NCBI RefSeq assembly: GCF_007859865.1
Contig: NZ_SJPI01000002.1
Coordinates: 62,001 to 126,000, forward strand
Reading direction: 5' to 3'
Source of the DNA: Rubripirellula amarantea
GTDB lineage: Bacteria > Planctomycetota > Planctomycetia > Pirellulales > Pirellulaceae
DNA: 64,000 bases
Part shown: positions 1 through 64,000 of the stretch, in pieces
Position numbering within the stretch: position 1 is the stretch's first letter
Layout of the letters: each line of letters opens with the position of its first letter
Made by a program: the position numbers and the translations under genes
Notes under the pieces: model-generated
Databases searched by the model: none
Seen by the model: only the letters and a program-made list of their open reading frames with translations
What the model was told of the DNA's origin: nothing

Positions 1-1
1 A

Positions 2-1132
2 TTGCGACCTACGCAATCGTATACGGCAACTCTCGTTGATGTCGATGGAAACGTGATCGCAAATCGCAACGTGGCCGCGAGGATTCAGATGAAGGACATC
101 CAAGAGGTTGAAAAAGTCAGTGCAAGGGGGCGCATCGACTATCCATCGTCGTTCTTAGCTTTCAACAAGCGAGGTGAAACAAATGACAAAGGTGAGGTGA
201 CCTTCTCAGGCTTGCCAACTCGACTGCCCATTTCTTTTTACTCAGAGGGACAAGAGTGGCCGGTGGGCGACGCGTACTTGGAACCAGGTGAGCAGCGGAA
301 ACGGGCGACTTGGAAATTTGAACGTGTCGACGCAAAAAAATCCGTAGCGACAACGTCGAACATCGAGCGTTGGGAAAATACGCTGCGAAACGGCCAACTG
401 GGAGGCTATCACTCGTTGCTGGTCGTACAAAACAATTCGAACGAGGTCGAGCGATTCGTCAGCGATTATCTGACGCGTGCGCGCAAAATGCCAATTGCGG
501 CTCGTTTCATGACGATGACGTACGACACGGGAACCGGGGATGCTGAATTTGAGTCCAAGTTAAGCGTCAAGAAGCCGAGCGATGGCGCTGTGACTGTGAT
601 TGCTTACAACCTCGCCGGATCCGAAGTCGACCGCATAACGTTTGTGGTGAATGATGCAAATAGCGTTAAGCACTTGGACAAATTTCTAAATGCGAATGCC
701 CCGGCGACCATGAACGTGCAAGAAGCTTGGGATCAGGCATTTGCTCTGGCGAAGCGAACGGATCGTCGAGTCTGGGTGCGAATTGGTGGCCGATACTGTG
801 CCCCGTGCTACACCTTGTCGCGATTGCTGGACGAACATTCGCAATCGTTGAGTCAGGATTTTGTGATGTTAAAGCTCGACGATGCTGATCGCACCAGCCA
901 GCCGGAAATCTTCGATCGCCTGTTGCAGCAAGCGTGGCCCGGTATCCCATTTCATGTGATCTTTGATGCCAACGGCAAGCGGCTTATCGATAGCAATGGG
1001 CCGATGGGGAATATCGGATCACCATCTAGTTTTGAAGGTGTCAAGCACTTCTCAAGGATGCTTGAAGTCGGTCGTCGGCGAATGACGGACAAAGAAATCA
1101 ACGCTTTGATTTCTAGCATCGAACGATCTTGA
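2..1132 (+). CDS. Thioredoxin-fold protein, 5' end outside the window
   Basis: The frame is open to the left edge, so the N-terminus is missing; the first visible TTG is unlikely to be the true start. The first 90 or so visible residues look like a carboxypeptidase-regulatory-like beta-sandwich (a VDVDGN segment and a later NDKGEVTFSGLP stretch). The last 140 residues are thioredoxin-like: a WVRIGG strand, a CAPC motif at visible residues 266-269, and a cis-Pro-like GIPFHVIFD segment. The family is usually envelope-located and acts in thiol-disulfide chemistry or heme/copper handling. Whether this protein is a reductase or only a thioredoxin-fold domain is not settled, because CAPC differs from the classic CGPC. 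It stands alone, followed by a 447-base gap. Confidence 0.7.
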   Translation: MRPTQSYTATLVDVDGNVIANRNVAARIQMKDIQEVEKVSARGRIDYPSSFLAFNKRGETNDKGEVTFSGLPTRLPISFYSEGQEWPVGDAYLEPGEQRKRATWKFERVDAKKSVATTSNIERWENTLRNGQLGGYHSLLVVQNNSNEVERFVSDYLTRARKMPIAARFMTMTYDTGTGDAEFESKLSVKKPSDGAVTVIAYNLAGSEVDRITFVVNDANSVKHLDKFLNANAPATMNVQEAWDQAFALAKRTDRRVWVRIGGRYCAPCYTLSRLLDEHSQSLSQDFVMLKLDDADRTSQPEIFDRLLQQAWPGIPFHVIFDANGKRLIDSNGPMGNIGSPSSFEGVKHFSRMLEVGRRRMTDKEINALISSIERS

Positions 1133-1579
1133 TCGCATGATCAGCGATGCGGGCAAAGAGTTGGCTTTGCGATGCGGTGACGGGGGTTGAAGGGTTCCGT
1201 TAGATGAATGCTCGTTGCTCGTTGCGATGTGGCTGGTGTGGAGCTTTGGTCGCTCGGCGAATCTTGTTGTCGCCCGCCTGATCTATGAGAACAAGTTGTG
1301 CGAAAAGGCGGTCGCGGCACCTCCGTTTGAAGGTCCGACGAGATACCGTACACTTTTCGAGGGAACGATGGGGCGAAGGTTGTGACTGTGGCGATGGTGT
1401 GCCTGGGCAAACTTTCATGAACGTCATTGGAGATGAAGTTCATGAGTCGCGGGTTGGCACTCGGTTCGTTTCGCGCTGAATCGTTTAGCGCTGAGTCGTT
1501 TGGCGCTGAGTCGATTCTTCTCAGCGGCACCGCTTGGGCAACTTAGGTCAATTATTAAAACATTTACAAGGGAAGCACT
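1133..1579. other. Intergenic gap with a 15-bp tandem repeat
   Basis: No convincing gene is present. A minus-strand frame at 1141-1530 has implausible composition, and part of it simply translates the repeat at 1469-1513. The AAGGGAAG just before the ATG at 1580 is the ribosome binding site of the next gene. A six-base stem (GCAAAG/CTTTGC, about 1150-1167) is too weak to call a terminator. Confidence 0.5.
1469..1513. repeat. Three 15-bp tandem repeats
   Basis: Units at 1469-1483, 1484-1498 and 1499-1513 follow the pattern TTTNGCGCTGARTCG with two or three differences. The array lies between two genes and about 65 bases before the next ATG. It is one of a series of short tandem arrays in this window. 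Confidence 0.85.
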
Positions 1580-2152
1580 ATGTCACGGATCATCGCATTT
1601 GCAGGAAGTACCCGGGTTGGCTCCTATAACAAGATGCTTTTGCGAGCAGCGGTGGAGAATGCGCGACGCGCCGGTGGTGAGGTCACTCACGTTGATCTTC
1701 GTGACTATCCAATGCCACTTTACGATGGTGATCTTGAAGAATCGGAAGGCCAACCGCCGCACGCGACCGAGTTGTACGAGATGATGAAGGAGCATCAGGG
1801 GCTGTTGTTGGCGTGTCCGGAATACAACAGTTCGATCACGGGTGTTTTGAAAAACACGATTGATTGGGTGTCACGACCGCGTGACGGCGACCCACCGATG
1901 GCTGCGTTCGCGGGGAAGACTGCCGCTCTGATGAGTGCTTCGCCCGGTGCCCTGGGCGGACTTCGAGGCCTAGTGCATGTCCGTGCCATTCTGGGAAATA
2001 TCGGCGTCACGGTGATCGCCAATCAAATTGCGGTGCCACGGGTGATGGACGTGTTCGATGACACCGGAACGTTGGTCGATGCTCGAACGGCGGAGAAGGT
2101 TGCCGGACTCGCAAAGGAACTTGTCGAAACCACCAACAAACTGCATGGATAG
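1580..2152 (+). CDS. NADPH-dependent FMN reductase family protein
   Basis: This 190-residue protein has the length and hallmarks of the NADPH-dependent FMN reductase / flavodoxin-like quinone reductase family. Near the N-terminus, GSTRVGSYN is the FMN phosphate-binding loop. Around residues 78-95, PEYNSSITGVLKNTIDW is the conserved active-site segment. These cytoplasmic enzymes use NAD(P)H to reduce FMN, quinones, azo compounds or chromate; the substrate cannot be read from sequence. The ATG is preceded by AAGGGAAG at 5-7 bases. The gene appears to be a single transcription unit with no functional link to its neighbours. Confidence 0.9.
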   Translation: MSRIIAFAGSTRVGSYNKMLLRAAVENARRAGGEVTHVDLRDYPMPLYDGDLEESEGQPPHATELYEMMKEHQGLLLACPEYNSSITGVLKNTIDWVSRPRDGDPPMAAFAGKTAALMSASPGALGGLRGLVHVRAILGNIGVTVIANQIAVPRVMDVFDDTGTLVDARTAEKVAGLAKELVETTNKLHG

Positions 2153-2390
2153 ACGTCGACCGTCGTGGGGAAAGCTGGCTTGTGTCTCGGTTTGTATCTG
2201 TGGGCAACTCGTTGATTTCTATGGTGATCATCACCGCGGAATGAAGAATCAAGTTTTTCAGGTTTGCCACTGGTATTCAACTGTTTACCGGGCTCGGTTT
2301 TGAGTTATCCTGGCCATCGCATTTGCGCCAGTGCTTTCGCATCAGCGAACAGGAGTGGTGTCTTGTCTCTCCTCAAGCGAAGGTTATAGG

Positions 2391-4421
2391 GTGATCTCGA
2401 TTCTTTACGTTATTCGAGCGACGCGGTGCTGGATTGCTTTAACTGCAATCGTTTTCGTTTGCTCGCCGGTCGTATTTTCGCAAGACACAAAACGCGGCAT
2501 TGGTGCTGGCGATGGATTCTTGGCGAACTCAGTCAACTCACGCTGGGCGTACGATTGGAATTACGACAGCCCAAATGCGTACAACGGGGAATATGTCCCG
2601 ATGTTCTGGGCCGGCGGAAACTTGTCGACCAAGATCAATGCGATCAAGAACTACAGCAACATCAACTACGTCTTGGGTTTCAATGAACCTGAACGCAGCG
2701 ACCAAGCCAACATGACGGTCGCCAATGCGGTAAGCCAATGGGCAACCATCAGCAACGGGTTCGCAGGAACGGGCATCAAATTAGTCAGCCCCGCGGTATC
2801 GGATACGGTGTCGGGCCGAGAATGGTTGGCGGACTTTATGGCGGAGGTTGATTCCGATCCGAATTTGGTGGTCGATGAAATCGCGTTTCATTGGTACGGA
2901 ACCGTGAACATCAACAACCCTACCGCAACCGCCAACAGCTTTCTCAACAAGGTCGATCAATACCACACAACCTATGGCCGTAATGTTTGGGTGACAGAGT
3001 TTGCGGGACTCGACTTTGGTGGCAATTACACGACTGAACAAATGCAGGAGTGGAACGCGACGTTCTTGCAAACCGCGATCCCAGGTTTGGAATCTCGTAG
3101 CTATGTGACTCGATACGGATGGTGGAACCATAACGACGATTCGCGACTGGCGACGAAAGACGGTTACGGTCTTTGGCGACCCACACAGGTTGGCGACTAT
3201 TACAACAAAACGTTGCTAAGCGGTGACTCGCGTGACTTTGGTGGTAGCCCCGTCGGTTTGGACATGATGTATCTTCGCGGCGGGAGTCTAATTAACGACG
3301 GATCGACCCTTGGCAACAATGCTGTCGGACGGATCTACGCGATGGCCAATCATGACGGCAGCACCGCAACCAGTAGCATGGGTGGAACGGGCGATTGGGG
3401 GATGCACAGTTGGGGATCCGTGCGAGTTGAAGAGGGAGCATCGCTTCAAAAGATCGGAACCAACACGGTCACTTGGCGAAATCTTGATCTCTACCACGAC
3501 GGCGAGATTCGATTGCTCGGGGGTGCGGGTAACACCGGAACGTTGGCCATCTCAGGCTCCGGAACGAACGCTCAGGGAACCGGTCAACTGCGATTGGACT
3601 CAGGGTCTCATTTGAAGTTGGGCAATGCCGCGGACGCGAACAGCTTTGAACTTCCGTACGACATTCAATATCGCGCCGGAAGGGTCACGGTCGATAGTCC
3701 TGTCACGCTCAGTGGCGTCGGTACGATTTACAACCAGACCTTTTTCACCACCAACGATGACCTTACCGTTGACGGAGTGTTGGCGGGTAACAATCCCGGT
3801 ATCGTCAAACTAGGAGTCGCCAACATGATCCTCAATGGCGACAACACTTACGTGGGGTACACCAGGGTCAATGAAGGGACTTTGGTCGTCAACGGTTCAA
3901 TTGGTGGCAACGACGTGTTGGTGAACAACGGTGGAACGCTTGGGGGGACAGGGAAAATCGCGGCGATGATTGACGCGAATAACGGCGGCATTGTTGCGCC
4001 GGGGAATAGTCCAGGGACGTTGACCGCCGGCAGTGCTGACTTTGCTGCCGGATCGACGCTATGCATCGAATTGTTGTCGTTCACCGAATTCGATCGGCTT
4101 GTTTTGAACGGACCGCTTGTGGTGGATCCAGGTGCGATTCTGCAGATTCAACTGCTGGGCGGTTACATGCCTAGCGTTGGTGACTCATTCGATGTGTTAG
4201 ACTTTGCATCGTTCAGCGGATCGTTCAGCGGATCGTTCGGAGTCATCGAAGCTCCGGCTCTCACGAATGCCCAGTGGGATTTTGCTCAGTTCAGCAGCGA
4301 TGGAATTATCGGCGTGACGGCAGTGCCAGAACCAAGCGGTGCAGCCGTGTCGTTGCTCGGCATGTTTGCGATCGTCATCTACATTCGAAAGCGAAAAGGC
4401 AGTCGAGTTTCAACCGCATGA
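2391..4421 (+). CDS. Secreted GH128-like glycosidase with autotransporter-type repeat and PEP-CTERM anchor
   Basis: After a signal peptide ending near VVFSQ, a catalytic domain of about 250 residues resembles the Asl1/GH128 beta-1,3-glucanase group. GFNEPE is the likely acid/base region, FHWYG a barrel strand, and WVTEFAG carries the likely nucleophile. The second half is beta-rich with an autotransporter-associated strand repeat (NGDNTYVGYTRVNEGTLVVN and a following GGTLGGTGKI stretch). The C-terminus has a PEP-CTERM signal: VPEPSG, a hydrophobic helix, then RKRKGSR. The protein is therefore probably exported and sorted to the surface or extracellular matrix, where it would cut beta-glucan. 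The GTG at 2391 (GAAGG 7 bases upstream) is preferred over an upstream GTG at 2331 because it gives a compact signal peptide. The stop overlaps the next gene's ATG. Confidence 0.82.
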   Translation: MISILYVIRATRCWIALTAIVFVCSPVVFSQDTKRGIGAGDGFLANSVNSRWAYDWNYDSPNAYNGEYVPMFWAGGNLSTKINAIKNYSNINYVLGFNEPERSDQANMTVANAVSQWATISNGFAGTGIKLVSPAVSDTVSGREWLADFMAEVDSDPNLVVDEIAFHWYGTVNINNPTATANSFLNKVDQYHTTYGRNVWVTEFAGLDFGGNYTTEQMQEWNATFLQTAIPGLESRSYVTRYGWWNHNDDSRLATKDGYGLWRPTQVGDYYNKTLLSGDSRDFGGSPVGLDMMYLRGGSLINDGSTLGNNAVGRIYAMANHDGSTATSSMGGTGDWGMHSWGSVRVEEGASLQKIGTNTVTWRNLDLYHDGEIRLLGGAGNTGTLAISGSGTNAQGTGQLRLDSGSHLKLGNAADANSFELPYDIQYRAGRVTVDSPVTLSGVGTIYNQTFFTTNDDLTVDGVLAGNNPGIVKLGVANMILNGDNTYVGYTRVNEGTLVVNGSIGGNDVLVNNGGTLGGTGKIAAMIDANNGGIVAPGNSPGTLTAGSADFAAGSTLCIELLSFTEFDRLVLNGPLVVDPGAILQIQLLGGYMPSVGDSFDVLDFASFSGSFSGSFGVIEAPALTNAQWDFAQFSSDGIIGVTAVPEPSGAAVSLLGMFAIVIYIRKRKGSRVSTA

Positions 4422-5296
4422 AAGTTCTCGTCTCATTCATCGTTGGTTGTTTCGTCTCAGTTGCGTTCGCGCAAGCGGAATCGCCAAGCACCAATCATCG
4501 GCTTAGCGGCAATCAAAGCAAGTTTGTAATGGTGGCTGCTCATCGCGGCGGCTACGCCAACGACAAGCAAAACCAAGCACCGGAAAACTCGGTTGCCAAT
4601 GTCGCCGTTGCAATCAAGCAAGGGTACGACGTTTTCGAGACGGATATCCAGCGTACCGCCGATGGTGTTTTCGTCATCATCCATGACGAAACCATTGATC
4701 GAGAGACCAATGGCACTGGCATGGCCAAGGACATGAAGTGGAACGAGTTAAAGAAGCTCAAGAAGCGATATCGAGATGGATCGTTGTCGGATCAATCGGT
4801 GGCGACGCTCGAAGATCTGCTGGTCGCAGGAAAAGGGAAGATTCTGTTCAAGCCTGATCTGAAGCCCGGGATCATCGAACACTTTGACGAATTGGCCAGA
4901 TTGATTTCACGGCTTGAAATGGCGGATCAGGTCTTTCTAAGAACTGGATTCAAGGATGCACCGACCATCAAGCAGTGTTTTGACAATGGAACGCCACGCG
5001 TGGAAGTGATGTTCAAGGTCAAAAGCGAAGCCCAAGTGCGAGCGATCATCCGCGACTTTCAACCAAAAACCATCCAAGTGAATTTGGCGGCCGGTGATAT
5101 TGTCTCTCGCACCGAGAAGGCAGCGATACGCGAGGCGGTGGCGAATGCAGTATTGGTGGAAACCCACAGCGACGGCGAGCCCAGTCAATGGTTGGAACTC
5201 GCTCAATTAGGCGTTCGCATGTTCCACACCAGCAAGCCTGATTTAATGCTGAAGTTTTTGAATCAAAACGGTTGGCGAGATCGTGGTGTTGAGTAA
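4418..5296 (+). CDS. Secreted glycerophosphodiester phosphodiesterase (GDPD family)
   Basis: The start ATG overlaps the previous stop (ATGA), so the two genes are probably translationally coupled. The 292-residue product has a signal peptide (MKVLVSFIVGCFVSVAFAQA), placing it in the periplasm or outside. Family motifs are present: AAHRGG, PENS, an FETDIQRTADG acidic site, and VFVIIHDETIDRETNGTG with the second catalytic His. GDPD enzymes hydrolyse glycerophosphodiesters to glycerol-3-phosphate and an alcohol using Ca2+ or Mg2+. The C-terminal KPDLKPG and the closing HTSKPDLM segments fit the barrel. Co-transcription with a glycan hydrolase suggests scavenging of carbon and phosphate from polymers or lipids, which is inference. 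Confidence 0.9.
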   Translation: MKVLVSFIVGCFVSVAFAQAESPSTNHRLSGNQSKFVMVAAHRGGYANDKQNQAPENSVANVAVAIKQGYDVFETDIQRTADGVFVIIHDETIDRETNGTGMAKDMKWNELKKLKKRYRDGSLSDQSVATLEDLLVAGKGKILFKPDLKPGIIEHFDELARLISRLEMADQVFLRTGFKDAPTIKQCFDNGTPRVEVMFKVKSEAQVRAIIRDFQPKTIQVNLAAGDIVSRTEKAAIREAVANAVLVETHSDGEPSQWLELAQLGVRMFHTSKPDLMLKFLNQNGWRDRGVE

Positions 5297-5339
5297 AGAC
5301 TCTATTGTACGACTTGCATGTGCCCCCGTAGGCGTCCGG

Positions 5340-7361
5340 TCATTGCGGCGGGTTAACGATTCGATCAGCCGCAGCCGATAGTGCCTCGGCTCGCTCATCG
5401 CGTCCCATCAGTCGCAAAGTGTAAGCCAAGTTTCGCATCGCGGGAACGTTCTCGGAGTCAGTGTCTAGGACTTTCTCGAACGCATCGACCGCCATCGAAA
5501 GTTGATCCTGGTTCACGTAGACGATGCCAAGATTAAGCAGAGCACTCACGTTTTGCGGCGACTGATCCAAGACGGCTTGTAGTTCTTGGCGAGCAGACGA
5601 AAAGTCTGCTTTCTGAATGAACAGCTTGGCAAGGTTCAGTCTTACGTCGGTCAATGACGGGTCAAGTTCGAGGCTCCGCCGATAGTGCTCGATGGCGGCG
5701 GGCAGATTGCCTTGTACGGATTCCAATGATCCGAGATTACCGAAGGCGGCAGCCAACGTTGGATCGCTTTGCAGGGCTCGATCAATCAATTGTCGAGATT
5801 CATCAAGCCGTCCTTGCATCCCATAGATCGCGGCAAGATTGTTAAGAGCTTTGGCATGAGTAGGGCTGATTTGAACCGCTTGTTCGTAAAGCGTTTGAGC
5901 CTGTGCGAAATCTCCCAAGCCTTCGCGAGCTTTGCCTAAGTTGCTGACTGAATCGGCAAAGTTAGGTTTGAGCCTCATTGATTCCATCAAGTGCTCGGAC
6001 GCCTCCGCGTAGTCCCCTCGCCGATTCAGTAAAGCCCCGAGATTGTTGTGAGCCATCCAGCTTGTCGGATTCCGAGCGATAGTGTCTCGCCAGAGCGTTT
6101 CGAGATCCTTGTAGATCAAGGTTTGTTTCCATGTAAGTGTTCCTAGCACCAAAGACAAGAGGCAGGCTACCGCGATCAATCCACGATTGCGTGACTGTTC
6201 GTTCGAGCCGATGAGTTTGCGAAACGCCAACGAAACCAGTTGAACGTACAGCACGATCATGCCGATGCTTGCCAGGTATTGGAAGTGATCGGCCACAAAC
6301 GAGAATCTCATCGGATAGACATCGAAGAAACCGAGAGCAGGAAACAGCGTTCCGCAGAAGAAGCAAAATGCGACCACGGGGCCTCGTGAGATTCGATTCC
6401 GCAACACGAATAAGCTGACGATGGTGCCAGCCACGATGATAGGAAAGAAGTATTGCCAAGTTTGGCTGGCGTCGACGTCCCAGCGGGGATACGTAAACAC
6501 CAACCCTAGCGGCATGAGCAACTTGGCGGCGTAAAAGCAAATCACTCGGCCGGCAATAAGAAATCGTTCAAGCAGTGATAAGTCCCAATCAATGCCCTCG
6601 GCACCGACATGGTACTTTTCAAGCCAAACGGTCAGCATGCCAAACCCGATTCCGACCACGAACATCGGAACCAACTCGAGAATACGCCTGCGCGAGACCG
6701 TTCCGTGCTTCCACCAGATCAACAGCACCAACGCTGCTGGCAGGGTCGCGGTTACTGTTTTGCTGAGCAACGCCGCGCCGAACAGGGCTAACGATAAGCC
6801 GTAAAACTTCCAATTGGAATTTGATCCCGACGCCGCTTTACCCGCTTCACCATCTTGTCTGGGGGAAGAGCCCAGGAAACGCAGGTACGCAGATGCGGAA
6901 CCTAGATAAAACAGGCCTGACAGAACGTTCTTGCGTTCGGTGATCCAAGCGACGGATTCAACATGCACCGGATGCAGGGCGAAGATCAATCCGATTAGCC
7001 ATGCCAATGGAATATCTAGACGCCGGCAAACACGCCAAAGCAACAGAGCGTTCAGCATGTGAATGATGATGTTGACGATGTGATAGCCGCGAGCGTTGAG
7101 CCCCCAAGTTTGATATTCAAGCCAGAATGTTGAATGCACAAACGGGTAGTACTGGGGCGTTGCTGCCGGGTCGGTCCATATCCGCCACAATCCGTTGACG
7201 TCCCGGAGCGTATCGTTGTTGATGACGTAGTCGTCGTCGTCCCAAATGAAGCCAGCATTCATTGCCGGCAGGTAAGCAAACATCGTCAGCAGGGTCAGCG
7301 CAATCGCAAACCAAAGGGATTGCCGATGATTAAGTTGCGTCGTCGGTTTCACGAGGTTCAT
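5340..7361 (-). CDS. Polytopic membrane protein with C-terminal TPR repeats (TMTC-like GT-C family)
   Basis: This protein has 673 residues. The N-terminal 420 or so carry about ten hydrophobic helices. The first extracytoplasmic loop has an acidic FIWDDDDYVINN motif, followed by WLEYQTWGLNARGYHIVN and FALHPVHVESVAWITERKN, the signature of TMTC-like putative GT-C glycosyltransferases. Residues 430-665 hold five to six tetratricopeptide repeats (AHNNLGALLNRRGDYAEA, AKALNNLAAIYGMQG and similar). By analogy it may transfer sugar from a lipid-linked donor to protein, with the TPRs binding partner proteins; the substrate is unknown. It is transcribed alone and faces the EamA gene across a 400-base divergent region. 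Confidence 0.8.
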   Translation of the reverse strand: MNLVKPTTQLNHRQSLWFAIALTLLTMFAYLPAMNAGFIWDDDDYVINNDTLRDVNGLWRIWTDPAATPQYYPFVHSTFWLEYQTWGLNARGYHIVNIIIHMLNALLLWRVCRRLDIPLAWLIGLIFALHPVHVESVAWITERKNVLSGLFYLGSASAYLRFLGSSPRQDGEAGKAASGSNSNWKFYGLSLALFGAALLSKTVTATLPAALVLLIWWKHGTVSRRRILELVPMFVVGIGFGMLTVWLEKYHVGAEGIDWDLSLLERFLIAGRVICFYAAKLLMPLGLVFTYPRWDVDASQTWQYFFPIIVAGTIVSLFVLRNRISRGPVVAFCFFCGTLFPALGFFDVYPMRFSFVADHFQYLASIGMIVLYVQLVSLAFRKLIGSNEQSRNRGLIAVACLLSLVLGTLTWKQTLIYKDLETLWRDTIARNPTSWMAHNNLGALLNRRGDYAEASEHLMESMRLKPNFADSVSNLGKAREGLGDFAQAQTLYEQAVQISPTHAKALNNLAAIYGMQGRLDESRQLIDRALQSDPTLAAAFGNLGSLESVQGNLPAAIEHYRRSLELDPSLTDVRLNLAKLFIQKADFSSARQELQAVLDQSPQNVSALLNLGIVYVNQDQLSMAVDAFEKVLDTDSENVPAMRNLAYTLRLMGRDERAEALSAAADRIVNPPQ

Positions 7362-7767
7362 TGCTTAGAGTTTGGAGCACGTTCCGCCATTAGGATTTTG
7401 AAATAGCGTACATTGCCGAGCGAGCCGACGCGACCAATGATCGAGTTAGGACGGGGATAAGCATTCCCAGCAGAACGGATTGCGAAATTTTTCGATACTT
7501 GCGAACTTGTCGTCCCGCAGGGTTGTCATCCCGCTTGAGGAATGAAGAGTCAAAAAGCCAAGTTGCTACAAGGACGTGCCGCAATCGACGCGGGGCGGAC
7601 CTTCCCGAACCGACCCGATGAGCGAACCCGATGAGCGACCCGATGAGCGAACCAATGCCTAAAGCAATACAACAACCTGTTTCACCGGAACCGACGCATC
7701 GGGACCTACGACCCGCGCGACGCTACTTGCAATCTCGTCGTTCTGTCTTGGTCCGGAAGGGTTGAAC
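7362..7767. other. Divergent intergenic region
   Basis: The region separates the minus-strand TPR membrane protein from the plus-strand transporter and must hold both promoters; none was identifiable. A tandem repeat occupies about 7611-7655. Minus-strand frames at 7390-7584 and 7659-7952 have no protein-like character. Confidence 0.4.
7611..7655. repeat. 12/13-bp tandem repeat
   Basis: Units CGACCCGATGAG, CGAACCCGATGAG, CGACCCGATGAG and a decayed fourth unit follow each other directly. The unit length alternates between 12 and 13, so it cannot be a coding repeat. Confidence 0.75.
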
Positions 7768-8712
7768 GTGGTGCGGTCATCAAACGCAGGCGTCGTAGAT
7801 AGGAAGCTTGAGGGATTAGCTTCGCCCGCCGATCGAACTTGGGGAGTCACGCTGGCGATCGTGGGGACGTTCCTGTTTGCCCTGAAGTCCATCTTCATCA
7901 AGCTCGCGTTTGCCGCCGGTGCGAATGCCACGTTGGTGTTGGCGATTCGCATGACATTGGCGTTGCCGTTCTATGTCGGGGTTTTGTGGTACTTGCGCCG
8001 TCGCGAAGATCGCAAGCCACTTCAGCGCGAACACGTAATTCGAGCGACCACGCTCGGATTTTTGGGCTACTACCTCGCGTCGTACTTGGACTTGGCAGGA
8101 CTTGAACAGATTTCGGCTCAGCTCGAACGTTTGACTTTGTTCACTTATCCCGCGATGGTCGCCGTTTTGGCGTGGTTGTTTCTTGGCGAGCAGATCAATC
8201 GAAAGATTGTTTTGGCGATCGCGCTGTCGTATTTCGGCGTGCTATTGATGTACGGTCAGGAGCGTGCCTTCACATCGGTCGGCGACACCAGCTTGGGTGT
8301 GATGCTGGTGATTGGTTCGGCGCTTAGCTATTCGTTCTATATCCTGTTCGCTAAGCCGGTGATGAAGCATATTGGCAGCCAGCAATTCACTAGCTTGGCG
8401 ATGATTGGATCGACGTTCTTTGTTGGAGTCCACTTTGCAGCGACACAGCCTTTGACATCGCTGGTGGAAGCTAAGCCAATTGTGTACGTCTACGGATTAA
8501 TACTCGCGTTCGTTTGCACAGTGATCCCTAGCTTTATGATCAACGAAGCCATCATGCGGATCGGAGCGACTCGGACAACCGTGATTGGTTCCGTCGGTCC
8601 CGTGCTAACCATGATGCTCGCGATCTTTGTCCTTAGCGAACCTTCGTCCCTTCAGCACTTTCTAGGGATGGCGGTTGCGATCTACGGCGTCAGCCTTGTC
8701 GCAAGGAAATAA
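7768..8712 (+). CDS. EamA/DMT-superfamily transporter
   Basis: This inner-membrane protein of about 314 residues has ten predicted hydrophobic helices arranged as two EamA halves: one begins at GVTLAIVGTFLFALKSIFIK, the second at TSLGVMLVIGSALSYSFYIL. Helix-end motifs typical of the family are visible (FLGEQINRKIVLAIALSYFG; the last helices end FLGMAVAIYGVSLVARK). Members export or import small metabolites such as amino acids, purines or nucleotide sugars; the substrate cannot be predicted. The start is uncertain: TTG 7762, GTG 7768 and GTG 7771 are close together; GGAAGG at 7755-7760 best fits 7768. It converges with AMP nucleosidase over a short gap containing a hairpin. Confidence 0.88.
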   Translation: MVRSSNAGVVDRKLEGLASPADRTWGVTLAIVGTFLFALKSIFIKLAFAAGANATLVLAIRMTLALPFYVGVLWYLRRREDRKPLQREHVIRATTLGFLGYYLASYLDLAGLEQISAQLERLTLFTYPAMVAVLAWLFLGEQINRKIVLAIALSYFGVLLMYGQERAFTSVGDTSLGVMLVIGSALSYSFYILFAKPVMKHIGSQQFTSLAMIGSTFFVGVHFAATQPLTSLVEAKPIVYVYGLILAFVCTVIPSFMINEAIMRIGATRTTVIGSVGPVLTMMLAIFVLSEPSSLQHFLGMAVAIYGVSLVARK

Positions 8713-8733
8713 GCGAACGGATTCCACGGGCGA

Positions 8734-8760
8734 GTGATCTCAAGTGCGATCACCTGTTTT
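8734..8760 (+). terminator. Possible intrinsic terminator between convergent genes
   Basis: A perfect six-base stem GTGATC/GATCAC with an eight-base loop is followed by CTGTTTT. It lies between the stop of the EamA gene and the stop of the AMP nucleosidase gene. The stem is short, so the call is modest. Confidence 0.4.
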
Positions 8761-8763
8761 AGG

Positions 8764-9957
8764 CTAGTCGATGTTCATTTGGTGATCGGGGCCTTCGAGT
8801 AGTGGTTCATCGAGAGATCGAATGTCGCTGTTGGGCAGACCACCGGGGTATTGATCTTTGATCATCCGAATGGCGGCTGTGGCGACTGCGATGTGTTGCT
8901 TCTTGGTGTCCTGATAGAAAGCCTTGGCCTCGCCGGGCAACTTCGGTAAGCCGTGCAGTGGTTTGTCAGAAACGCATAGCAATGTTGCACTGGGGATTCG
9001 GTATCGAAATCCATTGGCGGCGACCGTGGCGGATTCCATATCGACGGCGATGCTTCGACTGGCTCGCAAATTCTCGAGAGTTCGGCGGAGCGATAGTTCC
9101 CAGTTTCGATCCGCGGTCGTGTAGACCGCGCCAATTCGATAGGTCAGTTTGGCGAAGTCGAGCGCGTTCGCCAACGCTCGGTTGAGCAAAAAGCTGGGCG
9201 TGATCGGGACCGACGGGGGCAACGCTTCGTCGAGCAAGTGGTCGCCCCGCATGTATCCCGATGCCAAGACAAAGTCGCCCACATCTTGGTGATTGCGAAC
9301 GCCGGCGCAATGACCCACCATCAACATCGCATCAGGACGCAGTACCGCCAAGTGATCGGTAAAGTTCTTAGCGTTGGAAGGGCCAACGCCGATGTTGACG
9401 ATACTGATGCCGCGATTGTCGGGTTCCTTGTGGTGCAGCGCCGGCATTTGCACATCGGGTCGGTTTGGCCTCACGCAATCGGGAAACTGTTCGATGAAAG
9501 CAGTGACGTGCATTTGATAGTTAGTTAACAGCACGTACCGTTGAAAGTCTTCCGAAGACGTTCCCGTGTAATGTTCCAAGCGAGCAATCGACAACTCCGA
9601 GCGTTCCGGGCCAAACAGAAACACCTTCTTGCGAGTAAGGTCGAAGTCCGTCTCGTCGATCTTTTCCAAAAGATTGGGATCATTCAAATCGACTCGAGCC
9701 CGAGATTGCGAAACCGTGATCTCGGCGCCGCGTTTGGCGAGCTTCAAAAGTTCGCGGCGAAGGTACCAGCGATACGCTCGTGGACGAGCGATCTTGCCGG
9801 TTAATTCTGGGTTGTGTTTGGACCAGTTTCGGAAGACTGAGATTTTGGAGTAGTAGCCATCGGCATACGTTTGTTCCATCCGAGTACACGCCGCTTCAAT
9901 TTGCGAACGAACTTCATCTTCAGACAACGTGGGGTCAATGCGCAGATCGGTATTCAT
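8764..9957 (-). CDS. amn: AMP nucleosidase
   Basis: The 397-residue cytoplasmic enzyme hydrolyses AMP to adenine and ribose 5-phosphate. An N-terminal AMP-nucleosidase-specific domain (residues 10-150, with YYSKISVFRNW and ARPRAYRWYLRREL) precedes a purine nucleoside phosphorylase-like domain. NIGVGPSNAKNFTDHLAVLR, MLMVGHCAGVRNHQDVGDFV and VDMESATVAANGFR are the conserved substrate-site segments; the ME of DMESAT is the expected ribose-contacting pair. The ATG at 9957 was chosen over a TTG two codons upstream. Length is somewhat shorter than the enterobacterial enzyme. Transcription is alone; the upstream 289 bases show no other gene. Confidence 0.88.
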   Translation of the reverse strand: MNTDLRIDPTLSEDEVRSQIEAACTRMEQTYADGYYSKISVFRNWSKHNPELTGKIARPRAYRWYLRRELLKLAKRGAEITVSQSRARVDLNDPNLLEKIDETDFDLTRKKVFLFGPERSELSIARLEHYTGTSSEDFQRYVLLTNYQMHVTAFIEQFPDCVRPNRPDVQMPALHHKEPDNRGISIVNIGVGPSNAKNFTDHLAVLRPDAMLMVGHCAGVRNHQDVGDFVLASGYMRGDHLLDEALPPSVPITPSFLLNRALANALDFAKLTYRIGAVYTTADRNWELSLRRTLENLRASRSIAVDMESATVAANGFRYRIPSATLLCVSDKPLHGLPKLPGEAKAFYQDTKKQHIAVATAAIRMIKDQYPGGLPNSDIRSLDEPLLEGPDHQMNID

Positions 9958-10246
9958 GAGCAAAATTGTTGCTCATATGTCGATCGATGACCAGCGATGC
10001 TGTTCTCTAGCGACCGCAACAGACCGGTTCTATCCCGGTGTTGGCCCCCAACGCAATAAGTGCCACCGTAAATTGGCCCCCCCGCCAAGCGACCAAACCA
10101 TCGCTGGCGATGCATGGCGGTTGCTATCGCGGGGAGTTGCCCGCGGCCCGTTCAATGCGTATTCGCCGCCTAGTGCGCAGGTTCAAGCTGCCATCTTTCG
10201 CATCAAACGAAATCATCCTGCGATAACGAGGCGACCACCAATGCCG

Positions 10247-11896
10247 TTACAGCTCAAAGTCGTCTTCAGCGTCAGCTTGCAGGTTTTCGAGAACATCTTC
10301 GCTGTAAAGCGGCATGTGGCGGTAATATACTTCGAGCGTCATGGTGGCCATGCATGTCGAATAAAGTCGACCGCCCGCCATGCTGCCTATCCCTTGAATT
10401 GCCTTCGGAGGCCAGCTTCCTGCTGCGTGGCCAAGCGGCACCTGAAGTGAAATCAATGGGTCGCGCATGGCTCGATTCCATTGATCCCATTGAGGACCAC
10501 CGAGATGGCGGAGAACTTGCGAGGCGTAGTAGATGCAGTAAAGGTTGTCGCCGCCGGGTCCAGGAGCGGCAAGCTTGGCGGAACCATTGATCAGTGCCGC
10601 ATGAGTGGGCGGTGCGCCACGATACATTCGACACAGCAATCCAATGGCGCTGGTCGCTCGGCCGCCATGATGTCCAGCAGACGGACCGGTGTATCCATAG
10701 TTCGAACCGTAGTGGGTGCTGACGGAATCCAAGAAGCGATCGATTCCGACAAGTGTTTTCTCGGGAACGACAAGGTCTGCCATCTGGCCACTCTTTAGCG
10801 CCATCGCGGCCCAACCGACCACGGATGTATCACCCGCTTGCCGAGGGCTGTAACGCCAACCGCCTCGGTAAGGATCCTGGGCCAAGACCAGGTAATCGAG
10901 CGAAGCTTGGGCTGGTAAGCGAAGTCGCGAATCACCCGTCATCGCATACGCTTCGCAAATGGCAAGCGATGCGAGGCAATGCGAGTACATCGTTCCGCCA
11001 GATTCATGCCAGGAGCCCGCGGTCATGCTGTTGGGAACACGTTCCTGATGAGCGAGCAGGTAATCAATCCCGCGCTGAACCACGTCAGTATAGTTTCCTT
11101 GAAAGTGAGTTTCGCCAGCACCGAGAAAGGGTAACAAGGCCAGTCCGGTGGCACCGTTTCGCGATCCGGCCATGTGACCGGACCCGTCACATTTCCCATT
11201 GCAAACTTGTTGATGGTCGAACGTCCAACCTCCATCGACGGCTTGGTGGTTGACGAGCCAAATCAAAGCACGCTGAACCGCTTCTTCGCTTTGCTTTGAA
11301 CCACCGAATCTTTCTAACAGAATCGCTTTGTTCTCTTTCGTGCGACTTTCAACCGATGTGACCAACGGCACTAGCTTGAAGACTTCGGGGAGCTTGGATG
11401 GCAAGTCGGTGTTGGAAACTAAGGCGGCGGTTGATTCGCGGTCAATCGTGGCCGCCGGGTCCAACAAACGGGAGACCTTTCTCGGCAATGCGGGTGTGAA
11501 GTCTGGGACGATCGAGTCCGTGGCAATCGCGTCCGGTCTTTGACCATTGGCCAGATCGGAAGTTTGGCGAGATGCCGAATCCAGCGAGCCAAGATTCGGG
11601 TCCGGCGGTACGAACCGCGTGATGACCATCGAACCGGCGTCTTGCTTTCCCGGATTTGCGAAGGCGACCACTAGTGGTGACGTCTTAGACGCGACGCCTT
11701 GAGACATTGATAGCAGTGCCAGAACCAAGAGCAAGCTGAGGTGGATGATAAAACTGACTAACCAGCTCTGGGCCAGCAAGAATGAACGGCGACCAGAGTG
11801 CTGCGGGGGGAACTCTGTGGTTGGGCTAGATTCTTTCCCAGGTAGAATCACCGGCGCATTGGGAACGGTCGAGTTCATGTTCGCACGCGTATTCAT
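10247..11896 (-). CDS. Membrane-anchored squalene-cyclase/prenyltransferase-like repeat protein
   Basis: The protein has 549 residues. A single transmembrane helix (about residues 45-65, SWLVSFIIHLSLLLVLALLS) follows a short N-terminal tail. Residues 205-530 form an alpha/alpha-barrel of the terpene-cyclase/prenyltransferase superfamily with QW-like repeats: DGGWTFD, GGTMYSHCLASLAICEAYA, RGGWRYSPRQAGDTSVVGWA, and YSTCMATMTLEVYYRHMPLY near the end. No DXDD protonation motif of true squalene-hopene cyclases is seen, so a cyclase reaction is unlikely; this is a common planctomycete family of unknown role, probably extracytoplasmic. The start is ambiguous because an 18-bp duplication has copied the start-codon context (ATG at 11896 and 11878). 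Confidence 0.8.
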   Translation of the reverse strand: MNTRANMNSTVPNAPVILPGKESSPTTEFPPQHSGRRSFLLAQSWLVSFIIHLSLLLVLALLSMSQGVASKTSPLVVAFANPGKQDAGSMVITRFVPPDPNLGSLDSASRQTSDLANGQRPDAIATDSIVPDFTPALPRKVSRLLDPAATIDRESTAALVSNTDLPSKLPEVFKLVPLVTSVESRTKENKAILLERFGGSKQSEEAVQRALIWLVNHQAVDGGWTFDHQQVCNGKCDGSGHMAGSRNGATGLALLPFLGAGETHFQGNYTDVVQRGIDYLLAHQERVPNSMTAGSWHESGGTMYSHCLASLAICEAYAMTGDSRLRLPAQASLDYLVLAQDPYRGGWRYSPRQAGDTSVVGWAAMALKSGQMADLVVPEKTLVGIDRFLDSVSTHYGSNYGYTGPSAGHHGGRATSAIGLLCRMYRGAPPTHAALINGSAKLAAPGPGGDNLYCIYYASQVLRHLGGPQWDQWNRAMRDPLISLQVPLGHAAGSWPPKAIQGIGSMAGGRLYSTCMATMTLEVYYRHMPLYSEDVLENLQADAEDDFEL

Positions 11897-11968
11897 GTTC
11901 GCACGCGGTAGGTTCGCAGGCGGTACGTTCGCAGGCGGTGAATTCGCAGGCGGTGGGTTCGCAGGCTA
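11897..11968. repeat. 15-bp tandem repeat abutting a start codon
   Basis: Four full copies of RTTCGCASGCGGTNN (11897-11911, 11912-11926, 11927-11941, 11942-11956) and a partial fifth are present. The array continues as an 18-bp duplication (TTCATGTTCGCACGCGTA type, about 11875-11910) that includes the start codon of the minus-strand gene. Confidence 0.9.
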
Positions 11969-12193
11969 GCAATCATTGGAAAAGCTTTTGATAAGGCATT
12001 CGTGACCGATGCGAATCCGAGGCACGAAATTGCGGTGAAGTCCTGGCACGGCCCGGTCATCCCCGCTTGCATTGTATCGCTTTTGAAGCGACGAAACGAA
12101 TTGTTTTTCTTTGTTGAATATCGACACCGAACCCTATCGTCACAGAGCGAAGTTACCAGCCTTGCTGGAAGCCCCCCGCTGAAAGGTTGAACC
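11897..12193. other. Divergent intergenic region dominated by a repeat
   Basis: The region lies between the minus-strand cyclase-like gene and the plus-strand B3/B4 gene. The first 70 bases are a 15-bp tandem repeat. The rest has no gene; GAAAGG just before 12194 is the ribosome binding site of the next gene. Confidence 0.45.
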
Positions 12194-12853
12194 ATGCTGA
12201 AAGTTACAGCTCACCCGTTGCTCGATTGCCGATCGTTTGTCACGACGTTTCCAAAGCCGCTAGGTGAGATGCAAAGCGGTCCAGAGTTGTTAGCAATGCT
12301 CGATCGGGATGCGCAGACTTTGTTTTCAAGTTCTGATGAAATCCGAAAGGCCGTCCGGGATCTGCTTCGCCAGGGCGGATTCAAGCCAACGGGGCGAAGC
12401 AAGCCGGCGTCGGAGTACTTGATCAAGGCGTCTGGGGAGCAGCCGCTTTCGCCGATCAATCTCGCAGTGGATGTATGCAACCTGGTTTCGCTTCACAGCG
12501 GATTGCCGATCAGTGTGGTGGACTTGGACTTGGTTACCGAGCCGGTCGAGATTCTGGTCGCACCCGAGGGAGCCGAGTACGTATTTAACCGGTCGGGACA
12601 AACCCTTGATATCGGCGGTTTGCTTTGCCTTGCCGATGCGAAAGGGCCCTGTGCCAACGCGGTCAAGGATTCCCAGCGAACAAAGACCCATGCCGACACA
12701 CGGCGAACTCTTTCGATCATTTGGGGAACGGTTGTTTTGCAAGGTCGGACGCAGTCGGTCGAGTCCTGGTATCGGCAATTGCTCGAATCCCAGGGGGCGG
12801 TAACGACGGACGGGAAGCCGACTGACGAAAACAAAATCACAAATCAATCTTGA
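12194..12853 (+). CDS. B3/B4 (PheRS-beta-like) domain protein
   Basis: The 219-residue protein resembles the stand-alone B3/B4 domain family related to the editing domain of phenylalanyl-tRNA synthetase beta. Supporting segments are SPINLAVDVCNLVSLHSGLP, then EYVFNRSGQTLDIGGLLCLA, and TRRTLSIIWGTVV near the end, which are the order and spacing of the fold's ligand site. The cytoplasmic role is probably trans-editing or binding of an aminoacyl-tRNA or amino acid, which is family-level inference. AAAGG lies six bases before the ATG. About 100 bases separate it from the H1-like gene, so the two may be co-transcribed. Confidence 0.75.
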   Translation: MLKVTAHPLLDCRSFVTTFPKPLGEMQSGPELLAMLDRDAQTLFSSSDEIRKAVRDLLRQGGFKPTGRSKPASEYLIKASGEQPLSPINLAVDVCNLVSLHSGLPISVVDLDLVTEPVEILVAPEGAEYVFNRSGQTLDIGGLLCLADAKGPCANAVKDSQRTKTHADTRRTLSIIWGTVVLQGRTQSVESWYRQLLESQGAVTTDGKPTDENKITNQS

Positions 12854-12954
12854 AAGTGTCAGGAGTGATCTTTCCTAACCGATTTGGGATTTGCTATTTA
12901 CCCCGCACCAGGCACATCGCCTGCCAGATTCGTAGTTTCGATAGGTAACAAAGA

Positions 12955-13356
12955 ATGTCGAAGAACTCAGTTGCACCGAAGACCAAGACGGTTGCTAAGA
13001 AGACTGCTGTCAGCAAGACAACGGCTATCAAGAGCACCCCGAAGAAGGCACCTGCTGCCAAAGCGTCTCCGGTAGCCAAGAAGACTGCTCCCGCTGCGAA
13101 GAAGTCTAGCCCTGTTTTGAAGACGGCTGTTGAAGCCAAGCCAAAGAAGGCGTCTGCTCCTAAGGCTCAAAAGCCAGCCGCGAAGACGTCGTCCACTAAC
13201 AAGACTGTGTCAATCGCTAAGAAGACCACCGTCTCGGCTCGCAAACCGGCTGCTAAAAAAGCAGCCTCCCAAAAGCCTGTTGCCACCAAGGCAATTCGGG
13301 CTCGCAAGCCTGCTGCAACCAAGACGACGGCGAAGGCCGGTCGTCGTGCTGCGTAA
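12955..13356 (+). CDS. Histone H1-like Lys/Ala-rich DNA-binding protein
   Basis: The 133 residues are almost entirely Lys, Ala, Thr, Ser, Pro, Val and Arg, with repeated AKK, PAAK and KKT units and no acidic cluster (a single Glu). This composition matches the disordered C-terminal tail of eukaryotic H1 and bacterial H1-like proteins of chlamydiae and planctomycetes. The expected role is binding and compacting DNA in the nucleoid. AGGTAA lies before the ATG. Lysines are mostly AAG. The gene is followed by two strong hairpins and converges with the decarboxylase. No folded domain is visible, so target specificity cannot be stated. Confidence 0.85.
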   Translation: MSKNSVAPKTKTVAKKTAVSKTTAIKSTPKKAPAAKASPVAKKTAPAAKKSSPVLKTAVEAKPKKASAPKAQKPAAKTSSTNKTVSIAKKTTVSARKPAAKKAASQKPVATKAIRARKPAATKTTAKAGRRAA

Positions 13357-13381
13357 TTGGTTGCCAAGCAACCGCGAACTC

Positions 13382-13401
13382 GCCGCCGGTACGCCGGCGG
13401 C
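13382..13401. terminator. Hairpin between convergent genes (first)
   Basis: A perfect eight-base stem GCCGCCGG/CCGGCGGC closes on a TACG tetraloop, 26 bases after the H1-like stop. There is no long U tract, but the stem is strong and the position between converging genes supports a terminator. Confidence 0.6.
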
Positions 13402-13407
13402 TTCATT

Positions 13408-13440
13408 CACCACCGCCTTGCTCATTGCGACGCGGTGGTG
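13408..13440. terminator. Hairpin between convergent genes (second)
   Basis: A perfect nine-base stem CACCACCGC/GCGGTGGTG with a 15-base loop follows the first hairpin by six bases. Together they may form a bidirectional terminator for the H1-like gene and the decarboxylase. Confidence 0.5.
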
Positions 13441-13626
13441 ATTTCGTAGACACTCGAGAACGGTTTGACATTCTCTCGCCGGTTACTCAGCGCATTGCCG
13501 GCTCTTTCCCCAATGTTTTTTCGGGGCTTCCCCTAGCATTTTCTCGGCATCTGTTTGATGCAGCAAGGGTGTTGGTTCGGCTTGTTTGGTGCGACGATTC
13601 GACGGTCGATCCAACCACCGATCCAA

Positions 13627-15906
13627 CTAGTCCACGTCGTAATCGCGTCGCATACGGATGCAATCGACATAGTAGTGTCGTTCACCATCGATCTCTTCTT
13701 CCACCAAACCGTGGATGTCGGTGACGAATCCAGGGAACTTCTTGTTGAAGCTTCTGGCAAACTTCAGGTACTCCACAATCGTTTTGTTGAAGCATTCGCC
13801 TGGGATCAACAACGGAATGCCAGGTGGGTAAGGCGTCAGCAATACTGCCGTAACTCTGCCTTCGAGTTCATCGATGGGCACGCGGTCGATTTCGCGGTGC
13901 GTCATCATGTCGTAAGCATCCGAGGGCACCATCGCGGGTGCCATGTCGGACAAGTACATCTCGGTGGTAACGCGTGCGATATCGTTGTCTTTGTAGGTTT
14001 CGTGAATCGACTGGCAAAGGTCCTTCAGTCCCGTTCGTTCGTAGATTGGATAAGCCTGTCCAAACTCGGGCAAGACTTTCCAAATCGGCAGGTTTCGATC
14101 GTAATCGTCCTTGAACTGTTGCAACGCACTGACCAGCGTATTCCAACGCCCCTTGGTGATGCCGATCGTGAACATGATAAAGAACGAGTACAGCCCTGCC
14201 TTTTCCACGATCACACCGTGGTGCGACAGGTACAGCGTCACGATGGAAGCTGGGATTCCCCATTCCGAAAATTGACCGTCCAGATTTAAGCCAGGCGTGG
14301 TGACTGTGCCTTTGATCGGGTCAAGCATGTTGAACCCGTCGGCGACATGGCCGAAGCCGTGCCATGACGCGTCACTTCGTAAAATCCAATCTGCTTGTTC
14401 GCCAATTCCGTCCTCGGGGATCTCATCAGGGCCCCAAACCTGGAACCACCAATCGTCGCCCCATTCCGCATCGACCTTTCGCATCGCACGGCGGAAGTTC
14501 AAGGCTTCCAAAATAGATTCTTCGACCATCGCGGTCCCGCCGGGCGGTTCCATCATCGCGGCAGCAACATCGCAAGACGCGATGATTGCGTACTGCGGCG
14601 AGGTCGAGGTATGCATTAAGTACGCCTCGTTGAAAATGTGTCGATCGAGTTTTTGGCCCTTGGGTTCTTTGACCAAGATTTGCGACGCTTGCGAGATGCC
14701 CGCGAGCAACTTGTGGGTCGAGTGAGTGGCGAACACCATTGATTGATCGCAACGTGGTCGGTCGCGTCCGATCGCGTGCATGTTGCGATAGAAATCGTGG
14801 AAGGTGGCGTGAGGCAACCAAGCTTCGTCAAAGTGCAACGTGTCGATTTTACCGTCAAGCAAGGTTTCCAACATCTCGACGTTGTAAACGATGCCGTCAT
14901 AGGTGCTTTGCGTGATTGTCAAGATCCGCGGTTTGCGTCCTGGGTTCGCATCCTGGGCGGCACGCGCAAACGGGTTGGCGTCGATCTTTCGCTGAATGCT
15001 TTCGGGCAAAAATTCTTCGAGCGGAATTGGTCCGATCAATCCAAGGTGATTGCGTTTCGGTGTCAAAAATACCGGTACCGCTCCGGTCATGATGATCGAG
15101 TGCAAGATGGATTTGTGGCAGTTACGGTCGACGACCACGATATCGCCCGAAGCGACGGTGGAATGCCACACCATTTTGTTGGATGTGGACGTTCCATTGG
15201 TCACAAAGAAGCAGTGATCGGCGTGAAAGATCCTCGCTGCGTTCTGTTCCGAGGCGGCAATGGGGCCCGTGTGGTCGAGCAGTTGGCCGAGTTCTTCAAC
15301 CGCGTTGCAAACGTCGGCTCGTAACATGTTTTCGCCAAAGAACTGGTGAAACATGCGCCCGACAGGGCTTTTCAAGAAAGCTACACCGCCCGAGTGACCA
15401 GGACAGTGCCAGGAATAAGATCCGTCGCTGGCGTATTCCAGCAATGCTCGAAAGAACGGAGGAGCCAGAGAATCGGTATAGGCCCGCGCTTCTCGCAAAA
15501 TGTGCCGAGCGACAAATTCGGGTGTGTCCTCGAACATGTGAATGAAGCCATGCAGTTCCCGAAGGATATCATTGGGAATATGGCTGCTCGTTCTGGTTTC
15601 CCCGTACAGGAAGATCGGGATGTCGTTGTTCTTGAAGCGGATTTCCTGGATGAATTCGCGTAGCATCTCAATCGCTGGTCCCTCTTCGGGCCCATGCAAA
15701 ATTTCTTCGTCGTCAATCGACAGGATGAACGCCGATGCACGCGATTGTTGCTGTGCAAATTGAGACAAATCGCCATAACCGGTAGCGCCGATGACCTCCG
15801 CACCCTCGCGCTCCATCGCTTCGGCAAGCGCGCGAATGCCCAGGCCGGATGTGTTTTCCGAGCGGTAATCTTCGTCAATGATCAGAATCGGAAATCGAAA
15901 CTTCAT
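13627..15906 (-). CDS. Orn/Lys/Arg decarboxylase, PLP-dependent
   Basis: This 759-residue protein has the three-part layout of the bacterial inducible-type decarboxylases. The N-terminal wing (residues 1-135) is receiver-like, starting FPILIIDED. The major PLP domain follows: WHCPGHSGG, FFVTNGTSTSNKMVWHS, VDRNCHKSILHS, and ATHSTHKLLAGISQAS with the Schiff-base Lys near residue 399. The C-terminal domain follows (YPPGIPLLIPGE). It removes CO2 from lysine, ornithine or arginine to make cadaverine, putrescine or agmatine; which one cannot be told from sequence alone. Function may be polyamine supply or acid response. No transporter partner is adjacent. A weak ribosome site precedes the ATG. Confidence 0.9.
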   Translation of the reverse strand: MKFRFPILIIDEDYRSENTSGLGIRALAEAMEREGAEVIGATGYGDLSQFAQQQSRASAFILSIDDEEILHGPEEGPAIEMLREFIQEIRFKNNDIPIFLYGETRTSSHIPNDILRELHGFIHMFEDTPEFVARHILREARAYTDSLAPPFFRALLEYASDGSYSWHCPGHSGGVAFLKSPVGRMFHQFFGENMLRADVCNAVEELGQLLDHTGPIAASEQNAARIFHADHCFFVTNGTSTSNKMVWHSTVASGDIVVVDRNCHKSILHSIIMTGAVPVFLTPKRNHLGLIGPIPLEEFLPESIQRKIDANPFARAAQDANPGRKPRILTITQSTYDGIVYNVEMLETLLDGKIDTLHFDEAWLPHATFHDFYRNMHAIGRDRPRCDQSMVFATHSTHKLLAGISQASQILVKEPKGQKLDRHIFNEAYLMHTSTSPQYAIIASCDVAAAMMEPPGGTAMVEESILEALNFRRAMRKVDAEWGDDWWFQVWGPDEIPEDGIGEQADWILRSDASWHGFGHVADGFNMLDPIKGTVTTPGLNLDGQFSEWGIPASIVTLYLSHHGVIVEKAGLYSFFIMFTIGITKGRWNTLVSALQQFKDDYDRNLPIWKVLPEFGQAYPIYERTGLKDLCQSIHETYKDNDIARVTTEMYLSDMAPAMVPSDAYDMMTHREIDRVPIDELEGRVTAVLLTPYPPGIPLLIPGECFNKTIVEYLKFARSFNKKFPGFVTDIHGLVEEEIDGERHYYVDCIRMRRDYDVD

Positions 15907-16300
15907 AGAGGGACTTTCAAGAAAGGTAGAGACGCGGGAAGTTTAAGCACCTTTCGCCCATCGGCACAGGGTCTTCTTTGGACTCTTAGCCCAACCGAAA
16001 TTTCGCGGGGCAACAACCGGTCAGGCAACCGATCTGCCGAATCGGCACCCGCAAGCCGTGTGACCCGCACAATCCGCGTATACGACGAAATCACGATCGC
16101 CAGTATGACATCCCCGTCATCGTCGCTGGGGTTGGTCGATAGGCCCAGATTTCTTGGGAAATATGAATGATCACACCCAATTGTTGACGTAGGTTTTTCT
16201 AGATCTGCGAAAAGCGGATGGTGATACGTCACCAAATTCTGGGAACGACAGGGCTTATGGTTCTCAGCGATCGCTTTCGGAGAACTTCAATCTGGGCACC
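15907..16300. other. Divergent intergenic region
   Basis: These 394 bases separate the decarboxylase and the response regulator. A minus-strand frame at 15903-16235 was considered and lacks protein character. No repeat array or clear promoter was seen. Confidence 0.4.
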
Positions 16301-17506
16301 ATGATGACGAATAAACGTATCCTGATCGTCGATGACGAAGACGTGATCGTCCAGCTGTATCAATTACAGCTTGGCGACCGATACGAAATAGAAATTGCGC
16401 ACAGCGGTGAAATCGGCCTCGAGTTAATCGCTGCGCAGGATCAATTTGCGGTAGTGGTGTCGGACATGAACATGCCCGGTGGCATGAGCGGCGCCGAATT
16501 CTTGAACCAAGTTCGGCAAGTGTCGCCCGAGTCCGTCCGAGTCATGTTGACGGGCGTCGATTTGCGCGAGGTCGCTTCGGTTGCCGTCAACCAAGGTCAA
16601 GTCTTTCGTTTCTTGACGAAGCCATGCCCCGCCGAGCAATTGGCCAAGACGATTGATGAATCGTTAGAGCAGTATCGGATCAAACGGGCCGAAAAGGACT
16701 TGCTCGATAAGACACTTAGCGGCAGCGTTCGTTTGCTCGTGGATATGCTTTCCATCAGCAGCCCGCTCGCATTCGGCCGCGCAGCACGCGTGCGTCGAAC
16801 GGTCGAAGGTCTTTGTGGGCTCAGCGGCGTATCGTCGTCCTGGGAAATCGTGCTCGCTGCGATGTTATGCGAAGTCGGTTGTATTTCGCTTAACGAAGAG
16901 ATCCTTCAAAAGCTGCACTATGGCGAACCCTTGACGGCTCACGAGCAACTTGAATTTGCGAGGCACCCTGAATTGGGCAGCAAGTTAGTTTCTCGAATAC
17001 CACGGCTAGAGAACATTGGTCGTTTGATCGCCGCCCAATTGCGTCCCTTTAGCGATGCCATGGACTATCCCGACGAAGCAGAACTCATTCAACGCGCCAA
17101 CTATTTGCATGTGTCGCTGGAATACGATCGCCTATTGCAAGCCGGCATTTCACCGCTTCGTGCTGCTGCAACGATCCGTCTTGCTCCAAGGAAATTCTCT
17201 CCCACGATTGCTGGTGTTCTTAGCAAGCACGTCGAACAACAACTCGCTATGGAAGTCGAAGAAGTGTCGGTGTCCGCCCTTCGACCAGGCATGGTGACGG
17301 ATTGCAACATTGAAACTCGCGACGGAACCGTGGTCGTAACGAAAGGCCAACAATTGACTGAGTTGCAGGTCAGTCAGATTCGACGCCTGGGATCACAAAT
17401 CCGGCAGCCTATTTTCGTCAACGTCCAGGCCGCCAAAGACGCCATGGTGCCTGATGCAAGGTTGGATATCACCGAGTCTGTTGAATTGTCGAGCGCCCTG
17501 GCTTAG
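16301..17506 (+). CDS. Response regulator with degenerate HD-GYP-like output domain
   Basis: Residues 6-125 are a complete receiver: acidic pair D11/D12, phospho-acceptor D55 in VVSDMNMPGG, T in MLTGVD, and K in FLTKPC. Residues 140-330 align in order with HD-GYP domains, but the metal ligands are gone. The usual HD within an ALLHDIGK-type motif reads AAMLCEVGCI, and no HHExxDGxGYP-type motif follows; only the HPELGSKLV His remains. It therefore probably does not hydrolyse cyclic di-GMP and may act by protein contact. A C-terminal stretch of about 70 residues resembles the tail of related planctomycete regulators. No kinase is adjacent. ATG codons 1 and 2 are both possible starts. Confidence 0.82.
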   Translation: MMTNKRILIVDDEDVIVQLYQLQLGDRYEIEIAHSGEIGLELIAAQDQFAVVVSDMNMPGGMSGAEFLNQVRQVSPESVRVMLTGVDLREVASVAVNQGQVFRFLTKPCPAEQLAKTIDESLEQYRIKRAEKDLLDKTLSGSVRLLVDMLSISSPLAFGRAARVRRTVEGLCGLSGVSSSWEIVLAAMLCEVGCISLNEEILQKLHYGEPLTAHEQLEFARHPELGSKLVSRIPRLENIGRLIAAQLRPFSDAMDYPDEAELIQRANYLHVSLEYDRLLQAGISPLRAAATIRLAPRKFSPTIAGVLSKHVEQQLAMEVEEVSVSALRPGMVTDCNIETRDGTVVVTKGQQLTELQVSQIRRLGSQIRQPIFVNVQAAKDAMVPDARLDITESVELSSALA

Positions 17507-17802
17507 CTGCTGCGGTAAATGCGGTTGCAGATTCCGCCGCCATGCGTTGCGGAAAGCCCGCGTGCGAAGGGTGCGATCTTATCGGCGACACCACAGAGTC
17601 GATCCGATGCGAATTTTCGCGACTCGGTTTGATCGGACGAGTTGATCGCCCAGCGACCGGGTGATCAGACTCGGTTGCTTCGCTCGTGCTACGGATTCCC
17701 CTGGCCGTGCAGATGCGTCTTGCACGAACATCGGTTCGAATGACTTGACGAAAACTAGCCATCCGGGCGCTTCGAGCAATCGTTCATCGATAGCGATACG
17801 GC

Positions 17803-18759
17803 TTAGCGAGTGAGTTCGACCAAGCGGACGCGAGCGAGTTCGGGGTCCGCGATCACCTGATTGATAAGCTCATGCAGCGGATCCGGTGGCAGCTTGGCAA
17901 TCTGCATGACGACTTTGGCCAGTGGCACCCGACGTGGAACAACACCAAGCAATCGTCGCCATAGTTCGGGACCGACTTGAATGCACATCGTTTCGTGGTC
18001 CAAGCGATCAGCCGCCGTTGTGACATTGCGATAAGTCGCTTCGTCCCAATCGCTCATGCCATGCATACAAATCAGTTCCGTGATGCCCTCAATCAATTCA
18101 TGGACCAACAGTGGGAAGATCCAAGCGCGAGCCACCACTTTCCATTTGCCTTCTTGATCTCGATTCACCCCGCCATACCCGATCACGCTTTGGCCGATCA
18201 CCTCAGTGATAAAGTTGTCCGCGGGGGCGATGTTGCCAAAGGCGACTTCTTTGGTCAGGGTTGCATCGAGCTGGTCAGGAGCGATGTCATAGATCTCGGT
18301 AGCAATTTGAATTGCTAATTTTTGAAGTGGTTCACGAAAAGGGGCTTCGGTTTCGGTGAGGCGATTGATCTTGCGCATCATGAACATCGGTGTGATCATA
18401 GGAATCATCCTGACGCGATGGGCTCTCGCTTTCGACCTGAGCGTTTTGGCTTCGGCGCGAGCGAGTCGATTGCCATGCTGGGCGAACACTGGATGGTCGG
18501 CGATGACCTTTTGGGGTTTTGATGAAAAGCCGAACCAGTGGTTGGGGCGGCCCTGCATCAGCATCAGGTCGCCGCACACGTAGTTGAGTTGACCCATCAA
18601 TACGAACTGAATGTATTGTCGCGTCAGTCCTGGGATCAACGCGTCGAGTGACTCACGAACCATGTGAGGCGCCGTGACGTGGATATGCGAAGCAGCGCCC
18701 TGGATAAGCGTGTTCAGCGTCCAACGTTTGTGGAAGTGATCTCGCTCGTGCGCGTTCAT
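17803..18759 (-). CDS. Unrecognised protein of 318 residues
   Basis: I do not recognise the family. The protein is soluble in appearance, with no signal peptide or obvious transmembrane helix, and rich in His and Met. Notable segments are HIHVTAPHMVRESLDALIPG, GQLNYVCGDLMLMQG, and LLVHELIEGITELICMHG, a His/Glu-rich helix that could bind metal or lie in a core. The start is unclear: the ATG at 18759 has no convincing ribosome site. In the same frame, one UGA (18778-18780) separates it from an upstream proline-rich stretch that does have a good ribosome site. The true gene may therefore be longer and interrupted. It is followed by a 296-base gap converging on the response regulator. Confidence 0.65.
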   Translation of the reverse strand: MNAHERDHFHKRWTLNTLIQGAASHIHVTAPHMVRESLDALIPGLTRQYIQFVLMGQLNYVCGDLMLMQGRPNHWFGFSSKPQKVIADHPVFAQHGNRLARAEAKTLRSKARAHRVRMIPMITPMFMMRKINRLTETEAPFREPLQKLAIQIATEIYDIAPDQLDATLTKEVAFGNIAPADNFITEVIGQSVIGYGGVNRDQEGKWKVVARAWIFPLLVHELIEGITELICMHGMSDWDEATYRNVTTAADRLDHETMCIQVGPELWRRLLGVVPRRVPLAKVVMQIAKLPPDPLHELINQVIADPELARVRLVELTR

Positions 18760-18777
18760 GCGGGGCGGAACCAAGCG

Positions 18778-18939
18778 TCAGGCTTTCGGAGCTGGCATCG
18801 GACGTCCCGCAGGCCAAGGTGGGTCGAACGGATCACTTTCGGGTTGCGGGCTGCGCGAAGGACGAGCGGGCGCTGGAGTTGGCTCAGTCGTCGGTTCAGC
18901 GGGCACCGTCACGGGCTCTTCAGTAGGCGCGGTTGGCAT
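18778..18939 (-). CDS. Small proline-rich ORF, possible severed N-terminus of the next gene
   Basis: The 53 codons run from an ATG preceded by GAGAGGA (10-base spacing) to a UGA. The peptide is 17 of 53 Pro, with Thr, Glu and Ala: it opens MPTAPTEEPVTVPAEP and closes WPAGRPMPAPKA. It is in the same frame as the 318-residue gene that begins 19 bases further on, and the intervening codons (RLVPPR) keep the same character. Either it is a separate small protein, or the UGA has cut a Pro-rich leader from the main domain by mutation or sequencing error, or the UGA is read through. Confidence 0.5.
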   Translation of the reverse strand: MPTAPTEEPVTVPAEPTTEPTPAPARPSRSPQPESDPFDPPWPAGRPMPAPKA

Positions 18940-19415
18940 CAATCACGTTCCTCTCGACTTGATTTCTTACAGATTTCCGATTGCTGATCGTTCCGTTTGG
19001 CCTTGAGAGCCAAGAATCATCGCACGAAGCTCGCACGCTCTATTCTAACCGTCCTTTATTGCGAGCGGTTTTCGCCGGCATCAAGTTTAACAAGCGTTTC
19101 CGAAACTGATTCAAGAGCCGCTTCAAAGACAGCCTTTGTCCCAGGCGTCATACTATATTCCTGGGTCACGAACGTTTGGTATTGATCGTACGTTGAAAAG
19201 CGTCATCTGAACTTTGTTGAGGGGAATTTGTCTCTTCTCATAGACGAGATCGGCACCGCTGCAGTTGCGAAAACGCTCGAGTAACGCGGGGAGGACCCTT
19301 TACCAGCGCCGGCAAACGGTTGAACGCTTGAAAATCTGTTGCCCAGCGGAAGCGGTTTCTGTTGCGGTTTCGGATTGCTTGACGCAATGATCACTACGAG
19401 TGTCGACAGTCCACG
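18940..19415. other. Gap between minus-strand genes with two short in-frame ORFs
   Basis: On the minus strand a frame runs 19394-19203, stops at one UGA, and continues in the same frame to 19056. Only the second part looks protein-like. The remainder holds no recognisable element. No terminator hairpin of quality was found downstream of the metallohydrolase stop at 19416. Confidence 0.4.
19056..19151 (-). CDS. Candidate 31-residue small protein
   Basis: An ATG with AGGA seven bases upstream opens a 31-codon frame: it begins MTPGTKAVFEAALESVSETL and ends ENRSQ. The peptide is amphipathic and helix-like. The frame is also open upstream for 17 codons (STYDQYQTFVTQEYS and neighbours), back to a UGA at 19203-19205. 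The feature could be a genuine small protein or the tail of a decayed gene; nothing identifies a function. Confidence 0.3.
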   Translation of the reverse strand: MTPGTKAVFEAALESVSETLVKLDAGENRSQ

Positions 19416-21818
19416 CTAGAGACCGGGCGTGATGGTATCTAGGACCGAACGGTAGTAATCCTCTGCTTTTTGATAAGCCTCTTCAGCGGCGTCGCGTTCG
19501 TCGTCGTGAATCATCGCTTGTTTGGATTCCCAGCATTGTCGTACGGCATCGATGCACCATTGAGCACTCTTGGAATCAGCGTGAATTGGCTTGTCGTTTA
19601 CATGCACAAATATCGGATTGGTATGGACCGAAGGAAGGATTCGGACTGCCACCCAAGAGGACGATTCAATTTCAATGGGGACTTCGAACGATCGCATGTT
19701 CCCATCGGCTTCCATTTCTTGCGTCGACACGACTTGGCCGTTCACCACGACTTCGACCGGTACTTTGCGCGATTCACCGATCCGACATCGTTCGATGTTC
19801 CAATACGGTTTGTCGTCGAGTCTAAGTCCCTTGATGCGACGAGTTTCATCGTTGGGCTCAGGCTGTAACAAAGCGGCAGCATCAAAGGTGACTGTGACGG
19901 AACTGGGGGAGGCTAGGTCCAATCGGCTGGCCTGCCTGCCGGGGGCTGCTCTTGTGCCCATTTCAAAGTCGTTGATTCGGAAATCGACGATGTGACTCAT
20001 TCCGTCACCACAGTAGCTGCGTCCGTCCTTGAGTCCGCTGACCCAGTCCTCGTAATTGAGACGCTTGTCATCATCCAATTTCACGTACACTCGCCCGAGT
20101 CCAACTCGTTCGCCATAAATGCAAGGGAAGTCAGTCTCGCCGCTGATTCGAGTGGTGATGCCACAATTGAGAGTGTGATACCAAATGTTCAATTCCCATA
20201 TCGAAGGCGTATCCACGGCGGAGATGAAATCACAGACACCCAACGCGCCAGTGACGATGTACTCGTTCGCACCGATCCCATCAAACAATGGCATCGAGTA
20301 ATCCGGCAACGAGTTTGCGGGACTGCCCTTCCATCCTTCGGTGGCTCCGCCCCATGGGGTTCCGACGAACTTGCGAGTTCCATCGGGCATCACGTCGGGC
20401 AACGCCAGCCCCCAGCCACTATGGCTGTAACCGACGACACCACCTTGATCTTGGCCCCACTTCAAAACGGGATAAGTCCATGTAGGCCACTCTTCGATCA
20501 TGGTGGTACCGGGGTAATCATCTTCGGACAACTTCAGCAGGCAAAGGTGACCGGCGTGAGAGGACGGAAAGCCACTGACTTCGACGTCATAACGCATCAG
20601 ATTGGTCGGTGTCGAAAGCTTCGACAGGTCACCTTCAAAGAAGTTCTTTTGGGTGTACCAACACGGCCCCCAACTGAGCACACAGCCCACGTTCAGGTCT
20701 TCGCCCAGAATGTGTCGCATCATGTCGGCCGGACCGACGCCTTCGGTGGGGCTGTCGTAGTGCGAGCAGCCCGCAGCGTGGACGTGATGGTCGCCGGAAA
20801 ACCAATTCTGTTTCGCCAGGTGTATCCAACGCTTTAATGGTATGTCGATCGAGTGGCGTTTTACTTCCGGGACTTCGACCTGGATCTCGATGGGTTCGTA
20901 TTCGGGACCGCGAGTGACTTTCACCTTGTAGTCACCCGGCGGCAACAAAATTGATTCCCCGTCACCACGATAGACTTGATTGTGAAAAAAGAAGTCAGGT
21001 GCTAGCCGCTTGGCTGGGTTGGGGTATACGCGGTTTTGCGAGTCGCGAATTTCCAGAGCCGCAACGCAAGGTTCGCCGTCGACGTCCTTGATGTTCAAAC
21101 GCACGTCGACCGCAGGATCACAATCAAACAAGATCGGAACAGCGTTTCGGAAACCAATGTCTTGAGTCCCTTGCCCGATGTTGAACGATAATGAAGCCTC
21201 GTGCTTGCCGGCATCTCGGGCGAATAGAAGTACGACGCGGTATTCCACCTTTAGACCTGAAAGCCGACGCGTCATTGGTTGTCGGTTAAGCATCGAAAGA
21301 TCGAGCCAGCGATTGGGGACGTCGCTTGGGTCCACCAAATCCTCGTCCGAACGCGGCTTCTCGCGTGCCCCTTGACCCTTCTCGTAGACCTCAGCCGCAT
21401 TCGGGCTCTCGACCATCATTTCGGGGTTGATGCCAGCTTCATTGTGAACCTTGACCAGAAACGCTCGCCATCCTTGTTCCAGCAATCGAGGTTCCACGGG
21501 ACCGGACTTCACCTTCACTCGGCTTTCGGGATTGATATGGACTTCAACTAAGCACAGCGGGTCAAGGATTTCTTGAATGCGTTGCGATGCCATGGCTTTG
21601 TTTTCGAGTTTACCCGCCGAACGCAATTGGTTGACCACGGTTTCGTCCAAGGGAGTTCCCGAGTAGTCGAGAGCTTCGATCAAACGTTCGGTCGCCGAGA
21701 CGAACGGTTGAGTGGGAACCTGACGTACGACGGAAAGATCATCGGCGTATAGTTTTGGCTCGGACGGGCCGACGGACAACGCGATCAACGTTCCCAAGAG
21801 TGCAACGATATTTCGCAT
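19416..21818 (-). CDS. CehA/McbA family metallohydrolase, secreted
   Basis: The 800-residue protein has a signal peptide (MRNIVALLGTLIALSVG). Residues 180-310 are beta-rich (carboxypeptidase-regulatory-like; PPGDYKVKVTRGPEYEPIEI). The catalytic region begins at WFSGDHHVHAAGCSHYDSP, a PHP-like His cluster near residue 340, and continues through VLSWGPCWYTQ and GVVGYSHSGWGL. Named relatives CehA and McbA hydrolyse carbaryl, but most members have unknown natural substrates, likely esters or phosphoesters in the periplasm. The C-terminal third is beta-structured with a final helical segment (DDERDAAEEAYQKAEDYYRS). It is transcribed alone, divergent from the GAF kinase. Confidence 0.82.
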   Translation of the reverse strand: MRNIVALLGTLIALSVGPSEPKLYADDLSVVRQVPTQPFVSATERLIEALDYSGTPLDETVVNQLRSAGKLENKAMASQRIQEILDPLCLVEVHINPESRVKVKSGPVEPRLLEQGWRAFLVKVHNEAGINPEMMVESPNAAEVYEKGQGAREKPRSDEDLVDPSDVPNRWLDLSMLNRQPMTRRLSGLKVEYRVVLLFARDAGKHEASLSFNIGQGTQDIGFRNAVPILFDCDPAVDVRLNIKDVDGEPCVAALEIRDSQNRVYPNPAKRLAPDFFFHNQVYRGDGESILLPPGDYKVKVTRGPEYEPIEIQVEVPEVKRHSIDIPLKRWIHLAKQNWFSGDHHVHAAGCSHYDSPTEGVGPADMMRHILGEDLNVGCVLSWGPCWYTQKNFFEGDLSKLSTPTNLMRYDVEVSGFPSSHAGHLCLLKLSEDDYPGTTMIEEWPTWTYPVLKWGQDQGGVVGYSHSGWGLALPDVMPDGTRKFVGTPWGGATEGWKGSPANSLPDYSMPLFDGIGANEYIVTGALGVCDFISAVDTPSIWELNIWYHTLNCGITTRISGETDFPCIYGERVGLGRVYVKLDDDKRLNYEDWVSGLKDGRSYCGDGMSHIVDFRINDFEMGTRAAPGRQASRLDLASPSSVTVTFDAAALLQPEPNDETRRIKGLRLDDKPYWNIERCRIGESRKVPVEVVVNGQVVSTQEMEADGNMRSFEVPIEIESSSWVAVRILPSVHTNPIFVHVNDKPIHADSKSAQWCIDAVRQCWESKQAMIHDDERDAAEEAYQKAEDYYRSVLDTITPGL

Positions 21819-22279
21819 GATTGGCTTGATGGTTAGAGAACTCGGCAGGGCGACAACGCTTCACAGTGCCCTGTTCAAAACGCCTTGTTCACAGCGCCCT
21901 GTTCACAGCGCCCTGTTCATAATGCCCTGTTCAAGGGGTATCCCCGTTTCTATCAATCGTAATGGTTTGTATCCGCAGCGTGTTCATCAAGCCACGCCGG
22001 AATTTGTCACGCCAGGACCAGCCAAGTGAGTAGTTAGGTCAGTTGGCACCCTGATTCAATCGCGCTAGCAATCTTAAGTAGATGCTTGCGACTTGCGATC
22101 TGGCTATAAGAGGTCTGCATGATTTGGGGAGCGTGAGAACCAAATTGATGACGCGTGGCTGGCTTGCGACTCGTTCGTCTTGAGACGAAACATTGGATTC
22201 CAGCTCGGTACTCGCCGATAACGATTGTGGCGAATTTTCGTCTTATTCAGGGCACGAAGGAATTGGGGAATTCGCGACG
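21819..22279. other. Divergent intergenic region with a 14-bp repeat array
   Basis: The region holds the promoters of the metallohydrolase and the GAF kinase, neither identified. A five-copy 14-bp tandem array sits at 21860-21929. The frame of the kinase is open back to a TTG at 22193, but no protein feature supports that start. Confidence 0.45.
21860..21929. repeat. Five 14-bp tandem repeats
   Basis: Units at 21860, 21874, 21888, 21902 and 21916 follow TTCACAGCGCCCTG with up to four changes; units three and four are identical. A unit length of 14 rules out a coding repeat. Confidence 0.9.
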
Positions 22280-23491
22280 ATGTTGACGAGCACTCACAGC
22301 GACGCATGCCATTCGTTGACCTTGCGACCATGCAATGTTGAAACCTTGCGATTGGTCGACAGTCCTCCCGAGCCCGAGTTTGACAAGCTGACTCTGCTGG
22401 TTCGTGACGTAATCGACGTACCGGTGGCGCTAATCTCGATCGTAGAAATCGACAAGAACCGCCAATACTTCAAGAGTGCTCAAGGACTTCCCGAGCCATG
22501 GGCGACGTCACGCCAGACTCCGTTGTCGCATTCCTTTTGTCAGCACGTGACGCGTTGCAGCCAACTGTTGCGAGTTGATAACGCTCACGAAGATCCCTTG
22601 GTGGCTCAAAACCTTGCTGTACGTGACCTTGGCGTGGTCGCTTACCTGGGATATCCGATCGTGGATTCCAACGGGTTAGCGATCGGTGCGTTGTGCGCGA
22701 TCGACGTTAAGCCGCGAGCCTGGAGTGACCAAGACGTCAGCCTAATGGCTCGAATTGCCGAATGCGTTTCGGACGTGGTTTGTTTGCGTTCGAGTTTGTT
22801 GACGGTACAGTCGTTGAACGCAGAGCAACTTGCCTTCACTCAAGCTCTTTCACACGACTTGAAAGCACCGGTGAATTCGCTGCACTACCTGTTGTCTGAA
22901 TTGCAAGAGGCATTCAACGAATCCAACGAGGTCGATCACCGGGAACTTGTGGAACTGGGGATGCAAGCGACATCGCGGATGGGGATGCAGATCACGGGAC
23001 TCGCAGAGCTTCACGAAGTCCTGGCAACCGAGTTTGTTTCGTCTCCGGTCAACCTGAACGAAATCTTCGAGGACGCGATCTCTGCATTGCGAGGCATCAT
23101 TCAAGAAAGTAATGCGCAGATCGAATTGTCACCGCTTCCCGAGGTTATTGGTTCGCGTCCCTTGCTGCAGTCACTCTTTCAAAACCTGATCGACAACGCT
23201 ATCAAGTTTCGTGAAAAGGGAAGACGCCCTTCGGTGAAGGTGGGGGTACGTGAGGCCGGTGAGAATGTCGAGGTGAGTGTGGTGGACAACGGCATTGGGA
23301 TACCGGATTGCCATTTCGATCGAATCTTTAAGATGTTCGAGCGGTTGCACTCACAAAGCGACTACCCGGGCACCGGTTTGGGATTGTCGATCTGCAAGCG
23401 AATCGTGGACATGCACGACGGATCGATCTCGATTATCTCGACTCCCAACATCGGAACGCGGTTTACGATCAAACTGAAACGGGCGGCTTGA
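22280..23491 (+). CDS. GAF-domain sensor histidine kinase, cytoplasmic
   Basis: From the ATG at 22280 the protein has 403 residues. A GAF domain (about residues 15-165) contains VPVALISIVEIDKNRQYFKS, SHSFCQHVT and YLGYPIVDSNGLAIGALCAI, the pattern of phytochrome-like GAF sensors, though no chromophore Cys is evident. The HisKA domain follows with H192 in ALSHDLKAPVNSL. The ATPase domain has the N box (LFQNLIDNAIKF), VVDNGIGIP, FKMFERLHSQSDYPGTGLGL and the G2 box. No membrane helix is present, so the signal is intracellular. The stop overlaps the ATG of the regulator by one base, so the kinase very likely phosphorylates that partner. A TTG at 22193 is a longer, less likely start. Confidence 0.9.
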   Translation: MLTSTHSDACHSLTLRPCNVETLRLVDSPPEPEFDKLTLLVRDVIDVPVALISIVEIDKNRQYFKSAQGLPEPWATSRQTPLSHSFCQHVTRCSQLLRVDNAHEDPLVAQNLAVRDLGVVAYLGYPIVDSNGLAIGALCAIDVKPRAWSDQDVSLMARIAECVSDVVCLRSSLLTVQSLNAEQLAFTQALSHDLKAPVNSLHYLLSELQEAFNESNEVDHRELVELGMQATSRMGMQITGLAELHEVLATEFVSSPVNLNEIFEDAISALRGIIQESNAQIELSPLPEVIGSRPLLQSLFQNLIDNAIKFREKGRRPSVKVGVREAGENVEVSVVDNGIGIPDCHFDRIFKMFERLHSQSDYPGTGLGLSICKRIVDMHDGSISIISTPNIGTRFTIKLKRAA

Positions 23492-23925
23492 TGGCGGATA
23501 ACGCAGCGAAACCGACGGTGTTGGTCATCGATGATGATCCGATCGATCGAGCGATCTTTCAACGCATCGAGTCTCGGAATCATTTGTTTCGACGTCTTGA
23601 CCTAGAACCATACGCGGACGATGCACTGCAAAAGCTTCTGAATAAGCCCGATGAATTGCCAGAGATCATCATCGTTGACTTGAACATTCCGCGGATGTCG
23701 GGAATCGAGTTCATTGACGCGATCGAAGCGGGTTTGCCCGATAGGGTCAACGACTTGTACGTCATCATGCTGACCACCTCGGCGTTCGGCAATGATCGGC
23801 AAACCGTCGAACGTCACGACATCGTTAAAGCGTTCATGACTAAGCCCATTCGGCTTGAAGAACTGCAAGACATCATTGGAAAGTTCCAGGCTTGGAATTC
23901 AACGAAAGGTTCCCGCGACATCTAG
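23491..23925 (+). CDS. Single-domain CheY/Rcp1-like response regulator
   Basis: The 144-residue protein is a lone receiver domain: LVIDDDPIDR with the acidic pair, phospho-acceptor D63 in IIIVDLNIPRMSG, T in MLTTSAFG, and K in FMTKPI. The TGATG junction with the upstream GAF kinase indicates coupled translation and a cognate pair. The sequence is closest in style to the Rcp1 group that partners phytochrome-type kinases. With no output domain, it should act through protein binding or as a phosphorelay intermediate, possibly feeding the CsrA-receiver or hybrid kinase downstream. The TTG one codon upstream is ignored in favour of ATG. Confidence 0.92.
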   Translation: MADNAAKPTVLVIDDDPIDRAIFQRIESRNHLFRRLDLEPYADDALQKLLNKPDELPEIIIVDLNIPRMSGIEFIDAIEAGLPDRVNDLYVIMLTTSAFGNDRQTVERHDIVKAFMTKPIRLEELQDIIGKFQAWNSTKGSRDI

Positions 23926-23946
23926 CGGCCGTGAATCCAAGCAAGT

Positions 23947-24006
23947 CTTGGTTGTTCTTAAAGGCTTAGTTGTTCTTGGACTCACCTTGGTTGTTCTTGG
24001 ACTCAC
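23947..24006. repeat. 21-bp tandem repeat
   Basis: Two adjacent units, CTTAGTTGTTCTTGGACTCAC (23965-23985) and a one-base variant (23986-24006), are preceded by an 18-base partial copy beginning CTTGGTTGTTCTT at 23947. Confidence 0.8.
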
Positions 24007-24361
24007 CGAAGAATGGGACGTGTCACCGTAGTGGAACCCGTTCAGGATCACGTCCTCAAGCGGACGATGAAGTCGGACTTAGGTGCACGCCAATACACGC
24101 GGTGGTGCTAGCAATCGTCGGCCACGAATACGCGCAAGGATGAATTGACCAGATTCCGAAGCATGCCTAGAATTGCGACGGTGTTTCAGGCAGGGAAGCG
24201 TAGACGAATACGCCGGAGCTAGCTTGAAACGTTGTCGCGATGTCGATGAAGACGCCGCCGACGACTAGGGCAGGACGCGACTCGAATTCTTGCGTCCAAA
24301 GAATCTTTTGTTTCAAGACGCAACTCTCTCTTTTGCGTTTGCAAACAACTGGCATGTTTTC

Positions 24362-24367
24362 AGGAGG
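24362..24367 (+). promoter_or_regulatory. Strong ribosome binding site of the CsrA-receiver gene
   Basis: AGGAGG sits ten bases before the ATG at 24378 and decides the start. It contains GGA, the core of CsrA binding sites, so self-regulation by the product is conceivable (inference). Confidence 0.75.
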
Positions 24368-24377
24368 ATCTCTGTTA

Positions 24378-25310
24378 ATGCTGGTTCTATCCCGTCGCGC
24401 GCAGCAGCAAATTGTATTCCCTGGATTGGGGATCACGCTTAGTGTTTTGCAAGTTCGAGGTCGAATCGTGAAGTTGGGGATTGAAGCTCCCCGTCACGTG
24501 AAGATCAAACGAAACGAAGTCGAATACTTGCCCGATCCTGCCCCGCAATCGTCCGCAAGAACTGTCACATCTAGCGTTTCAACCGCTAACGACAAAGGTT
24601 CGCACGATGAACGCGAACACCACCGTCGCAACCAGCTCAACACGCTTCAGCTTTACATCGACGCCGTTCAAATGCGTTTGGAACGAGGCGATTATGTGGA
24701 CGCCAAGAAATTGGTTCAAACTCTGGTGAATTGTCTCGACCTCGAGGACTACGAAGTCGCAACGCCGTCACCTGTCCCAGCCAATGAAGTCAGCGAGAAT
24801 GCGCGTCAATTGCGTGTTTTGGTCGTCGAGAATTCCGACAACGAACGCGGGCTGATGACATTCCTGTTGGCGTCCCACGGCTTCATCGTCTATGTCGCAC
24901 GCGATGGCGCTGAAGCTCTCGAACAGTTACGACGTGGATGCGGGCTGCCGGACGTGGTTTTGATGGATATCGACATGCCGTTCGCCAACGGACACGAAGC
25001 CCTTAGACGTTTTCGTCAGGACGAAACGCTTAGCGATTTGTTGATCTACGCCGTCACGGGGTCGCATCGAAATCCTGCCGACGAACCTGTTGGACGCAGT
25101 TGGGACCGATGGTTTGCCAAGCCGGTCAACGTTCAACAATTAGTGGATGCCATCCGTGAAGATTGTTTGTCGATCGAATCCCCTTCGTTAGTCGCCCAAG
25201 GTGCGGTGAATGCGCACGGAGTGGATTCGGGTGTGATGGCTGACGGTGTGATGGCTGACGGTGTGATGGCTGACGGTGTGATGGCTGACAGTGTGGAGGT
25301 GAAGCAGTGA
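24378..25310 (+). CDS. CsrA domain fused to a receiver domain
   Basis: Residues 1-50 are a full CsrA: MLVLSRRAQQQIVF, a VLQVRGRIVKLGIEAPRHV core and the KRNEV Arg that normally contacts RNA. Known CsrA proteins are dimers that bind GGA motifs in mRNA leaders and alter translation. A linker with a charged helix (about residues 75-125; RRNQLNTLQLYIDAVQMRLE) leads to a receiver at about 150-270: VLVVENSDNE, phospho-acceptor D197 in VLMDIDMP, T in AVTGS, K in FAKPV. The acidic pocket reads EN rather than DD, so phosphorylation is plausible but not certain. The tail carries four GVMAD units. The stop overlaps the start of the next kinase (GTGA), a likely cognate partner. Confidence 0.9.
   Translation: MLVLSRRAQQQIVFPGLGITLSVLQVRGRIVKLGIEAPRHVKIKRNEVEYLPDPAPQSSARTVTSSVSTANDKGSHDEREHHRRNQLNTLQLYIDAVQMRLERGDYVDAKKLVQTLVNCLDLEDYEVATPSPVPANEVSENARQLRVLVVENSDNERGLMTFLLASHGFIVYVARDGAEALEQLRRGCGLPDVVLMDIDMPFANGHEALRRFRQDETLSDLLIYAVTGSHRNPADEPVGRSWDRWFAKPVNVQQLVDAIREDCLSIESPSLVAQGAVNAHGVDSGVMADGVMADGVMADGVMADSVEVKQ
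25230..25289 (+). repeat. Four perfect 15-bp repeats in a coding tail
   Basis: GGTGTGATGGCTGAC is repeated four times without change at 25230, 25245, 25260 and 25275. It is in frame and encodes GVMAD from residue 285 of the CsrA-receiver protein. Confidence 0.95.
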
Positions 25311-26905
25311 CGCTGGCGTTGAACAATGGAGTTACTCATTATTGGACACTTAACATTGGACGCTACTCGATCGCCGTCATCAGCACGGCGGTTGTGATTT
25401 GGTTTCGCTCTCTGCTGCAGCCCTGGCTCAATGAAGAGTGTCCTTTCAGCCTGTTCTATTTAAGTGTTTTATTGACGGCGTGGGTCGCCGGTTCCGGGCC
25501 AGCGGTATTCGCGATTGTCCTGGGCACGTTTGCGGCCGCGCATTTCTTCGTGCCACCGGCTAGCAGTTTGTTGATCGACGGAGTGCCGGAATTGGTGCAG
25601 TTGTTGATCTACATGATCGTGAACTGCGTGGCAGTCTTGTTGTTCGATCGAGCCGAACGGCAACGGCGAATTGCGGTGAATCGAGCTTCCGAAAACATTC
25701 GATTGGGGGCGGATCTGCAAGAGGCCGACAAACGCAAGGATGAATTTCTTGCCTTGCTTGCGCATGAACTGCGAAACCCGTTGGCTCCGATCCGGTCGAG
25801 CATGGCATTGTTGGAACGCAACGAGACGTCACCGGATACCGTGCGTCGCGTACGTGAAATTGTGGGCCGCCAAACCCAGCACTTGATTCGCATCACGGAT
25901 GATTTGCTGGAAGTTTCTCGGTTTTGCCGCGGCCACATCGAATTGGTCGTCGGGCAGATTGATCTTCGTGTATCCATTCACGATGCCATCGAGATGGTTG
26001 AGAGTGCATTTGCCGAGAAGTCGCAACGATTCCAATCGCTCATTCCTGACACTCCCGTTTGGGTGGATGGCGACCGAGTCCGCTTGGCTCAACTGACCGC
26101 AAACTTGCTTGGCAATGCTTCGAAATACACACCCAAGTCGGGGCGGATTCGGTTGGTGTTGGAAAAGCACGAAGACACTGCCACGATTGCGATCATCGAC
26201 ACCGGCATTGGATTTTCACCTGATCACGGCGAGCGAATCTTTGAACCCTTCGTCCAGATCGACGCTAGTCGTACCCGTGAGTATGGCGGTTTGGGGGTAG
26301 GGTTAACCATCGCCAAACGATTGGTGGATCTTCACCAGGGCAGTCTCACCGCTGAAAGTCGTGGACCGGGTTTGGGAAGTTGTTTTACGGTCACCTTGCC
26401 GTTGCTTGAGTATCCAGTCTTGGACGAATCGACGTCTGATTCGTTCTCGGTGTATCAAGATTTCGGAAGTGACGCACCGATCGAGCCGGATTCGATGGCG
26501 CCTATTTCCACCTGCAGGCTGCTATTGGTTGATGACAACCACGACGCTTCGATGATTCTGGGCGATTTGTTTGAAGCATCGGGTTACGACGTACGACTTG
26601 CTCACGATGGAATGGAAGCGATTAGCAAGGCTCATGAGTTTGATCCCGCCGTAATCATCATGGACATTGGTTTGCCAGGAATGGACGGCTACGAGGTGGC
26701 TCGCCAATTGCGTCGATCGCGACAGCACTCGACCACCAAGCTCATCGCTTTGACGGGTTGGGGTAGTCAACAGGATCGTGAACTCGCGGCGCAAGCCGGT
26801 TTTGATTTGCACTTGGTCAAACCCATCGCCTTTCGTCCACTGCTGAAGCATGTTGAAGAGATGCAAGCCCGAGATCGGGAAACGGCATCCTGTGTGTCCG
26901 GATAG
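25307..26905 (+). CDS. Hybrid sensor histidine kinase (DUF4118-like membrane sensor, HK, receiver)
   Basis: The 532-residue protein begins at a GTG that overlaps the previous stop. Residues 18-115 carry about four membrane helices of the KdpD-like DUF4118 type (YLSVLLTAWVAGSGPAVFAI). HisKA follows with H153 in LLAHELRNPLAPIRSSM. The ATPase domain has NLLGNASKYTP, IIDTGIGFSP, and EYGGLGVGLTIAKRLVDLH. A C-terminal receiver (about residues 405-520) has LLLVDDNHDAS, D453 in IIMDIGLPGMDG, T in ALTGWG and K in LVKPI. The membrane signal is unknown. Coupling to the CsrA-receiver gene suggests transfer from H153, directly or through a relay. A hairpin terminator follows at 26922. Confidence 0.93.
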   Translation: MTLALNNGVTHYWTLNIGRYSIAVISTAVVIWFRSLLQPWLNEECPFSLFYLSVLLTAWVAGSGPAVFAIVLGTFAAAHFFVPPASSLLIDGVPELVQLLIYMIVNCVAVLLFDRAERQRRIAVNRASENIRLGADLQEADKRKDEFLALLAHELRNPLAPIRSSMALLERNETSPDTVRRVREIVGRQTQHLIRITDDLLEVSRFCRGHIELVVGQIDLRVSIHDAIEMVESAFAEKSQRFQSLIPDTPVWVDGDRVRLAQLTANLLGNASKYTPKSGRIRLVLEKHEDTATIAIIDTGIGFSPDHGERIFEPFVQIDASRTREYGGLGVGLTIAKRLVDLHQGSLTAESRGPGLGSCFTVTLPLLEYPVLDESTSDSFSVYQDFGSDAPIEPDSMAPISTCRLLLVDDNHDASMILGDLFEASGYDVRLAHDGMEAISKAHEFDPAVIIMDIGLPGMDGYEVARQLRRSRQHSTTKLIALTGWGSQQDRELAAQAGFDLHLVKPIAFRPLLKHVEEMQARDRETASCVSG

Positions 26906-26921
26906 TCGAGGCGACTGAAAG

Positions 26922-26946
26922 GGCAAAACGATTCAACCGTTTTGCC
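26922..26946 (+). terminator. Hairpin terminator of the signalling operon
   Basis: A perfect nine-base stem GGCAAAACG/CGTTTTGCC with a seven-base loop (ATTCAAC) lies 17 bases after the hybrid-kinase stop. The stem itself contains TTTT; there is no further U run. Confidence 0.6.
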
Positions 26947-27303
26947 GATTGGGGATTCGCCTTTCGCGGCTTTTGGCATCGCTCGGCGAAATCGACGATT
27001 CATCTGCCTTGTCTTCCTTGCCTAGCCGTGACGCGGCTGCTTCGCCATGACACGGCTGTTTCGCCATGACACGGCTGTTTCGCCATGACACGGCTGGCTA
27101 GCCATAACACGGCGGGGGCGAACGCCATCGCAACGGTGTCGTCACGCCAGTGCTATCGCCCCCAACCGATCTCGCCGAGGCGTATACTAGGTTGACCGTG
27201 CTCCCGCTCGGGGGCCACCTTCCTGTGGGCATGTACCTTGCTCTAGCTCAGTTCTGGTTCTGGTTCGGTCCTGCCCCACGCGATCCCACCTCAGTCCCGC
27301 CTA
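26947..27303. other. Intergenic region with a 19-bp repeat array
   Basis: No gene is visible. The array spans 27025-27115. The frame that opens at 27150 on the plus strand overlaps the sialidase in another phase and is not protein-like. Confidence 0.45.
27025..27115. repeat. 19-bp tandem repeat, four copies plus partial
   Basis: Units at 27025, 27044, 27063 and 27082 follow GCCATGACACGGCTGTTTC; the second and third are identical, and a decayed fifth begins at 27101. Confidence 0.9.
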
Positions 27304-28470
27304 ATGATCCCCGCCATGTTTCGACTCTTCAGCATCCGCGTGCTACAGATCTTTGTGCTGCTCGCAACGCTTTCCAATGCAGCGACAACCACCGCGAACG
27401 AACTTCCTAATCTTGATCTGCTTGATATCTCGGACCAACAAGATCGGCAAACCATTGTTGCCGAGGGAACAGAGCAGACTTATCAAGGCCATCCGACGAC
27501 GCTTCGTTTGCCGGGCACCGAAACCATCTTTTGCGTTTGGTGCATCAACCATGGTGGTTCGGCCGGTCCGATGGCTCGAAGTGACGACGGCGGAATGACA
27601 TGGACGCGGATCGACAGCAGGTTGCCGGCTGGTTTCACGAAGCATCAGAATTGTCCAAGCATCTACCGGTTGATCGATGGTGATGGAAAACCAAGGCTTT
27701 GGGTGTTCTCGGCAGCGTTGGGAACCCGTGACGGCCCCGGCATGCCTCGTATCATGAGTGCCGACAACGGTAAGACCTGGGAAGAAGTCTCACCGATTGG
27801 GTTCAAGTGCGTGATGGCGTTCAGCAGTATCGTGCGGTTACGTGATGGTCGCTATCTGGGGCTTTATCACAAGGGTCCAAGCGGCCAAGACAAATCACCC
27901 CTGGAAGTATGGCAAACGATCACGAGTGATGGCGGGTTCACATGGTCCGAGCCAGAGGTGGTTGCTTCGGTTGCGGGCAAAGACCCTTGCGAGCCATTGG
28001 TAGTTCGTTCGCCCGATGGCAACGAACTTTGTTGTCTGATGCGCGAAAATTCTCGCGCTGGACGAAGCCTATTGATGTTTTCACCAGACGAAGGCGAAAC
28101 GTGGAGCCAACCCCGCGAGACAGCGTGGGGACTCACCGGTGACCGACACATGGGAATCCAAACGACGGACGGACGGTTCGTTATCGCGTTCCGAGACATG
28201 GCGCCGGGCAGTCCGACAAGAGGTCACTTCGTTGCCTGGGTGGGTACGTACGACGACATCAAGCAAAACCAACCCGGCCAGTATCGCGTCAAGCTGCTCC
28301 ATAACCACGCCGACAACGTGTCGGACTGCGGCTATCCCGGCGTCGAACTTCTTGACGATGGAACGATCGTCGCAACTACCTACATCAAGATCAAACCTGG
28401 GCCGCAAAAGCATTCCGTCGTGAGCGTTCGTTTTCGACTCGATGAGCTCGATGCCTTACTCGCCAAGTAG
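27304..28470 (+). CDS. Secreted sialidase-like (Asp-box/BNR) protein
   Basis: The 388-residue protein has a signal peptide ([20 protein letters not shown]) and four Asp boxes: [24 protein letters not shown] and SPDEGETW, near residues 93, 152, 207 and 260. This is the pattern of a six-bladed sialidase propeller. True sialidases release sialic acid; many planctomycete relatives act on other sugars or are uncharacterised, so the substrate is open. The ATG at 27304 or the one four codons later (27316) could be the start; the latter gives the cleaner signal peptide. No ribosome site is evident. The gene stands alone. Confidence 0.85.
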
Positions 28471-28476
28471 CCATGT

Positions 28477-28683
28477 TCAGTCGCGATTAATTTTGCGAAG
28501 TGCGAATCGCAACGCAAACGGAAAACGAGTCCAACGCCGACCAAGAATCGTACTGTCGTCACCGCCGTGATCCATGTAATGTGGCGACAAGTATGCGTAG
28601 CGGATTGGTTGCGTTTGAGAGTCGTCGATCGGCAGGAGGCCGAAATTGCGTTTGAAGTCAGTTTCACGTTTCAGATTGTCAAT
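28477..28683 (-). pseudogene. Protein-like minus-strand frame, probable gene fragment
   Basis: A frame of about 68 codons runs between two stops on the strand opposite the sialidase and the MscS-type gene. It includes NFGLLPIDDSQTQPIRYAYL, then SPHYMDHGGDDSTILGRRW, and ends RFALRKINRD. It stops 7 bases from the sialidase stop, the usual spacing of convergent genes. No ATG or GTG opens it before the internal ATG at the YMDHGG point, and its first third overlaps the start of the next gene. It is best read as the 3' remnant of a lost gene; a short protein from the internal ATG is possible. The family was not recognised. Confidence 0.35.
28634..28639 (+). promoter_or_regulatory. Ribosome binding site supporting a TTG start
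   Basis: AGGAGG lies six bases before TTG at 28646 and makes this the likely start of the MscS-type gene, since it also yields a proper signal peptide. Confidence 0.7.
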
Positions 28684-31600
28684 TCAGTTCGCTGCGGTTT
28701 TTCTGCTAGCTCATTGGTTAATAATTCCTACCCATAGTTCCGCGAGCGATTCCGCGGGGACCAGCGCTGAAGTTTCGGCTGTTCCGGCTCTTTCGATTGA
28801 ACAGTTGGAAAGGGCATTAACGGAGCTAGAACAGAGCGACGAAATCTCCGTCGACGTGAAACTGCAGGCGGCTGACAATTACAAAGCCGCCATTAAGAAC
28901 CTCACATCGGCTGCTGCTAGTGATGCTCGCTTGCACGCGTTAAGCGCCGAAGCCGCGACGGTCACGGAACGCGTCGAGTTGCTGAAGAGTCAACGAGCTG
29001 ACCTGAAGGACAAGAAGCCTGCTTTAGAGTCAAAGCTGACGTTGCAAGAACTTGAACAACTTCTTCCCACCGCTGAGTTACAGCTTTCGACCTACAAGAA
29101 AGCTCGCGCCGATGCGGAAGCCGAATTGCACTCGCGATCGCCGCGTCGTAAAGAAATCCGCGAACGGATGGGCGCCATCCACGAGAAGATCGCCGACGCC
29201 ACCACGCAACTTCGATCGCTAGCAACCGCAGAAGCCTCGCCGCAGAATCATTCGCTGACGGCGCGATTGGCGTCGCGTCGGATCACCTTGGAAAAAGAAA
29301 AACCGGCATTGGAAGCTGAGCTGACGCTTTACGATGCCGAGGAATCTGCCGACCTAGTGCGTTCGCGAATCGACGTCGCTTCGCATAACGCGGTGTATTA
29401 CGAGAAATTGATTGCGCTGCTGCAAGAACGTATCAACGCCGAGCGAGAAGCTGCGGCGGCTGAATCCGTTCGGATGGCTCGACGCGAAGCAATTGCGGCG
29501 GCCCCCGCGTTAAAAGTCTATGCGGAAGAAAACCAAGAGCTGGCCGAGCAGGCGAAGCGAACCGCTGAGGCGATCGCGAAGGCCGAGCAAGATTTGACGG
29601 CAGCTACCGCGTTGCACGACGGGTTGATCCGGCAGTTCGCGCAAACACGAAAGAAGGTCGATTCAGTGGGGCTGACCAGTTCAGTCGGTGCGTTGTTGCG
29701 TAAACAAATCACGACGCTTCCCGATGTCAACGAACGACGTCGATCGGTGGCGAATCGGCAAGCACTGATTAACGATACGCAATTCAAACTCTTCGAATAT
29801 GAAGAGCAGCACCAAGAGCTTTCGTTGCTTGACGGTACGATTTCGACCATCTTGACGGCCGCAGCGAAGGATTCGCGTCACGATGTTGCCTTTCTTGAAT
29901 CCGCCGCTCGCGAGTTGATGGTGCGTAAACGCGAGTACCTTGACGACCTTGTTCGAAACACGGGGAAGTACTTCGACAAGCTAATTGAACTCGATATGGT
30001 TGATCGGCAAGTCATCAACTTGGAAGCCGAATACGAAACGTACATTGACCAACGAGTGCTTTGGATTCGCAGCGGGCTACCGATCACCGAAGGCATTCAT
30101 TTGGAAGCTTCGGACCGTTGGTTGATCCAATCCAATCGCTGGGCCGACTCGGGTCGTCGGTTATTGAACGATGCGAAATCGCACCCAATCATCTACACGG
30201 TTTTTCTAGCCATCATTGGCTTGCTGGTCGCTCGCGGAAAGGCGTTGCGTCGGTTGATCGTTGACTTGGGTTTGGTGGCGAAGAAGTCGAATTGTCGGTC
30301 GATCGGGCCAACCATTCGGGTCATTTTCTTGACCAGCATCGTTTCGTTAGGCTTGCCGACGCTTTGTGTCTTTCTGGGTTGGCGGTTGCAGCAGAGCGCT
30401 GACAACTCTGAATTTACCTTGGCGATTGGTCACGGGTTCTTGACGCTGGGCGTTCTGTGGGCTGCCGCCGAATGGATCCGACAAGCCTGTCGCAGCAAAG
30501 GTTTAGGTGAAGCCCATTTTGACTGGTCACCCTCGGCCACCAGCGCGTTTCGACGCGAGTTGCGTTTGAGCACCTACGTGGCACTGCCAGTGTGTTTTGT
30601 CACGGCGACGTTGGCTTCGAGCGATGGTGTGCACGAACGCAGCGACATTCAACGCATCGCATTCGTTCTGGGGATGCTGGTGGTGTGCATCACCGTATTT
30701 CGGTTGCTACGTCCTCGTGGCGTGCTTCGCGACTACTTCGTGTCCAACCAAAACGGCATGATCGAAAAGCTGAAGTATCTGTATCCCGTCGTCGGTGTAT
30801 GCGTGCCGGGGTCGTTGGCCGCGTTGGCTGCGGCGGGTTATTTCTACACCGCGCAAACACTGTTTTGGCGACTGTTCGCGACCTTCGTATTTGTGACCAC
30901 GTTGGTAGTGCTGCGGTCGGTGTTCTTTCGGATGTTGCTGCTCCGACGTCGTCACCTCAGCATGGAACAAGCACGTCAGCGTGCTGCTGCTGCAAAACTA
31001 GCCTCGCAAGGATCGCTAAACCCCGCGTCAAGTAATCCTGCTGGTGAGTCTCAAGCGGTAGCGGGAATCGTGACTGAAGACAAACAGGCCGACATTTCAG
31101 CTCACAGCCAGCAATCACGTCGACTCGTTGGGTCCGGCATGATGGCGGTCGCGGTCGTCGGAATGTGGATGATCTGGATTCAGGTATTGCCCGCGCTGAG
31201 CATGGTGGGCAACTACTCGCTGTGGGGCAAGTCGACGAAGGTTGCGTCGTCTTCGCAAGCAGCCATGCCGATGATGCCCACCACAACTACTGGTTCAGCG
31301 AGTGCGGGTTCGACGAGTGCGGGGGCAACGAATACTGTCCTCGATGATGATAGCGAGGATTCCGTAACGATCGCCGACCTCGCACTTGCGATCTTGATTG
31401 TCGTGGTGACGACTGTGCTGTTTCGCAACGGACCTGGTCTGCTCGAGATTTCTGTGCTGCAGCAGTTGCCGTTGGACGCCTCGGTTCGGTACGCAATCAC
31501 AACGTTGGTCAGCTATGCGATTGTGATGGTCGGAACGATTGCCGCCTGCTCGACGATCGGTTTGCAATGGTCGCAAATTCAATGGCTCGCGACAGCGTTA

Positions 31601-32266
31601 ACGTTTGGGTTGGCGTTCGGACTTCAAGAGATGTTCGCCAACTTTGTTGCTGGATTGATCATCTTGCTTGAACGGCCGATTCGTGTGGGAGACATTGTGA
31701 CCGTGGACGACGTGACCGGTGTGGTATCACGAATTCGCATTCGCGCGACGTCGATCACCAACTGGGACCGCAAAGAGTACGTCGTGCCCAACAAGGAATT
31801 CATCACCGGTCGATTGCTGAACTGGACATTGTCGGACAAGGTAAATCGCGTGTTGATCGAGGTTGGTCTTGCTTACGGTGCTGACACTGAGTTGGCTCGA
31901 TCGCTCATGTTGCAAGCGGCCAACGATCATCCTATGGTTTTGAAGGATCCGGCTGCGTTCGCGTCCTTCGAAGGATTCGGCGACAATGCGCTGAATCTGC
32001 GGCTTCGGGCATTTCTTCCTACCTTGGACAACCGCCTGCAGGTCATCACGGAACTGCACACATCGATTGACCAAGCCTTTCGAAAAGCCGGTCTTGAGAT
32101 CGCCTTTCCTCAACGCGACTTGCACATTCGGACGATGGCGAAGGACGCAGCCGTGCTGTTGCAAGCCGATACGGAATCGGGCGAGGCGAATAAGTCGAGC
32201 TTGGCGGACGAGTCGACGTTGGCGGACGAGTCGGGAACTCGCGATCAGCGTCGTGAAGCCGCCTAG
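28646..32266 (+). CDS. Large MscS/MscK-type mechanosensitive channel
   Basis: The 1206-residue protein has a TTG start with a strong AGGAGG. A signal peptide (RLSIQFAAVFLLAHWLIIP) leads to a periplasmic region of about 450 residues that is Ala/Glu/Leu/Arg-rich and strongly coiled-coil. About ten membrane helices follow from residue 515. The MscS core is at about 950-1165: a pore helix region (TALTFGLAFGLQEMFANFVAG), the beta domain (RPIRVGDIVTVDDVTGVVSR), ITNWDRKEYVVPNKEF, and the C-terminal FPQRDLHIR. Such channels open under hypo-osmotic membrane tension. Length and layout match the MscK group of inner-membrane channels. The tail holds an 18-bp duplication (SLADE/STLADE). Confidence 0.92.
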   Translation: MRLKSVSRFRLSIQFAAVFLLAHWLIIPTHSSASDSAGTSAEVSAVPALSIEQLERALTELEQSDEISVDVKLQAADNYKAAIKNLTSAAASDARLHALSAEAATVTERVELLKSQRADLKDKKPALESKLTLQELEQLLPTAELQLSTYKKARADAEAELHSRSPRRKEIRERMGAIHEKIADATTQLRSLATAEASPQNHSLTARLASRRITLEKEKPALEAELTLYDAEESADLVRSRIDVASHNAVYYEKLIALLQERINAEREAAAAESVRMARREAIAAAPALKVYAEENQELAEQAKRTAEAIAKAEQDLTAATALHDGLIRQFAQTRKKVDSVGLTSSVGALLRKQITTLPDVNERRRSVANRQALINDTQFKLFEYEEQHQELSLLDGTISTILTAAAKDSRHDVAFLESAARELMVRKREYLDDLVRNTGKYFDKLIELDMVDRQVINLEAEYETYIDQRVLWIRSGLPITEGIHLEASDRWLIQSNRWADSGRRLLNDAKSHPIIYTVFLAIIGLLVARGKALRRLIVDLGLVAKKSNCRSIGPTIRVIFLTSIVSLGLPTLCVFLGWRLQQSADNSEFTLAIGHGFLTLGVLWAAAEWIRQACRSKGLGEAHFDWSPSATSAFRRELRLSTYVALPVCFVTATLASSDGVHERSDIQRIAFVLGMLVVCITVFRLLRPRGVLRDYFVSNQNGMIEKLKYLYPVVGVCVPGSLAALAAAGYFYTAQTLFWRLFATFVFVTTLVVLRSVFFRMLLLRRRHLSMEQARQRAAAAKLASQGSLNPASSNPAGESQAVAGIVTEDKQADISAHSQQSRRLVGSGMMAVAVVGMWMIWIQVLPALSMVGNYSLWGKSTKVASSSQAAMPMMPTTTTGSASAGSTSAGATNTVLDDDSEDSVTIADLALAILIVVVTTVLFRNGPGLLEISVLQQLPLDASVRYAITTLVSYAIVMVGTIAACSTIGLQWSQIQWLATALTFGLAFGLQEMFANFVAGLIILLERPIRVGDIVTVDDVTGVVSRIRIRATSITNWDRKEYVVPNKEFITGRLLNWTLSDKVNRVLIEVGLAYGADTELARSLMLQAANDHPMVLKDPAAFASFEGFGDNALNLRLRAFLPTLDNRLQVITELHTSIDQAFRKAGLEIAFPQRDLHIRTMAKDAAVLLQADTESGEANKSSLADESTLADESGTRDQRREAA
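32194..32229 (+). repeat. 18-bp coding duplication in the channel tail
   Basis: Two adjacent 18-bp units with three differences encode SSLADE and STLADE near the C-terminus, beyond the MscS core. Confidence 0.75.
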
Positions 32267-32460
32267 TAGGTCCGGCTGGTACAGAGAACGACCGTGGCGA
32301 GTGATTGGGTCCTCAAACATCATGTTTTGGTGCTGGGCTCAAGACTGCGAGGGAGTCCCGTCGCGTCGCTCGCCAATGCGGGTTAGGATCTCCGTTTCGG
32401 GACAGCAGGCGAACTAATACAGCCGCCCTCTCTCGAGATCGATCTTCCTGGACATTCTAG

Positions 32461-33834
32461 ATGGTTTTGAGTTTACTCCTCCTCGCTGCGACCGAAGTGC
32501 CCGAATACCTAGCCAGCGAGGGTTCCATGGAGCAGACGCTGACATTTCTCGGGCTAGCTATCTTCTTAATCCTGCTCAACGGCTTCTTTGTCGCGGCAGA
32601 GTTTTCCTTGGTGAAGGTTCGCATCTCGCGAATTGAGCAGCTTGCCCGCGATGGAAAAGCGTTTGCGGGAACGGCGAAATGGCTTGCTAAGCGACTCGAT
32701 GAGTCTCTTTCGGCGTGTCAACTTGGAATCACGATGGCGTCCCTGGCTCTGGGTTGGGTGGGGGAACCCGCGTTCGCAAAGTTGGTCGAGCCGGTCCTGA
32801 GCTGGTTTGGCATCGTGGATCCCAAGGTGATTCACGCATTGGGCTTCGTCACTGCGTTTACTGCGATCACGGGTTTGCACTTGGTGGTGGGTGAACAGTT
32901 TCCCAAAATCTTCGCCATTCGTCGTCCGGAAAAGATCTTGCTTTGGTGCGCATTGCCGTTGAAGTTCTTTTACGTGCTGCTCTATCCGTTCTTGACGGTG
33001 TTGAATGTCGTGACGTCGTACTTGTTGCGATTGGTTGGAATTCACGAAGCTGCTGAGCACGAAGGCGTGAATACCGAAGAAGAGATTCGAGCGTTGCTGC
33101 GAGAGGCCCACATACACGGCAACTTGTCACGCAATGAGCATTCGTTGATCAACAACGTGTTCGAATTCGACGACATGATCGTACGTCGCGTCATGTTGCC
33201 GCGTGGTGAGGTCGATTTCTTTGACGTCAACGAACCGTTGTCGGTCTTTCGCGATCTGGTTCGCCGAACCATGCACACTCGGTATCCGGTATGCGATCGC
33301 TCGCTCGACAAAGTTCTAGGTGTCGTTCACATCAAAGACTTGCTGAACGTTTCCCAGGATGATCAGGCGTTTGATGTTCGCACCATCATGCGGCCGCCTC
33401 GCAAGGTTCCCGAAACCATGCCGATCAGTCGTGTGCTTCGTCATTTCCAAGCGACGCATCAATTAATGGCGTTCGTCATTGATGAATATGGAACCATCAC
33501 GGGCATGGTCACACTCGAAAACGTCCTTGAGCGAATTGTGGGTGAAGTGGATGACGAGTTTGACACGGCCGAACCCAACATCGTGCCCGAAGAAGCTGGC
33601 CAATTCTTGGTCGTGGGCACGACGCCGCTCGATGAAGCTCGTCAGCGAATGGGAGTCCCTTTACAGGAATCCGAAGACGCGGACACCATCAGTGGACTGC
33701 TTACCGAGTTTCGGCAAAGTCTGCTTAGTCAGGGCGACGTGATCGAGCTGGAAGGGGCCATCGCCGAAGTGCTCGAAATGAAGCACGAGAGCGCGACCTT
33801 AGTGCGATTCAAGATCGACAAGACTCTCGCTTAG
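32461..33834 (+). CDS. CNNM/CorC-type membrane protein (DUF21, CBS pair, CorC_HlyC)
   Basis: The 457-residue protein has the standard order. A DUF21 membrane domain (about 25-205) has FFVAAEFSLVKVRISRIEQL, LGWVGEPAF and VVGEQFPKIFAIR. Two CBS domains (about 225-350) follow: MLPRGEVDFFDV, then TRYPVCDRSLDKVLGVVHIK and FVIDEYGTITGMVTLENVLE. The C-terminal CorC_HlyC domain begins after EIVGEVDDEFD. Such inner-membrane proteins export Mg2+ or Co2+ or modulate divalent cations; the older name hemolysin is misleading. CBS domains usually sense adenosine nucleotides. No ribosome site is seen before the ATG. It is 194 bases after the channel gene, so co-transcription is possible. Confidence 0.92.
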   Translation: MVLSLLLLAATEVPEYLASEGSMEQTLTFLGLAIFLILLNGFFVAAEFSLVKVRISRIEQLARDGKAFAGTAKWLAKRLDESLSACQLGITMASLALGWVGEPAFAKLVEPVLSWFGIVDPKVIHALGFVTAFTAITGLHLVVGEQFPKIFAIRRPEKILLWCALPLKFFYVLLYPFLTVLNVVTSYLLRLVGIHEAAEHEGVNTEEEIRALLREAHIHGNLSRNEHSLINNVFEFDDMIVRRVMLPRGEVDFFDVNEPLSVFRDLVRRTMHTRYPVCDRSLDKVLGVVHIKDLLNVSQDDQAFDVRTIMRPPRKVPETMPISRVLRHFQATHQLMAFVIDEYGTITGMVTLENVLERIVGEVDDEFDTAEPNIVPEEAGQFLVVGTTPLDEARQRMGVPLQESEDADTISGLLTEFRQSLLSQGDVIELEGAIAEVLEMKHESATLVRFKIDKTLA

Positions 33835-33948
33835 TCAACCGTTTGGTGACAATTGGCTCTGTTCGAACGGCGATCGGCTGTCCTAGATGCCTCGGCCAGG
33901 ATGTGGCCTCGCTAAGCCAAAACGCGTTCGCCAGCCTGCACCAAGCTG

Positions 33949-34797
33949 CTATTTTTCGATTGGCGTAGGCTTGGATTGGTCTTGAAAGAACTCGACCATG
34001 GACGGCACCGCGTCCTTTTCAAACCTATGCCCACCGGAATGAACGTAGGCATAAAGTGGCGCGTTGATGTGAGACGAATACTGGGTGACTTTCCCCTGCG
34101 TTTTCGGTTGTTTGCTGCACTGGTTGAGTTGCTTGACAAATTCGATGGAAGCCGATTGCCACGCAAACTTTACCAACGGATCGCTTTCCCCCGCGATGAT
34201 CATGGCAGGTTTGGGGCTGAGCCGTTTGCGAATGTCTGGTCGAATTGCTCCCGAACTCGGCGCGACCGCAGCAAAGGTATCGCCCCGAACAGCCCATAGC
34301 AGGTACGTGAACGATGCGCCATTGGAATGGCCGGTCGCATAGATTCGCTGTTGGTCGACCTTGTAATCTTCGAGAATGCTCTCCAGCATCGCGTCAAAAA
34401 ATTTCAGGTCGCGGTCTCCTTGGGCTCCAGGCGAACTTTGCCAGCCTGGTCGTTTTCCATTGGGGTCCGTCAGCACGCCCGGTGTGTTGAGGCCTTGAGG
34501 ACTAACCACAATCGCCTCGGGCCATTGCTTGTCAATCGCGTACGAACGAAGGACTTGGTTCTTATTGCCACCATGTCCATGAAAGACAAAGACCAAGGGG
34601 GTTGGATCTGTTTTTGCCGATGCAGGTGATACGATGATGGCCTGCCGCGACACTCCGTCGATTTGCCAAGTGCGTTGTTGTGATTCACGCTTTGTGGCTT
34701 GTGGCTCTTGTTCAGCCGTGGGGGACTGTGTCTGCGCTTCCACCAACGACGTAGTTGATAAGGCAAGGGCGACAACGAGCCAGCGGTAGTGAATCAT
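33949..34797 (-). CDS. Secreted esterase of the PHB-depolymerase/feruloyl-esterase-like group
   Basis: The 282-residue protein has a signal peptide (MIHYRWLVVALALSTTSLVEA). It is an alpha/beta hydrolase: oxyanion region VFVFHGHGGNKNQ, nucleophile elbow GHSNGAS in YATGHSNGASFTYLLW, an acid region (IIAGESDPLVKF), and His in YVHSGGHRFEKD. This matches the LpqC-like group that cleaves polyesters, feruloyl or acetyl esters of plant polysaccharides. The ATG at 34797 with AAGAGG is preferred over TTG 34812. It lies 41 bases after the EF-hand esterase and is probably in the same operon; two secreted esterases together suggest deacetylation or debranching of plant or algal polymers (inference). Confidence 0.87.
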   Translation of the reverse strand: MIHYRWLVVALALSTTSLVEAQTQSPTAEQEPQATKRESQQRTWQIDGVSRQAIIVSPASAKTDPTPLVFVFHGHGGNKNQVLRSYAIDKQWPEAIVVSPQGLNTPGVLTDPNGKRPGWQSSPGAQGDRDLKFFDAMLESILEDYKVDQQRIYATGHSNGASFTYLLWAVRGDTFAAVAPSSGAIRPDIRKRLSPKPAMIIAGESDPLVKFAWQSASIEFVKQLNQCSKQPKTQGKVTQYSSHINAPLYAYVHSGGHRFEKDAVPSMVEFFQDQSKPTPIEK

Positions 34798-34838
34798 CGG
34801 GAACCTCTTCAATGGTACGGCTTTAGTTGAGGGCAGCT

Positions 34839-36170
34839 TCAGTTGGGCACGGCTTCAGATGTTTTGGCGTCGTCTCGTTCGCCAGCGTCGTCGGCAAAGT
34901 CTTCCTGAGTCAGGTTACCGTCACCGTTGCGATCGAGTCGGTTGAATAGAATCGGCGGACCCTTGAACTCCGATCGCGAAACTCGTCCGTCGGAATTGGA
35001 ATCTTCCCGCCGCTCGATCACCTGCCAGGGTATACCGCGTCGCTGATCTGAGCGTTGTTCTGCGAGTGGCCGACGTGTCTGCGGTACTAGCGCCGATGGT
35101 TTGGCGTTCGGATTGCGATTTACCGCTGGACTGCTGGTTGCAATGGCGATTAGTTGATCATCACTGGGGGATTTTCCTTTGAGATGTTGATCAAAGAATC
35201 CTTGAACCATGGCGTCGAGTTCTGGGCCGCCGAAACCGTTGCCGTGCCCAGCGCCCTCGAGCGTATGAAAACGAACGCGAACGCCCGCTTCTTTCAATGC
35301 GTTGTAGAGAAGTTGGCTTTGATGGTGTGCTACCGTTGGGTCTTGATCACCATGCACGATCAAGAATGGCGGCGCATCTTTGGTGATATAGGGAATTGGG
35401 TTAACGCGAGCGGCCTTGTCTTTATTTTCTAGGATGGGGCCACCAATCAATCGCGATTCCGGGGATCTCGGTGAGTTGTGCTTGAGAACGGCGCTGGGGA
35501 TGGCGTGCGAGTCCATCTGCAAAAGATCGGTCGGTCCATAGTAGTCGCATACCGCTTGCACGCGGCTGGATTGATCGAGGTGGTCTCCGACGTCAAACGA
35601 CGTTTCGTGTCCGCTTGTCCCCAGCAACGCGACCAGGTGCCCGCCAGCGGAACTGCCCCAAGCAGCGAAGTGTTCCGAGTCGAGGTTGTACTGTTTGCTG
35701 TGAGCACGCAACCAACGGACGGCAGCTTTGCAGTCTTCGATTTGTGCGGGGAAAACAGCATCACCACTCAAACGATAGCCAATGCTCGCCACCGCGTATC
35801 CCCGTTGCGTGTATCCAGATCGCAGCGGCGGGCAACTGTCTTTGCTGCCCGCAGCCCATCCACCTCCATGTACCCAAATGATTAACGGCACTGGTCCGTC
35901 GGATTGTTCGGGCACAAACAGATCAAGCGTTTGACGCGGGTGCGCATCGGCGGTGTAAGCAAGGTCTCGGTACGCCTTGGTGGCGTCCATATTGCGATGG
36001 GCACGATTGTTCAAAGGCCGTCGTGGCCGTGCGGTCGCATCCCGCATGGTTTCGTTGTTATCGGTGACGTCTGTGTTGTCGGCGTCCTGGGCCATTACCA
36101 AAGTCACGCAAAACAGCGAACTCATAAGCGTTAGGAAGCGGAGCGTTTGGGTGGCTTGGTTAAAAAGCAT
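34839..36170 (-). CDS. Secreted alpha/beta hydrolase with C-terminal EF-hand pair
   Basis: From the ATG at 36170 the protein has 443 residues and a signal peptide (FLTLMSSLFCVTLVMAQ). The catalytic region is of the hormone-sensitive-lipase/BD-FAE type: oxyanion HGGGWAAGSKDSC, nucleophile in AAWGSSAGGHLVALLG, acid in LIVHGDQDPTV, and His in LEGAGHGNGFGG. The last 100 residues carry two EF-hand-like loops, DSNSDGRVSRSEF and DRNGDGNLTQEDF, likely Ca2+ binding. It would hydrolyse esters outside the cytoplasm. A longer form from GTG 36212 is possible but adds residues ahead of the signal peptide. First gene of a two-gene operon with the following esterase. Confidence 0.87.
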   Translation of the reverse strand: MLFNQATQTLRFLTLMSSLFCVTLVMAQDADNTDVTDNNETMRDATARPRRPLNNRAHRNMDATKAYRDLAYTADAHPRQTLDLFVPEQSDGPVPLIIWVHGGGWAAGSKDSCPPLRSGYTQRGYAVASIGYRLSGDAVFPAQIEDCKAAVRWLRAHSKQYNLDSEHFAAWGSSAGGHLVALLGTSGHETSFDVGDHLDQSSRVQAVCDYYGPTDLLQMDSHAIPSAVLKHNSPRSPESRLIGGPILENKDKAARVNPIPYITKDAPPFLIVHGDQDPTVAHHQSQLLYNALKEAGVRVRFHTLEGAGHGNGFGGPELDAMVQGFFDQHLKGKSPSDDQLIAIATSSPAVNRNPNAKPSALVPQTRRPLAEQRSDQRRGIPWQVIERREDSNSDGRVSRSEFKGPPILFNRLDRNGDGNLTQEDFADDAGERDDAKTSEAVPN

Positions 36171-36491
36171 AAAAGCAGTCTCGCTGACATTCCGAAGTGA
36201 TGAGCTTTCCACGCCAACCGGTTACCGAGATCAAGCAATGTCAGAGCCGAAGTGAAATCGGCACGACTCAATCGTTGGTCCGCGGGAAGAAGCTCCATAG
36301 GTTACTGATGATGGAACCCAAAAGAGAGCCAAAAGTTACGCTCAAACGCAACTTTTAAAATTGCGCATCAAGTCGCAACCAAGCCGGTTTCCATATCGGA
36401 GCAAAGATTACAGAGCAAAGATAACGAAGCAGAGATACCAGAGCAGAGATACCAGAGCGGAGATCTCGGAAGGCTTCCTTCAAGACGGTGC
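36171..36491. other. Gap between minus-strand transcription units
   Basis: No gene is visible. It contains a 14-bp repeat array (36399-36468) and a near-palindrome at 36347-36365 (CGCAA, TTTTAAAA, TTGCG with one unpaired base). Confidence 0.4.
36399..36468. repeat. Five 14-bp tandem repeats
   Basis: Units at 36399, 36413, 36427, 36441 and 36455 follow GAGCAGAGATACCA with several substitutions. The array ends about 25 bases from the stop of the DUF1207 gene. Confidence 0.85.
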
Positions 36492-37517
36492 TTAGAAGTC
36501 CAGCCAGACACCCAGGCCAACGTATTGCTCTCGGCGGGTGAAAAATTCGTACTGGCTGGTGGGACCGTCGCCGAACTGGCCTCCGAAACGAAGCCGGCGA
36601 CCTGAATCGGGCCCGTGGAACGCCCAGCCTACTTGCATGGTTGTGGATGCCTCGTAGTCGACGGCCTCACGCAAATTGAGGTGGACGGCGGCGAATGGTG
36701 CGCCGCGCCTGGCCACTTTTGCAAGCGGAGTGTACTCGTATCCGGTTTGAACCTGATATCGTTTCGCTCCGCCGGATTGAATGAACGCGTCAGCAAATTC
36801 CGCGTACAGACGCATTGAATCCACGGGGCGATAGCTGCTGCCGATGATCCATGACTCGGTGACGTAGTTGATCCGCTGAAACGTGGGATTGCGTTCGACG
36901 TACTCGTCACCGACGTGCGAGCTGACATGGAAGTATCCGACTTTCATAGCCCAAGGACCCTCGGCGGCGGTCATTTCGGTTCCGAATCGGAAGTCCATCG
37001 ACTCAACATCTTGCGAGTTCTTTCGGTCCAATCGAGTCATCACCGCACCTTCCAAATCCCACTGCCAGCCAGTGGGGCGTTTGGCTTCACCGGTGCCATA
37101 TCGAAGAAGTCCCATGCGTCCACCCAAGGTAGCGTCCCAGTACTCACCACCACGTTGGTCGCGAAACACCATCAACGACATGCGAGGTTCGTGAGGGTCG
37201 GCCAGGTAGGAATGCCAAAGCAAGCCATCGGGTAGCAAATGCCAATCCCAAACCTCGCGGTTACCGTTCGTGTTCCCAACCACCGACCCGTTTCCAACCA
37301 CCGGCCCGAGAACTTGTGGTTCGAAATCGGAAGCGTCGACAAAGTGGGACGCGTTGATAGGCGTAGCGGCGAGATCGGACGAAGCAAAATCGTCGAGGTC
37401 ATCCGTGGCTGCCGTGTTTAGAGTTGGCGGCGACATCACGTCAAACTGTGCGACCGCCGACACCCGTGCCGCGCACAGGACCACTAGGATAGCGATGAAT
37501 CTTAACAACACCTGCAC
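36492..37517 (-). CDS. DUF1207 envelope protein
   Basis: The 341-residue protein has a signal peptide (LLRFIAILVVLCAARVSA). The body (residues 90-341) is beta-rich with alternating hydrophobic and polar residues, ending YVGLGVWLDF, a typical aromatic C-terminus of an outer-membrane barrel-like protein. LPDGLLWHSYLADPHEPRM, MGLLRYGTGE and MKVGYFHVSSHVGDEY are characteristic of the DUF1207 family. The function is unknown. GTG starts one base after the stop of the upstream glycosyltransferase, with GGAG in place, so translation is coupled. Its position as the last gene of the envelope-glycan cluster suggests that it receives or anchors the cluster's product at the cell surface (inference). Confidence 0.82.
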   Translation of the reverse strand: MQVLLRFIAILVVLCAARVSAVAQFDVMSPPTLNTAATDDLDDFASSDLAATPINASHFVDASDFEPQVLGPVVGNGSVVGNTNGNREVWDWHLLPDGLLWHSYLADPHEPRMSLMVFRDQRGGEYWDATLGGRMGLLRYGTGEAKRPTGWQWDLEGAVMTRLDRKNSQDVESMDFRFGTEMTAAEGPWAMKVGYFHVSSHVGDEYVERNPTFQRINYVTESWIIGSSYRPVDSMRLYAEFADAFIQSGGAKRYQVQTGYEYTPLAKVARRGAPFAAVHLNLREAVDYEASTTMQVGWAFHGPDSGRRLRFGGQFGDGPTSQYEFFTRREQYVGLGVWLDF

Positions 37518-37518
37518 T

Positions 37519-39285
37519 CTAGCGAATCTCCGCCGAGTCTGTGCCCGCGGTTTGTTTGGCCACGTAAGGCAACGGCTTGGCCCAGAAAAGATGGCGATGA
37601 GTGCCCGTGGAACTGAGTTGGTGAGTGGCTTGGATCATACAGGAAGTCTCGGCGACTTGGCTTCGGTGCATGATCACAAGGACTTGACCGTGGGACTTCA
37701 CGAAATACGCAAAATCGGCGTCCCTTTCAAGCGGAAAATACACGACGCCATCCGATGACATTCGCAGCGACGCAGCGTGCGGTCGTTCACCGTAAAAGAC
37801 AATCGGCGTTCCCGGCGACTGTTCGATAATCTTTTCGGTGTGAGCATAGACGGAAAGGCGAGTTGCTAACCTGGGTAAGAACCAACTTGCCGAGAAGGCT
37901 AGTAACGCCACCGCAATCAATGCTGTCATCGCCCAGCTTCGATGCGTCTCGCAATCGCTTCGTTTCCATCTTGCGACGGTGGTAAGAACAACGACTATGC
38001 AAACAAGCAGAACCGCCATACTGACCCCGGAAACACGACCCGACAGCCCTTGATTGGTCAGCCAAAAATCGACGCCTAAGATGATCAAGCAAGCCACCAC
38101 AAGAATTAAGTTGGATCGTTTGGGAAACGGTTTGAGAAACTCCGTAATCCGGTTTTGCAATTTTGAATTGAATACGGTGTGGTGCAGCATGCTGCCTAAC
38201 AACAGACAAATCAGCGGAATGGCAGGCAGGATGTACGTGGGCAGTTTGCACCGGGCGATTGAAAAGAAGAATAAGATCCAAACGCTGCTGCAAAACACGA
38301 ATCCCAAGTCTTGTGATCGCAGCAATCGCTTCCGATCAGAACGGCTAACCAGGAATACGGCGAGCGAAGGCAGCAACAGCGAAGCAGGAAACATCCCCGC
38401 AAATAGAACAGGCAAGTAGAACCAGAAGGGCTGTTCGTGGTTCGATCCCTCGGTGAACCGTTTGAGGTTATGTTCCAAAAAGAAATAGTCGCCGAAGTTG
38501 CTGTTAAGCTTCCACACTGCGACGTACCAAGGAACGCATACCAATGCCATCGGGACGGCAAAGGCAGCCCAATGGAATAGACGCACCCGAGTTTGATCGT
38601 TGCGCAGCCATCCGCTCATGACCAGCGGAGGAGCGCATAGAACCAAGGCAACCGGGCCCTTCGTCAATACACCAAGGGCGCAAGCGACACCCGACGCAAT
38701 CCACCATGCCCACCGGTGATTAGATTCTCGAACGGCGATGTACCCGGTCAGTAAGCAAGTAAGCACAAAAAGGCTGAGCATTGAATCAAGGATCAGGAAT
38801 CGTCCGGCCAACACAAAGCCACCGCACAAAATTAGCGCACAGGATCCAAGCCACGCGGCACGACTGCCGACCAGCCTTCGGCCAAGCACGAACGTCAGCA
38901 TGACCGTCGTCAAAGCTGCGATTACCGATGGCAAACGCGCTGCGGTTTCGCTTTGGCCCCATAGGTTAAAGCTTGCCGCGGTAAGCCAATACATCAGCGG
39001 CGGTTTGTCGAGATACGCGTCGCCTTGAAGCGTAGGAGTGATCCAATCGCGTGATTGAACCATCTCCAAAGCGATTTGAGCGTACCGAGTTTCATCCGGG
39101 TCCATCAGCGGATACGACAAATTCGGCAGCATCACCAAGCTTGACGCAATGAAGAGTGACACAAAGGCGAAGCGTTCTTGTCGTCGGCTCCAGCAATCAT
39201 TGGCAGAAATCGCTTCGTACCTTGATGTTGGAAATGCAATCGTGTTCCACCAATAACGAAGTTGGTATGTCGAGGACGATATCAC
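37519..39285 (-). CDS. ArnT-like GT-C glycosyltransferase
   Basis: The 588-residue polytopic protein is of the PMT/ArnT family. The first extracytoplasmic loop has MDPDETRYAQIALEMVQSRD with the catalytic-type Asp/Glu, then YLDKPPLMYWLTAASF, and about twelve membrane helices. It should transfer a sugar from a polyprenyl phosphate donor to a lipid or protein in the periplasm. The first residues (LRYWWNTIAFP) match the segment at the end of the GT2 domain in the neighbouring fusion (ARYWWNDVQFP), as if a GT2 domain had been lost. It begins at GTG 14 bases after the LptF/G-like stop and ends one base before the DUF1207 start, so it is tightly packed in the operon. Confidence 0.88.
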   Translation of the reverse strand: MISSSTYQLRYWWNTIAFPTSRYEAISANDCWSRRQERFAFVSLFIASSLVMLPNLSYPLMDPDETRYAQIALEMVQSRDWITPTLQGDAYLDKPPLMYWLTAASFNLWGQSETAARLPSVIAALTTVMLTFVLGRRLVGSRAAWLGSCALILCGGFVLAGRFLILDSMLSLFVLTCLLTGYIAVRESNHRWAWWIASGVACALGVLTKGPVALVLCAPPLVMSGWLRNDQTRVRLFHWAAFAVPMALVCVPWYVAVWKLNSNFGDYFFLEHNLKRFTEGSNHEQPFWFYLPVLFAGMFPASLLLPSLAVFLVSRSDRKRLLRSQDLGFVFCSSVWILFFFSIARCKLPTYILPAIPLICLLLGSMLHHTVFNSKLQNRITEFLKPFPKRSNLILVVACLIILGVDFWLTNQGLSGRVSGVSMAVLLVCIVVVLTTVARWKRSDCETHRSWAMTALIAVALLAFSASWFLPRLATRLSVYAHTEKIIEQSPGTPIVFYGERPHAASLRMSSDGVVYFPLERDADFAYFVKSHGQVLVIMHRSQVAETSCMIQATHQLSSTGTHRHLFWAKPLPYVAKQTAGTDSAEIR

Positions 39286-39298
39286 GTGCTGGTTCTCT

Positions 39299-40489
39299 TT
39301 AACTGGGGCAATAGATTACGCGTCGCATCATTACGAAGCTGATCAACAGGAATATTCCATTGGCAATCCAAACCCCTTGCGCCACGAGGCTGCCTTCTTT
39401 GGCGAGGTTCAGCGTCAATGCAAAAATTGGGTAGTAGACCAATAGCGTCGGCAGGAAGACGATCGCAAAGGTTGTCATCGTGTCTGATGTCTTCAGCCGA
39501 ATGGCCAGGGGAATTCCCACTAGCGCGAGGGCTAGGCAAGTGAATCCGCTAGCCCAACGCCGATGCATCTCGGTGTCCAAGCGGTGGACGCGACGTCGGC
39601 TAGAACTCAAAGAGGCAATGCGAGAATTAGATTCAGTGCCGCCGAGTTCTTCGGGCCGCGACGTGAGTATCGAGAACGCCGTGTGCACCGCGATCTCGCC
39701 CTCACGTCGATGAATGTCGCTTGATTGTTGCACCATCGCGGTGGGCAACTCTCGCATCCGCATGTGAGACGGATTTGCGGACATCACGTCTTCGTTGTGG
39801 TGCTTCGACAATGGAACGGTATGAACGAACGTGTCAGGAAACATGAACGAAGCTTTCTCGCCCATGCTTGCACTGCCGTTGGTGATGCTAAGCGTAAGTC
39901 CCTCGGCTGCGTCGTTGTACGACAGTTCAGCAACTTGCGCCGTAATGGAAATCGTTTCTTGTCCGGGACGACGGATATTGATTACCGGCGAAATCAGGTG
40001 ACGACCGTCGACGTCGGCAACGGATAAGGTCAAGTTTTCGTGTTGAAAGCGAAGTTCTCGTTCAAGCACCCGATAGGCGATGCTTTCGACCGAAGAGATC
40101 ACAACCTTTTGGACGCCGTGGAATCCCCAAGTGAACGCCATGTTGATCAACCCTACCGTCGCCAGACTTAAGACGGTGGTGATAACGATCGCGGGCATCA
40201 TCGCTGGCAAAGGAGAAATACCAACGGACTGCAACGCGGTAAATTCATTGTCCGCCGACATTCGGCCGTACACCACGCACACGCTCAGCAATGCGGTTCC
40301 GGGAACCGCCAGTGAAAGAGCGTTGGGTAACGCAAACGGAATCATTTGCAGGACGCTCGAAATGCCCAGACCCTGGCTGAGTGCTTCCCGGGCGACCCCG
40401 ATCACCATCACCATCAAGGTCAGTGCCGTCAAAGCGACCAAAAAGGTGAACGTTATGTCTCTCGCGATTCTTCGCTGCAACAAAGTCAT
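39299..40489 (-). CDS. LptF/LptG-family permease
   Basis: The 396-residue inner-membrane protein has the YjgP/YjgQ layout: three helices in the N-terminal 115 residues (DITFTFLVALTALTLMVMVI), a periplasmic beta domain of about 190 residues, and three C-terminal helices (FTCLALALVGIPLAIRLKTS). LptF and LptG normally pair with the LptB ATPase to extract lipopolysaccharide; only one family member is here and no ATPase is adjacent. It might act with genes elsewhere or on another lipid glycan. Its ATG overlaps the stop of the small upstream gene (ATGA). Placement between two ArnT-like transferases fits glycolipid modification and export (inference). Confidence 0.85.
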   Translation of the reverse strand: MTLLQRRIARDITFTFLVALTALTLMVMVIGVAREALSQGLGISSVLQMIPFALPNALSLAVPGTALLSVCVVYGRMSADNEFTALQSVGISPLPAMMPAIVITTVLSLATVGLINMAFTWGFHGVQKVVISSVESIAYRVLERELRFQHENLTLSVADVDGRHLISPVINIRRPGQETISITAQVAELSYNDAAEGLTLSITNGSASMGEKASFMFPDTFVHTVPLSKHHNEDVMSANPSHMRMRELPTAMVQQSSDIHRREGEIAVHTAFSILTSRPEELGGTESNSRIASLSSSRRRVHRLDTEMHRRWASGFTCLALALVGIPLAIRLKTSDTMTTFAIVFLPTLLVYYPIFALTLNLAKEGSLVAQGVWIANGIFLLISFVMMRRVIYCPS

Positions 40490-40800
40490 GATCGAGTCTC
40501 CTGCTGGATGCCTTGCAGCGATGTGTCTTGCTGACGTTCCAGTCGTTCGATCAGTTGTTGAACATACCGTCGTTCTTGTACGCTAATCGTGGGACGGACG
40601 ACGAAATGACGATGTTGCAACAGAGTGACGATCACCTTCGTGAACACCAAGCAGGTGACGGTTAACCCGGGGACGGTCAACCGAGCGACGATTAGCCAAG
40701 TGGCGACTAGCCGAGTGACGACTAACTGAGTGGCAATCAAGCGAGCTGCGCACTTCTCAAACCGATGTCGCATGCGTAGCCCCATCCGGCGTTTGGTCAT
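40486..40800 (-). CDS. Small basic protein with degenerate pentapeptide repeats
   Basis: The 104-codon frame overlaps both neighbours by four bases (ATGA at each end), which argues that it is translated. The N-terminus is basic (MTKRRMGLRMRHRFEKC). Residues 20-55 form a hydrophobic stretch of pentads (RLVAT, WLIVA, RLTVP, GLTVT, CLVFT), encoded by a 15-bp repeat. The C-terminus is charged and helical (QERRYVQQLIERLERQQD). The middle could cross the membrane once. I do not recognise a family. It could be a cluster-specific accessory peptide, or a spacer frame grown by repeat expansion between two coupled genes. Confidence 0.5.
   Translation of the reverse strand: MTKRRMGLRMRHRFEKCAARLIATQLVVTRLVATWLIVARLTVPGLTVTCLVFTKVIVTLLQHRHFVVRPTISVQERRYVQQLIERLERQQDTSLQGIQQETRS
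40655..40744. repeat. Six degenerate 15-bp repeats inside the small gene
   Basis: Units at 40655, 40670, 40685, 40700, 40715 and 40730 follow GTGACGACTAACCGA with many substitutions. The unit is a multiple of three and keeps the minus-strand frame open. Confidence 0.75.
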
Positions 40801-43265
40801 CGTTTCACCTCGGGCGTCGGACCTTCGGCAATCTGGTTTACCGTTTCATCTCGCGTCACTTCGAAAACCTGTGCCTGCCCGCGACGACCAAGTGTCCTGG
40901 CTCTTGAATGTTGCGGCAGGTGCTTTGCCAGTTCGTCAGATGTCACTCGTGATTCGACGACTAGGACCGAGTGCTTATGCAAAGTGACGAACCGTTCGAT
41001 TTGGTGATCGTCGACACGGTCTATGTTCTCGATGTCGCTTCGATGAAGGTAAAACGGGACTCCGGAAAATTCATGCGCGATCGTGGCAATAGGGATTTGA
41101 GCATCGAGCTCCTTCTTCATCACCAGATTCAATGGTGATTGAGGACCAAAGAGTGACTGCGCGCGACTGTAGGCTGGCACAAATTGATGCATCACCATGA
41201 CCGATAGCAGGAAGCCGACGGCGACTGTGGACGCCCACGCAAGCTGGTCTCGCTTGGCTCGTCGAGCGAAAGCAACGGTCGAAGCTAGTAGCGTTGTCCA
41301 CAGCACTCCCCACAACATGGATGTCGTGGAAAGATCCGTTCGAGTGATCACCACAAAGACCACAAAACCGATTCCTGCGAGGCACGTTGCCAGCGTTGCA
41401 CCACTTGCGGACCAATGACGCGCGAACCAGTGAGGTGATGAGGCCGAGGAATCGTCCAAAACCTGATCGAGGTACTGGCCGATCATCAGTGCGAAGGCGG
41501 GTGCCGCGGGCAATAGGTAAGTTGGAAGCTTGCAAAGTGATATCGAAAAGAATGCGAAGCACCAACCGCTCCACAAACATAGGAAACCCAACAGCGGTGG
41601 GCGACGAAAGTTTTTCGCCTGAGAATCACCCAGTAAGAACGTCGCGTAGGGAATCGTCAAGAAAGTCCAGGGATGTCCAGCAATCAACAGCACCGGAATG
41701 AAGTACCAGAACGGTTGAACGTGATACTCGCCAGCGAAGCGACGAACATGGTGACGATAAAAGAATTCCAAAAGGAACTGGTCGTCCTGCATCGTGACCG
41801 CAACGAGCCAGGGCGCAACGATGACTGCTACGACGGAACCGAGCACCCAAAAGTGTCGCCACTTGGGTTGGGCATAACCTTCACTCAGCCATGTGAATAC
41901 GACAATCGGTGGCAGCCAAAGCACGAGTGCGAGTGGGCCTTTGGCAAGGAACGCGAGGCCACACAACCCAGCCGACAAAACCCACCAAAACCAATTCACT
42001 CGATCGCCGCGGATGGATTCGTAGGCAGTGAACAGCGACGACGTCACTAGCAGCGAAAACAATCCATCCAGGATTAAGTAGCGACTGGTAAACGCAAAAC
42101 CGACTGACAACATCAGCACGATGCCGCTGAGCAGACCAATACGTGAGCCGAAATGGCGCGTGCCAAACCACATGGTCGATGCAAGCGTGCCCCAGGCTGC
42201 CAATGCCGGCACCAAGCGTGCAGCCCATTCCGTGATTCCGAAAAGTTGAAAACTAATAGCAGTCAACCAGTACAGCAGTGGCGGTTTGTCGTAGTAGGTT
42301 TCGAAGTTCAACTGCGGCAAAATCCAATTGCCCGTCGCGAGCATTTCCCGCGGAATCTCGGCGTAACGAGTCTCGTCTCGATCAATCAGCGGATAGTTCA
42401 AATTCGACAACAAGAAGATCGCGGCGATGATCAGCAAACCAACTTGAAGGCCGCCTGTGCCGCCGGTGTGACGAGCAAATGCATCGAATCGTCTCTCCCG
42501 TTTCGATAGTTGGGGCGATCGAGCATCCGTTTGTGGCATTGACTCATGAGGTGACCTGGGAAATTGAACGTCGTTCCACCAGTATCTCGCTAGACTTGTC
42601 AGCACCTTAGGAATGTGGCGGATCGAAACGGTACTCATTCCATCTACACGTGCTCGGTGCGAGACGCCGACTTCGACGATGGAGCAACCGTGTCGCCTAG
42701 CTTGGGTGAGAATTTCAGAGTTCACGAGAAAACCATTGCCCGTGATCTTGAGGTGTTTGACGGTGTCGCGATGAAACATCTTCATCGCGCAGTCGACGTC
42801 GCGAACGCCCGTCCGCAACAACACTCGTACCAAGAGGTTGTAAACTTTGGAGTACAGACAACGTAGCGCCGTGTCCTTTCGGTCGATCCGATATCCGCAA
42901 ACAACGTCGTAGCGTCGCGAAAGCAGCACGAAGCGGTCCAGTTCAGTGAGATCGAACTGGCAATCAGCATCGGTGAAAACAACCAGCTCTTTGTCAGCCG
43001 CAGCGAATCCGCTGCGAAGCGCTGCGCCGTATCCTTGGTTGGGATCATGCCGAACCAATCGTACGTTCGGATTGCTCGATGCCACCTTTTGCACGAGTTG
43101 GTCCGTCCCGTCGGTACTGCCATCATCAACAACGATGATCTCATAGTCGGACGCAACTTGGCGAAGCGCCAAGTCGGCTTCGCTGATTGCCCGTTCGATC
43201 ACTTCGCATTCATTCCATGCGGGAAGCACTAACGAGATGCTTGTGGGGTGTTCAGTGTGGTTCAT
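40797..43265 (-). CDS. GT2 glycosyltransferase fused to an ArnT-like GT-C glycosyltransferase
   Basis: The 822-residue protein joins two enzymes. Residues 8-235 are a dolichol/polyprenyl-phosphate sugar transferase: SLVLPAWNECEVIERAISEA, VVDDGSTDGTD, VFTDADCQFD (DXD-type metal site) and GYRIDRKDT. From about 270 a polytopic ArnT-like part follows, with DRDETRYAEIPREMLATGNW and YYDKPPLLYWLTAISF. The first half would charge polyprenyl phosphate on the cytoplasmic face, the second would use that donor on the outer face; a flippase is still needed. The acceptor is unknown. It heads a run of five coupled genes. A 194-base gap separates it from the M56 gene upstream. Confidence 0.9.
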   Translation of the reverse strand: MNHTEHPTSISLVLPAWNECEVIERAISEADLALRQVASDYEIIVVDDGSTDGTDQLVQKVASSNPNVRLVRHDPNQGYGAALRSGFAAADKELVVFTDADCQFDLTELDRFVLLSRRYDVVCGYRIDRKDTALRCLYSKVYNLLVRVLLRTGVRDVDCAMKMFHRDTVKHLKITGNGFLVNSEILTQARRHGCSIVEVGVSHRARVDGMSTVSIRHIPKVLTSLARYWWNDVQFPRSPHESMPQTDARSPQLSKRERRFDAFARHTGGTGGLQVGLLIIAAIFLLSNLNYPLIDRDETRYAEIPREMLATGNWILPQLNFETYYDKPPLLYWLTAISFQLFGITEWAARLVPALAAWGTLASTMWFGTRHFGSRIGLLSGIVLMLSVGFAFTSRYLILDGLFSLLVTSSLFTAYESIRGDRVNWFWWVLSAGLCGLAFLAKGPLALVLWLPPIVVFTWLSEGYAQPKWRHFWVLGSVVAVIVAPWLVAVTMQDDQFLLEFFYRHHVRRFAGEYHVQPFWYFIPVLLIAGHPWTFLTIPYATFLLGDSQAKNFRRPPLLGFLCLWSGWCFAFFSISLCKLPTYLLPAAPAFALMIGQYLDQVLDDSSASSPHWFARHWSASGATLATCLAGIGFVVFVVITRTDLSTTSMLWGVLWTTLLASTVAFARRAKRDQLAWASTVAVGFLLSVMVMHQFVPAYSRAQSLFGPQSPLNLVMKKELDAQIPIATIAHEFSGVPFYLHRSDIENIDRVDDHQIERFVTLHKHSVLVVESRVTSDELAKHLPQHSRARTLGRRGQAQVFEVTRDETVNQIAEGPTPEVKR

Positions 43266-43459
43266 TGGGTGCGTCCTTGCACTCCTGAGTTACGAAAGGT
43301 TTAGTAGTTAGGTCGACGGTAAGAGGACGATTTCAATCATTCAACGTCTAACCGAGATGGAGCATCAGCCCAGTCGAGCTAGTTAAGATTTGTTTCTAGA
43401 TAATGAATCCGCGAGCGTTTTGGTGACCAGTGGCTCACGTGGATGATTGTGACAGGTAG

Positions 43460-44554
43460 TTAGCGGTCGCCCGAGATCCACTCGTGCATGTCGCTTCGCT
43501 CATCGAATCGTTCAAAGTCTCGAGCGTTGACTCCGAAGCTATGCAGTGTGGTCGCGGACCAAGTCGGCCAAGGTGACCAGTGACTCCGTGTGGACGCAGT
43601 CGCGTTGGTGGGCAACCAAACTTGACTGACAAGAATTGCACCGACGATCAAGCCGGCAGTGCCCATCACTGTGCGAACGCGTTTCGGCTTAGCCGGATGG
43701 GTCGCCAAGTGAACGATTCGATCGCTACGTTTGATCAACGCAGATTTCTGGTTCCCGAACGCGAGCGTGCCCTTGGGAACTTCCGTGCATGAAACGCTGC
43801 CACATTGTTCCGCGATACTGACCAGCGTTCTCAGGTAGGAAGCGTACTTACCGTCCGATGAAGTCACGTGCTCGTCACACACAAATTCGCGGGTAATCTC
43901 TGCACCCTGGGCTGCCACTTTGATGGCGGGATGGAACCAAAATAGAGTCGAACATGCTCCCTGCAAAAAATGCTGCATCGGATGGTTTGTTCGCAAGTGT
44001 TCCACCTCGTGCAGCAAAACGTGACGCAGGATGGTCGAATCACCGTCGAGAACGTAGCGGGGAATCACAATGGTTGGTTTGTGCAATTGCCAACAAAACG
44101 GGCCCTGGATTTTATCCGACACCAGAACCTGAGTCGTTGGATCGAGTTCACTGTCATCCAAGGGAAGCGATTGCCGTTGGGAAACTGTCAGAGATTGGCA
44201 ACTTCGAACCAGGAAACGAGACAGTGCGAAGCAACGGATCCCTCGTGAAAGCAACGAGACGGATACTCCGGCCGTCCACACGATCACCAGTGCCGCAACA
44301 AACATGCGTTGCCATGCCACCAATTGAGCGAGCGTGGATTGCGGCAGCATATCCGAAACAACAATCAACCGACGGTGGGGGAGCAGAAACGCGGCAACAA
44401 TGAACGACAGAATCAATACAAAGCAAATCGTCCACATTCGGGAATTCTGACGAGCGTCATTTACCCAACGCGTTAGGAATGCGGTAAGCGCGACGATCAC
44501 GGCGACGTGGAAACACAACGTTACGATGGTTTCAAAAACAAGCGAGGCACTCAT
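43460..44554 (-). CDS. M56-family membrane metallopeptidase (BlaR1-like, no penicillin-binding sensor)
   Basis: The 364-residue protein has four membrane helices and the zincin motif HEVEHLRTNHP (HExxH), followed by the third ligand region in REFVCDEHV. This is the protease part of BlaR1/MecR1-type sensors. The C-terminal tail is only about 70 residues, so the beta-lactam-sensing domain of true BlaR1 is absent; another signal must trigger it. Its ATG overlaps the stop of the BlaI-like gene (ATGA). Family behaviour predicts that on stimulation it leads to cleavage of the BlaI-type repressor. The target genes are not known. Confidence 0.88.
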   Translation of the reverse strand: MSASLVFETIVTLCFHVAVIVALTAFLTRWVNDARQNSRMWTICFVLILSFIVAAFLLPHRRLIVVSDMLPQSTLAQLVAWQRMFVAALVIVWTAGVSVSLLSRGIRCFALSRFLVRSCQSLTVSQRQSLPLDDSELDPTTQVLVSDKIQGPFCWQLHKPTIVIPRYVLDGDSTILRHVLLHEVEHLRTNHPMQHFLQGACSTLFWFHPAIKVAAQGAEITREFVCDEHVTSSDGKYASYLRTLVSIAEQCGSVSCTEVPKGTLAFGNQKSALIKRSDRIVHLATHPAKPKRVRTVMGTAGLIVGAILVSQVWLPTNATASTRSHWSPWPTWSATTLHSFGVNARDFERFDERSDMHEWISGDR

Positions 44555-44937
44555 GATGGCTTCTCCAACTTCTTGGCTGCCGTCTTGACTGCTTCAATGT
44601 CCGAAGCCGTCACGGTGTCGGATTGAATTAGACTTAAGACCAACGATCGGGCTGAGCCGCCAAAAATTTGATCGATCAACGAATTGAGCATGCCCTCGCG
44701 AACCGCTTGTTGTGACACCCGAGCCGAATACGTGTAGGCACGTCCGATCTTCTTCCCCCGTTGAACGAATTGCTTGTCCTCAAGGATCTTCATCGTCGTC
44801 ATCACTGTGGTATAGGCGAGGTCGCGACCGATACTTTCGACGACGTCATTCACCGTGACCGTTCCCTTTGCCCAAACGATGTCCATCACTTCGGCTTCGC
44901 ATTTGGTCAACTCTGTGCTGTTGTTTTTGTTCGGCAT
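44551..44937 (-). CDS. BlaI/MecI/CopY-family transcriptional repressor
   Basis: The 128-residue protein is a winged helix-turn-helix repressor: LTKCEAEVMDIVWAKGTVTV, then AYTTVMTTMKILEDKQFVQR (recognition region), GRAYTYSARVS, and a helical dimerisation tail. It would bind a dyad upstream of its own operon until cleaved by the M56 protease that follows. No clear TACA/TGTA-type dyad was found in the 117 bases upstream, so the operator remains unplaced. Coupled to the protease through an ATGA overlap. Confidence 0.92.
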   Translation of the reverse strand: MPNKNNSTELTKCEAEVMDIVWAKGTVTVNDVVESIGRDLAYTTVMTTMKILEDKQFVQRGKKIGRAYTYSARVSQQAVREGMLNSLIDQIFGGSARSLVLSLIQSDTVTASDIEAVKTAAKKLEKPS

Positions 44938-45054
44938 CAGCTCTATTCCAAACGGTTTAGGGATTCGTGTAGCGTGGGCGGTGAAGGGCGGTGACGTCGG
45001 CGTCGCGATGTTCTACGCCGTCACGCTTTGGTAGTGAGGTCAACGATAATTGGG

Positions 45055-45993
45055 TCAACGAAGTTTGGACCACTGGTGATACTCATCGAGGTCCAAGCTT
45101 TCGGTGAGAAACGAAACGTGGCCATCACCCCATAAGAAATTTGCGCCGCCGGGATGCCGACTCGAAAAGTCACACTCGTCGGCGAGCGGTTGATTGATGC
45201 CTTCTAACGCCGAACCCACGATCCGAGCCGCTGCGTCTTCGCCTTCAAGGTGGACGCCGAACCAAGTCGAGGGAACCTGCGCCATTTTTCGTTCTCCCAC
45301 GATGAACGTATGAGAAAGTCCGCGTTGGAAGTCGCGAAAACGCACAAGGCGATTCTCCAGGAACGCTCCATCACCGATTGGGGCTGGGACACTGTCATCA
45401 GATTCGAGCGTTCCAAAGACACCGACATAATTTGCTGTCGGCAATCGCATCAGTTCGATGGGCTCAGTTCCCAATTCGTAAACGTGAACAGGATGTTCGT
45501 CTTCCTCATCTTCGTCTTCGTCATCTTCGTCTTCTTCGGATTCCTCATGCAAAGCGAACATGGGGTCGATGATGTCGGACGGGCAAAGCAAGACTTCCAG
45601 CGTCGTCGTCCGAGCGTGGTCATGAATGGGATGTTGAACGGGCAGCTTGCAATCGATCTGATCAAACAGCCCAGGTTGTCCTAAATACGGAAGCAGTTCT
45701 ACGGCCCAGCCAAACGCCGTTTCGCCACTTGGGTCAAACTTCCAACCCGCCGGCAGACTTTTCTTTGCATCGTGGTGGTTGTGCAGCGCCAAACCTACCT
45801 CGCGTAGATGATCAACGCATTGAATGCGGCGAGTCGCTTCGCGGGCTGAATTGACGGCCGGTAAAAGCAAGCCGACCAATAGACCGACCACGGAAATGGA
45901 AACCAAAAGTTCCAAAACTGTGAACGCACGGCGGCTTTCAAAAGCAAGGCGACGTGCGCTGCGGGAGCGGGATAACTCAGATTGAAGAGGCAT
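45055..45993 (-). CDS. DUF1559 pseudopilin-like protein
   Basis: The 312-residue protein has a type IV prepilin-like leader (RRAFTVLELLVSISVVGLLV), cleaved and methylated in known prepilins, then NSAREATRRIQCVDHLREVG and LALHNHHD, the DUF1559 signature. The C-terminus has the expected HPGGANFLWGDGHVSFLTES. These proteins are numerous in planctomycetes and of unknown function, probably exported by a type II-like system. An acidic insert (about residues 150-167, nearly all Asp and Glu) is unusual. AAGGA lies 7 bases before the ATG. The gene stands alone between the BlaI operon and the giant gene. Confidence 0.9.
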   Translation of the reverse strand: MPLQSELSRSRSARRLAFESRRAFTVLELLVSISVVGLLVGLLLPAVNSAREATRRIQCVDHLREVGLALHNHHDAKKSLPAGWKFDPSGETAFGWAVELLPYLGQPGLFDQIDCKLPVQHPIHDHARTTTLEVLLCPSDIIDPMFALHEESEEDEDDEDEDEEDEHPVHVYELGTEPIELMRLPTANYVGVFGTLESDDSVPAPIGDGAFLENRLVRFRDFQRGLSHTFIVGERKMAQVPSTWFGVHLEGEDAAARIVGSALEGINQPLADECDFSSRHPGGANFLWGDGHVSFLTESLDLDEYHQWSKLR

Positions 45994-46118
45994 CAGAAAG
46001 TCCTTTTTCGTTTGATGCTTCTTAAGTTACTGATTCTTTAGTAATTAGGCAATGCCAGGAATGTCAGGCAGATTGCTATGCCACTAGTGCAAGCAAATCA
46101 GCCGAAAGGAAGCCGCAA

Positions 46119-49100
46119 TTAGAAAAGCAACGCCGCGGCGTCGGTGGAATCGTCGTCGTCGGAAATTCCGATCGCTCGATCCACCGCCAATGGGTTCAAA
46201 GGCGTGTTCGATAGGGCTTCGTTTTCTGACTGGGACCATCCCTCGGACTCACCATCAGAGCTTTCGCGAGCGAGTTCGTTAATGATCATCAACGCATCGA
46301 GCGCTGTGACCTTGCCGTCGGCATTGGGGTCAAACGGTGGCGGTGCAGTGAACTCATCAGGCTCCGCAACTACTGCCAAGCGGTTGATGATCCGCAGTGC
46401 GTCTGAAGCAGAGATGATTCCGTCACGATTGCTGTCGAGAAGTGTTGCGCGTGAAGCGGTTTCGGCAGTCGATCCGATCGGCAATTCAAAGTAGGACCCG
46501 TCGATGGTGAACTCACCAGAGTTAGGGCTAGGACCAAAGCGATTGGCGAAGAACACAAGATCGCCACCGACGTAGCCTTGCGAAATGCCTCGGAACGTAC
46601 TGACCGCATTCGTCATCGGTGCGACGGTGTCCAAATCGAAGTCAACGCTCGCGAGCAGGCGGTCACCGGCATCTGGTGTAAAGACATTCCATTGTTGATT
46701 GTCGTTCCATTGCCAAGTTCCGTTCTGATAGCGAACCGCGACAACGTGGTCGGCCGTTCCGGCGAAGATATTGGCTTCGCCAAACCGATCTCGCAACGAC
46801 CGAGTGCTATACATCAAGTATCCTCTTCCCGTTGCGTCGTCCTGCACCGCGATGAGCGATTGATTGGCCCCCATAGCCACAGATTGCGTTGGCGTTGAAA
46901 GAACGGGGGCGCTAAATTCAGTGCCACCGACGGTGAATTCGCCGTTGTTGAAAGCGTCTGCAAAGCGATCCGCGGCAAAGGTCAGGTCGCCACTAGTGAA
47001 ACCTAGTTGGATGCCACGCACGAAGCCCGTTTGTCCTTGTAAGCTTTCGATCGTGTCGGCGCTGAAATCCAGTTTGGCGATCAACCGATCTGAGTTCTGT
47101 GGGATGAACGAAACCCACGTTTGATTGTCGCTGTAGACCCAATGGCCATCTTGATACTGGACTGCGATTAACCGCTCGCTGTTATTGGCGTGCCCTGGGC
47201 TGTCTGCGAAACGATCAGCGATCGGTTGGTCGGAATACAACACGTATCCCGTTCCCGATGCATCATCGTGAACTCCGATACCTGAGTTAACATCGCCTAG
47301 ATCAAAACTCGTCGGGGCGATGACTACGTCGACTTCGATATAGGTTCCCGTGATCGTGAATTCATTGGCGTTGGTTTGCCCATTGAAGACGTTGGCCGCA
47401 AAGGTAAGGTCGCTGACGGCGTAGCCTTGTGCAATTCCACCAACACTTCCTTCCGCATCACGAAGGGAAGTGATGGTATCGGCATCCATGTCAACGGAAG
47501 CGATCAGTCGGTCGCTTGGGCGAGGATCGAAGTCGACCCACTTTTGATTGTCGTTGTATTGCCACACCGAATCATTCAGTCGAACAACAATCATACGGTC
47601 GCTGTTAAAGCGGAATGGTGGATCGTCTGCGAAACGGGTGTGAACACTTTCGTGGCTCAACAACACATACCCGGTTCCGCTGGCACTTTCCTGAACTGCA
47701 ATTCCGCGATTGATGGTGCCGATTGGAATGCGAACCGTTGGAGGCAGGCTTTGCAGAGAGAAGAACTCAGTCCCCTGAACGCTAAATTCGCCCACGTTAG
47801 GACGGTCGTCCCAGCGGTTGGCTTGGAAGGTCAAGTCACCCGAAAGGTAACCGCGTTGAATGCCATCGGTCACACCACTGAAACCTTGAAGCGATTCGAT
47901 AGCGTCGTTGGTGAAGTCGACCGAAGCGATCAAACGATCGGATGATCGCGGAGTGAAATTGATCCACGTGCGATTGTTATTGAGTTGCCAACTGCCGGCG
48001 AAGAATCGAACTGCCACCATGTGGTCGCTGTTTTGATACGGAATGGATGCATCGGCGAATCGCGAGTGGACGCTTTCGGCACTGTGCATGATGAAGCCAT
48101 CACCGGTCGCTTCGTCTGCAACCGCAATGCCTTTATCAAGGTTGCCAATCTCAGATCGCTGCAGCAAATCCGTTCCCATGTCGACGGAAGCCAATTGCAA
48201 CGAGACCGCGAGCTTGGTTGCCGATGTGTCTGTATCGCTAACACCGCCCTCACGAACACCCGTTACAACACGGTCGCCTAGCAACCGTGTTCGCTCACCA
48301 CGCTCGCTGCCGATTTGACGAAACACCAGGTCGGCGGGCTGAGATTCATCGACGGCGAACACAGCATTGATGCTTGAGTCCACGCCGTAGATCAATTCCA
48401 CATTGGCGATGCTTCCGGTAGCGACACCGGACACCGTAAAGCTGATCCGATCATACGGAAACAGAATGTCTTGAGTGCTTTGCGCCGGTTCGGTGACCGT
48501 TACCTCATTCAACAAAGTACCAATCGGTGACACCACGGTTACGGGACCTCCGTCGGTCATGACTGAGATCACATTGCCTTGTTGCCAATCGGCAATGCCA
48601 TCGCCGTTGCCATCAACGCCGGCGGGACTGTTTTGTTCGTCCAAGTTGTTGACCCCATCCCCATCGATGTCGTTGTTGACCCCGGTGGGCACCGTTTCAA
48701 TCGCCGAAGGAGTCGAAAGATCGACTAATTGAACTTCAGGCGAAGTGGCGACGAATCCGTTCGGCACGCTCACCACGACTCGGTAAAGTCCGATGGCAAG
48801 ATTTTCAAACGAGTAGCGTCCGTCGAGGTCGGCGCGCGTCGTGTAGTCGATGGTTCCGTTGTTACCGAGGTCCAACGAAACGTTGGCCGCTCTTCCGCGT
48901 TCGCCTAGTTCCTGGATTCCCGATCCATTGTCGTCTTGGAATACCGTTCCCGAAATCGACCCGGTGTCCACCACGTCAACTTGGACGCGTGCAGTGGCGG
49001 TAACGCCGGCTAAGTCGGTTGCCGAGACTGTGAACTCGTACTCACCAAAGCCTTGGCTCAACGTTGGTGTCCATTGGATCAATCCGCTATCGCTAATCGT

Positions 49101-52100
49101 TAGCCCGGCGGGGGCATTTTGAACATTCCAAACGAAAACTTCATCGTCGTCGTTGTCCGTCACCTGGACTTGCAGCGACCAAGCAAAGGTCTCGGTGATC
49201 ACCGTTGGCGGAATAGGGGCTAGCCGCGGTGCGTCATTCACGCCGGTCACTGTAATGGTTTGCGAACGAGTGACCGTGACACCGTCCGTATCGGTCACCG
49301 ATACCGTTGCCACGTATTCGCCGGGACCACTGAAGCGGTGGATGACCGTTTCGCCCAACTGCGGTACATCACCGTCGCCAAAATCCCATACGATCACAGG
49401 GTCGGTATCGTCGTCGACCACACTCACAGACGCCGTAAACAGTTCGTCTTCGAGAACTTCACTTGGCACGGTAAGCGAGAGCATCGGTGCGGCGTTGCGA
49501 ACGACAACGTCAAGCGTTTGAGTATGTTCCTCGCCATCGTCGTCGACCACGATGTAGGTCACCTTGTAGGTCCCCTCGGCGTAGTTGTGCGAAGAATCAA
49601 AGGTTGCACGCACCCCTGATGCAATCGGTGTAAAACTGACGCGGTCATTAAAGGACTCGACGGGCGAACCGTCGCCCCAGTCCACCGAGAACTGCCATTC
49701 GTAGCGGTTTGCTGATCGTGAGGGATCAATCAGACCAAACTCGAGATTACCTTCGCGCTCGATAGCTTGGAACGGTTCATCGAGATCGATAGATAGAGAC
49801 GGTATGGTCTCGGTGACGTTGAGCGTGAACTCGCTCTCACTCGCGGTGCCATTATCATCGACCAAAATGACGATCTGATAAGTTCCTGCATCCGAATAGA
49901 CATGATCGAATGCGAAAGTGGGGCCCACGTGGCTTGCAAAATCATCGACCCGACCGTCGCCATAGTGAATCGACAGCTTGTATGTATCGTCCAGACCGCC
50001 ATCATCAATAATGGTCAGCGTTTCACTGAATCGACCTTCCGGCGAGGTGATGTCAGCGATATCACTGGCGACACCGACGACTTCTCCGAATGAGAAATAC
50101 GCATTCTCGATGTAGGTGTTTCCGTTGACGGAGTATTCAAGCAGAACCGTATAGACACGCGAGTCCGTTGGCTTGAATTGGAAGTTTTGTGCGTTCTCAC
50201 CGACCACGTCCGAGACTGGCCCGCCGCCGACTGTCCACTTGTAGGAACCGCCCGGTATCGTCGAACTGGCGACCAACGAAACTAAGTCTCCCTCGTTGTC
50301 GCCGGCGGTGCCCGAGATGATGACTCCACGCGTGACGCTGAAATTCTGGTCGGATTCAAACGCCGGTCGACTGAACTCGAGTTGTATATCGGGGGACGAC
50401 TTTTGGAATTTCTGACCTAGGTCGACCGAAAGCGTAACTGCACCTGCATCGCCTAGGATCCAATAGCGTCCGTCGCGACCCGTCAGCGTTGAAACCTTTC
50501 CATTTTCCGACGTTGCATTGACCGTGGCACCTTCCACGGGTTGGTCACTTTCGTCAGCAACGACACCTGAGATGAGTGGCAAGCCAATCGCGACGGGAAT
50601 CGTGATCGTGCTGCTAAGACCCGCTGCATCAGTAGCTTTGACTTCTACGTACACCACGTTCGCAACTTCGGACGTTGCCGAAATTTTCAGGTCGCTACCT
50701 TGCAAACGCAATGCAACCGCTGGGTCACTCGATGTCGCAGAGAACGTGATCGTTGTATTCTCGGCGTCATCAACGTACTGATTCAAATCTTCAATTGCGG
50801 TGGTGTCCCCGACGTCGATCGAGATGCCATCCGGAAGGCCCGACCAAACCGGAGACTCATTGTCGTCGACGTGGAGCACGCCATTTCGAGATAACATTTC
50901 ACCGAGAACGACCGCGCGGTCTTCATTGCTAAGGACCGTGCCTCGCAAATCAAGGTGAACCAGCGAATCGGCAGGTGATCCGCTTACCGGGCGTAGTAAG
51001 ATCGCATCGGCAACGGTGGTTCCGCTTCCGCTACCATGCCCGACTGAAATTTCAACCGTATCGCTGTCGGCGGTGAAGGTTCCGATCCGATCGAGCGAGG
51101 CTTCGCCAAGTGGACGCTGACTGCTGGCGATGCGTTGGTCGGCCGTTCCAATCGTCACGCCATCGCTGGTATAGGTTGCCGTCGGATTGTGAGAGGTGTC
51201 GGCGTGCCACGACGCATAGACTTCGTAAGTGGTACCGCGTACGAGCTTTTCAAAGCTCCATCGCGCTTCGCCGTCATCGGATGGCGCAAGCGCCAAGTAC
51301 GAACCACCAAGCGCCGTGTTCGATGAGTGAACATTCCAAGCCGGATCTGAGGTTGCCGATGAAGCATCCACGCCAATGCTGCCCAGCAATTGCTGCAACG
51401 CGACCGCAGGAGCCGAACTGGGATAGAACAGATTGCCGGACACATCTAGGACGCGCAACTGAGTCAGATTCGACAACGGCGACAAATCTTCTACTTGGTT
51501 GCCCGCCACGCTCAGGAACACAAGTTGGTCCAGCACCGACAGCGGATTCACATTGGTGATGGCAAGGTCACGTTGGCGAGAAAGATTCAATGCGCGAAGT
51601 GACGTCAGTGAATTCAAGTTGCCAAGTGCAACAAGGCGATTGCCTTCCAGATTCAGGTATCGCAGGTTTGACAATCCGCGAGCGCCCGCCGCAGCCGGAC
51701 GTAAGACGGCGAGGTCGTTGGACGCAAGATTGTTGTTGCCTAGGTCGAGTGACTCTAACCCGACCAAGTGCTCGACACCGACAATGTCATCGAGGCCAAG
51801 AAGCGAAAGGTCTAACTCAGTAATCCCCGCAAGGTCGGTCGCCGTGACGGGGCGAGAGAATTTCATCGAGCCATCGACAAGCGTTTGGATTGTTACCCCG
51901 AGTTGATCGGCGATGCGTTCGGCGATCTCTGGATTGCCAATGTTGATCTCACCAATTCCCAAGTCATTGACGTCGACGCCAATGACAGCGATCGGATCTC
52001 GCAATTGACGTTCGCTACGAGTTTCCGCGTAAGGTGACGAAGTCAAATCGCCACGTGTGACGTCACTCGATGTCGCATCCACAAATTCAAACAGCTCGCC

Positions 52101-55100
52101 AATCAAAACGTCGTCGCCGCTATCGCCAACGATGCGATCATTCCCCGGACCACCGGCCACGATGTCGTCCCCGTCACCGCCTCGCAACACATCGTTGGAC
52201 TCCGTTGCGTGAGCGCTACCCAACCCAGGCGGATCAATTTCCAGCGAATAGTCCGCGGGCGAGTCAATTGACCTGCCCGGAGCCCTCGAAACACCAACGT
52301 AGTACTCACCAGCCGGTAGGTTGCGTAAGTCGTAGGAACTGAAGTCGCTTGCGATCAAGCGCCCTTCCGAATCAAGCAGTTGGCCGATCATGCCGCCCGA
52401 CTTTTCGAAGTACAGACCCGTGTTGTTTCCGTCAAACGGATCAATGATCGTCGCCTCGCCTGAGCTCATCGACATGGTTGCAACGATTGAACGATATCCT
52501 TGGTCGAATAGTGATCGCAGTTGTTCGACGTAGGGCGTCAGGTCGATGTCCACCAATGCCGTTGTTGATGGGAAGGTGGCAGTCATCGCGAACACGACTG
52601 CTTCATCGCGTTCATCGCCGGTGATTTCCATGTCATTGCGACCACCGGAGAACCGTAGCGTAATCACGCCACCTTCGCTGCCACTTCCACCACCGGTTTG
52701 CGCGAGCATTTGGGTACCCGCGGCCGTTAAATCAGAAACCCATAATTCGTTGCCGAGTATGTTGTCACTGCGATAGCCTTCGAAGATCTTGAGATCGCCG
52801 GATTGGACAAAGTTCGTGAAGTCGCCCACATAGTTGTCGTCGATCTCGGTCGCAAGATTCGTCAAACTGCCGGAGTCAAGATCCATCAGGTCGACGAAGT
52901 GCTTGAACCCTTGCCCCGGTCCGTCGTGAGTTTGATAGCCCACGACAAGTTGGTTATCCCATTTCCCAAAACCATTGACATGGACGGAACTGTCGGCGGA
53001 CAACGTCGCTGACGAAACTTCTTCGCCGTCGGTATTGGTCACTGTGATCAAGACCTGTTCGCTGCTGAGCCGAACGATCGAAACAAGCTTCTTGTTGATT
53101 TCTAAGCTATCAATCCGGCCAAGTCCCGTGAACGCAGTCGACGAGAGTTGGCGAGTGAATTTTGTCCCGCTGTCGGTTCCATCGCTGAGGTAAAGTTCAC
53201 TTCCAATGTTGAAAAACAGCGTTCCGTTGACATCCACCAAATTTTCAATTTTGGAGGCGTCAATGGTCGTCGAAAGGACATAGGTGTTTCCGCTCGCGTC
53301 ACTGATCCATAATCGCCTACCACTGCCATCATCAGCGGCAAAGACGATGCCGTTGCCAGCGAAAGGAGTGAAGGACGTGAAGGATGTGCCGAGAGCATCG
53401 AATGTTTTCAGTAGCACTGTGCCTGCATCGGTTCCGTCGCTCTTCCAAAGTTGTTCGTTCACTTGGAAGTAGAATCCGTCTTCCACGACCGCGAACGATG
53501 TGTCGTAAAGCGAAGCATCACTTTGCAGATCGCCTACCTGGACGAAAGTACCGCTGCCGTCATTCTCGACCTGTATCTTGTAAAGTTGAGGTTTGTCGTA
53601 CCCCCTGATCACGTACAGTTCGTCCTCAAATGATCCGTAGATCAGCACCAGTTCTTCACCGTCGTCATCGGTGACTTCGAACGTTTTGGTTCCATCCGTC
53701 ATGAACAACCGGCGGTCAAAGCTTTCACCATCACCGGGGTAGTTCACCATAAAGAAAACGGTATCGCCAGCGGAGGTGACTTCATCGATGTAGTACGATT
53801 CAGGCCCGTCGAGCGTTTCGTAAACGAGTCGCGTTCCACTCGCCGTTCCATCGGTCACGTAAAGTTCGCGACCGGTAGCTTCGGTGCCGCCCGCGAAGTA
53901 GACCAGGTCACTCGCTCCGTTCTTTCCCGGAATCGGGGTTAAGTGTTCGGGACGCGTGAGTGCTTCGCTCGTTTCCGCTGACGATGTCGCTGATCCCTGC
54001 AATCGCAACGATGCGCCAGCGATAACGGACGAGTCATCGTAGGCCTGCAATAACGATTCAACGTCAAATTCAAGCACCCCATCGGTGCCATCTTCATTGA
54101 CGTCGAACGTCGGTGTGTCGTTATAGACGCTATTGCCAGGCCCAAACTGTCCCGCGACGTCTCGTACCCGTGTTTCGGTCGTAGACAGAGCTGGCGGTGA
54201 AATTCGAATGCGATCACCGATCTGGCCATCACCCACCAAACGAAAACGGTACCAGTCAGTGTCGACTTGTTTCGCGAGTACCGAATCAACGTTCACATCA
54301 CCTTGGCTATCGCGAACGACGTCACCGATGCCGCGGACGGAATCGTTACTAAGATCAACGACTAGCGATTCGTCGGGCGTGCCAATGATTCGATGGGAAC
54401 CAGCAATCACGTAAACCGCACCCCCGTCGATCGCGCCGCCATCGGTATCAAAGCCGCTTGCACCAATCAGCAGATCGTCGATGCGATCGCCTGTCACGTC
54501 GATCGCGCTGGTAGGCATGCGTCCAAAGTGGCTGCCGCCAGTTGGTCCAGAAATGGCAACATAATCAACTCTGGGGTCGCCAAATGAACTTGTCACAACA
54601 CGTCGTGCTGGTCCACTCGCAATATCGAACAATACCCAAGCTGTTGCATCGGTACTGTTGTCGGCTCCCCACGCGACATCGACTTGGCCATCACCATCGA
54701 AGTCGCCCGTGGACACTGATGGATTCAAGAACACGTTGTCGGTCGAGCGGAAGCCGGACACGGAAACGGAACCACGAAGGTCCACTAGCGAGCCGGATTG
54801 GGCGAGAAGATCGTCGCTAAGCACTACGCGTAACTGAGCCTCATTGAGGTCGCCTGAGACTGCATCGGATAGGAAGATCAAGTCATCGGATCCATTCCCG
54901 TCCACATCCGCGACGGCCACCGGAAGGTCCACGTTCAGTGCTCCGCTATGTCCAAGAGATGGGTCGCTGGAATCTCGTAAGCCGTAATCGAATTCGGCGT
55001 ACTGAGCAATCGCTCCGTAGCGAGACGTACCCAGTGCGACGGAAAACGCATTGCTACCTCCGGCGATGCGGTAGGTGCGAGAAACGACCTCGTCGTCTGA

Positions 55101-58100
55101 ACCCGGGTCGAACGTCCAACCTCGCGGCAACGTTACGATCACGTCATCGGTTCCATCACCATCAATATCACCGAACGTCGTGTGTGCTGTGTCGTCCGTC
55201 CTTACTTCCGTCACGACGCGACCATACTGAGCGGTGGAAACCGTCGCGGAACTTTCCATAACACCGAGTACCGAGATCAAGTTGTTCGCAACGATGTTGG
55301 GTACCGTCGTGAAGTTGTACGCTAAGTCCTCGCCATCCTGCACAACGCCGTACCCCTTCGTATTAAGCGTTTGGATCAAACGAATGTTTGGATTGCGTCC
55401 GAACACTGCAAGATCGGGGAACTCATCTCCGTTATGGTTGATCCAGGCGATGTCGAGATCTTCATTGCCTACGGTCCCAATGTACGTTATCGGGGTACCG
55501 GCGGCGGGAATCTCACGATCAACGTCAATGATTTGCAGTTCGCCACCGACTGAAATTACGCGAACCGGCGAATCGTCAGCCAAGTAGGCACCGCTGAGAG
55601 CCTCAATCGTGATGAGTCCTTTAAAGATCGGTTGAGACTTGTTGACTGATTCGCGAGCAAACGTCAAGTCGTCGTGTCCATCACCATCCAAGTCCACGGG
55701 ACCCGCAATCGCCGAATAGTTTTCCGATGGATAGTGAATGATAAAGTCAGCGGCATCACGCACGGTGTCGATCGATGCTGACGCGTCGATGTCACCAAAG
55801 AACAAATAGCCGGTCGTTTGGCTTTGCAACAATACATCGTTACGACCATCCGCATTGACATCACCCACGTTGATTACCGAAGCGATCGCTTCGTCACGGT
55901 TCACACCGTCAAGTCGTCGAGCAAAATCCAGGTCATTGCTAGAGAAAAGGTCGAACTGAGTTTGCGAATCGAAGGCGAGTGAACTTCGATCAGCCGTGGG
56001 AAATGCGAACGGCGATGGCGATTGAGTTGGCCCCATTTGAACGGGAGCTTCGAAGGATTTATTACTGGTGATCGAATACTCACCCAAAGCGAACGGAGCT
56101 CCATCATTGGTTTGGCCATCAGTGAACCCAAAGTACACGAATGAAAATTGACTGAGGCTTTCCACGGTGATCCGTTGACCGTCTCGAGGTTGCAGCATCA
56201 ATCTCTCTCTCGCAACATCGTAAAACGCGAATACCGCATCGCTTAAACCGACGGCGTTGATTCCTTGATTGACCGCTGTCTCGAGTTCTTCACCGGACAT
56301 GCCGCCTGACATCGTGACATCGATCAATTCGGGATTCTCGCCGGTCACTTCGAGTCGAAATTGTCCCGTCACCGTATTGCCGATGCCTATACCATCGGTG
56401 CGAGGCGATTCATCGGCAACCAAAGTCGAAGCGGTCGGGTTGTCGACGAACACCAACGTGCCGGTGGGCACGGCGTTTGATTCGGCAATTTCGTACTTGC
56501 CGGTGGAAGAGTTGAAGCGAGCGGGAAAGACTTCGATGTCTTTGGTTAGAATGTTCTCTCGCAACCGTCCGTAGTCCCCGTTGACGAAATCAATGGATAA
56601 CGCTGAGTTGTTGGGTGGCGATGGCAAGTAGAACCAATCGGCCGAATCCCCATCATGCAGCGTCAAGCCACCGACCATGCGAGTCGAAAGGTCAAGCACG
56701 GTCGCATTGCCCAATACATCGTTGGTGCGTTCGGATCGGCCGACGATTTCGTAGTCATCAAACAGCGGTGTGATGGCGGTCGGTAGATCGCCGATCAGGA
56801 TGTCGTCACCACTTTCCCCGTCAATTTCGTCGCTGCCGCCACCACCAACGATTTGGTCGATGCCAGCGCCGCCAAACATGATGTCGTCATACGGACTGCC
56901 AAAGAGCAAATCGTTTCCGTCGCCTCCGCGGATGATGAAGTTCACCGCGCCGCCGCCGACTTGGCGATCTCCTGGTGATATGCCATACGTTTCGGATTCG
57001 TCGGTCGTGCCGTCCGGACGATCGAACTGATATCCGCTCACGCGAATGGGTTCCCCGTCGATGATGCTGATCGATGATGCTTCCAGGTGCAATTCATCAT
57101 TGCCGGCTCGTAGATCAAACTCAGTTGCCTCGACGCTGCTGGCTCGATAGCTGGCCGTGTGGACGACGAAGTTGTTCCCATCGACTAGGAACTCTTGGTT
57201 GGCGGTATCCCAAACCTTCGCCGCCAATTCATAGGCGTTAAGCAGTGGTTGATAACGCAACGTGACGTGATCGGGCACCGGTCTGCCACGATCATCAAGA
57301 TCGCCACCAAGGAAAAGAATTCGATCGAAGCCTGCGTTGCCTTCAATTTCGTCAGCAAGCGTGACGTCAAACGTCGTTCCGCTTGGAATGATCTGGAAAA
57401 CGTCATCGCCGTCTTCACCGATCAGGATGTCAGACGCGTCCCCATCGACGCCTCCCGTGATGATGTCGTTGCCGCTTCCGCCGATGACCCAATCTTCGCT
57501 TGGACCGCCACGTAGAATATCGTCTCCGGGGCCTCCTACGATCACGTCGCGTCGCAAGAACGTATCGCTTTGGACGCCCAGTGCGACGCGATTGAGTCCG
57601 AGCAGATCTTCGCTGGCAAAGTCGAGTCCTAAGTTGTAGGTCGTGGGACTTTGCGTCAGGCTGCGCACCCGCATGTAAACTCTCGTTCCAGCCCGAAACT
57701 CTTTTTCGCCCAACCGCATCGCTGTTCGAGACGTGCGATCGGTATCAAGGCTCGCGGGATCGGGCTGCAGGTCGCCTTCGGCAATCATGTCGAGCGTACC
57801 CGCAGCGTTGAGCTGGTAAAACTCAAACTCGATCCTGTCATCATCGGACAACGAATCGACAACGAACTGGGCCTCGGGATGGAACGTCAGGTCATCCACC
57901 GTGAACGTGAACCAGTCGACATCGTCGGGACTGTCGAGCGTCAGTTTTTCGTAGTAGACCGAGTTTGAAATCAATCCGAGTTCAAACGCAGAGGAGAAAT
58001 CATCAGCATCGCCGATGACTTCATTGCGAGGATCCGCGTCGGCGATGTCGACCAGAATCGCGGTGCCCGACGCATACTCGACTCGGTCATCACCTGCACC

Positions 58101-61100
58101 TGCCGATACCCACACTGTTTTTTGCACGGTGGGACCGACGAATACTTGATCGTCTCCATCGCCCGCACTAACGATGATCGCTAAGAAGTCGCCTTCCGGA
58201 GGCAACAGGTCACCGCTGAGTTCCAGCGATGTGGCGGCGAGTCGCCGCGCATCGTCGTCAACCGCTGTTGTGAGTTCTTCGACACGTTGAACCAAGTCCG
58301 ACGGATCCCAAACAAGGCTGCCGTCCGCGTTCGTGGCGGCAAAATCCAAACGCACTTGAGCATCAAAAGAGAAGAACCCGTTGTTTTCCGTTAGCCGTGT
58401 GATCAGGTGGTGACCGCCAAGCAATCCGGGTTCGGTGACATAGTCAACGGTGATGACGTCGTCTCGGCCACTGCCGCCGTAATACCAAACCGAGTCGTTG
58501 CTTCGGGCATACTCCAGCCACTCGTCACCTTCGGGAACGCCAAAGTTCTCAAGCGGCATGCCGTCTGGATCGTGCAGCACATCGACACCTCCGCCGCCGT
58601 ACATGAAATCGAGACCCGTGCCAGCAAACAAGAAATCGTTTCGGTCGCGGCCGAGCATTCGATTCAGACCGGTGTCCTCGCGAGTGCCATCTAGATTGAA
58701 AATCCCGTAATCGGGGCCAATCACACCGGGATCGCTACTCCATGCATACAGGTAATTCACGCCTTGCCCGCCAAGCAGATCATCGTTGCCGGTTCCCGCA
58801 TACAAACGATCGGTGTCTCCGGCCACTCCTTCGCCGCTGTCGCCCCAAAGACGATCGTCGCCACCGAGTCCATAGACGAAATCACTTCCACGGCCACCAT
58901 CAAGTCGATCACGGCCAGCGGATCCAATCAGCGTGTCGTTTCCTGATCCGCCTTGGAATACTCCCACCCAATCGCGACTTCGTTGAGCCAAGTCGCTGGT
59001 ATCGAAGGACACATCAAAGCCAATTTCATCGTGCCCACTCAATCCATTGATTTGATATTGTTCGATTAACGTATTGCCCAAACCATCTTTGATTGTGACA
59101 GGCAATTGTCGCCCGTTGTAGTTGATGATCGCTTGCCCAAATCCATCACCAGCAATTGTGATGACGTCGTTGCCATCGGTTCCATTGATCAACAAGATGT
59201 CCGTTGCGAAGTCATCGGTTACACCTTCATTGGGCGAATTGTCGTAGTGCCCGTCAAGAACATCGCCGCCGAACGCGTAAGACGGATCTACGTCCAAGCG
59301 AATGAAGTCAATGCCGCCGCCACCGTAAATCGTGTCTTCGCCCGCGTGACCTTCAAGTTCATCGACATTACCGCCGCCGTAGATCAAGTCGTCACCACCA
59401 CCACCCTGCACGATATCATCGCCAAAGCCGCCAATCAGAAGATCGCCACCACCGGTAGTCTTGAAGTCTTCATTTTCGAGGAAGTCGGGGCCTGATAGTT
59501 CGTCTCCCAGGACTCGGTCATCACCACCACCGCCGATCAAGGTGTCTCGACGCAAGTTGCCGAGCAGTTCGTCACGTCCCTGGCCGCCGTCAATGTACTC
59601 ACCACGCAGAACAGATTCGCGAGCGTTATCGGTTGAGTGAGCGTAAGCCCAGATCACGTCGTTGCCCGTACCACCAAATGATCGCTGGCCAAATACTTCA
59701 TGTTGTCCATCAATCGCAATACCGCTGCCGCCAACAATGAAATCGTCGCCGCCATCACCATACGAGAAGTCGATGTGTCGGCCGGCTTGGATATCGTCGT
59801 CGCCATCACCACCGCGAATCACATCGATCCCCGTCGTTCCGATCAACGTATCGTTACCTCGGCCGCCGTCGATGTAGCCATCGCCGCTGCCGCCTTGGAT
59901 ACGATCGCTACCCCCACCGCCGAACAGAAAGTCCCGATCGGCGCCGCCGGTGATAAAGTCGTCGCCGTCTTCGAGTGATCCTTCGAGCGGTCCGTTGGCA
60001 ACCACCGCCGGCACGATCGCGGGGAACACGATTGACGATGCAGAGGCGTCGTACTCATTGGGCGTGACTAGTTCGGCGAGCAATGTGGTGCGATCATAAA
60101 TCAGCAGGCCGCCCCAAATCACGTCGATGCCGGCATCGCCGCTGATCGTATCACTGCCGATACCGCCAACCAATTCATCATCGCCATCACCGCCTCGAAT
60201 CAAATCGCTGCCGCTACCACCGTCGACAAAGTCATTGCCGTCCCCAGCGATGACCACGTCGCTGCCGGCACCAACGAAAGCGGTGTCATTTCCCGAGCCC
60301 AAGAAGACATTGTCGTTGCCACCGCCCGATGTGACTTGGTCGTCACCCGCCCCGACGTTGATTTCGTTACCGCCGTCGCCAGCGTCGACGATATCTTGAC
60401 CGCTGCCGGTCCGGATGATGTCGCCTCCGCCACCAAGTGTGCGAACATAGTTATCACCATCGCCAGCGTCGATGTAGTTTGATCCAGAACCCAATACGTC
60501 GATGATGTCATCGCCATCATCCGTCAATATGCGGTTATCGCCACCTTGGTCGGTCACTTGACCGCCGCTATTTGGCGAAACCGATCTCGTCAGATTCAAC
60601 GTGCCTCGCAGGTCGATTAGATCATCGCCGTCTCCGGAGTCAACAATGTCAAAGCCCGCACCGGTGTAAATGCGATTGTTGCCCCCGCCGGCGTCGACGA
60701 CGTCGTCGCCATCGCCGGTGTGAATCAGGTCATCAAAGTCGCCGGTAGTGACACGGTCATTCGATTCGTAGGTGTAAACACGAGTGATCCCGCTAACATC
60801 AACGACGATATCCACACCTGCCGTTCCGTAGATCACGTCGTTACCTTCGCCACCATCGAAGGTATGCGATTCGGTATCGGGTTCTGATTGCAGGAGCTCA
60901 AAGTCGGGCGTATCGCGACTTGTTACCGCACCGACGAGCAGATCATCGCCGCCTTCGCCGAATAGATCATCGCCGCCGACGCCGCCGAATAGTTCATCGT
61001 TGCCGCCTCCGCCACGCAGCACGTCGTCGCCTTGGCCCCCTTGCAGGAAATCCTTCCCATCGCCACTGCCGTCTTCTTCGTCACCATGAGCGATGTCGTT

Positions 61101-64000
61101 ACCTTTGTCTCCCGACAGGACATCGTCGTCTGCTCCACCGACTAGGAAATCGTTGCCGTCACCACCACCGATGTAATCATCGCCACCTTCGCCGAATAGA
61201 CGGTCGTCGCCGGGTCCGCCTTGCAATTGATCATGTTCTTCGCCCCCATAGATGACATCGTTACCTTCGCCGCCGTCGATCAAGTCTTCGTCAGTGGTAA
61301 TCACTGTCACTGGTCCGACACCAGGAATCTGGACGATCTCGGAACCAATGACATCGGTTCCGTTTCCAAAGAGCAAGTCGTTGCCGCTGCCGCCAAAGAT
61401 CACATCGTTACCGCCGCCACCGTAGGCAACCAACCGAGCCATACCGCCTGTGATCTCGTCATCGCCGGTACCACCATAGACCGTGACGGGTAATTCATAA
61501 GCTTCGTCGACATAGATCGCATCATTGCCTTTGCCGGTGTCCACAAAAACGCTTGTGACGTTGTTGAACTTCTGATCGGTTCCATACGCCGTGATGATGG
61601 TTTGGCCAGTGTCCTCGTCCTGGCTGATGAAGATCACGTCTTCACCGTCGGTTAGATCTCCCTCTTCGCGCAGTGCTGCGTTGGGGCCAGCGTGAATGAC
61701 CAGACGTCCGTCGGCTTCCACATGCCCCAGCACGGGATTGGCAGGCTCAGGTCTTGGGAAGTCAAAGTTGACCAGCACCTTAGGGCCAAGCGTGGTCTCG
61801 ACTCGAATGCCGAATGCTTTGGCGTAGGCCGTTACAAAAATGTCCAGTTGTCCCGAGGGATCAAAGATCCACAAAGGACCTAGTCCCGGCGCGTTACCCA
61901 GTTGAAGGTTTTCAATTACTTCCGAGAAGCGAACCTTGCCGTCTTGGTTGGGATCGTTCAGGTCGAGGTTCAATTGAGCGCCAACGCCAATCTCCACACC
62001 TGCCTTCGCGACTTGCAAGTCGAGTTGACCCCCAGCGGTCACGGCGAATCGGAACGTCAACTCGGGGACATCGGAAACCTTGGCTCCACCGGAATACACT
62101 GCACGATCGTCGAAGAAAAATCCGTTCAGCAAATCGGCGGCCCGATTGGTTTCGGCGTACTGCCGAATCCCAGAGGTGTCGTAGCCAAACGCAAAGTCAA
62201 TCGCCGTACTGAATTGTCCTCCGATAGCCAGACTGAAAACGGGGAAGACCGGAATCGAAACGCTGAAGTCGAACGAGGCTTCCAGTCGAGGTGCTTGGAA
62301 TTTCAGCAAGTCGACATCGTTGCCAAACAGCAAGCCAATCGCCGAGGTCGGATCCTGAAGCAGCGGGATACTGAACTTACCCGGCGTCGTCATCAATTCG
62401 CCACCTGATGTGTATTGAGGTGCTTCTTGCGGAATATTTCGCAAGTAGTCACGCATCTCTGCGACATCTTCACCGACGGTGTCTAAAAAATCATCGAAGT
62501 TCGTTTGACCACCCATTGGCACTGGAACCAGCGCACCGAATTCATCGAGCGTCGTGTCAAAATTTCCAAGCGGCAAAATGATTGTCTCGGCGTTGGTCGG
62601 GATGTCGATCAACGTGACAATGTTCTGGACCGCTTCGACGAACTGCCCTACTGATTCACCGCCCTGACCGAAAACTCCGATCAAGTCCGTGAATGTAGTT
62701 GGACCAATCAAATCGCTAATGCCGGGAATTGGCGTCGTGAGCTTATCGAGCACCGGACGAATTGGGTCCAAGAAGTCGTTGACCGGACCGAGCACCGGAG
62801 CAAGGACATTGCTCACGAACGAACCAAGATCGAGTCCAACGTTCGTTAGCGTCACACCGGGCGTCGTGAGAGAATCAAAAACACTTGCCAGTGATCCGGT
62901 TGCGGGATCAAAATTCAAATGTAGGTCGGCAACCAACGACGGAATGCCATCGATCGAAGTATTGATCCCGGTGTGAATGCGCGTATGCAGGCTGCCCACA
63001 AACTCGCTGGTCACGGACACACTGTTGAGTGCCGTTCCGAGGCTGGACAAGGTGTAACGGCCAGCGGGAAAATCGAGTCCGAATCCACCGCGAATAGCGT
63101 TGATGGCTTCCGTGTTAGGATCGTCGGAGTCGATTCGAGCCGCTTGTCTTTGCGCAAGCGTCAGTTCAGCCGCGTCAATGGTCGCGATTTGAACTTGCAA
63201 CGGACCTAGGTTCGCTTCGCCAACGAGGTCATCGACGCCGGCATAGAAATCAACTGCAATCTCGGTACCGGTGCCGAACTCTAAGAAGGGGCCTTGGGTT
63301 CGATTAAAGCCCACGACCAAATCCAACCCGTAGCCGGCGCTGATCATCGCATCGCCATCGAGTTCCAAGCCAAGAACGCTTCCACCAACATCCAAGTCAA
63401 TCGGCGTCGACAAGCTCAAGCCGTCGCGGCCGATATTGATCGCGTAGGCAATCTCGTCGTCGGAGTCGATGGTGATGCCAACGTCGGCCAAAGTGATCGC
63501 GCCGTCGTTGTTAAGGTCACGCAATACTCCCAAGCCATTTCCGTTTTCCCCAGGACCGAGGGTATTGAACAGAATGCTTTGCCCTACCGTTGAAACGGCC
63601 TCTTCGAAGGTCGCACCACGAAGTTCATCCGCCAGCGGCGCGACGAAGGATTCAACGAAACTGACCGCATCGGCGAGACCTTCGCCAATAAGCGGCATCG
63701 GAATCCCAAGGACTTCGTCGCCCAGGTAATCATCAATCAAACCAAACAGGCCCTGCAAACCCTCCGCCAAAGCGATCAATCCGTCGCCCAAGGAAACGTT
63801 CGATACCGCACCTTGGACATCTGGCACCGCGATCACATTTGGCCGGGTTCCGGAATAATCCCCGATCGTGGTTCCGGGTGGTGAAAGCACCAAGAAATCG
63901 AACTCGGACAAGTCGTTCCAGCGAACTTGCAGCGGCTCGGTTTGACCTAGAAACGTAAGTGGCAAGTCCACACCGAGACTGGCGTTCGCAGGATTAAAGT
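46119..64000 (-). CDS. Giant multi-domain extracellular protein (RTX, FG-GAP, ELWxxDGT, LRR, PKD, dockerin), N-terminus outside the window
   Basis: At least 5950 residues are visible and the frame is open at the right edge. In order from the N-terminal side: a beta-rich region of about 800 residues; a long RTX array (GGxGxDxLxGG) at 58550-61500; smaller RTX blocks at 57395-57560, 56780-56965 and 52090-52200; FG-GAP/VCBS repeats (54430-55880); ELWxxDGT repeats (52700-53940); leucine-rich repeats (51430-51830); a golvesin-like domain (51000-51350); carboxypeptidase-regulatory, PKD and SdrD-like domains (48700-50570); four repeats of about 142 residues (46483-48146); and a dockerin (46268-46446). 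RTX blocks bind Ca2+ outside the cell, and dockerins suggest attachment to a cohesin partner. Likely role: surface adhesion or matrix (inference). Confidence 0.93.
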   Translation of the reverse strand, partial: FNPANASLGVDLPLTFLGQTEPLQVRWNDLSEFDFLVLSPPGTTIGDYSGTRPNVIAVPDVQGAVSNVSLGDGLIALAEGLQGLFGLIDDYLGDEVLGIPMPLIGEGLADAVSFVESFVAPLADELRGATFEEAVSTVGQSILFNTLGPGENGNGLGVLRDLNNDGAITLADVGITIDSDDEIAYAINIGRDGLSLSTPIDLDVGGSVLGLELDGDAMISAGYGLDLVVGFNRTQGPFLEFGTGTEIAVDFYAGVDDLVGEANLGPLQVQIATIDAAELTLAQRQAARIDSDDPNTEAINAIRGGFGLDFPAGRYTLSSLGTALNSVSVTSEFVGSLHTRIHTGINTSIDGIPSLVADLHLNFDPATGSLASVFDSLTTPGVTLTNVGLDLGSFVSNVLAPVLGPVNDFLDPIRPVLDKLTTPIPGISDLIGPTTFTDLIGVFGQGGESVGQFVEAVQNIVTLIDIPTNAETIILPLGNFDTTLDEFGALVPVPMGGQTNFDDFLDTVGEDVAEMRDYLRNIPQEAPQYTSGGELMTTPGKFSIPLLQDPTSAIGLLFGNDVDLLKFQAPRLEASFDFSVSIPVFPVFSLAIGGQFSTAIDFAFGYDTSGIRQYAETNRAADLLNGFFFDDRAVYSGGAKVSDVPELTFRFAVTAGGQLDLQVAKAGVEIGVGAQLNLDLNDPNQDGKVRFSEVIENLQLGNAPGLGPLWIFDPSGQLDIFVTAYAKAFGIRVETTLGPKVLVNFDFPRPEPANPVLGHVEADGRLVIHAGPNAALREEGDLTDGEDVIFISQDEDTGQTIITAYGTDQKFNNVTSVFVDTGKGNDAIYVDEAYELPVTVYGGTGDDEITGGMARLVAYGGGGNDVIFGGSGNDLLFGNGTDVIGSEIVQIPGVGPVTVITTDEDLIDGGEGNDVIYGGEEHDQLQGGPGDDRLFGEGGDDYIGGGDGNDFLVGGADDDVLSGDKGNDIAHGDEEDGSGDGKDFLQGGQGDDVLRGGGGNDELFGGVGGDDLFGEGGDDLLVGAVTSRDTPDFELLQSEPDTESHTFDGGEGNDVIYGTAGVDIVVDVSGITRVYTYESNDRVTTGDFDDLIHTGDGDDVVDAGGGNNRIYTGAGFDIVDSGDGDDLIDLRGTLNLTRSVSPNSGGQVTDQGGDNRILTDDGDDIIDVLGSGSNYIDAGDGDNYVRTLGGGGDIIRTGSGQDIVDAGDGGNEINVGAGDDQVTSGGGNDNVFLGSGNDTAFVGAGSDVVIAGDGNDFVDGGSGSDLIRGGDGDDELVGGIGSDTISGDAGIDVIWGGLLIYDRTTLLAELVTPNEYDASASSIVFPAIVPAVVANGPLEGSLEDGDDFITGGADRDFLFGGGGSDRIQGGSGDGYIDGGRGNDTLIGTTGIDVIRGGDGDDDIQAGRHIDFSYGDGGDDFIVGGSGIAIDGQHEVFGQRSFGGTGNDVIWAYAHSTDNARESVLRGEYIDGGQGRDELLGNLRRDTLIGGGGDDRVLGDELSGPDFLENEDFKTTGGGDLLIGGFGDDIVQGGGGDDLIYGGGNVDELEGHAGEDTIYGGGGIDFIRLDVDPSYAFGGDVLDGHYDNSPNEGVTDDFATDILLINGTDGNDVITIAGDGFGQAIINYNGRQLPVTIKDGLGNTLIEQYQINGLSGHDEIGFDVSFDTSDLAQRSRDWVGVFQGGSGNDTLIGSAGRDRLDGGRGSDFVYGLGGDDRLWGDSGEGVAGDTDRLYAGTGNDDLLGGQGVNYLYAWSSDPGVIGPDYGIFNLDGTREDTGLNRMLGRDRNDFLFAGTGLDFMYGGGGVDVLHDPDGMPLENFGVPEGDEWLEYARSNDSVWYYGGSGRDDVITVDYVTEPGLLGGHHLITRLTENNGFFSFDAQVRLDFAATNADGSLVWDPSDLVQRVEELTTAVDDDARRLAATSLELSGDLLPPEGDFLAIIVSAGDGDDQVFVGPTVQKTVWVSAGAGDDRVEYASGTAILVDIADADPRNEVIGDADDFSSAFELGLISNSVYYEKLTLDSPDDVDWFTFTVDDLTFHPEAQFVVDSLSDDDRIEFEFYQLNAAGTLDMIAEGDLQPDPASLDTDRTSRTAMRLGEKEFRAGTRVYMRVRSLTQSPTTYNLGLDFASEDLLGLNRVALGVQSDTFLRRDVIVGGPGDDILRGGPSEDWVIGGSGNDIITGGVDGDASDILIGEDGDDVFQIIPSGTTFDVTLADEIEGNAGFDRILFLGGDLDDRGRPVPDHVTLRYQPLLNAYELAAKVWDTANQEFLVDGNNFVVHTASYRASSVEATEFDLRAGNDELHLEASSISIIDGEPIRVSGYQFDRPDGTTDESETYGISPGDRQVGGGAVNFIIRGGDGNDLLFGSPYDDIMFGGAGIDQIVGGGGSDEIDGESGDDILIGDLPTAITPLFDDYEIVGRSERTNDVLGNATVLDLSTRMVGGLTLHDGDSADWFYLPSPPNNSALSIDFVNGDYGRLRENILTKDIEVFPARFNSSTGKYEIAESNAVPTGTLVFVDNPTASTLVADESPRTDGIGIGNTVTGQFRLEVTGENPELIDVTMSGGMSGEELETAVNQGINAVGLSDAVFAFYDVARERLMLQPRDGQRITVESLSQFSFVYFGFTDGQTNDGAPFALGEYSITSNKSFEAPVQMGPTQSPSPFAFPTADRSSLAFDSQTQFDLFSSNDLDFARRLDGVNRDEAIASVINVGDVNADGRNDVLLQSQTTGYLFFGDIDASASIDTVRDAADFIIHYPSENYSAIAGPVDLDGDGHDDLTFARESVNKSQPIFKGLITIEALSGAYLADDSPVRVISVGGELQIIDVDREIPAAGTPITYIGTVGNEDLDIAWINHNGDEFPDLAVFGRNPNIRLIQTLNTKGYGVVQDGEDLAYNFTTVPNIVANNLISVLGVMESSATVSTAQYGRVVTEVRTDDTAHTTFGDIDGDGTDDVIVTLPRGWTFDPGSDDEVVSRTYRIAGGSNAFSVALGTSRYGAIAQYAEFDYGLRDSSDPSLGHSGALNVDLPVAVADVDGNGSDDLIFLSDAVSGDLNEAQLRVVLSDDLLAQSGSLVDLRGSVSVSGFRSTDNVFLNPSVSTGDFDGDGQVDVAWGADNSTDATAWVLFDIASGPARRVVTSSFGDPRVDYVAISGPTGGSHFGRMPTSAIDVTGDRIDDLLIGASGFDTDGGAIDGGAVYVIAGSHRIIGTPDESLVVDLSNDSVRGIGDVVRDSQGDVNVDSVLAKQVDTDWYRFRLVGDGQIGDRIRISPPALSTTETRVRDVAGQFGPGNSVYNDTPTFDVNEDGTDGVLEFDVESLLQAYDDSSVIAGASLRLQGSATSSAETSEALTRPEHLTPIPGKNGASDLVYFAGGTEATGRELYVTDGTASGTRLVYETLDGPESYYIDEVTSAGDTVFFMVNYPGDGESFDRRLFMTDGTKTFEVTDDDGEELVLIYGSFEDELYVIRGYDKPQLYKIQVENDGSGTFVQVGDLQSDASLYDTSFAVVEDGFYFQVNEQLWKSDGTDAGTVLLKTFDALGTSFTSFTPFAGNGIVFAADDGSGRRLWISDASGNTYVLSTTIDASKIENLVDVNGTLFFNIGSELYLSDGTDSGTKFTRQLSSTAFTGLGRIDSLEINKKLVSIVRLSSEQVLITVTNTDGEEVSSATLSADSSVHVNGFGKWDNQLVVGYQTHDGPGQGFKHFVDLMDLDSGSLTNLATEIDDNYVGDFTNFVQSGDLKIFEGYRSDNILGNELWVSDLTAAGTQMLAQTGGGSGSEGGVITLRFSGGRNDMEITGDERDEAVVFAMTATFPSTTALVDIDLTPYVEQLRSLFDQGYRSIVATMSMSSGEATIIDPFDGNNTGLYFEKSGGMIGQLLDSEGRLIASDFSSYDLRNLPAGEYYVGVSRAPGRSIDSPADYSLEIDPPGLGSAHATESNDVLRGGDGDDIVAGGPGNDRIVGDSGDDVLIGELFEFVDATSSDVTRGDLTSSPYAETRSERQLRDPIAVIGVDVNDLGIGEINIGNPEIAERIADQLGVTIQTLVDGSMKFSRPVTATDLAGITELDLSLLGLDDIVGVEHLVGLESLDLGNNNLASNDLAVLRPAAAGARGLSNLRYLNLEGNRLVALGNLNSLTSLRALNLSRQRDLAITNVNPLSVLDQLVFLSVAGNQVEDLSPLSNLTQLRVLDVSGNLFYPSSAPAVALQQLLGSIGVDASSATSDPAWNVHSSNTALGGSYLALAPSDDGEARWSFEKLVRGTTYEVYASWHADTSHNPTATYTSDGVTIGTADQRIASSQRPLGEASLDRIGTFTADSDTVEISVGHGSGSGTTVADAILLRPVSGSPADSLVHLDLRGTVLSNEDRAVVLGEMLSRNGVLHVDDNESPVWSGLPDGISIDVGDTTAIEDLNQYVDDAENTTITFSATSSDPAVALRLQGSDLKISATSEVANVVYVEVKATDAAGLSSTITIPVAIGLPLISGVVADESDQPVEGATVNATSENGKVSTLTGRDGRYWILGDAGAVTLSVDLGQKFQKSSPDIQLEFSRPAFESDQNFSVTRGVIISGTAGDNEGDLVSLVASSTIPGGSYKWTVGGGPVSDVVGENAQNFQFKPTDSRVYTVLLEYSVNGNTYIENAYFSFGEVVGVASDIADITSPEGRFSETLTIIDDGGLDDTYKLSIHYGDGRVDDFASHVGPTFAFDHVYSDAGTYQIVILVDDNGTASESEFTLNVTETIPSLSIDLDEPFQAIEREGNLEFGLIDPSRSANRYEWQFSVDWGDGSPVESFNDRVSFTPIASGVRATFDSSHNYAEGTYKVTYIVVDDDGEEHTQTLDVVVRNAAPMLSLTVPSEVLEDELFTASVSVVDDDTDPVIVWDFGDGDVPQLGETVIHRFSGPGEYVATVSVTDTDGVTVTRSQTITVTGVNDAPRLAPIPPTVITETFAWSLQVQVTDNDDDEVFVWNVQNAPAGLTISDSGLIQWTPTLSQGFGEYEFTVSATDLAGVTATARVQVDVVDTGSISGTVFQDDNGSGIQELGERGRAANVSLDLGNNGTIDYTTRADLDGRYSFENLAIGLYRVVVSVPNGFVATSPEVQLVDLSTPSAIETVPTGVNNDIDGDGVNNLDEQNSPAGVDGNGDGIADWQQGNVISVMTDGGPVTVVSPIGTLLNEVTVTEPAQSTQDILFPYDRISFTVSGVATGSIANVELIYGVDSSINAVFAVDESQPADLVFRQIGSERGERTRLLGDRVVTGVREGGVSDTDTSATKLAVSLQLASVDMGTDLLQRSEIGNLDKGIAVADEATGDGFIMHSAESVHSRFADASIPYQNSDHMVAVRFFAGSWQLNNNRTWINFTPRSSDRLIASVDFTNDAIESLQGFSGVTDGIQRGYLSGDLTFQANRWDDRPNVGEFSVQGTEFFSLQSLPPTVRIPIGTINRGIAVQESASGTGYVLLSHESVHTRFADDPPFRFNSDRMIVVRLNDSVWQYNDNQKWVDFDPRPSDRLIASVDMDADTITSLRDAEGSVGGIAQGYAVSDLTFAANVFNGQTNANEFTITGTYIEVDVVIAPTSFDLGDVNSGIGVHDDASGTGYVLYSDQPIADRFADSPGHANNSERLIAVQYQDGHWVYSDNQTWVSFIPQNSDRLIAKLDFSADTIESLQGQTGFVRGIQLGFTSGDLTFAADRFADAFNNGEFTVGGTEFSAPVLSTPTQSVAMGANQSLIAVQDDATGRGYLMYSTRSLRDRFGEANIFAGTADHVVAVRYQNGTWQWNDNQQWNVFTPDAGDRLLASVDFDLDTVAPMTNAVSTFRGISQGYVGGDLVFFANRFGPSPNSGEFTIDGSYFELPIGSTAETASRATLLDSNRDGIISASDALRIINRLAVVAEPDEFTAPPPFDPNADGKVTALDALMIINELARESSDGESEGWSQSENEALSNTPLNPLAVDRAIGISDDDDSTDAAALLF
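46268..46446 (-). other. C-terminal dockerin type I-like domain
   Basis: Two EF-hand-like segments, DSNRDGIISASDALRIINRL and DPNADGKVTALDALMIINEL, each with Asp-rich Ca2+ loop plus helix, are separated by a Pro-rich spacer. About 48 residues of acidic tail follow, ending DAAALLF. Confidence 0.9.
46483..48146 (-). repeat. Four tandem protein repeats of about 142 residues, family not recognised
   Basis: Copies begin at 48146, 47720, 47297 and 46871 with spacings of 426, 423 and 426 bases. Each has the order: GxxxxGIAVxxxATGxGY, RFAD, SDRxIAVxxxxxxW, NDNxxWxxFxPxxxDRLIAS, GIxxGYxSGDLTFxANRF, and GEFTIxGTxF. The copies are diverged, so the repeat is old. Confidence 0.85.
52700..53940 (-). repeat. 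ELWxxDGT repeats
   Basis: Six related units are visible: GRELYVTDGTASGT, RLFMTDGT, EQLWKSDGTDAGT, RRLWISDASG, SELYLSDGTDSGT and NELWVSDLTAAGT. This is a second propeller-like module, adjacent to the FG-GAP region. Confidence 0.85.
54430..55880 (-). repeat. FG-GAP/VCBS-like repeats
   Basis: Seven copies of a DxDGDGxxD motif alternate with beta strands, for example VGDVNADGRNDVLLQS, VDLDGDGHDDLTFAR and FGDIDGDGTDDVIVTLP. The number fits a seven-bladed integrin-like propeller with Ca2+ sites. Confidence 0.85.
58550..61500 (-). repeat. Main RTX (hemolysin-type calcium-binding) repeat array
   Basis: Dozens of nonapeptides of the GGxGxDxLx type form runs such as GGEGNDVIYGG, GDDRLFGEGGDDYIGGG and GSGSDLIRGG. 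They are interrupted by short non-RTX segments. The pattern folds into a parallel beta-roll when Ca2+ binds. Confidence 0.95.

Follow-up and report, generated by a model that had tools for sequence, protein, structure and literature searches.

Introduction

Control of the mRNA-binding protein CsrA usually comes from outside the protein, through small RNAs or FliW. In signalling relays, phosphate can pass through Spo0B and ChpT, which are DHp-like phosphotransferases, and HPt domains also serve relays. For planctomycetes, an excerpt of PMC4682653 suggests control of CsrA by FliW; the excerpted text of PMC7366521 makes no mention of planctomycetes. According to an excerpt of PMC2222644, Galperin's classification of 2006 had catalogued CsrA as a response-regulator output, so the CsrA-receiver architecture class is already known by name. 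E. coli CsrA is listed as an orphan response regulator in part of PMC12471899, an entry that does not describe the protein treated here. The literature searched yielded no study, experimental or other, of a CsrA-receiver protein, and nothing on the histidine hairpin, the kinase coupling or the GGA leaders of such a fusion.

Here we analysed a 64,000-nucleotide stretch of Rubripirellula amarantea DNA (the window) in which a first-pass annotation had proposed that a receiver attached to CsrA may put its mRNA binding under two-component control. Kinase adjacency and signature residues favour this proposal at the sequence level, but a His-bearing hairpin between the two domains shifts the probable route towards a relay.

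Results

The window encodes a CsrA-hairpin-receiver fusion

The fusion gene P0001 occupies positions 24378..25310 of the plus strand as a single open frame of 310 aa. Its residues 1-48 (24378..24521, +) form a CsrA domain of an 'FPxLGI' variant, which scored well above the cut-off of Pfam PF02599 (53.4 bits, cut-off 27) and is intact as previously described, with the MLVLSRR start, GIEAP and R45 all present. Both NCBIfam csrA equivalog cut-offs were missed (44.0 bits against 73, and 41.8 against 70.1), so P0001 is regarded as a CsrA-domain protein rather than a canonical stand-alone CsrA. The frame is open upstream to an ATG at 24240, and the MLVLSR start with its AGGAGGA is the one common to relatives.

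Residues 147-260 (24816..25157, +) form a receiver domain (Pfam PF00072, 55 bits, cut-off 30.2), which Foldseek matched to receiver structures with a best E of 2.1e-9. The phospho-acceptor Asp197 (codon 24966..24968, +), T227 and K248 are intact, as had been claimed. The GTGA overlap was likewise confirmed: the GTG start of the next gene (25307-25309) runs over the TGA stop of the fusion (25308-25310). This next gene, P0002 (25307..26905, +), encodes a hybrid kinase with the order DUF4118 - HisKA - HATPase_c - REC, all four domains being above Pfam cut-offs; DUF4118 is a membrane domain.

Several other features surround the gene. A 15-bp tandem repeat, GGTGTGATGGCTGAC, is present in 4.4 copies at 25230-25295 and appears as GVMAD repeats in the C-terminal tail of P0001, just ahead of the kinase start; this repeat is absent from the other 16 rows of the 17-row fusion profile A1. 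A 19-bp tandem repeat (4.7 copies, 27025-27113) lies 3' of the kinase gene. Just 5' of the fusion, at 22193-23925, a GAF-HisKA-HATPase kinase gene overlaps a single-receiver gene (P0003-P0004), and this pair was rejected as a conserved partner, since the 17-kb surroundings of the fusion in three relatives (G012, G034 and G059) gave no match to it at E ≤ 1e-20. The window's own genome (G000) holds seven CsrA-domain genes (L001-L007, the fusion counted) and one FliW gene; L007 encodes a CsrA of 175 aa, whose features include an IPSLGI segment and a long C-terminal extension.

Fusions are spread through the class of the window

Further full-length fusions turned up when 60 relatives were searched at the protein level. 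Altogether 76 distinct fusions were extracted, P0001 counted, among which L106 stands outside the 75-row alignment used below and is included in the kinase counts. The concern raised earlier that a sequencing error had joined two frames was dismissed, because these homologous proteins come from many genomes, some with two or three of them, and the fusion in P0001 is not an artefact.

At E ≤ 1e-30, profile A1 matched 52/296 genomes of the order, 79/297 of the class and 16/392 of the phylum, in samples that overlap and with a few of the order and class matches spanning part of the profile; all 16 phylum matches belonged to the window's class or closer. Searches at E ≤ 1e-35 that had no positive control of their own returned no fusion from 299 genomes in the phylum of a Motiliproteus sediminis record (G888), 145 in the phylum of an Omnitrophota record (G884) and 120 in the class of a Phycisphaeraceae record (G889). 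A scan of named genomes gave at least 80 loci; among the matches listed, four were near-full-query, all from planctomycetes (Isosphaera sp., Thermoguttaceae, Lacipirellula limnantheis and one Planctomycetota). As far as sampled, the fusion is planctomycete-restricted.

CsrA and receiver residues are conserved across the family

In the 75-row alignment, CsrA residues were kept at R6 (75/75), R45 (74/75), L4 (70/75), F14 (73/75) and P15 (74/75), of which we take L4, R6 and R45 to be RNA-contact residues. The receiver kept D197 in all 75 rows, D152 in 73, S/T227 in 74 and K248 in 73. The acidic pocket of P0001 reads E151-N152 (Asn152 codon 24831..24833, +), so it does not offer two acidic Mg-binding residues, and Asn152 may weaken Mg binding. 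The first-pass annotation had read this pocket correctly in P0001, but it is not a family trait: among the 75 aligned proteins, Asp152 is missing, with Asn in its place, only from P0001 and L034, and the two closest relatives of P0001 have it. We therefore rejected the notion that the EN pocket makes the family atypical. Judged by these residues, the family receiver is of the working type and the EN pocket of P0001 is the exception.

The other Asn152 protein, L034 (1501-2331, genome G052), has a degenerate receiver, with a Q-N pocket and Thr in place of Lys, and lacks the hairpin His; no kinase was found near it. It is possibly a phosphorylation-independent form.

The linker is a conserved His-bearing hairpin

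The segment between CsrA and receiver had been annotated as a helical linker. It is predicted to be helical, but it is more than a linker, with His81 (codon 24618..24620, +), the proposed hairpin phospho-acceptor, present in 68/75. AlphaFold2, run with a 17-row alignment (pTM 0.49), placed helices at residues 73-102 and 106-124 of P0001, and mean pLDDT was 61 at residues 71-80, 77-91 at 81-120 and 46 at 121-130. This predicted two-helix hairpin (residues 73-124, 24594..24749, +) has no ATPase domain attached and carries the motif H81-x-x-R84-N85-x-L87-N88, whose other positions are kept in 64 (R84), 65 (N85), 70 (L87) and 48 (N88) of the 75 rows. The motif resembles a histidine-kinase H-box, minus the H-box proline, and P0001 has both the His and the Asn at +4. 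The residue directly after His81 is acidic in only 31/75.

The resemblance was then assessed with profile methods. The linker set A2 comprised 43 of 60 non-redundant linkers. Those omitted were the seven that lack the His plus ten more, which makes the invariance of the His in A2 a matter of selection. Pfam HisKA matched 18/43 of these linkers (best E 2.4e-5) and SPOB_a 2/43 (best 4.3e-4), and Hpt was not among the matches listed (25 of 48 families); the P0001 linker itself matched neither HisKA nor SPOB_a. In hhalign, the hairpin aligned His on His with the HisKA of fetched-locus kinases (probability 97.1, score 49.0, against a maximum of 19.4 in 100 column-permuted nulls and 11.8 for the reversed control), in sets that favour the motif, A2 being free of His-less linkers and an H-box regex having selected the 32 HisKA segments out of 74 kinase ORFs, of which many, not all, adjoin fusions. 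The H-box alone gave a probability of 97.2, and the hairpin minus the H-box gave 2.3 with a score of 12.4, inside the null (maximum 13.6).

When the linker model was searched against 5,262 ORFs including 67 kinase ORFs, four kinase ORFs appeared near the threshold (E 0.13-0.3), outranked by three ORFs that encode no kinase, of which two are small and adjoin fusions. With two ordinary kinases, the hairpin model matched HisKA along ~50 residues, with i-E values of 3.3e-6 and 8.1e-6 in a small database, or 7.7e-5 and 1.4e-4 per genome. By these comparisons, the likeness of the hairpin to HisKA appears to rest on the H-box, and we read the hairpin as DHp-derived without claiming HisKA membership. 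Foldseek is uninformative on the hairpin, since 48/50 matches listed were receivers or receiver-like. TPR models matched up to 8/43 linkers, and TPR/PPR or designed helical proteins made up most of the hits in the PDB; identity with a TPR-like repeat was set aside as less probable, as we judged these matches to reflect the composition of the GxxxxAxxxL helix.

Hybrid kinases adjoin most fusions

Homologues of P0002 adjoin the fusion in G012, G034 and G059 with 71%, 68% and 44% identity. Across the family, a kinase ORF lies ≤1 kb from the fusion in 52/76; none was found for the other 24, of which four sit ≤1 kb from a contig end. The adjacent kinase has its own receiver in the same frame in 45 of the 52 cases; among the rest, four are cut by the stretch end and three are without a receiver. 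Kinases lie downstream on the opposite strand (19), upstream on the same strand (14), downstream on the same strand with DUF4118 (8) or in other arrangements (11). For comparison, random positions were drawn from 20 stretches (20 kb each) of 16 fusion-bearing genomes, and 0/10,000 had a kinase ≤1 kb away. The same search finds one kinase ORF in these stretches; it lies at the end of a stretch, outside the range of positions sampled, and its density would predict ~1%.

Kinase adjacency was compared between fusions with and without His81. A hybrid kinase stands beside 45/65 fusions with His81 and 0/7 without it (72 classifiable, Fisher p 0.0006). For any adjacent kinase, the counts are 50/69 and 2/7 (p 0.03), which supersede an earlier shorter-flank count of 47/69 and 1/7 (p 0.009). 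No kinase was found ≤1 kb from 19 of the 69 His81-bearing fusions, three of these being near contig ends, and L018, one of the seven His81-less fusions, lies 192 bases from a contig end. In a tree built without the linker, His81 changes four times, with one supported independent pair; the association with hybrid kinases is accordingly not significant once kinship is counted, and a tie between His81 and an adjacent hybrid kinase is suggestive only. One locus (L047 7318-11387, genome G021) has two fusion genes separated by ~2 kb. Both lack the hairpin His, and no kinase was found near either; 192 bases lie between the second gene and the contig end.

Short hairpin ORFs occur beside hybrid kinases

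Searching the 60 relatives with only the hairpin brought up fusions, longer frames and six short frames (105-143 aa); the six keep H-x-x-[CRN]-N. Four of them have a large hybrid kinase within ~0.5 kb. L276 (108 aa) is beside a PAS-HisKA-HATPase-REC-REC hybrid kinase, L278 (120 aa) beside another large hybrid kinase, and L277/L284 (135 aa) beside a 1931-aa CheB-CheR-PAS-kinase-REC frame. L279/L285 (143 aa; L279 4592-5020, minus strand, in the window's own genome at G000:C1:1860621) is divergent to a 2018-aa frame with CheB, CheR, PAS, a kinase core and a receiver. For the remaining two, L280 (at a contig start) and L281, no kinase was found near; L281, also in the window's own genome, stands beside genes that we read as dnaG- and fmt-like.

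L277, L278 and L279 align with the CsrA part of the fusion profile ahead of the hairpin, yet have no Pfam CsrA match, so this part is called a CsrA remnant; none has a receiver. In Pfam searches, only L276 touched HisKA (0.0079) and L279 SPOB_a (0.16). The short forms are rare, since the hairpin matches in the class sample (76/297 genomes at E ≤ 1e-5) are nearly always in fusion-length frames. Persistence of the hairpin and its His beside hybrid kinases, with CsrA and receiver decayed or absent, would be expected of a phosphotransfer module. A further 122-aa ORF, with a HAWNNLLNN hairpin, directly follows a fusion gene and neighbours a hybrid kinase frame of 1373 aa (L045 8804-9169, genome G001).

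Fusion genes carry GGA-rich leaders

The leader of P0001 contains AGGAGGA at 24362..24368 (+), likely a ribosome-binding site with GGA motifs and a candidate CsrA site. AnGGA occurs at -20..-1 of 67/76 fusion genes (34/39 at one per 50% cluster), compared with 9/170 background genes, or 13/147 with the longest non-overlapping frames only, the background start codons being predicted. At least two GGA within 60 nt were found in 61/76 fusion leaders vs 26/170 and 25/147 in the background. GGAG itself is commoner before fusions (55/76 vs 20/147), so part of the GGA excess may reflect a strong Shine-Dalgarno sequence and ribosome binding. The leaders suggest CsrA-type autoregulation of the fusion genes.

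The window leader RNA has no unusual fold (z -0.6). Sigma-54 promoters are enriched at CsrA genes of Planctomycetia according to an excerpt of PMC12316311; 22 one-mismatch matches to a sigma-54-like promoter were found in the window, none before the fusion gene.

Discussion

We propose that P0001 is a response regulator with a CsrA output and a histidine phosphotransfer middle, in which a relay from P0002 would change translation, and we give this reading a probability of roughly 0.53. Its middle would be a phosphotransfer module of the Spo0B/ChpT or HPt kind, a DHp-like hairpin with no ATPase domain. P0002 would autophosphorylate on its HisKA histidine and pass the phosphate to its own receiver, from there to His81 of the P0001 hairpin and finally to Asp197 in the P0001 receiver. 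Depending on the state of the latter, the CsrA dimer would present its RNA-binding edges differently, and translation of mRNAs with GGA sites would change as a result, that of the fusion's own leader included. The architecture, its conservation, the kinase association, the short hairpin ORFs beside hybrid kinases and the GGA leaders are features of the sequences themselves; the movement of phosphate and its direction, RNA binding by CsrA within the fusion and the sign of the effect are what we infer from such features.

The nearest competitor is a plain two-component RNA regulator, in which the kinase phosphorylates Asp197 directly and the hairpin serves as a dimerisation or docking platform with His81 as a docking relic. 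DHp hairpins do dimerise and dock receivers, His-less members persist in the family (7/76), the acid after His81 is not conserved and the HisKA similarity appears confined to the H-box. Such a platform would, however, leave His81 with little reason to rank among the most conserved linker positions (68/75), and the adjacent kinases mostly carry their own receiver (45/52), which usually implies a second His. Nor does it sit well with the short ORFs that keep H-x-x-[CRN]-N, 4/6 of them beside hybrid kinases, with no receiver of their own. We consider direct phosphorylation unlikely, and in our view a relay through His81 is more probable than a direct kinase-to-receiver step because the linker is a His-bearing hairpin.

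Those same short proteins, with a CsrA remnant and a hairpin beside hybrid kinases, could point to a phosphate sink or reverse flow, the hairpin and receiver draining the hybrid kinase and CsrA acting mainly as an autoregulated expression controller or tether. Asn at His+4, the position kept in the hairpin, serves phosphatase activity in HisKA kinases. Set against this, the fusions show hardly any variation at the CsrA signature residues, and a sink appears quite improbable. Least probable of all is a phosphorylation-independent CsrA paralogue with a vestigial receiver, acting as a constitutive translational repressor: the E151-N152 pocket of P0001 and the degenerate L034 receiver (QN, K to T) would fit it, but D197, T227 and K248 are intact in P0001, and D152 is kept in 73/75, its two closest relatives included.

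Under the relay reading, the signalling chain could act on CsrA itself, so that environmental signals may control translation directly. If true, the fusion would exemplify two-component control of translation, reveal a new route to a phosphotransfer domain and give experiments a point of entry into planctomycete signalling. We put slightly short of even odds on the broader form of the idea, in which a DHp-derived, ATPase-less His hairpin would serve as a phosphotransfer domain both in the short proteins and in CsrA-hairpin-REC proteins, and hybrid kinases would control translation via a relay ending on an autoregulated mRNA-binding protein. Since the genome has six further CsrA-domain genes and one FliW gene, the fusion may also compete for CsrA targets or hetero-dimerise with other CsrA copies.

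Compared with described systems, P0001 shares with CsrA/RsmA (PF02599) the core of residues 1-48, the signature Arg and the GxxAP loop, and the fusions share with them GGA elements just ahead of the start codon. It differs in that CsrA is joined to a hairpin and a receiver, and in its 'FPxLGI' segment, where four of the stand-alone copies of its own genome (L001, L003-L005) have IGNDI, IGDDI, IGDNI or INNDI. In the BarA/UvrY-CsrB/C-CsrA and FliW-CsrA systems, CsrA activity is likewise under two-component or protein control, but these act via small RNAs or FliW, whereas P0001 has the signal domain in the CsrA chain. Like Spo0B/ChpT and HPt proteins, the hairpin presents a His on a helical hairpin without a working kinase and would serve a relay; unlike Spo0B/ChpT, it has no degenerate ATPase-like domain and is joined to an output and a receiver. 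Finally, P0001 combines a receiver with an RNA-binding output as do response regulators of the ANTAR and CsrA types, and differs from them in its N-terminal output, its extra His hairpin and its coupled hybrid kinase.
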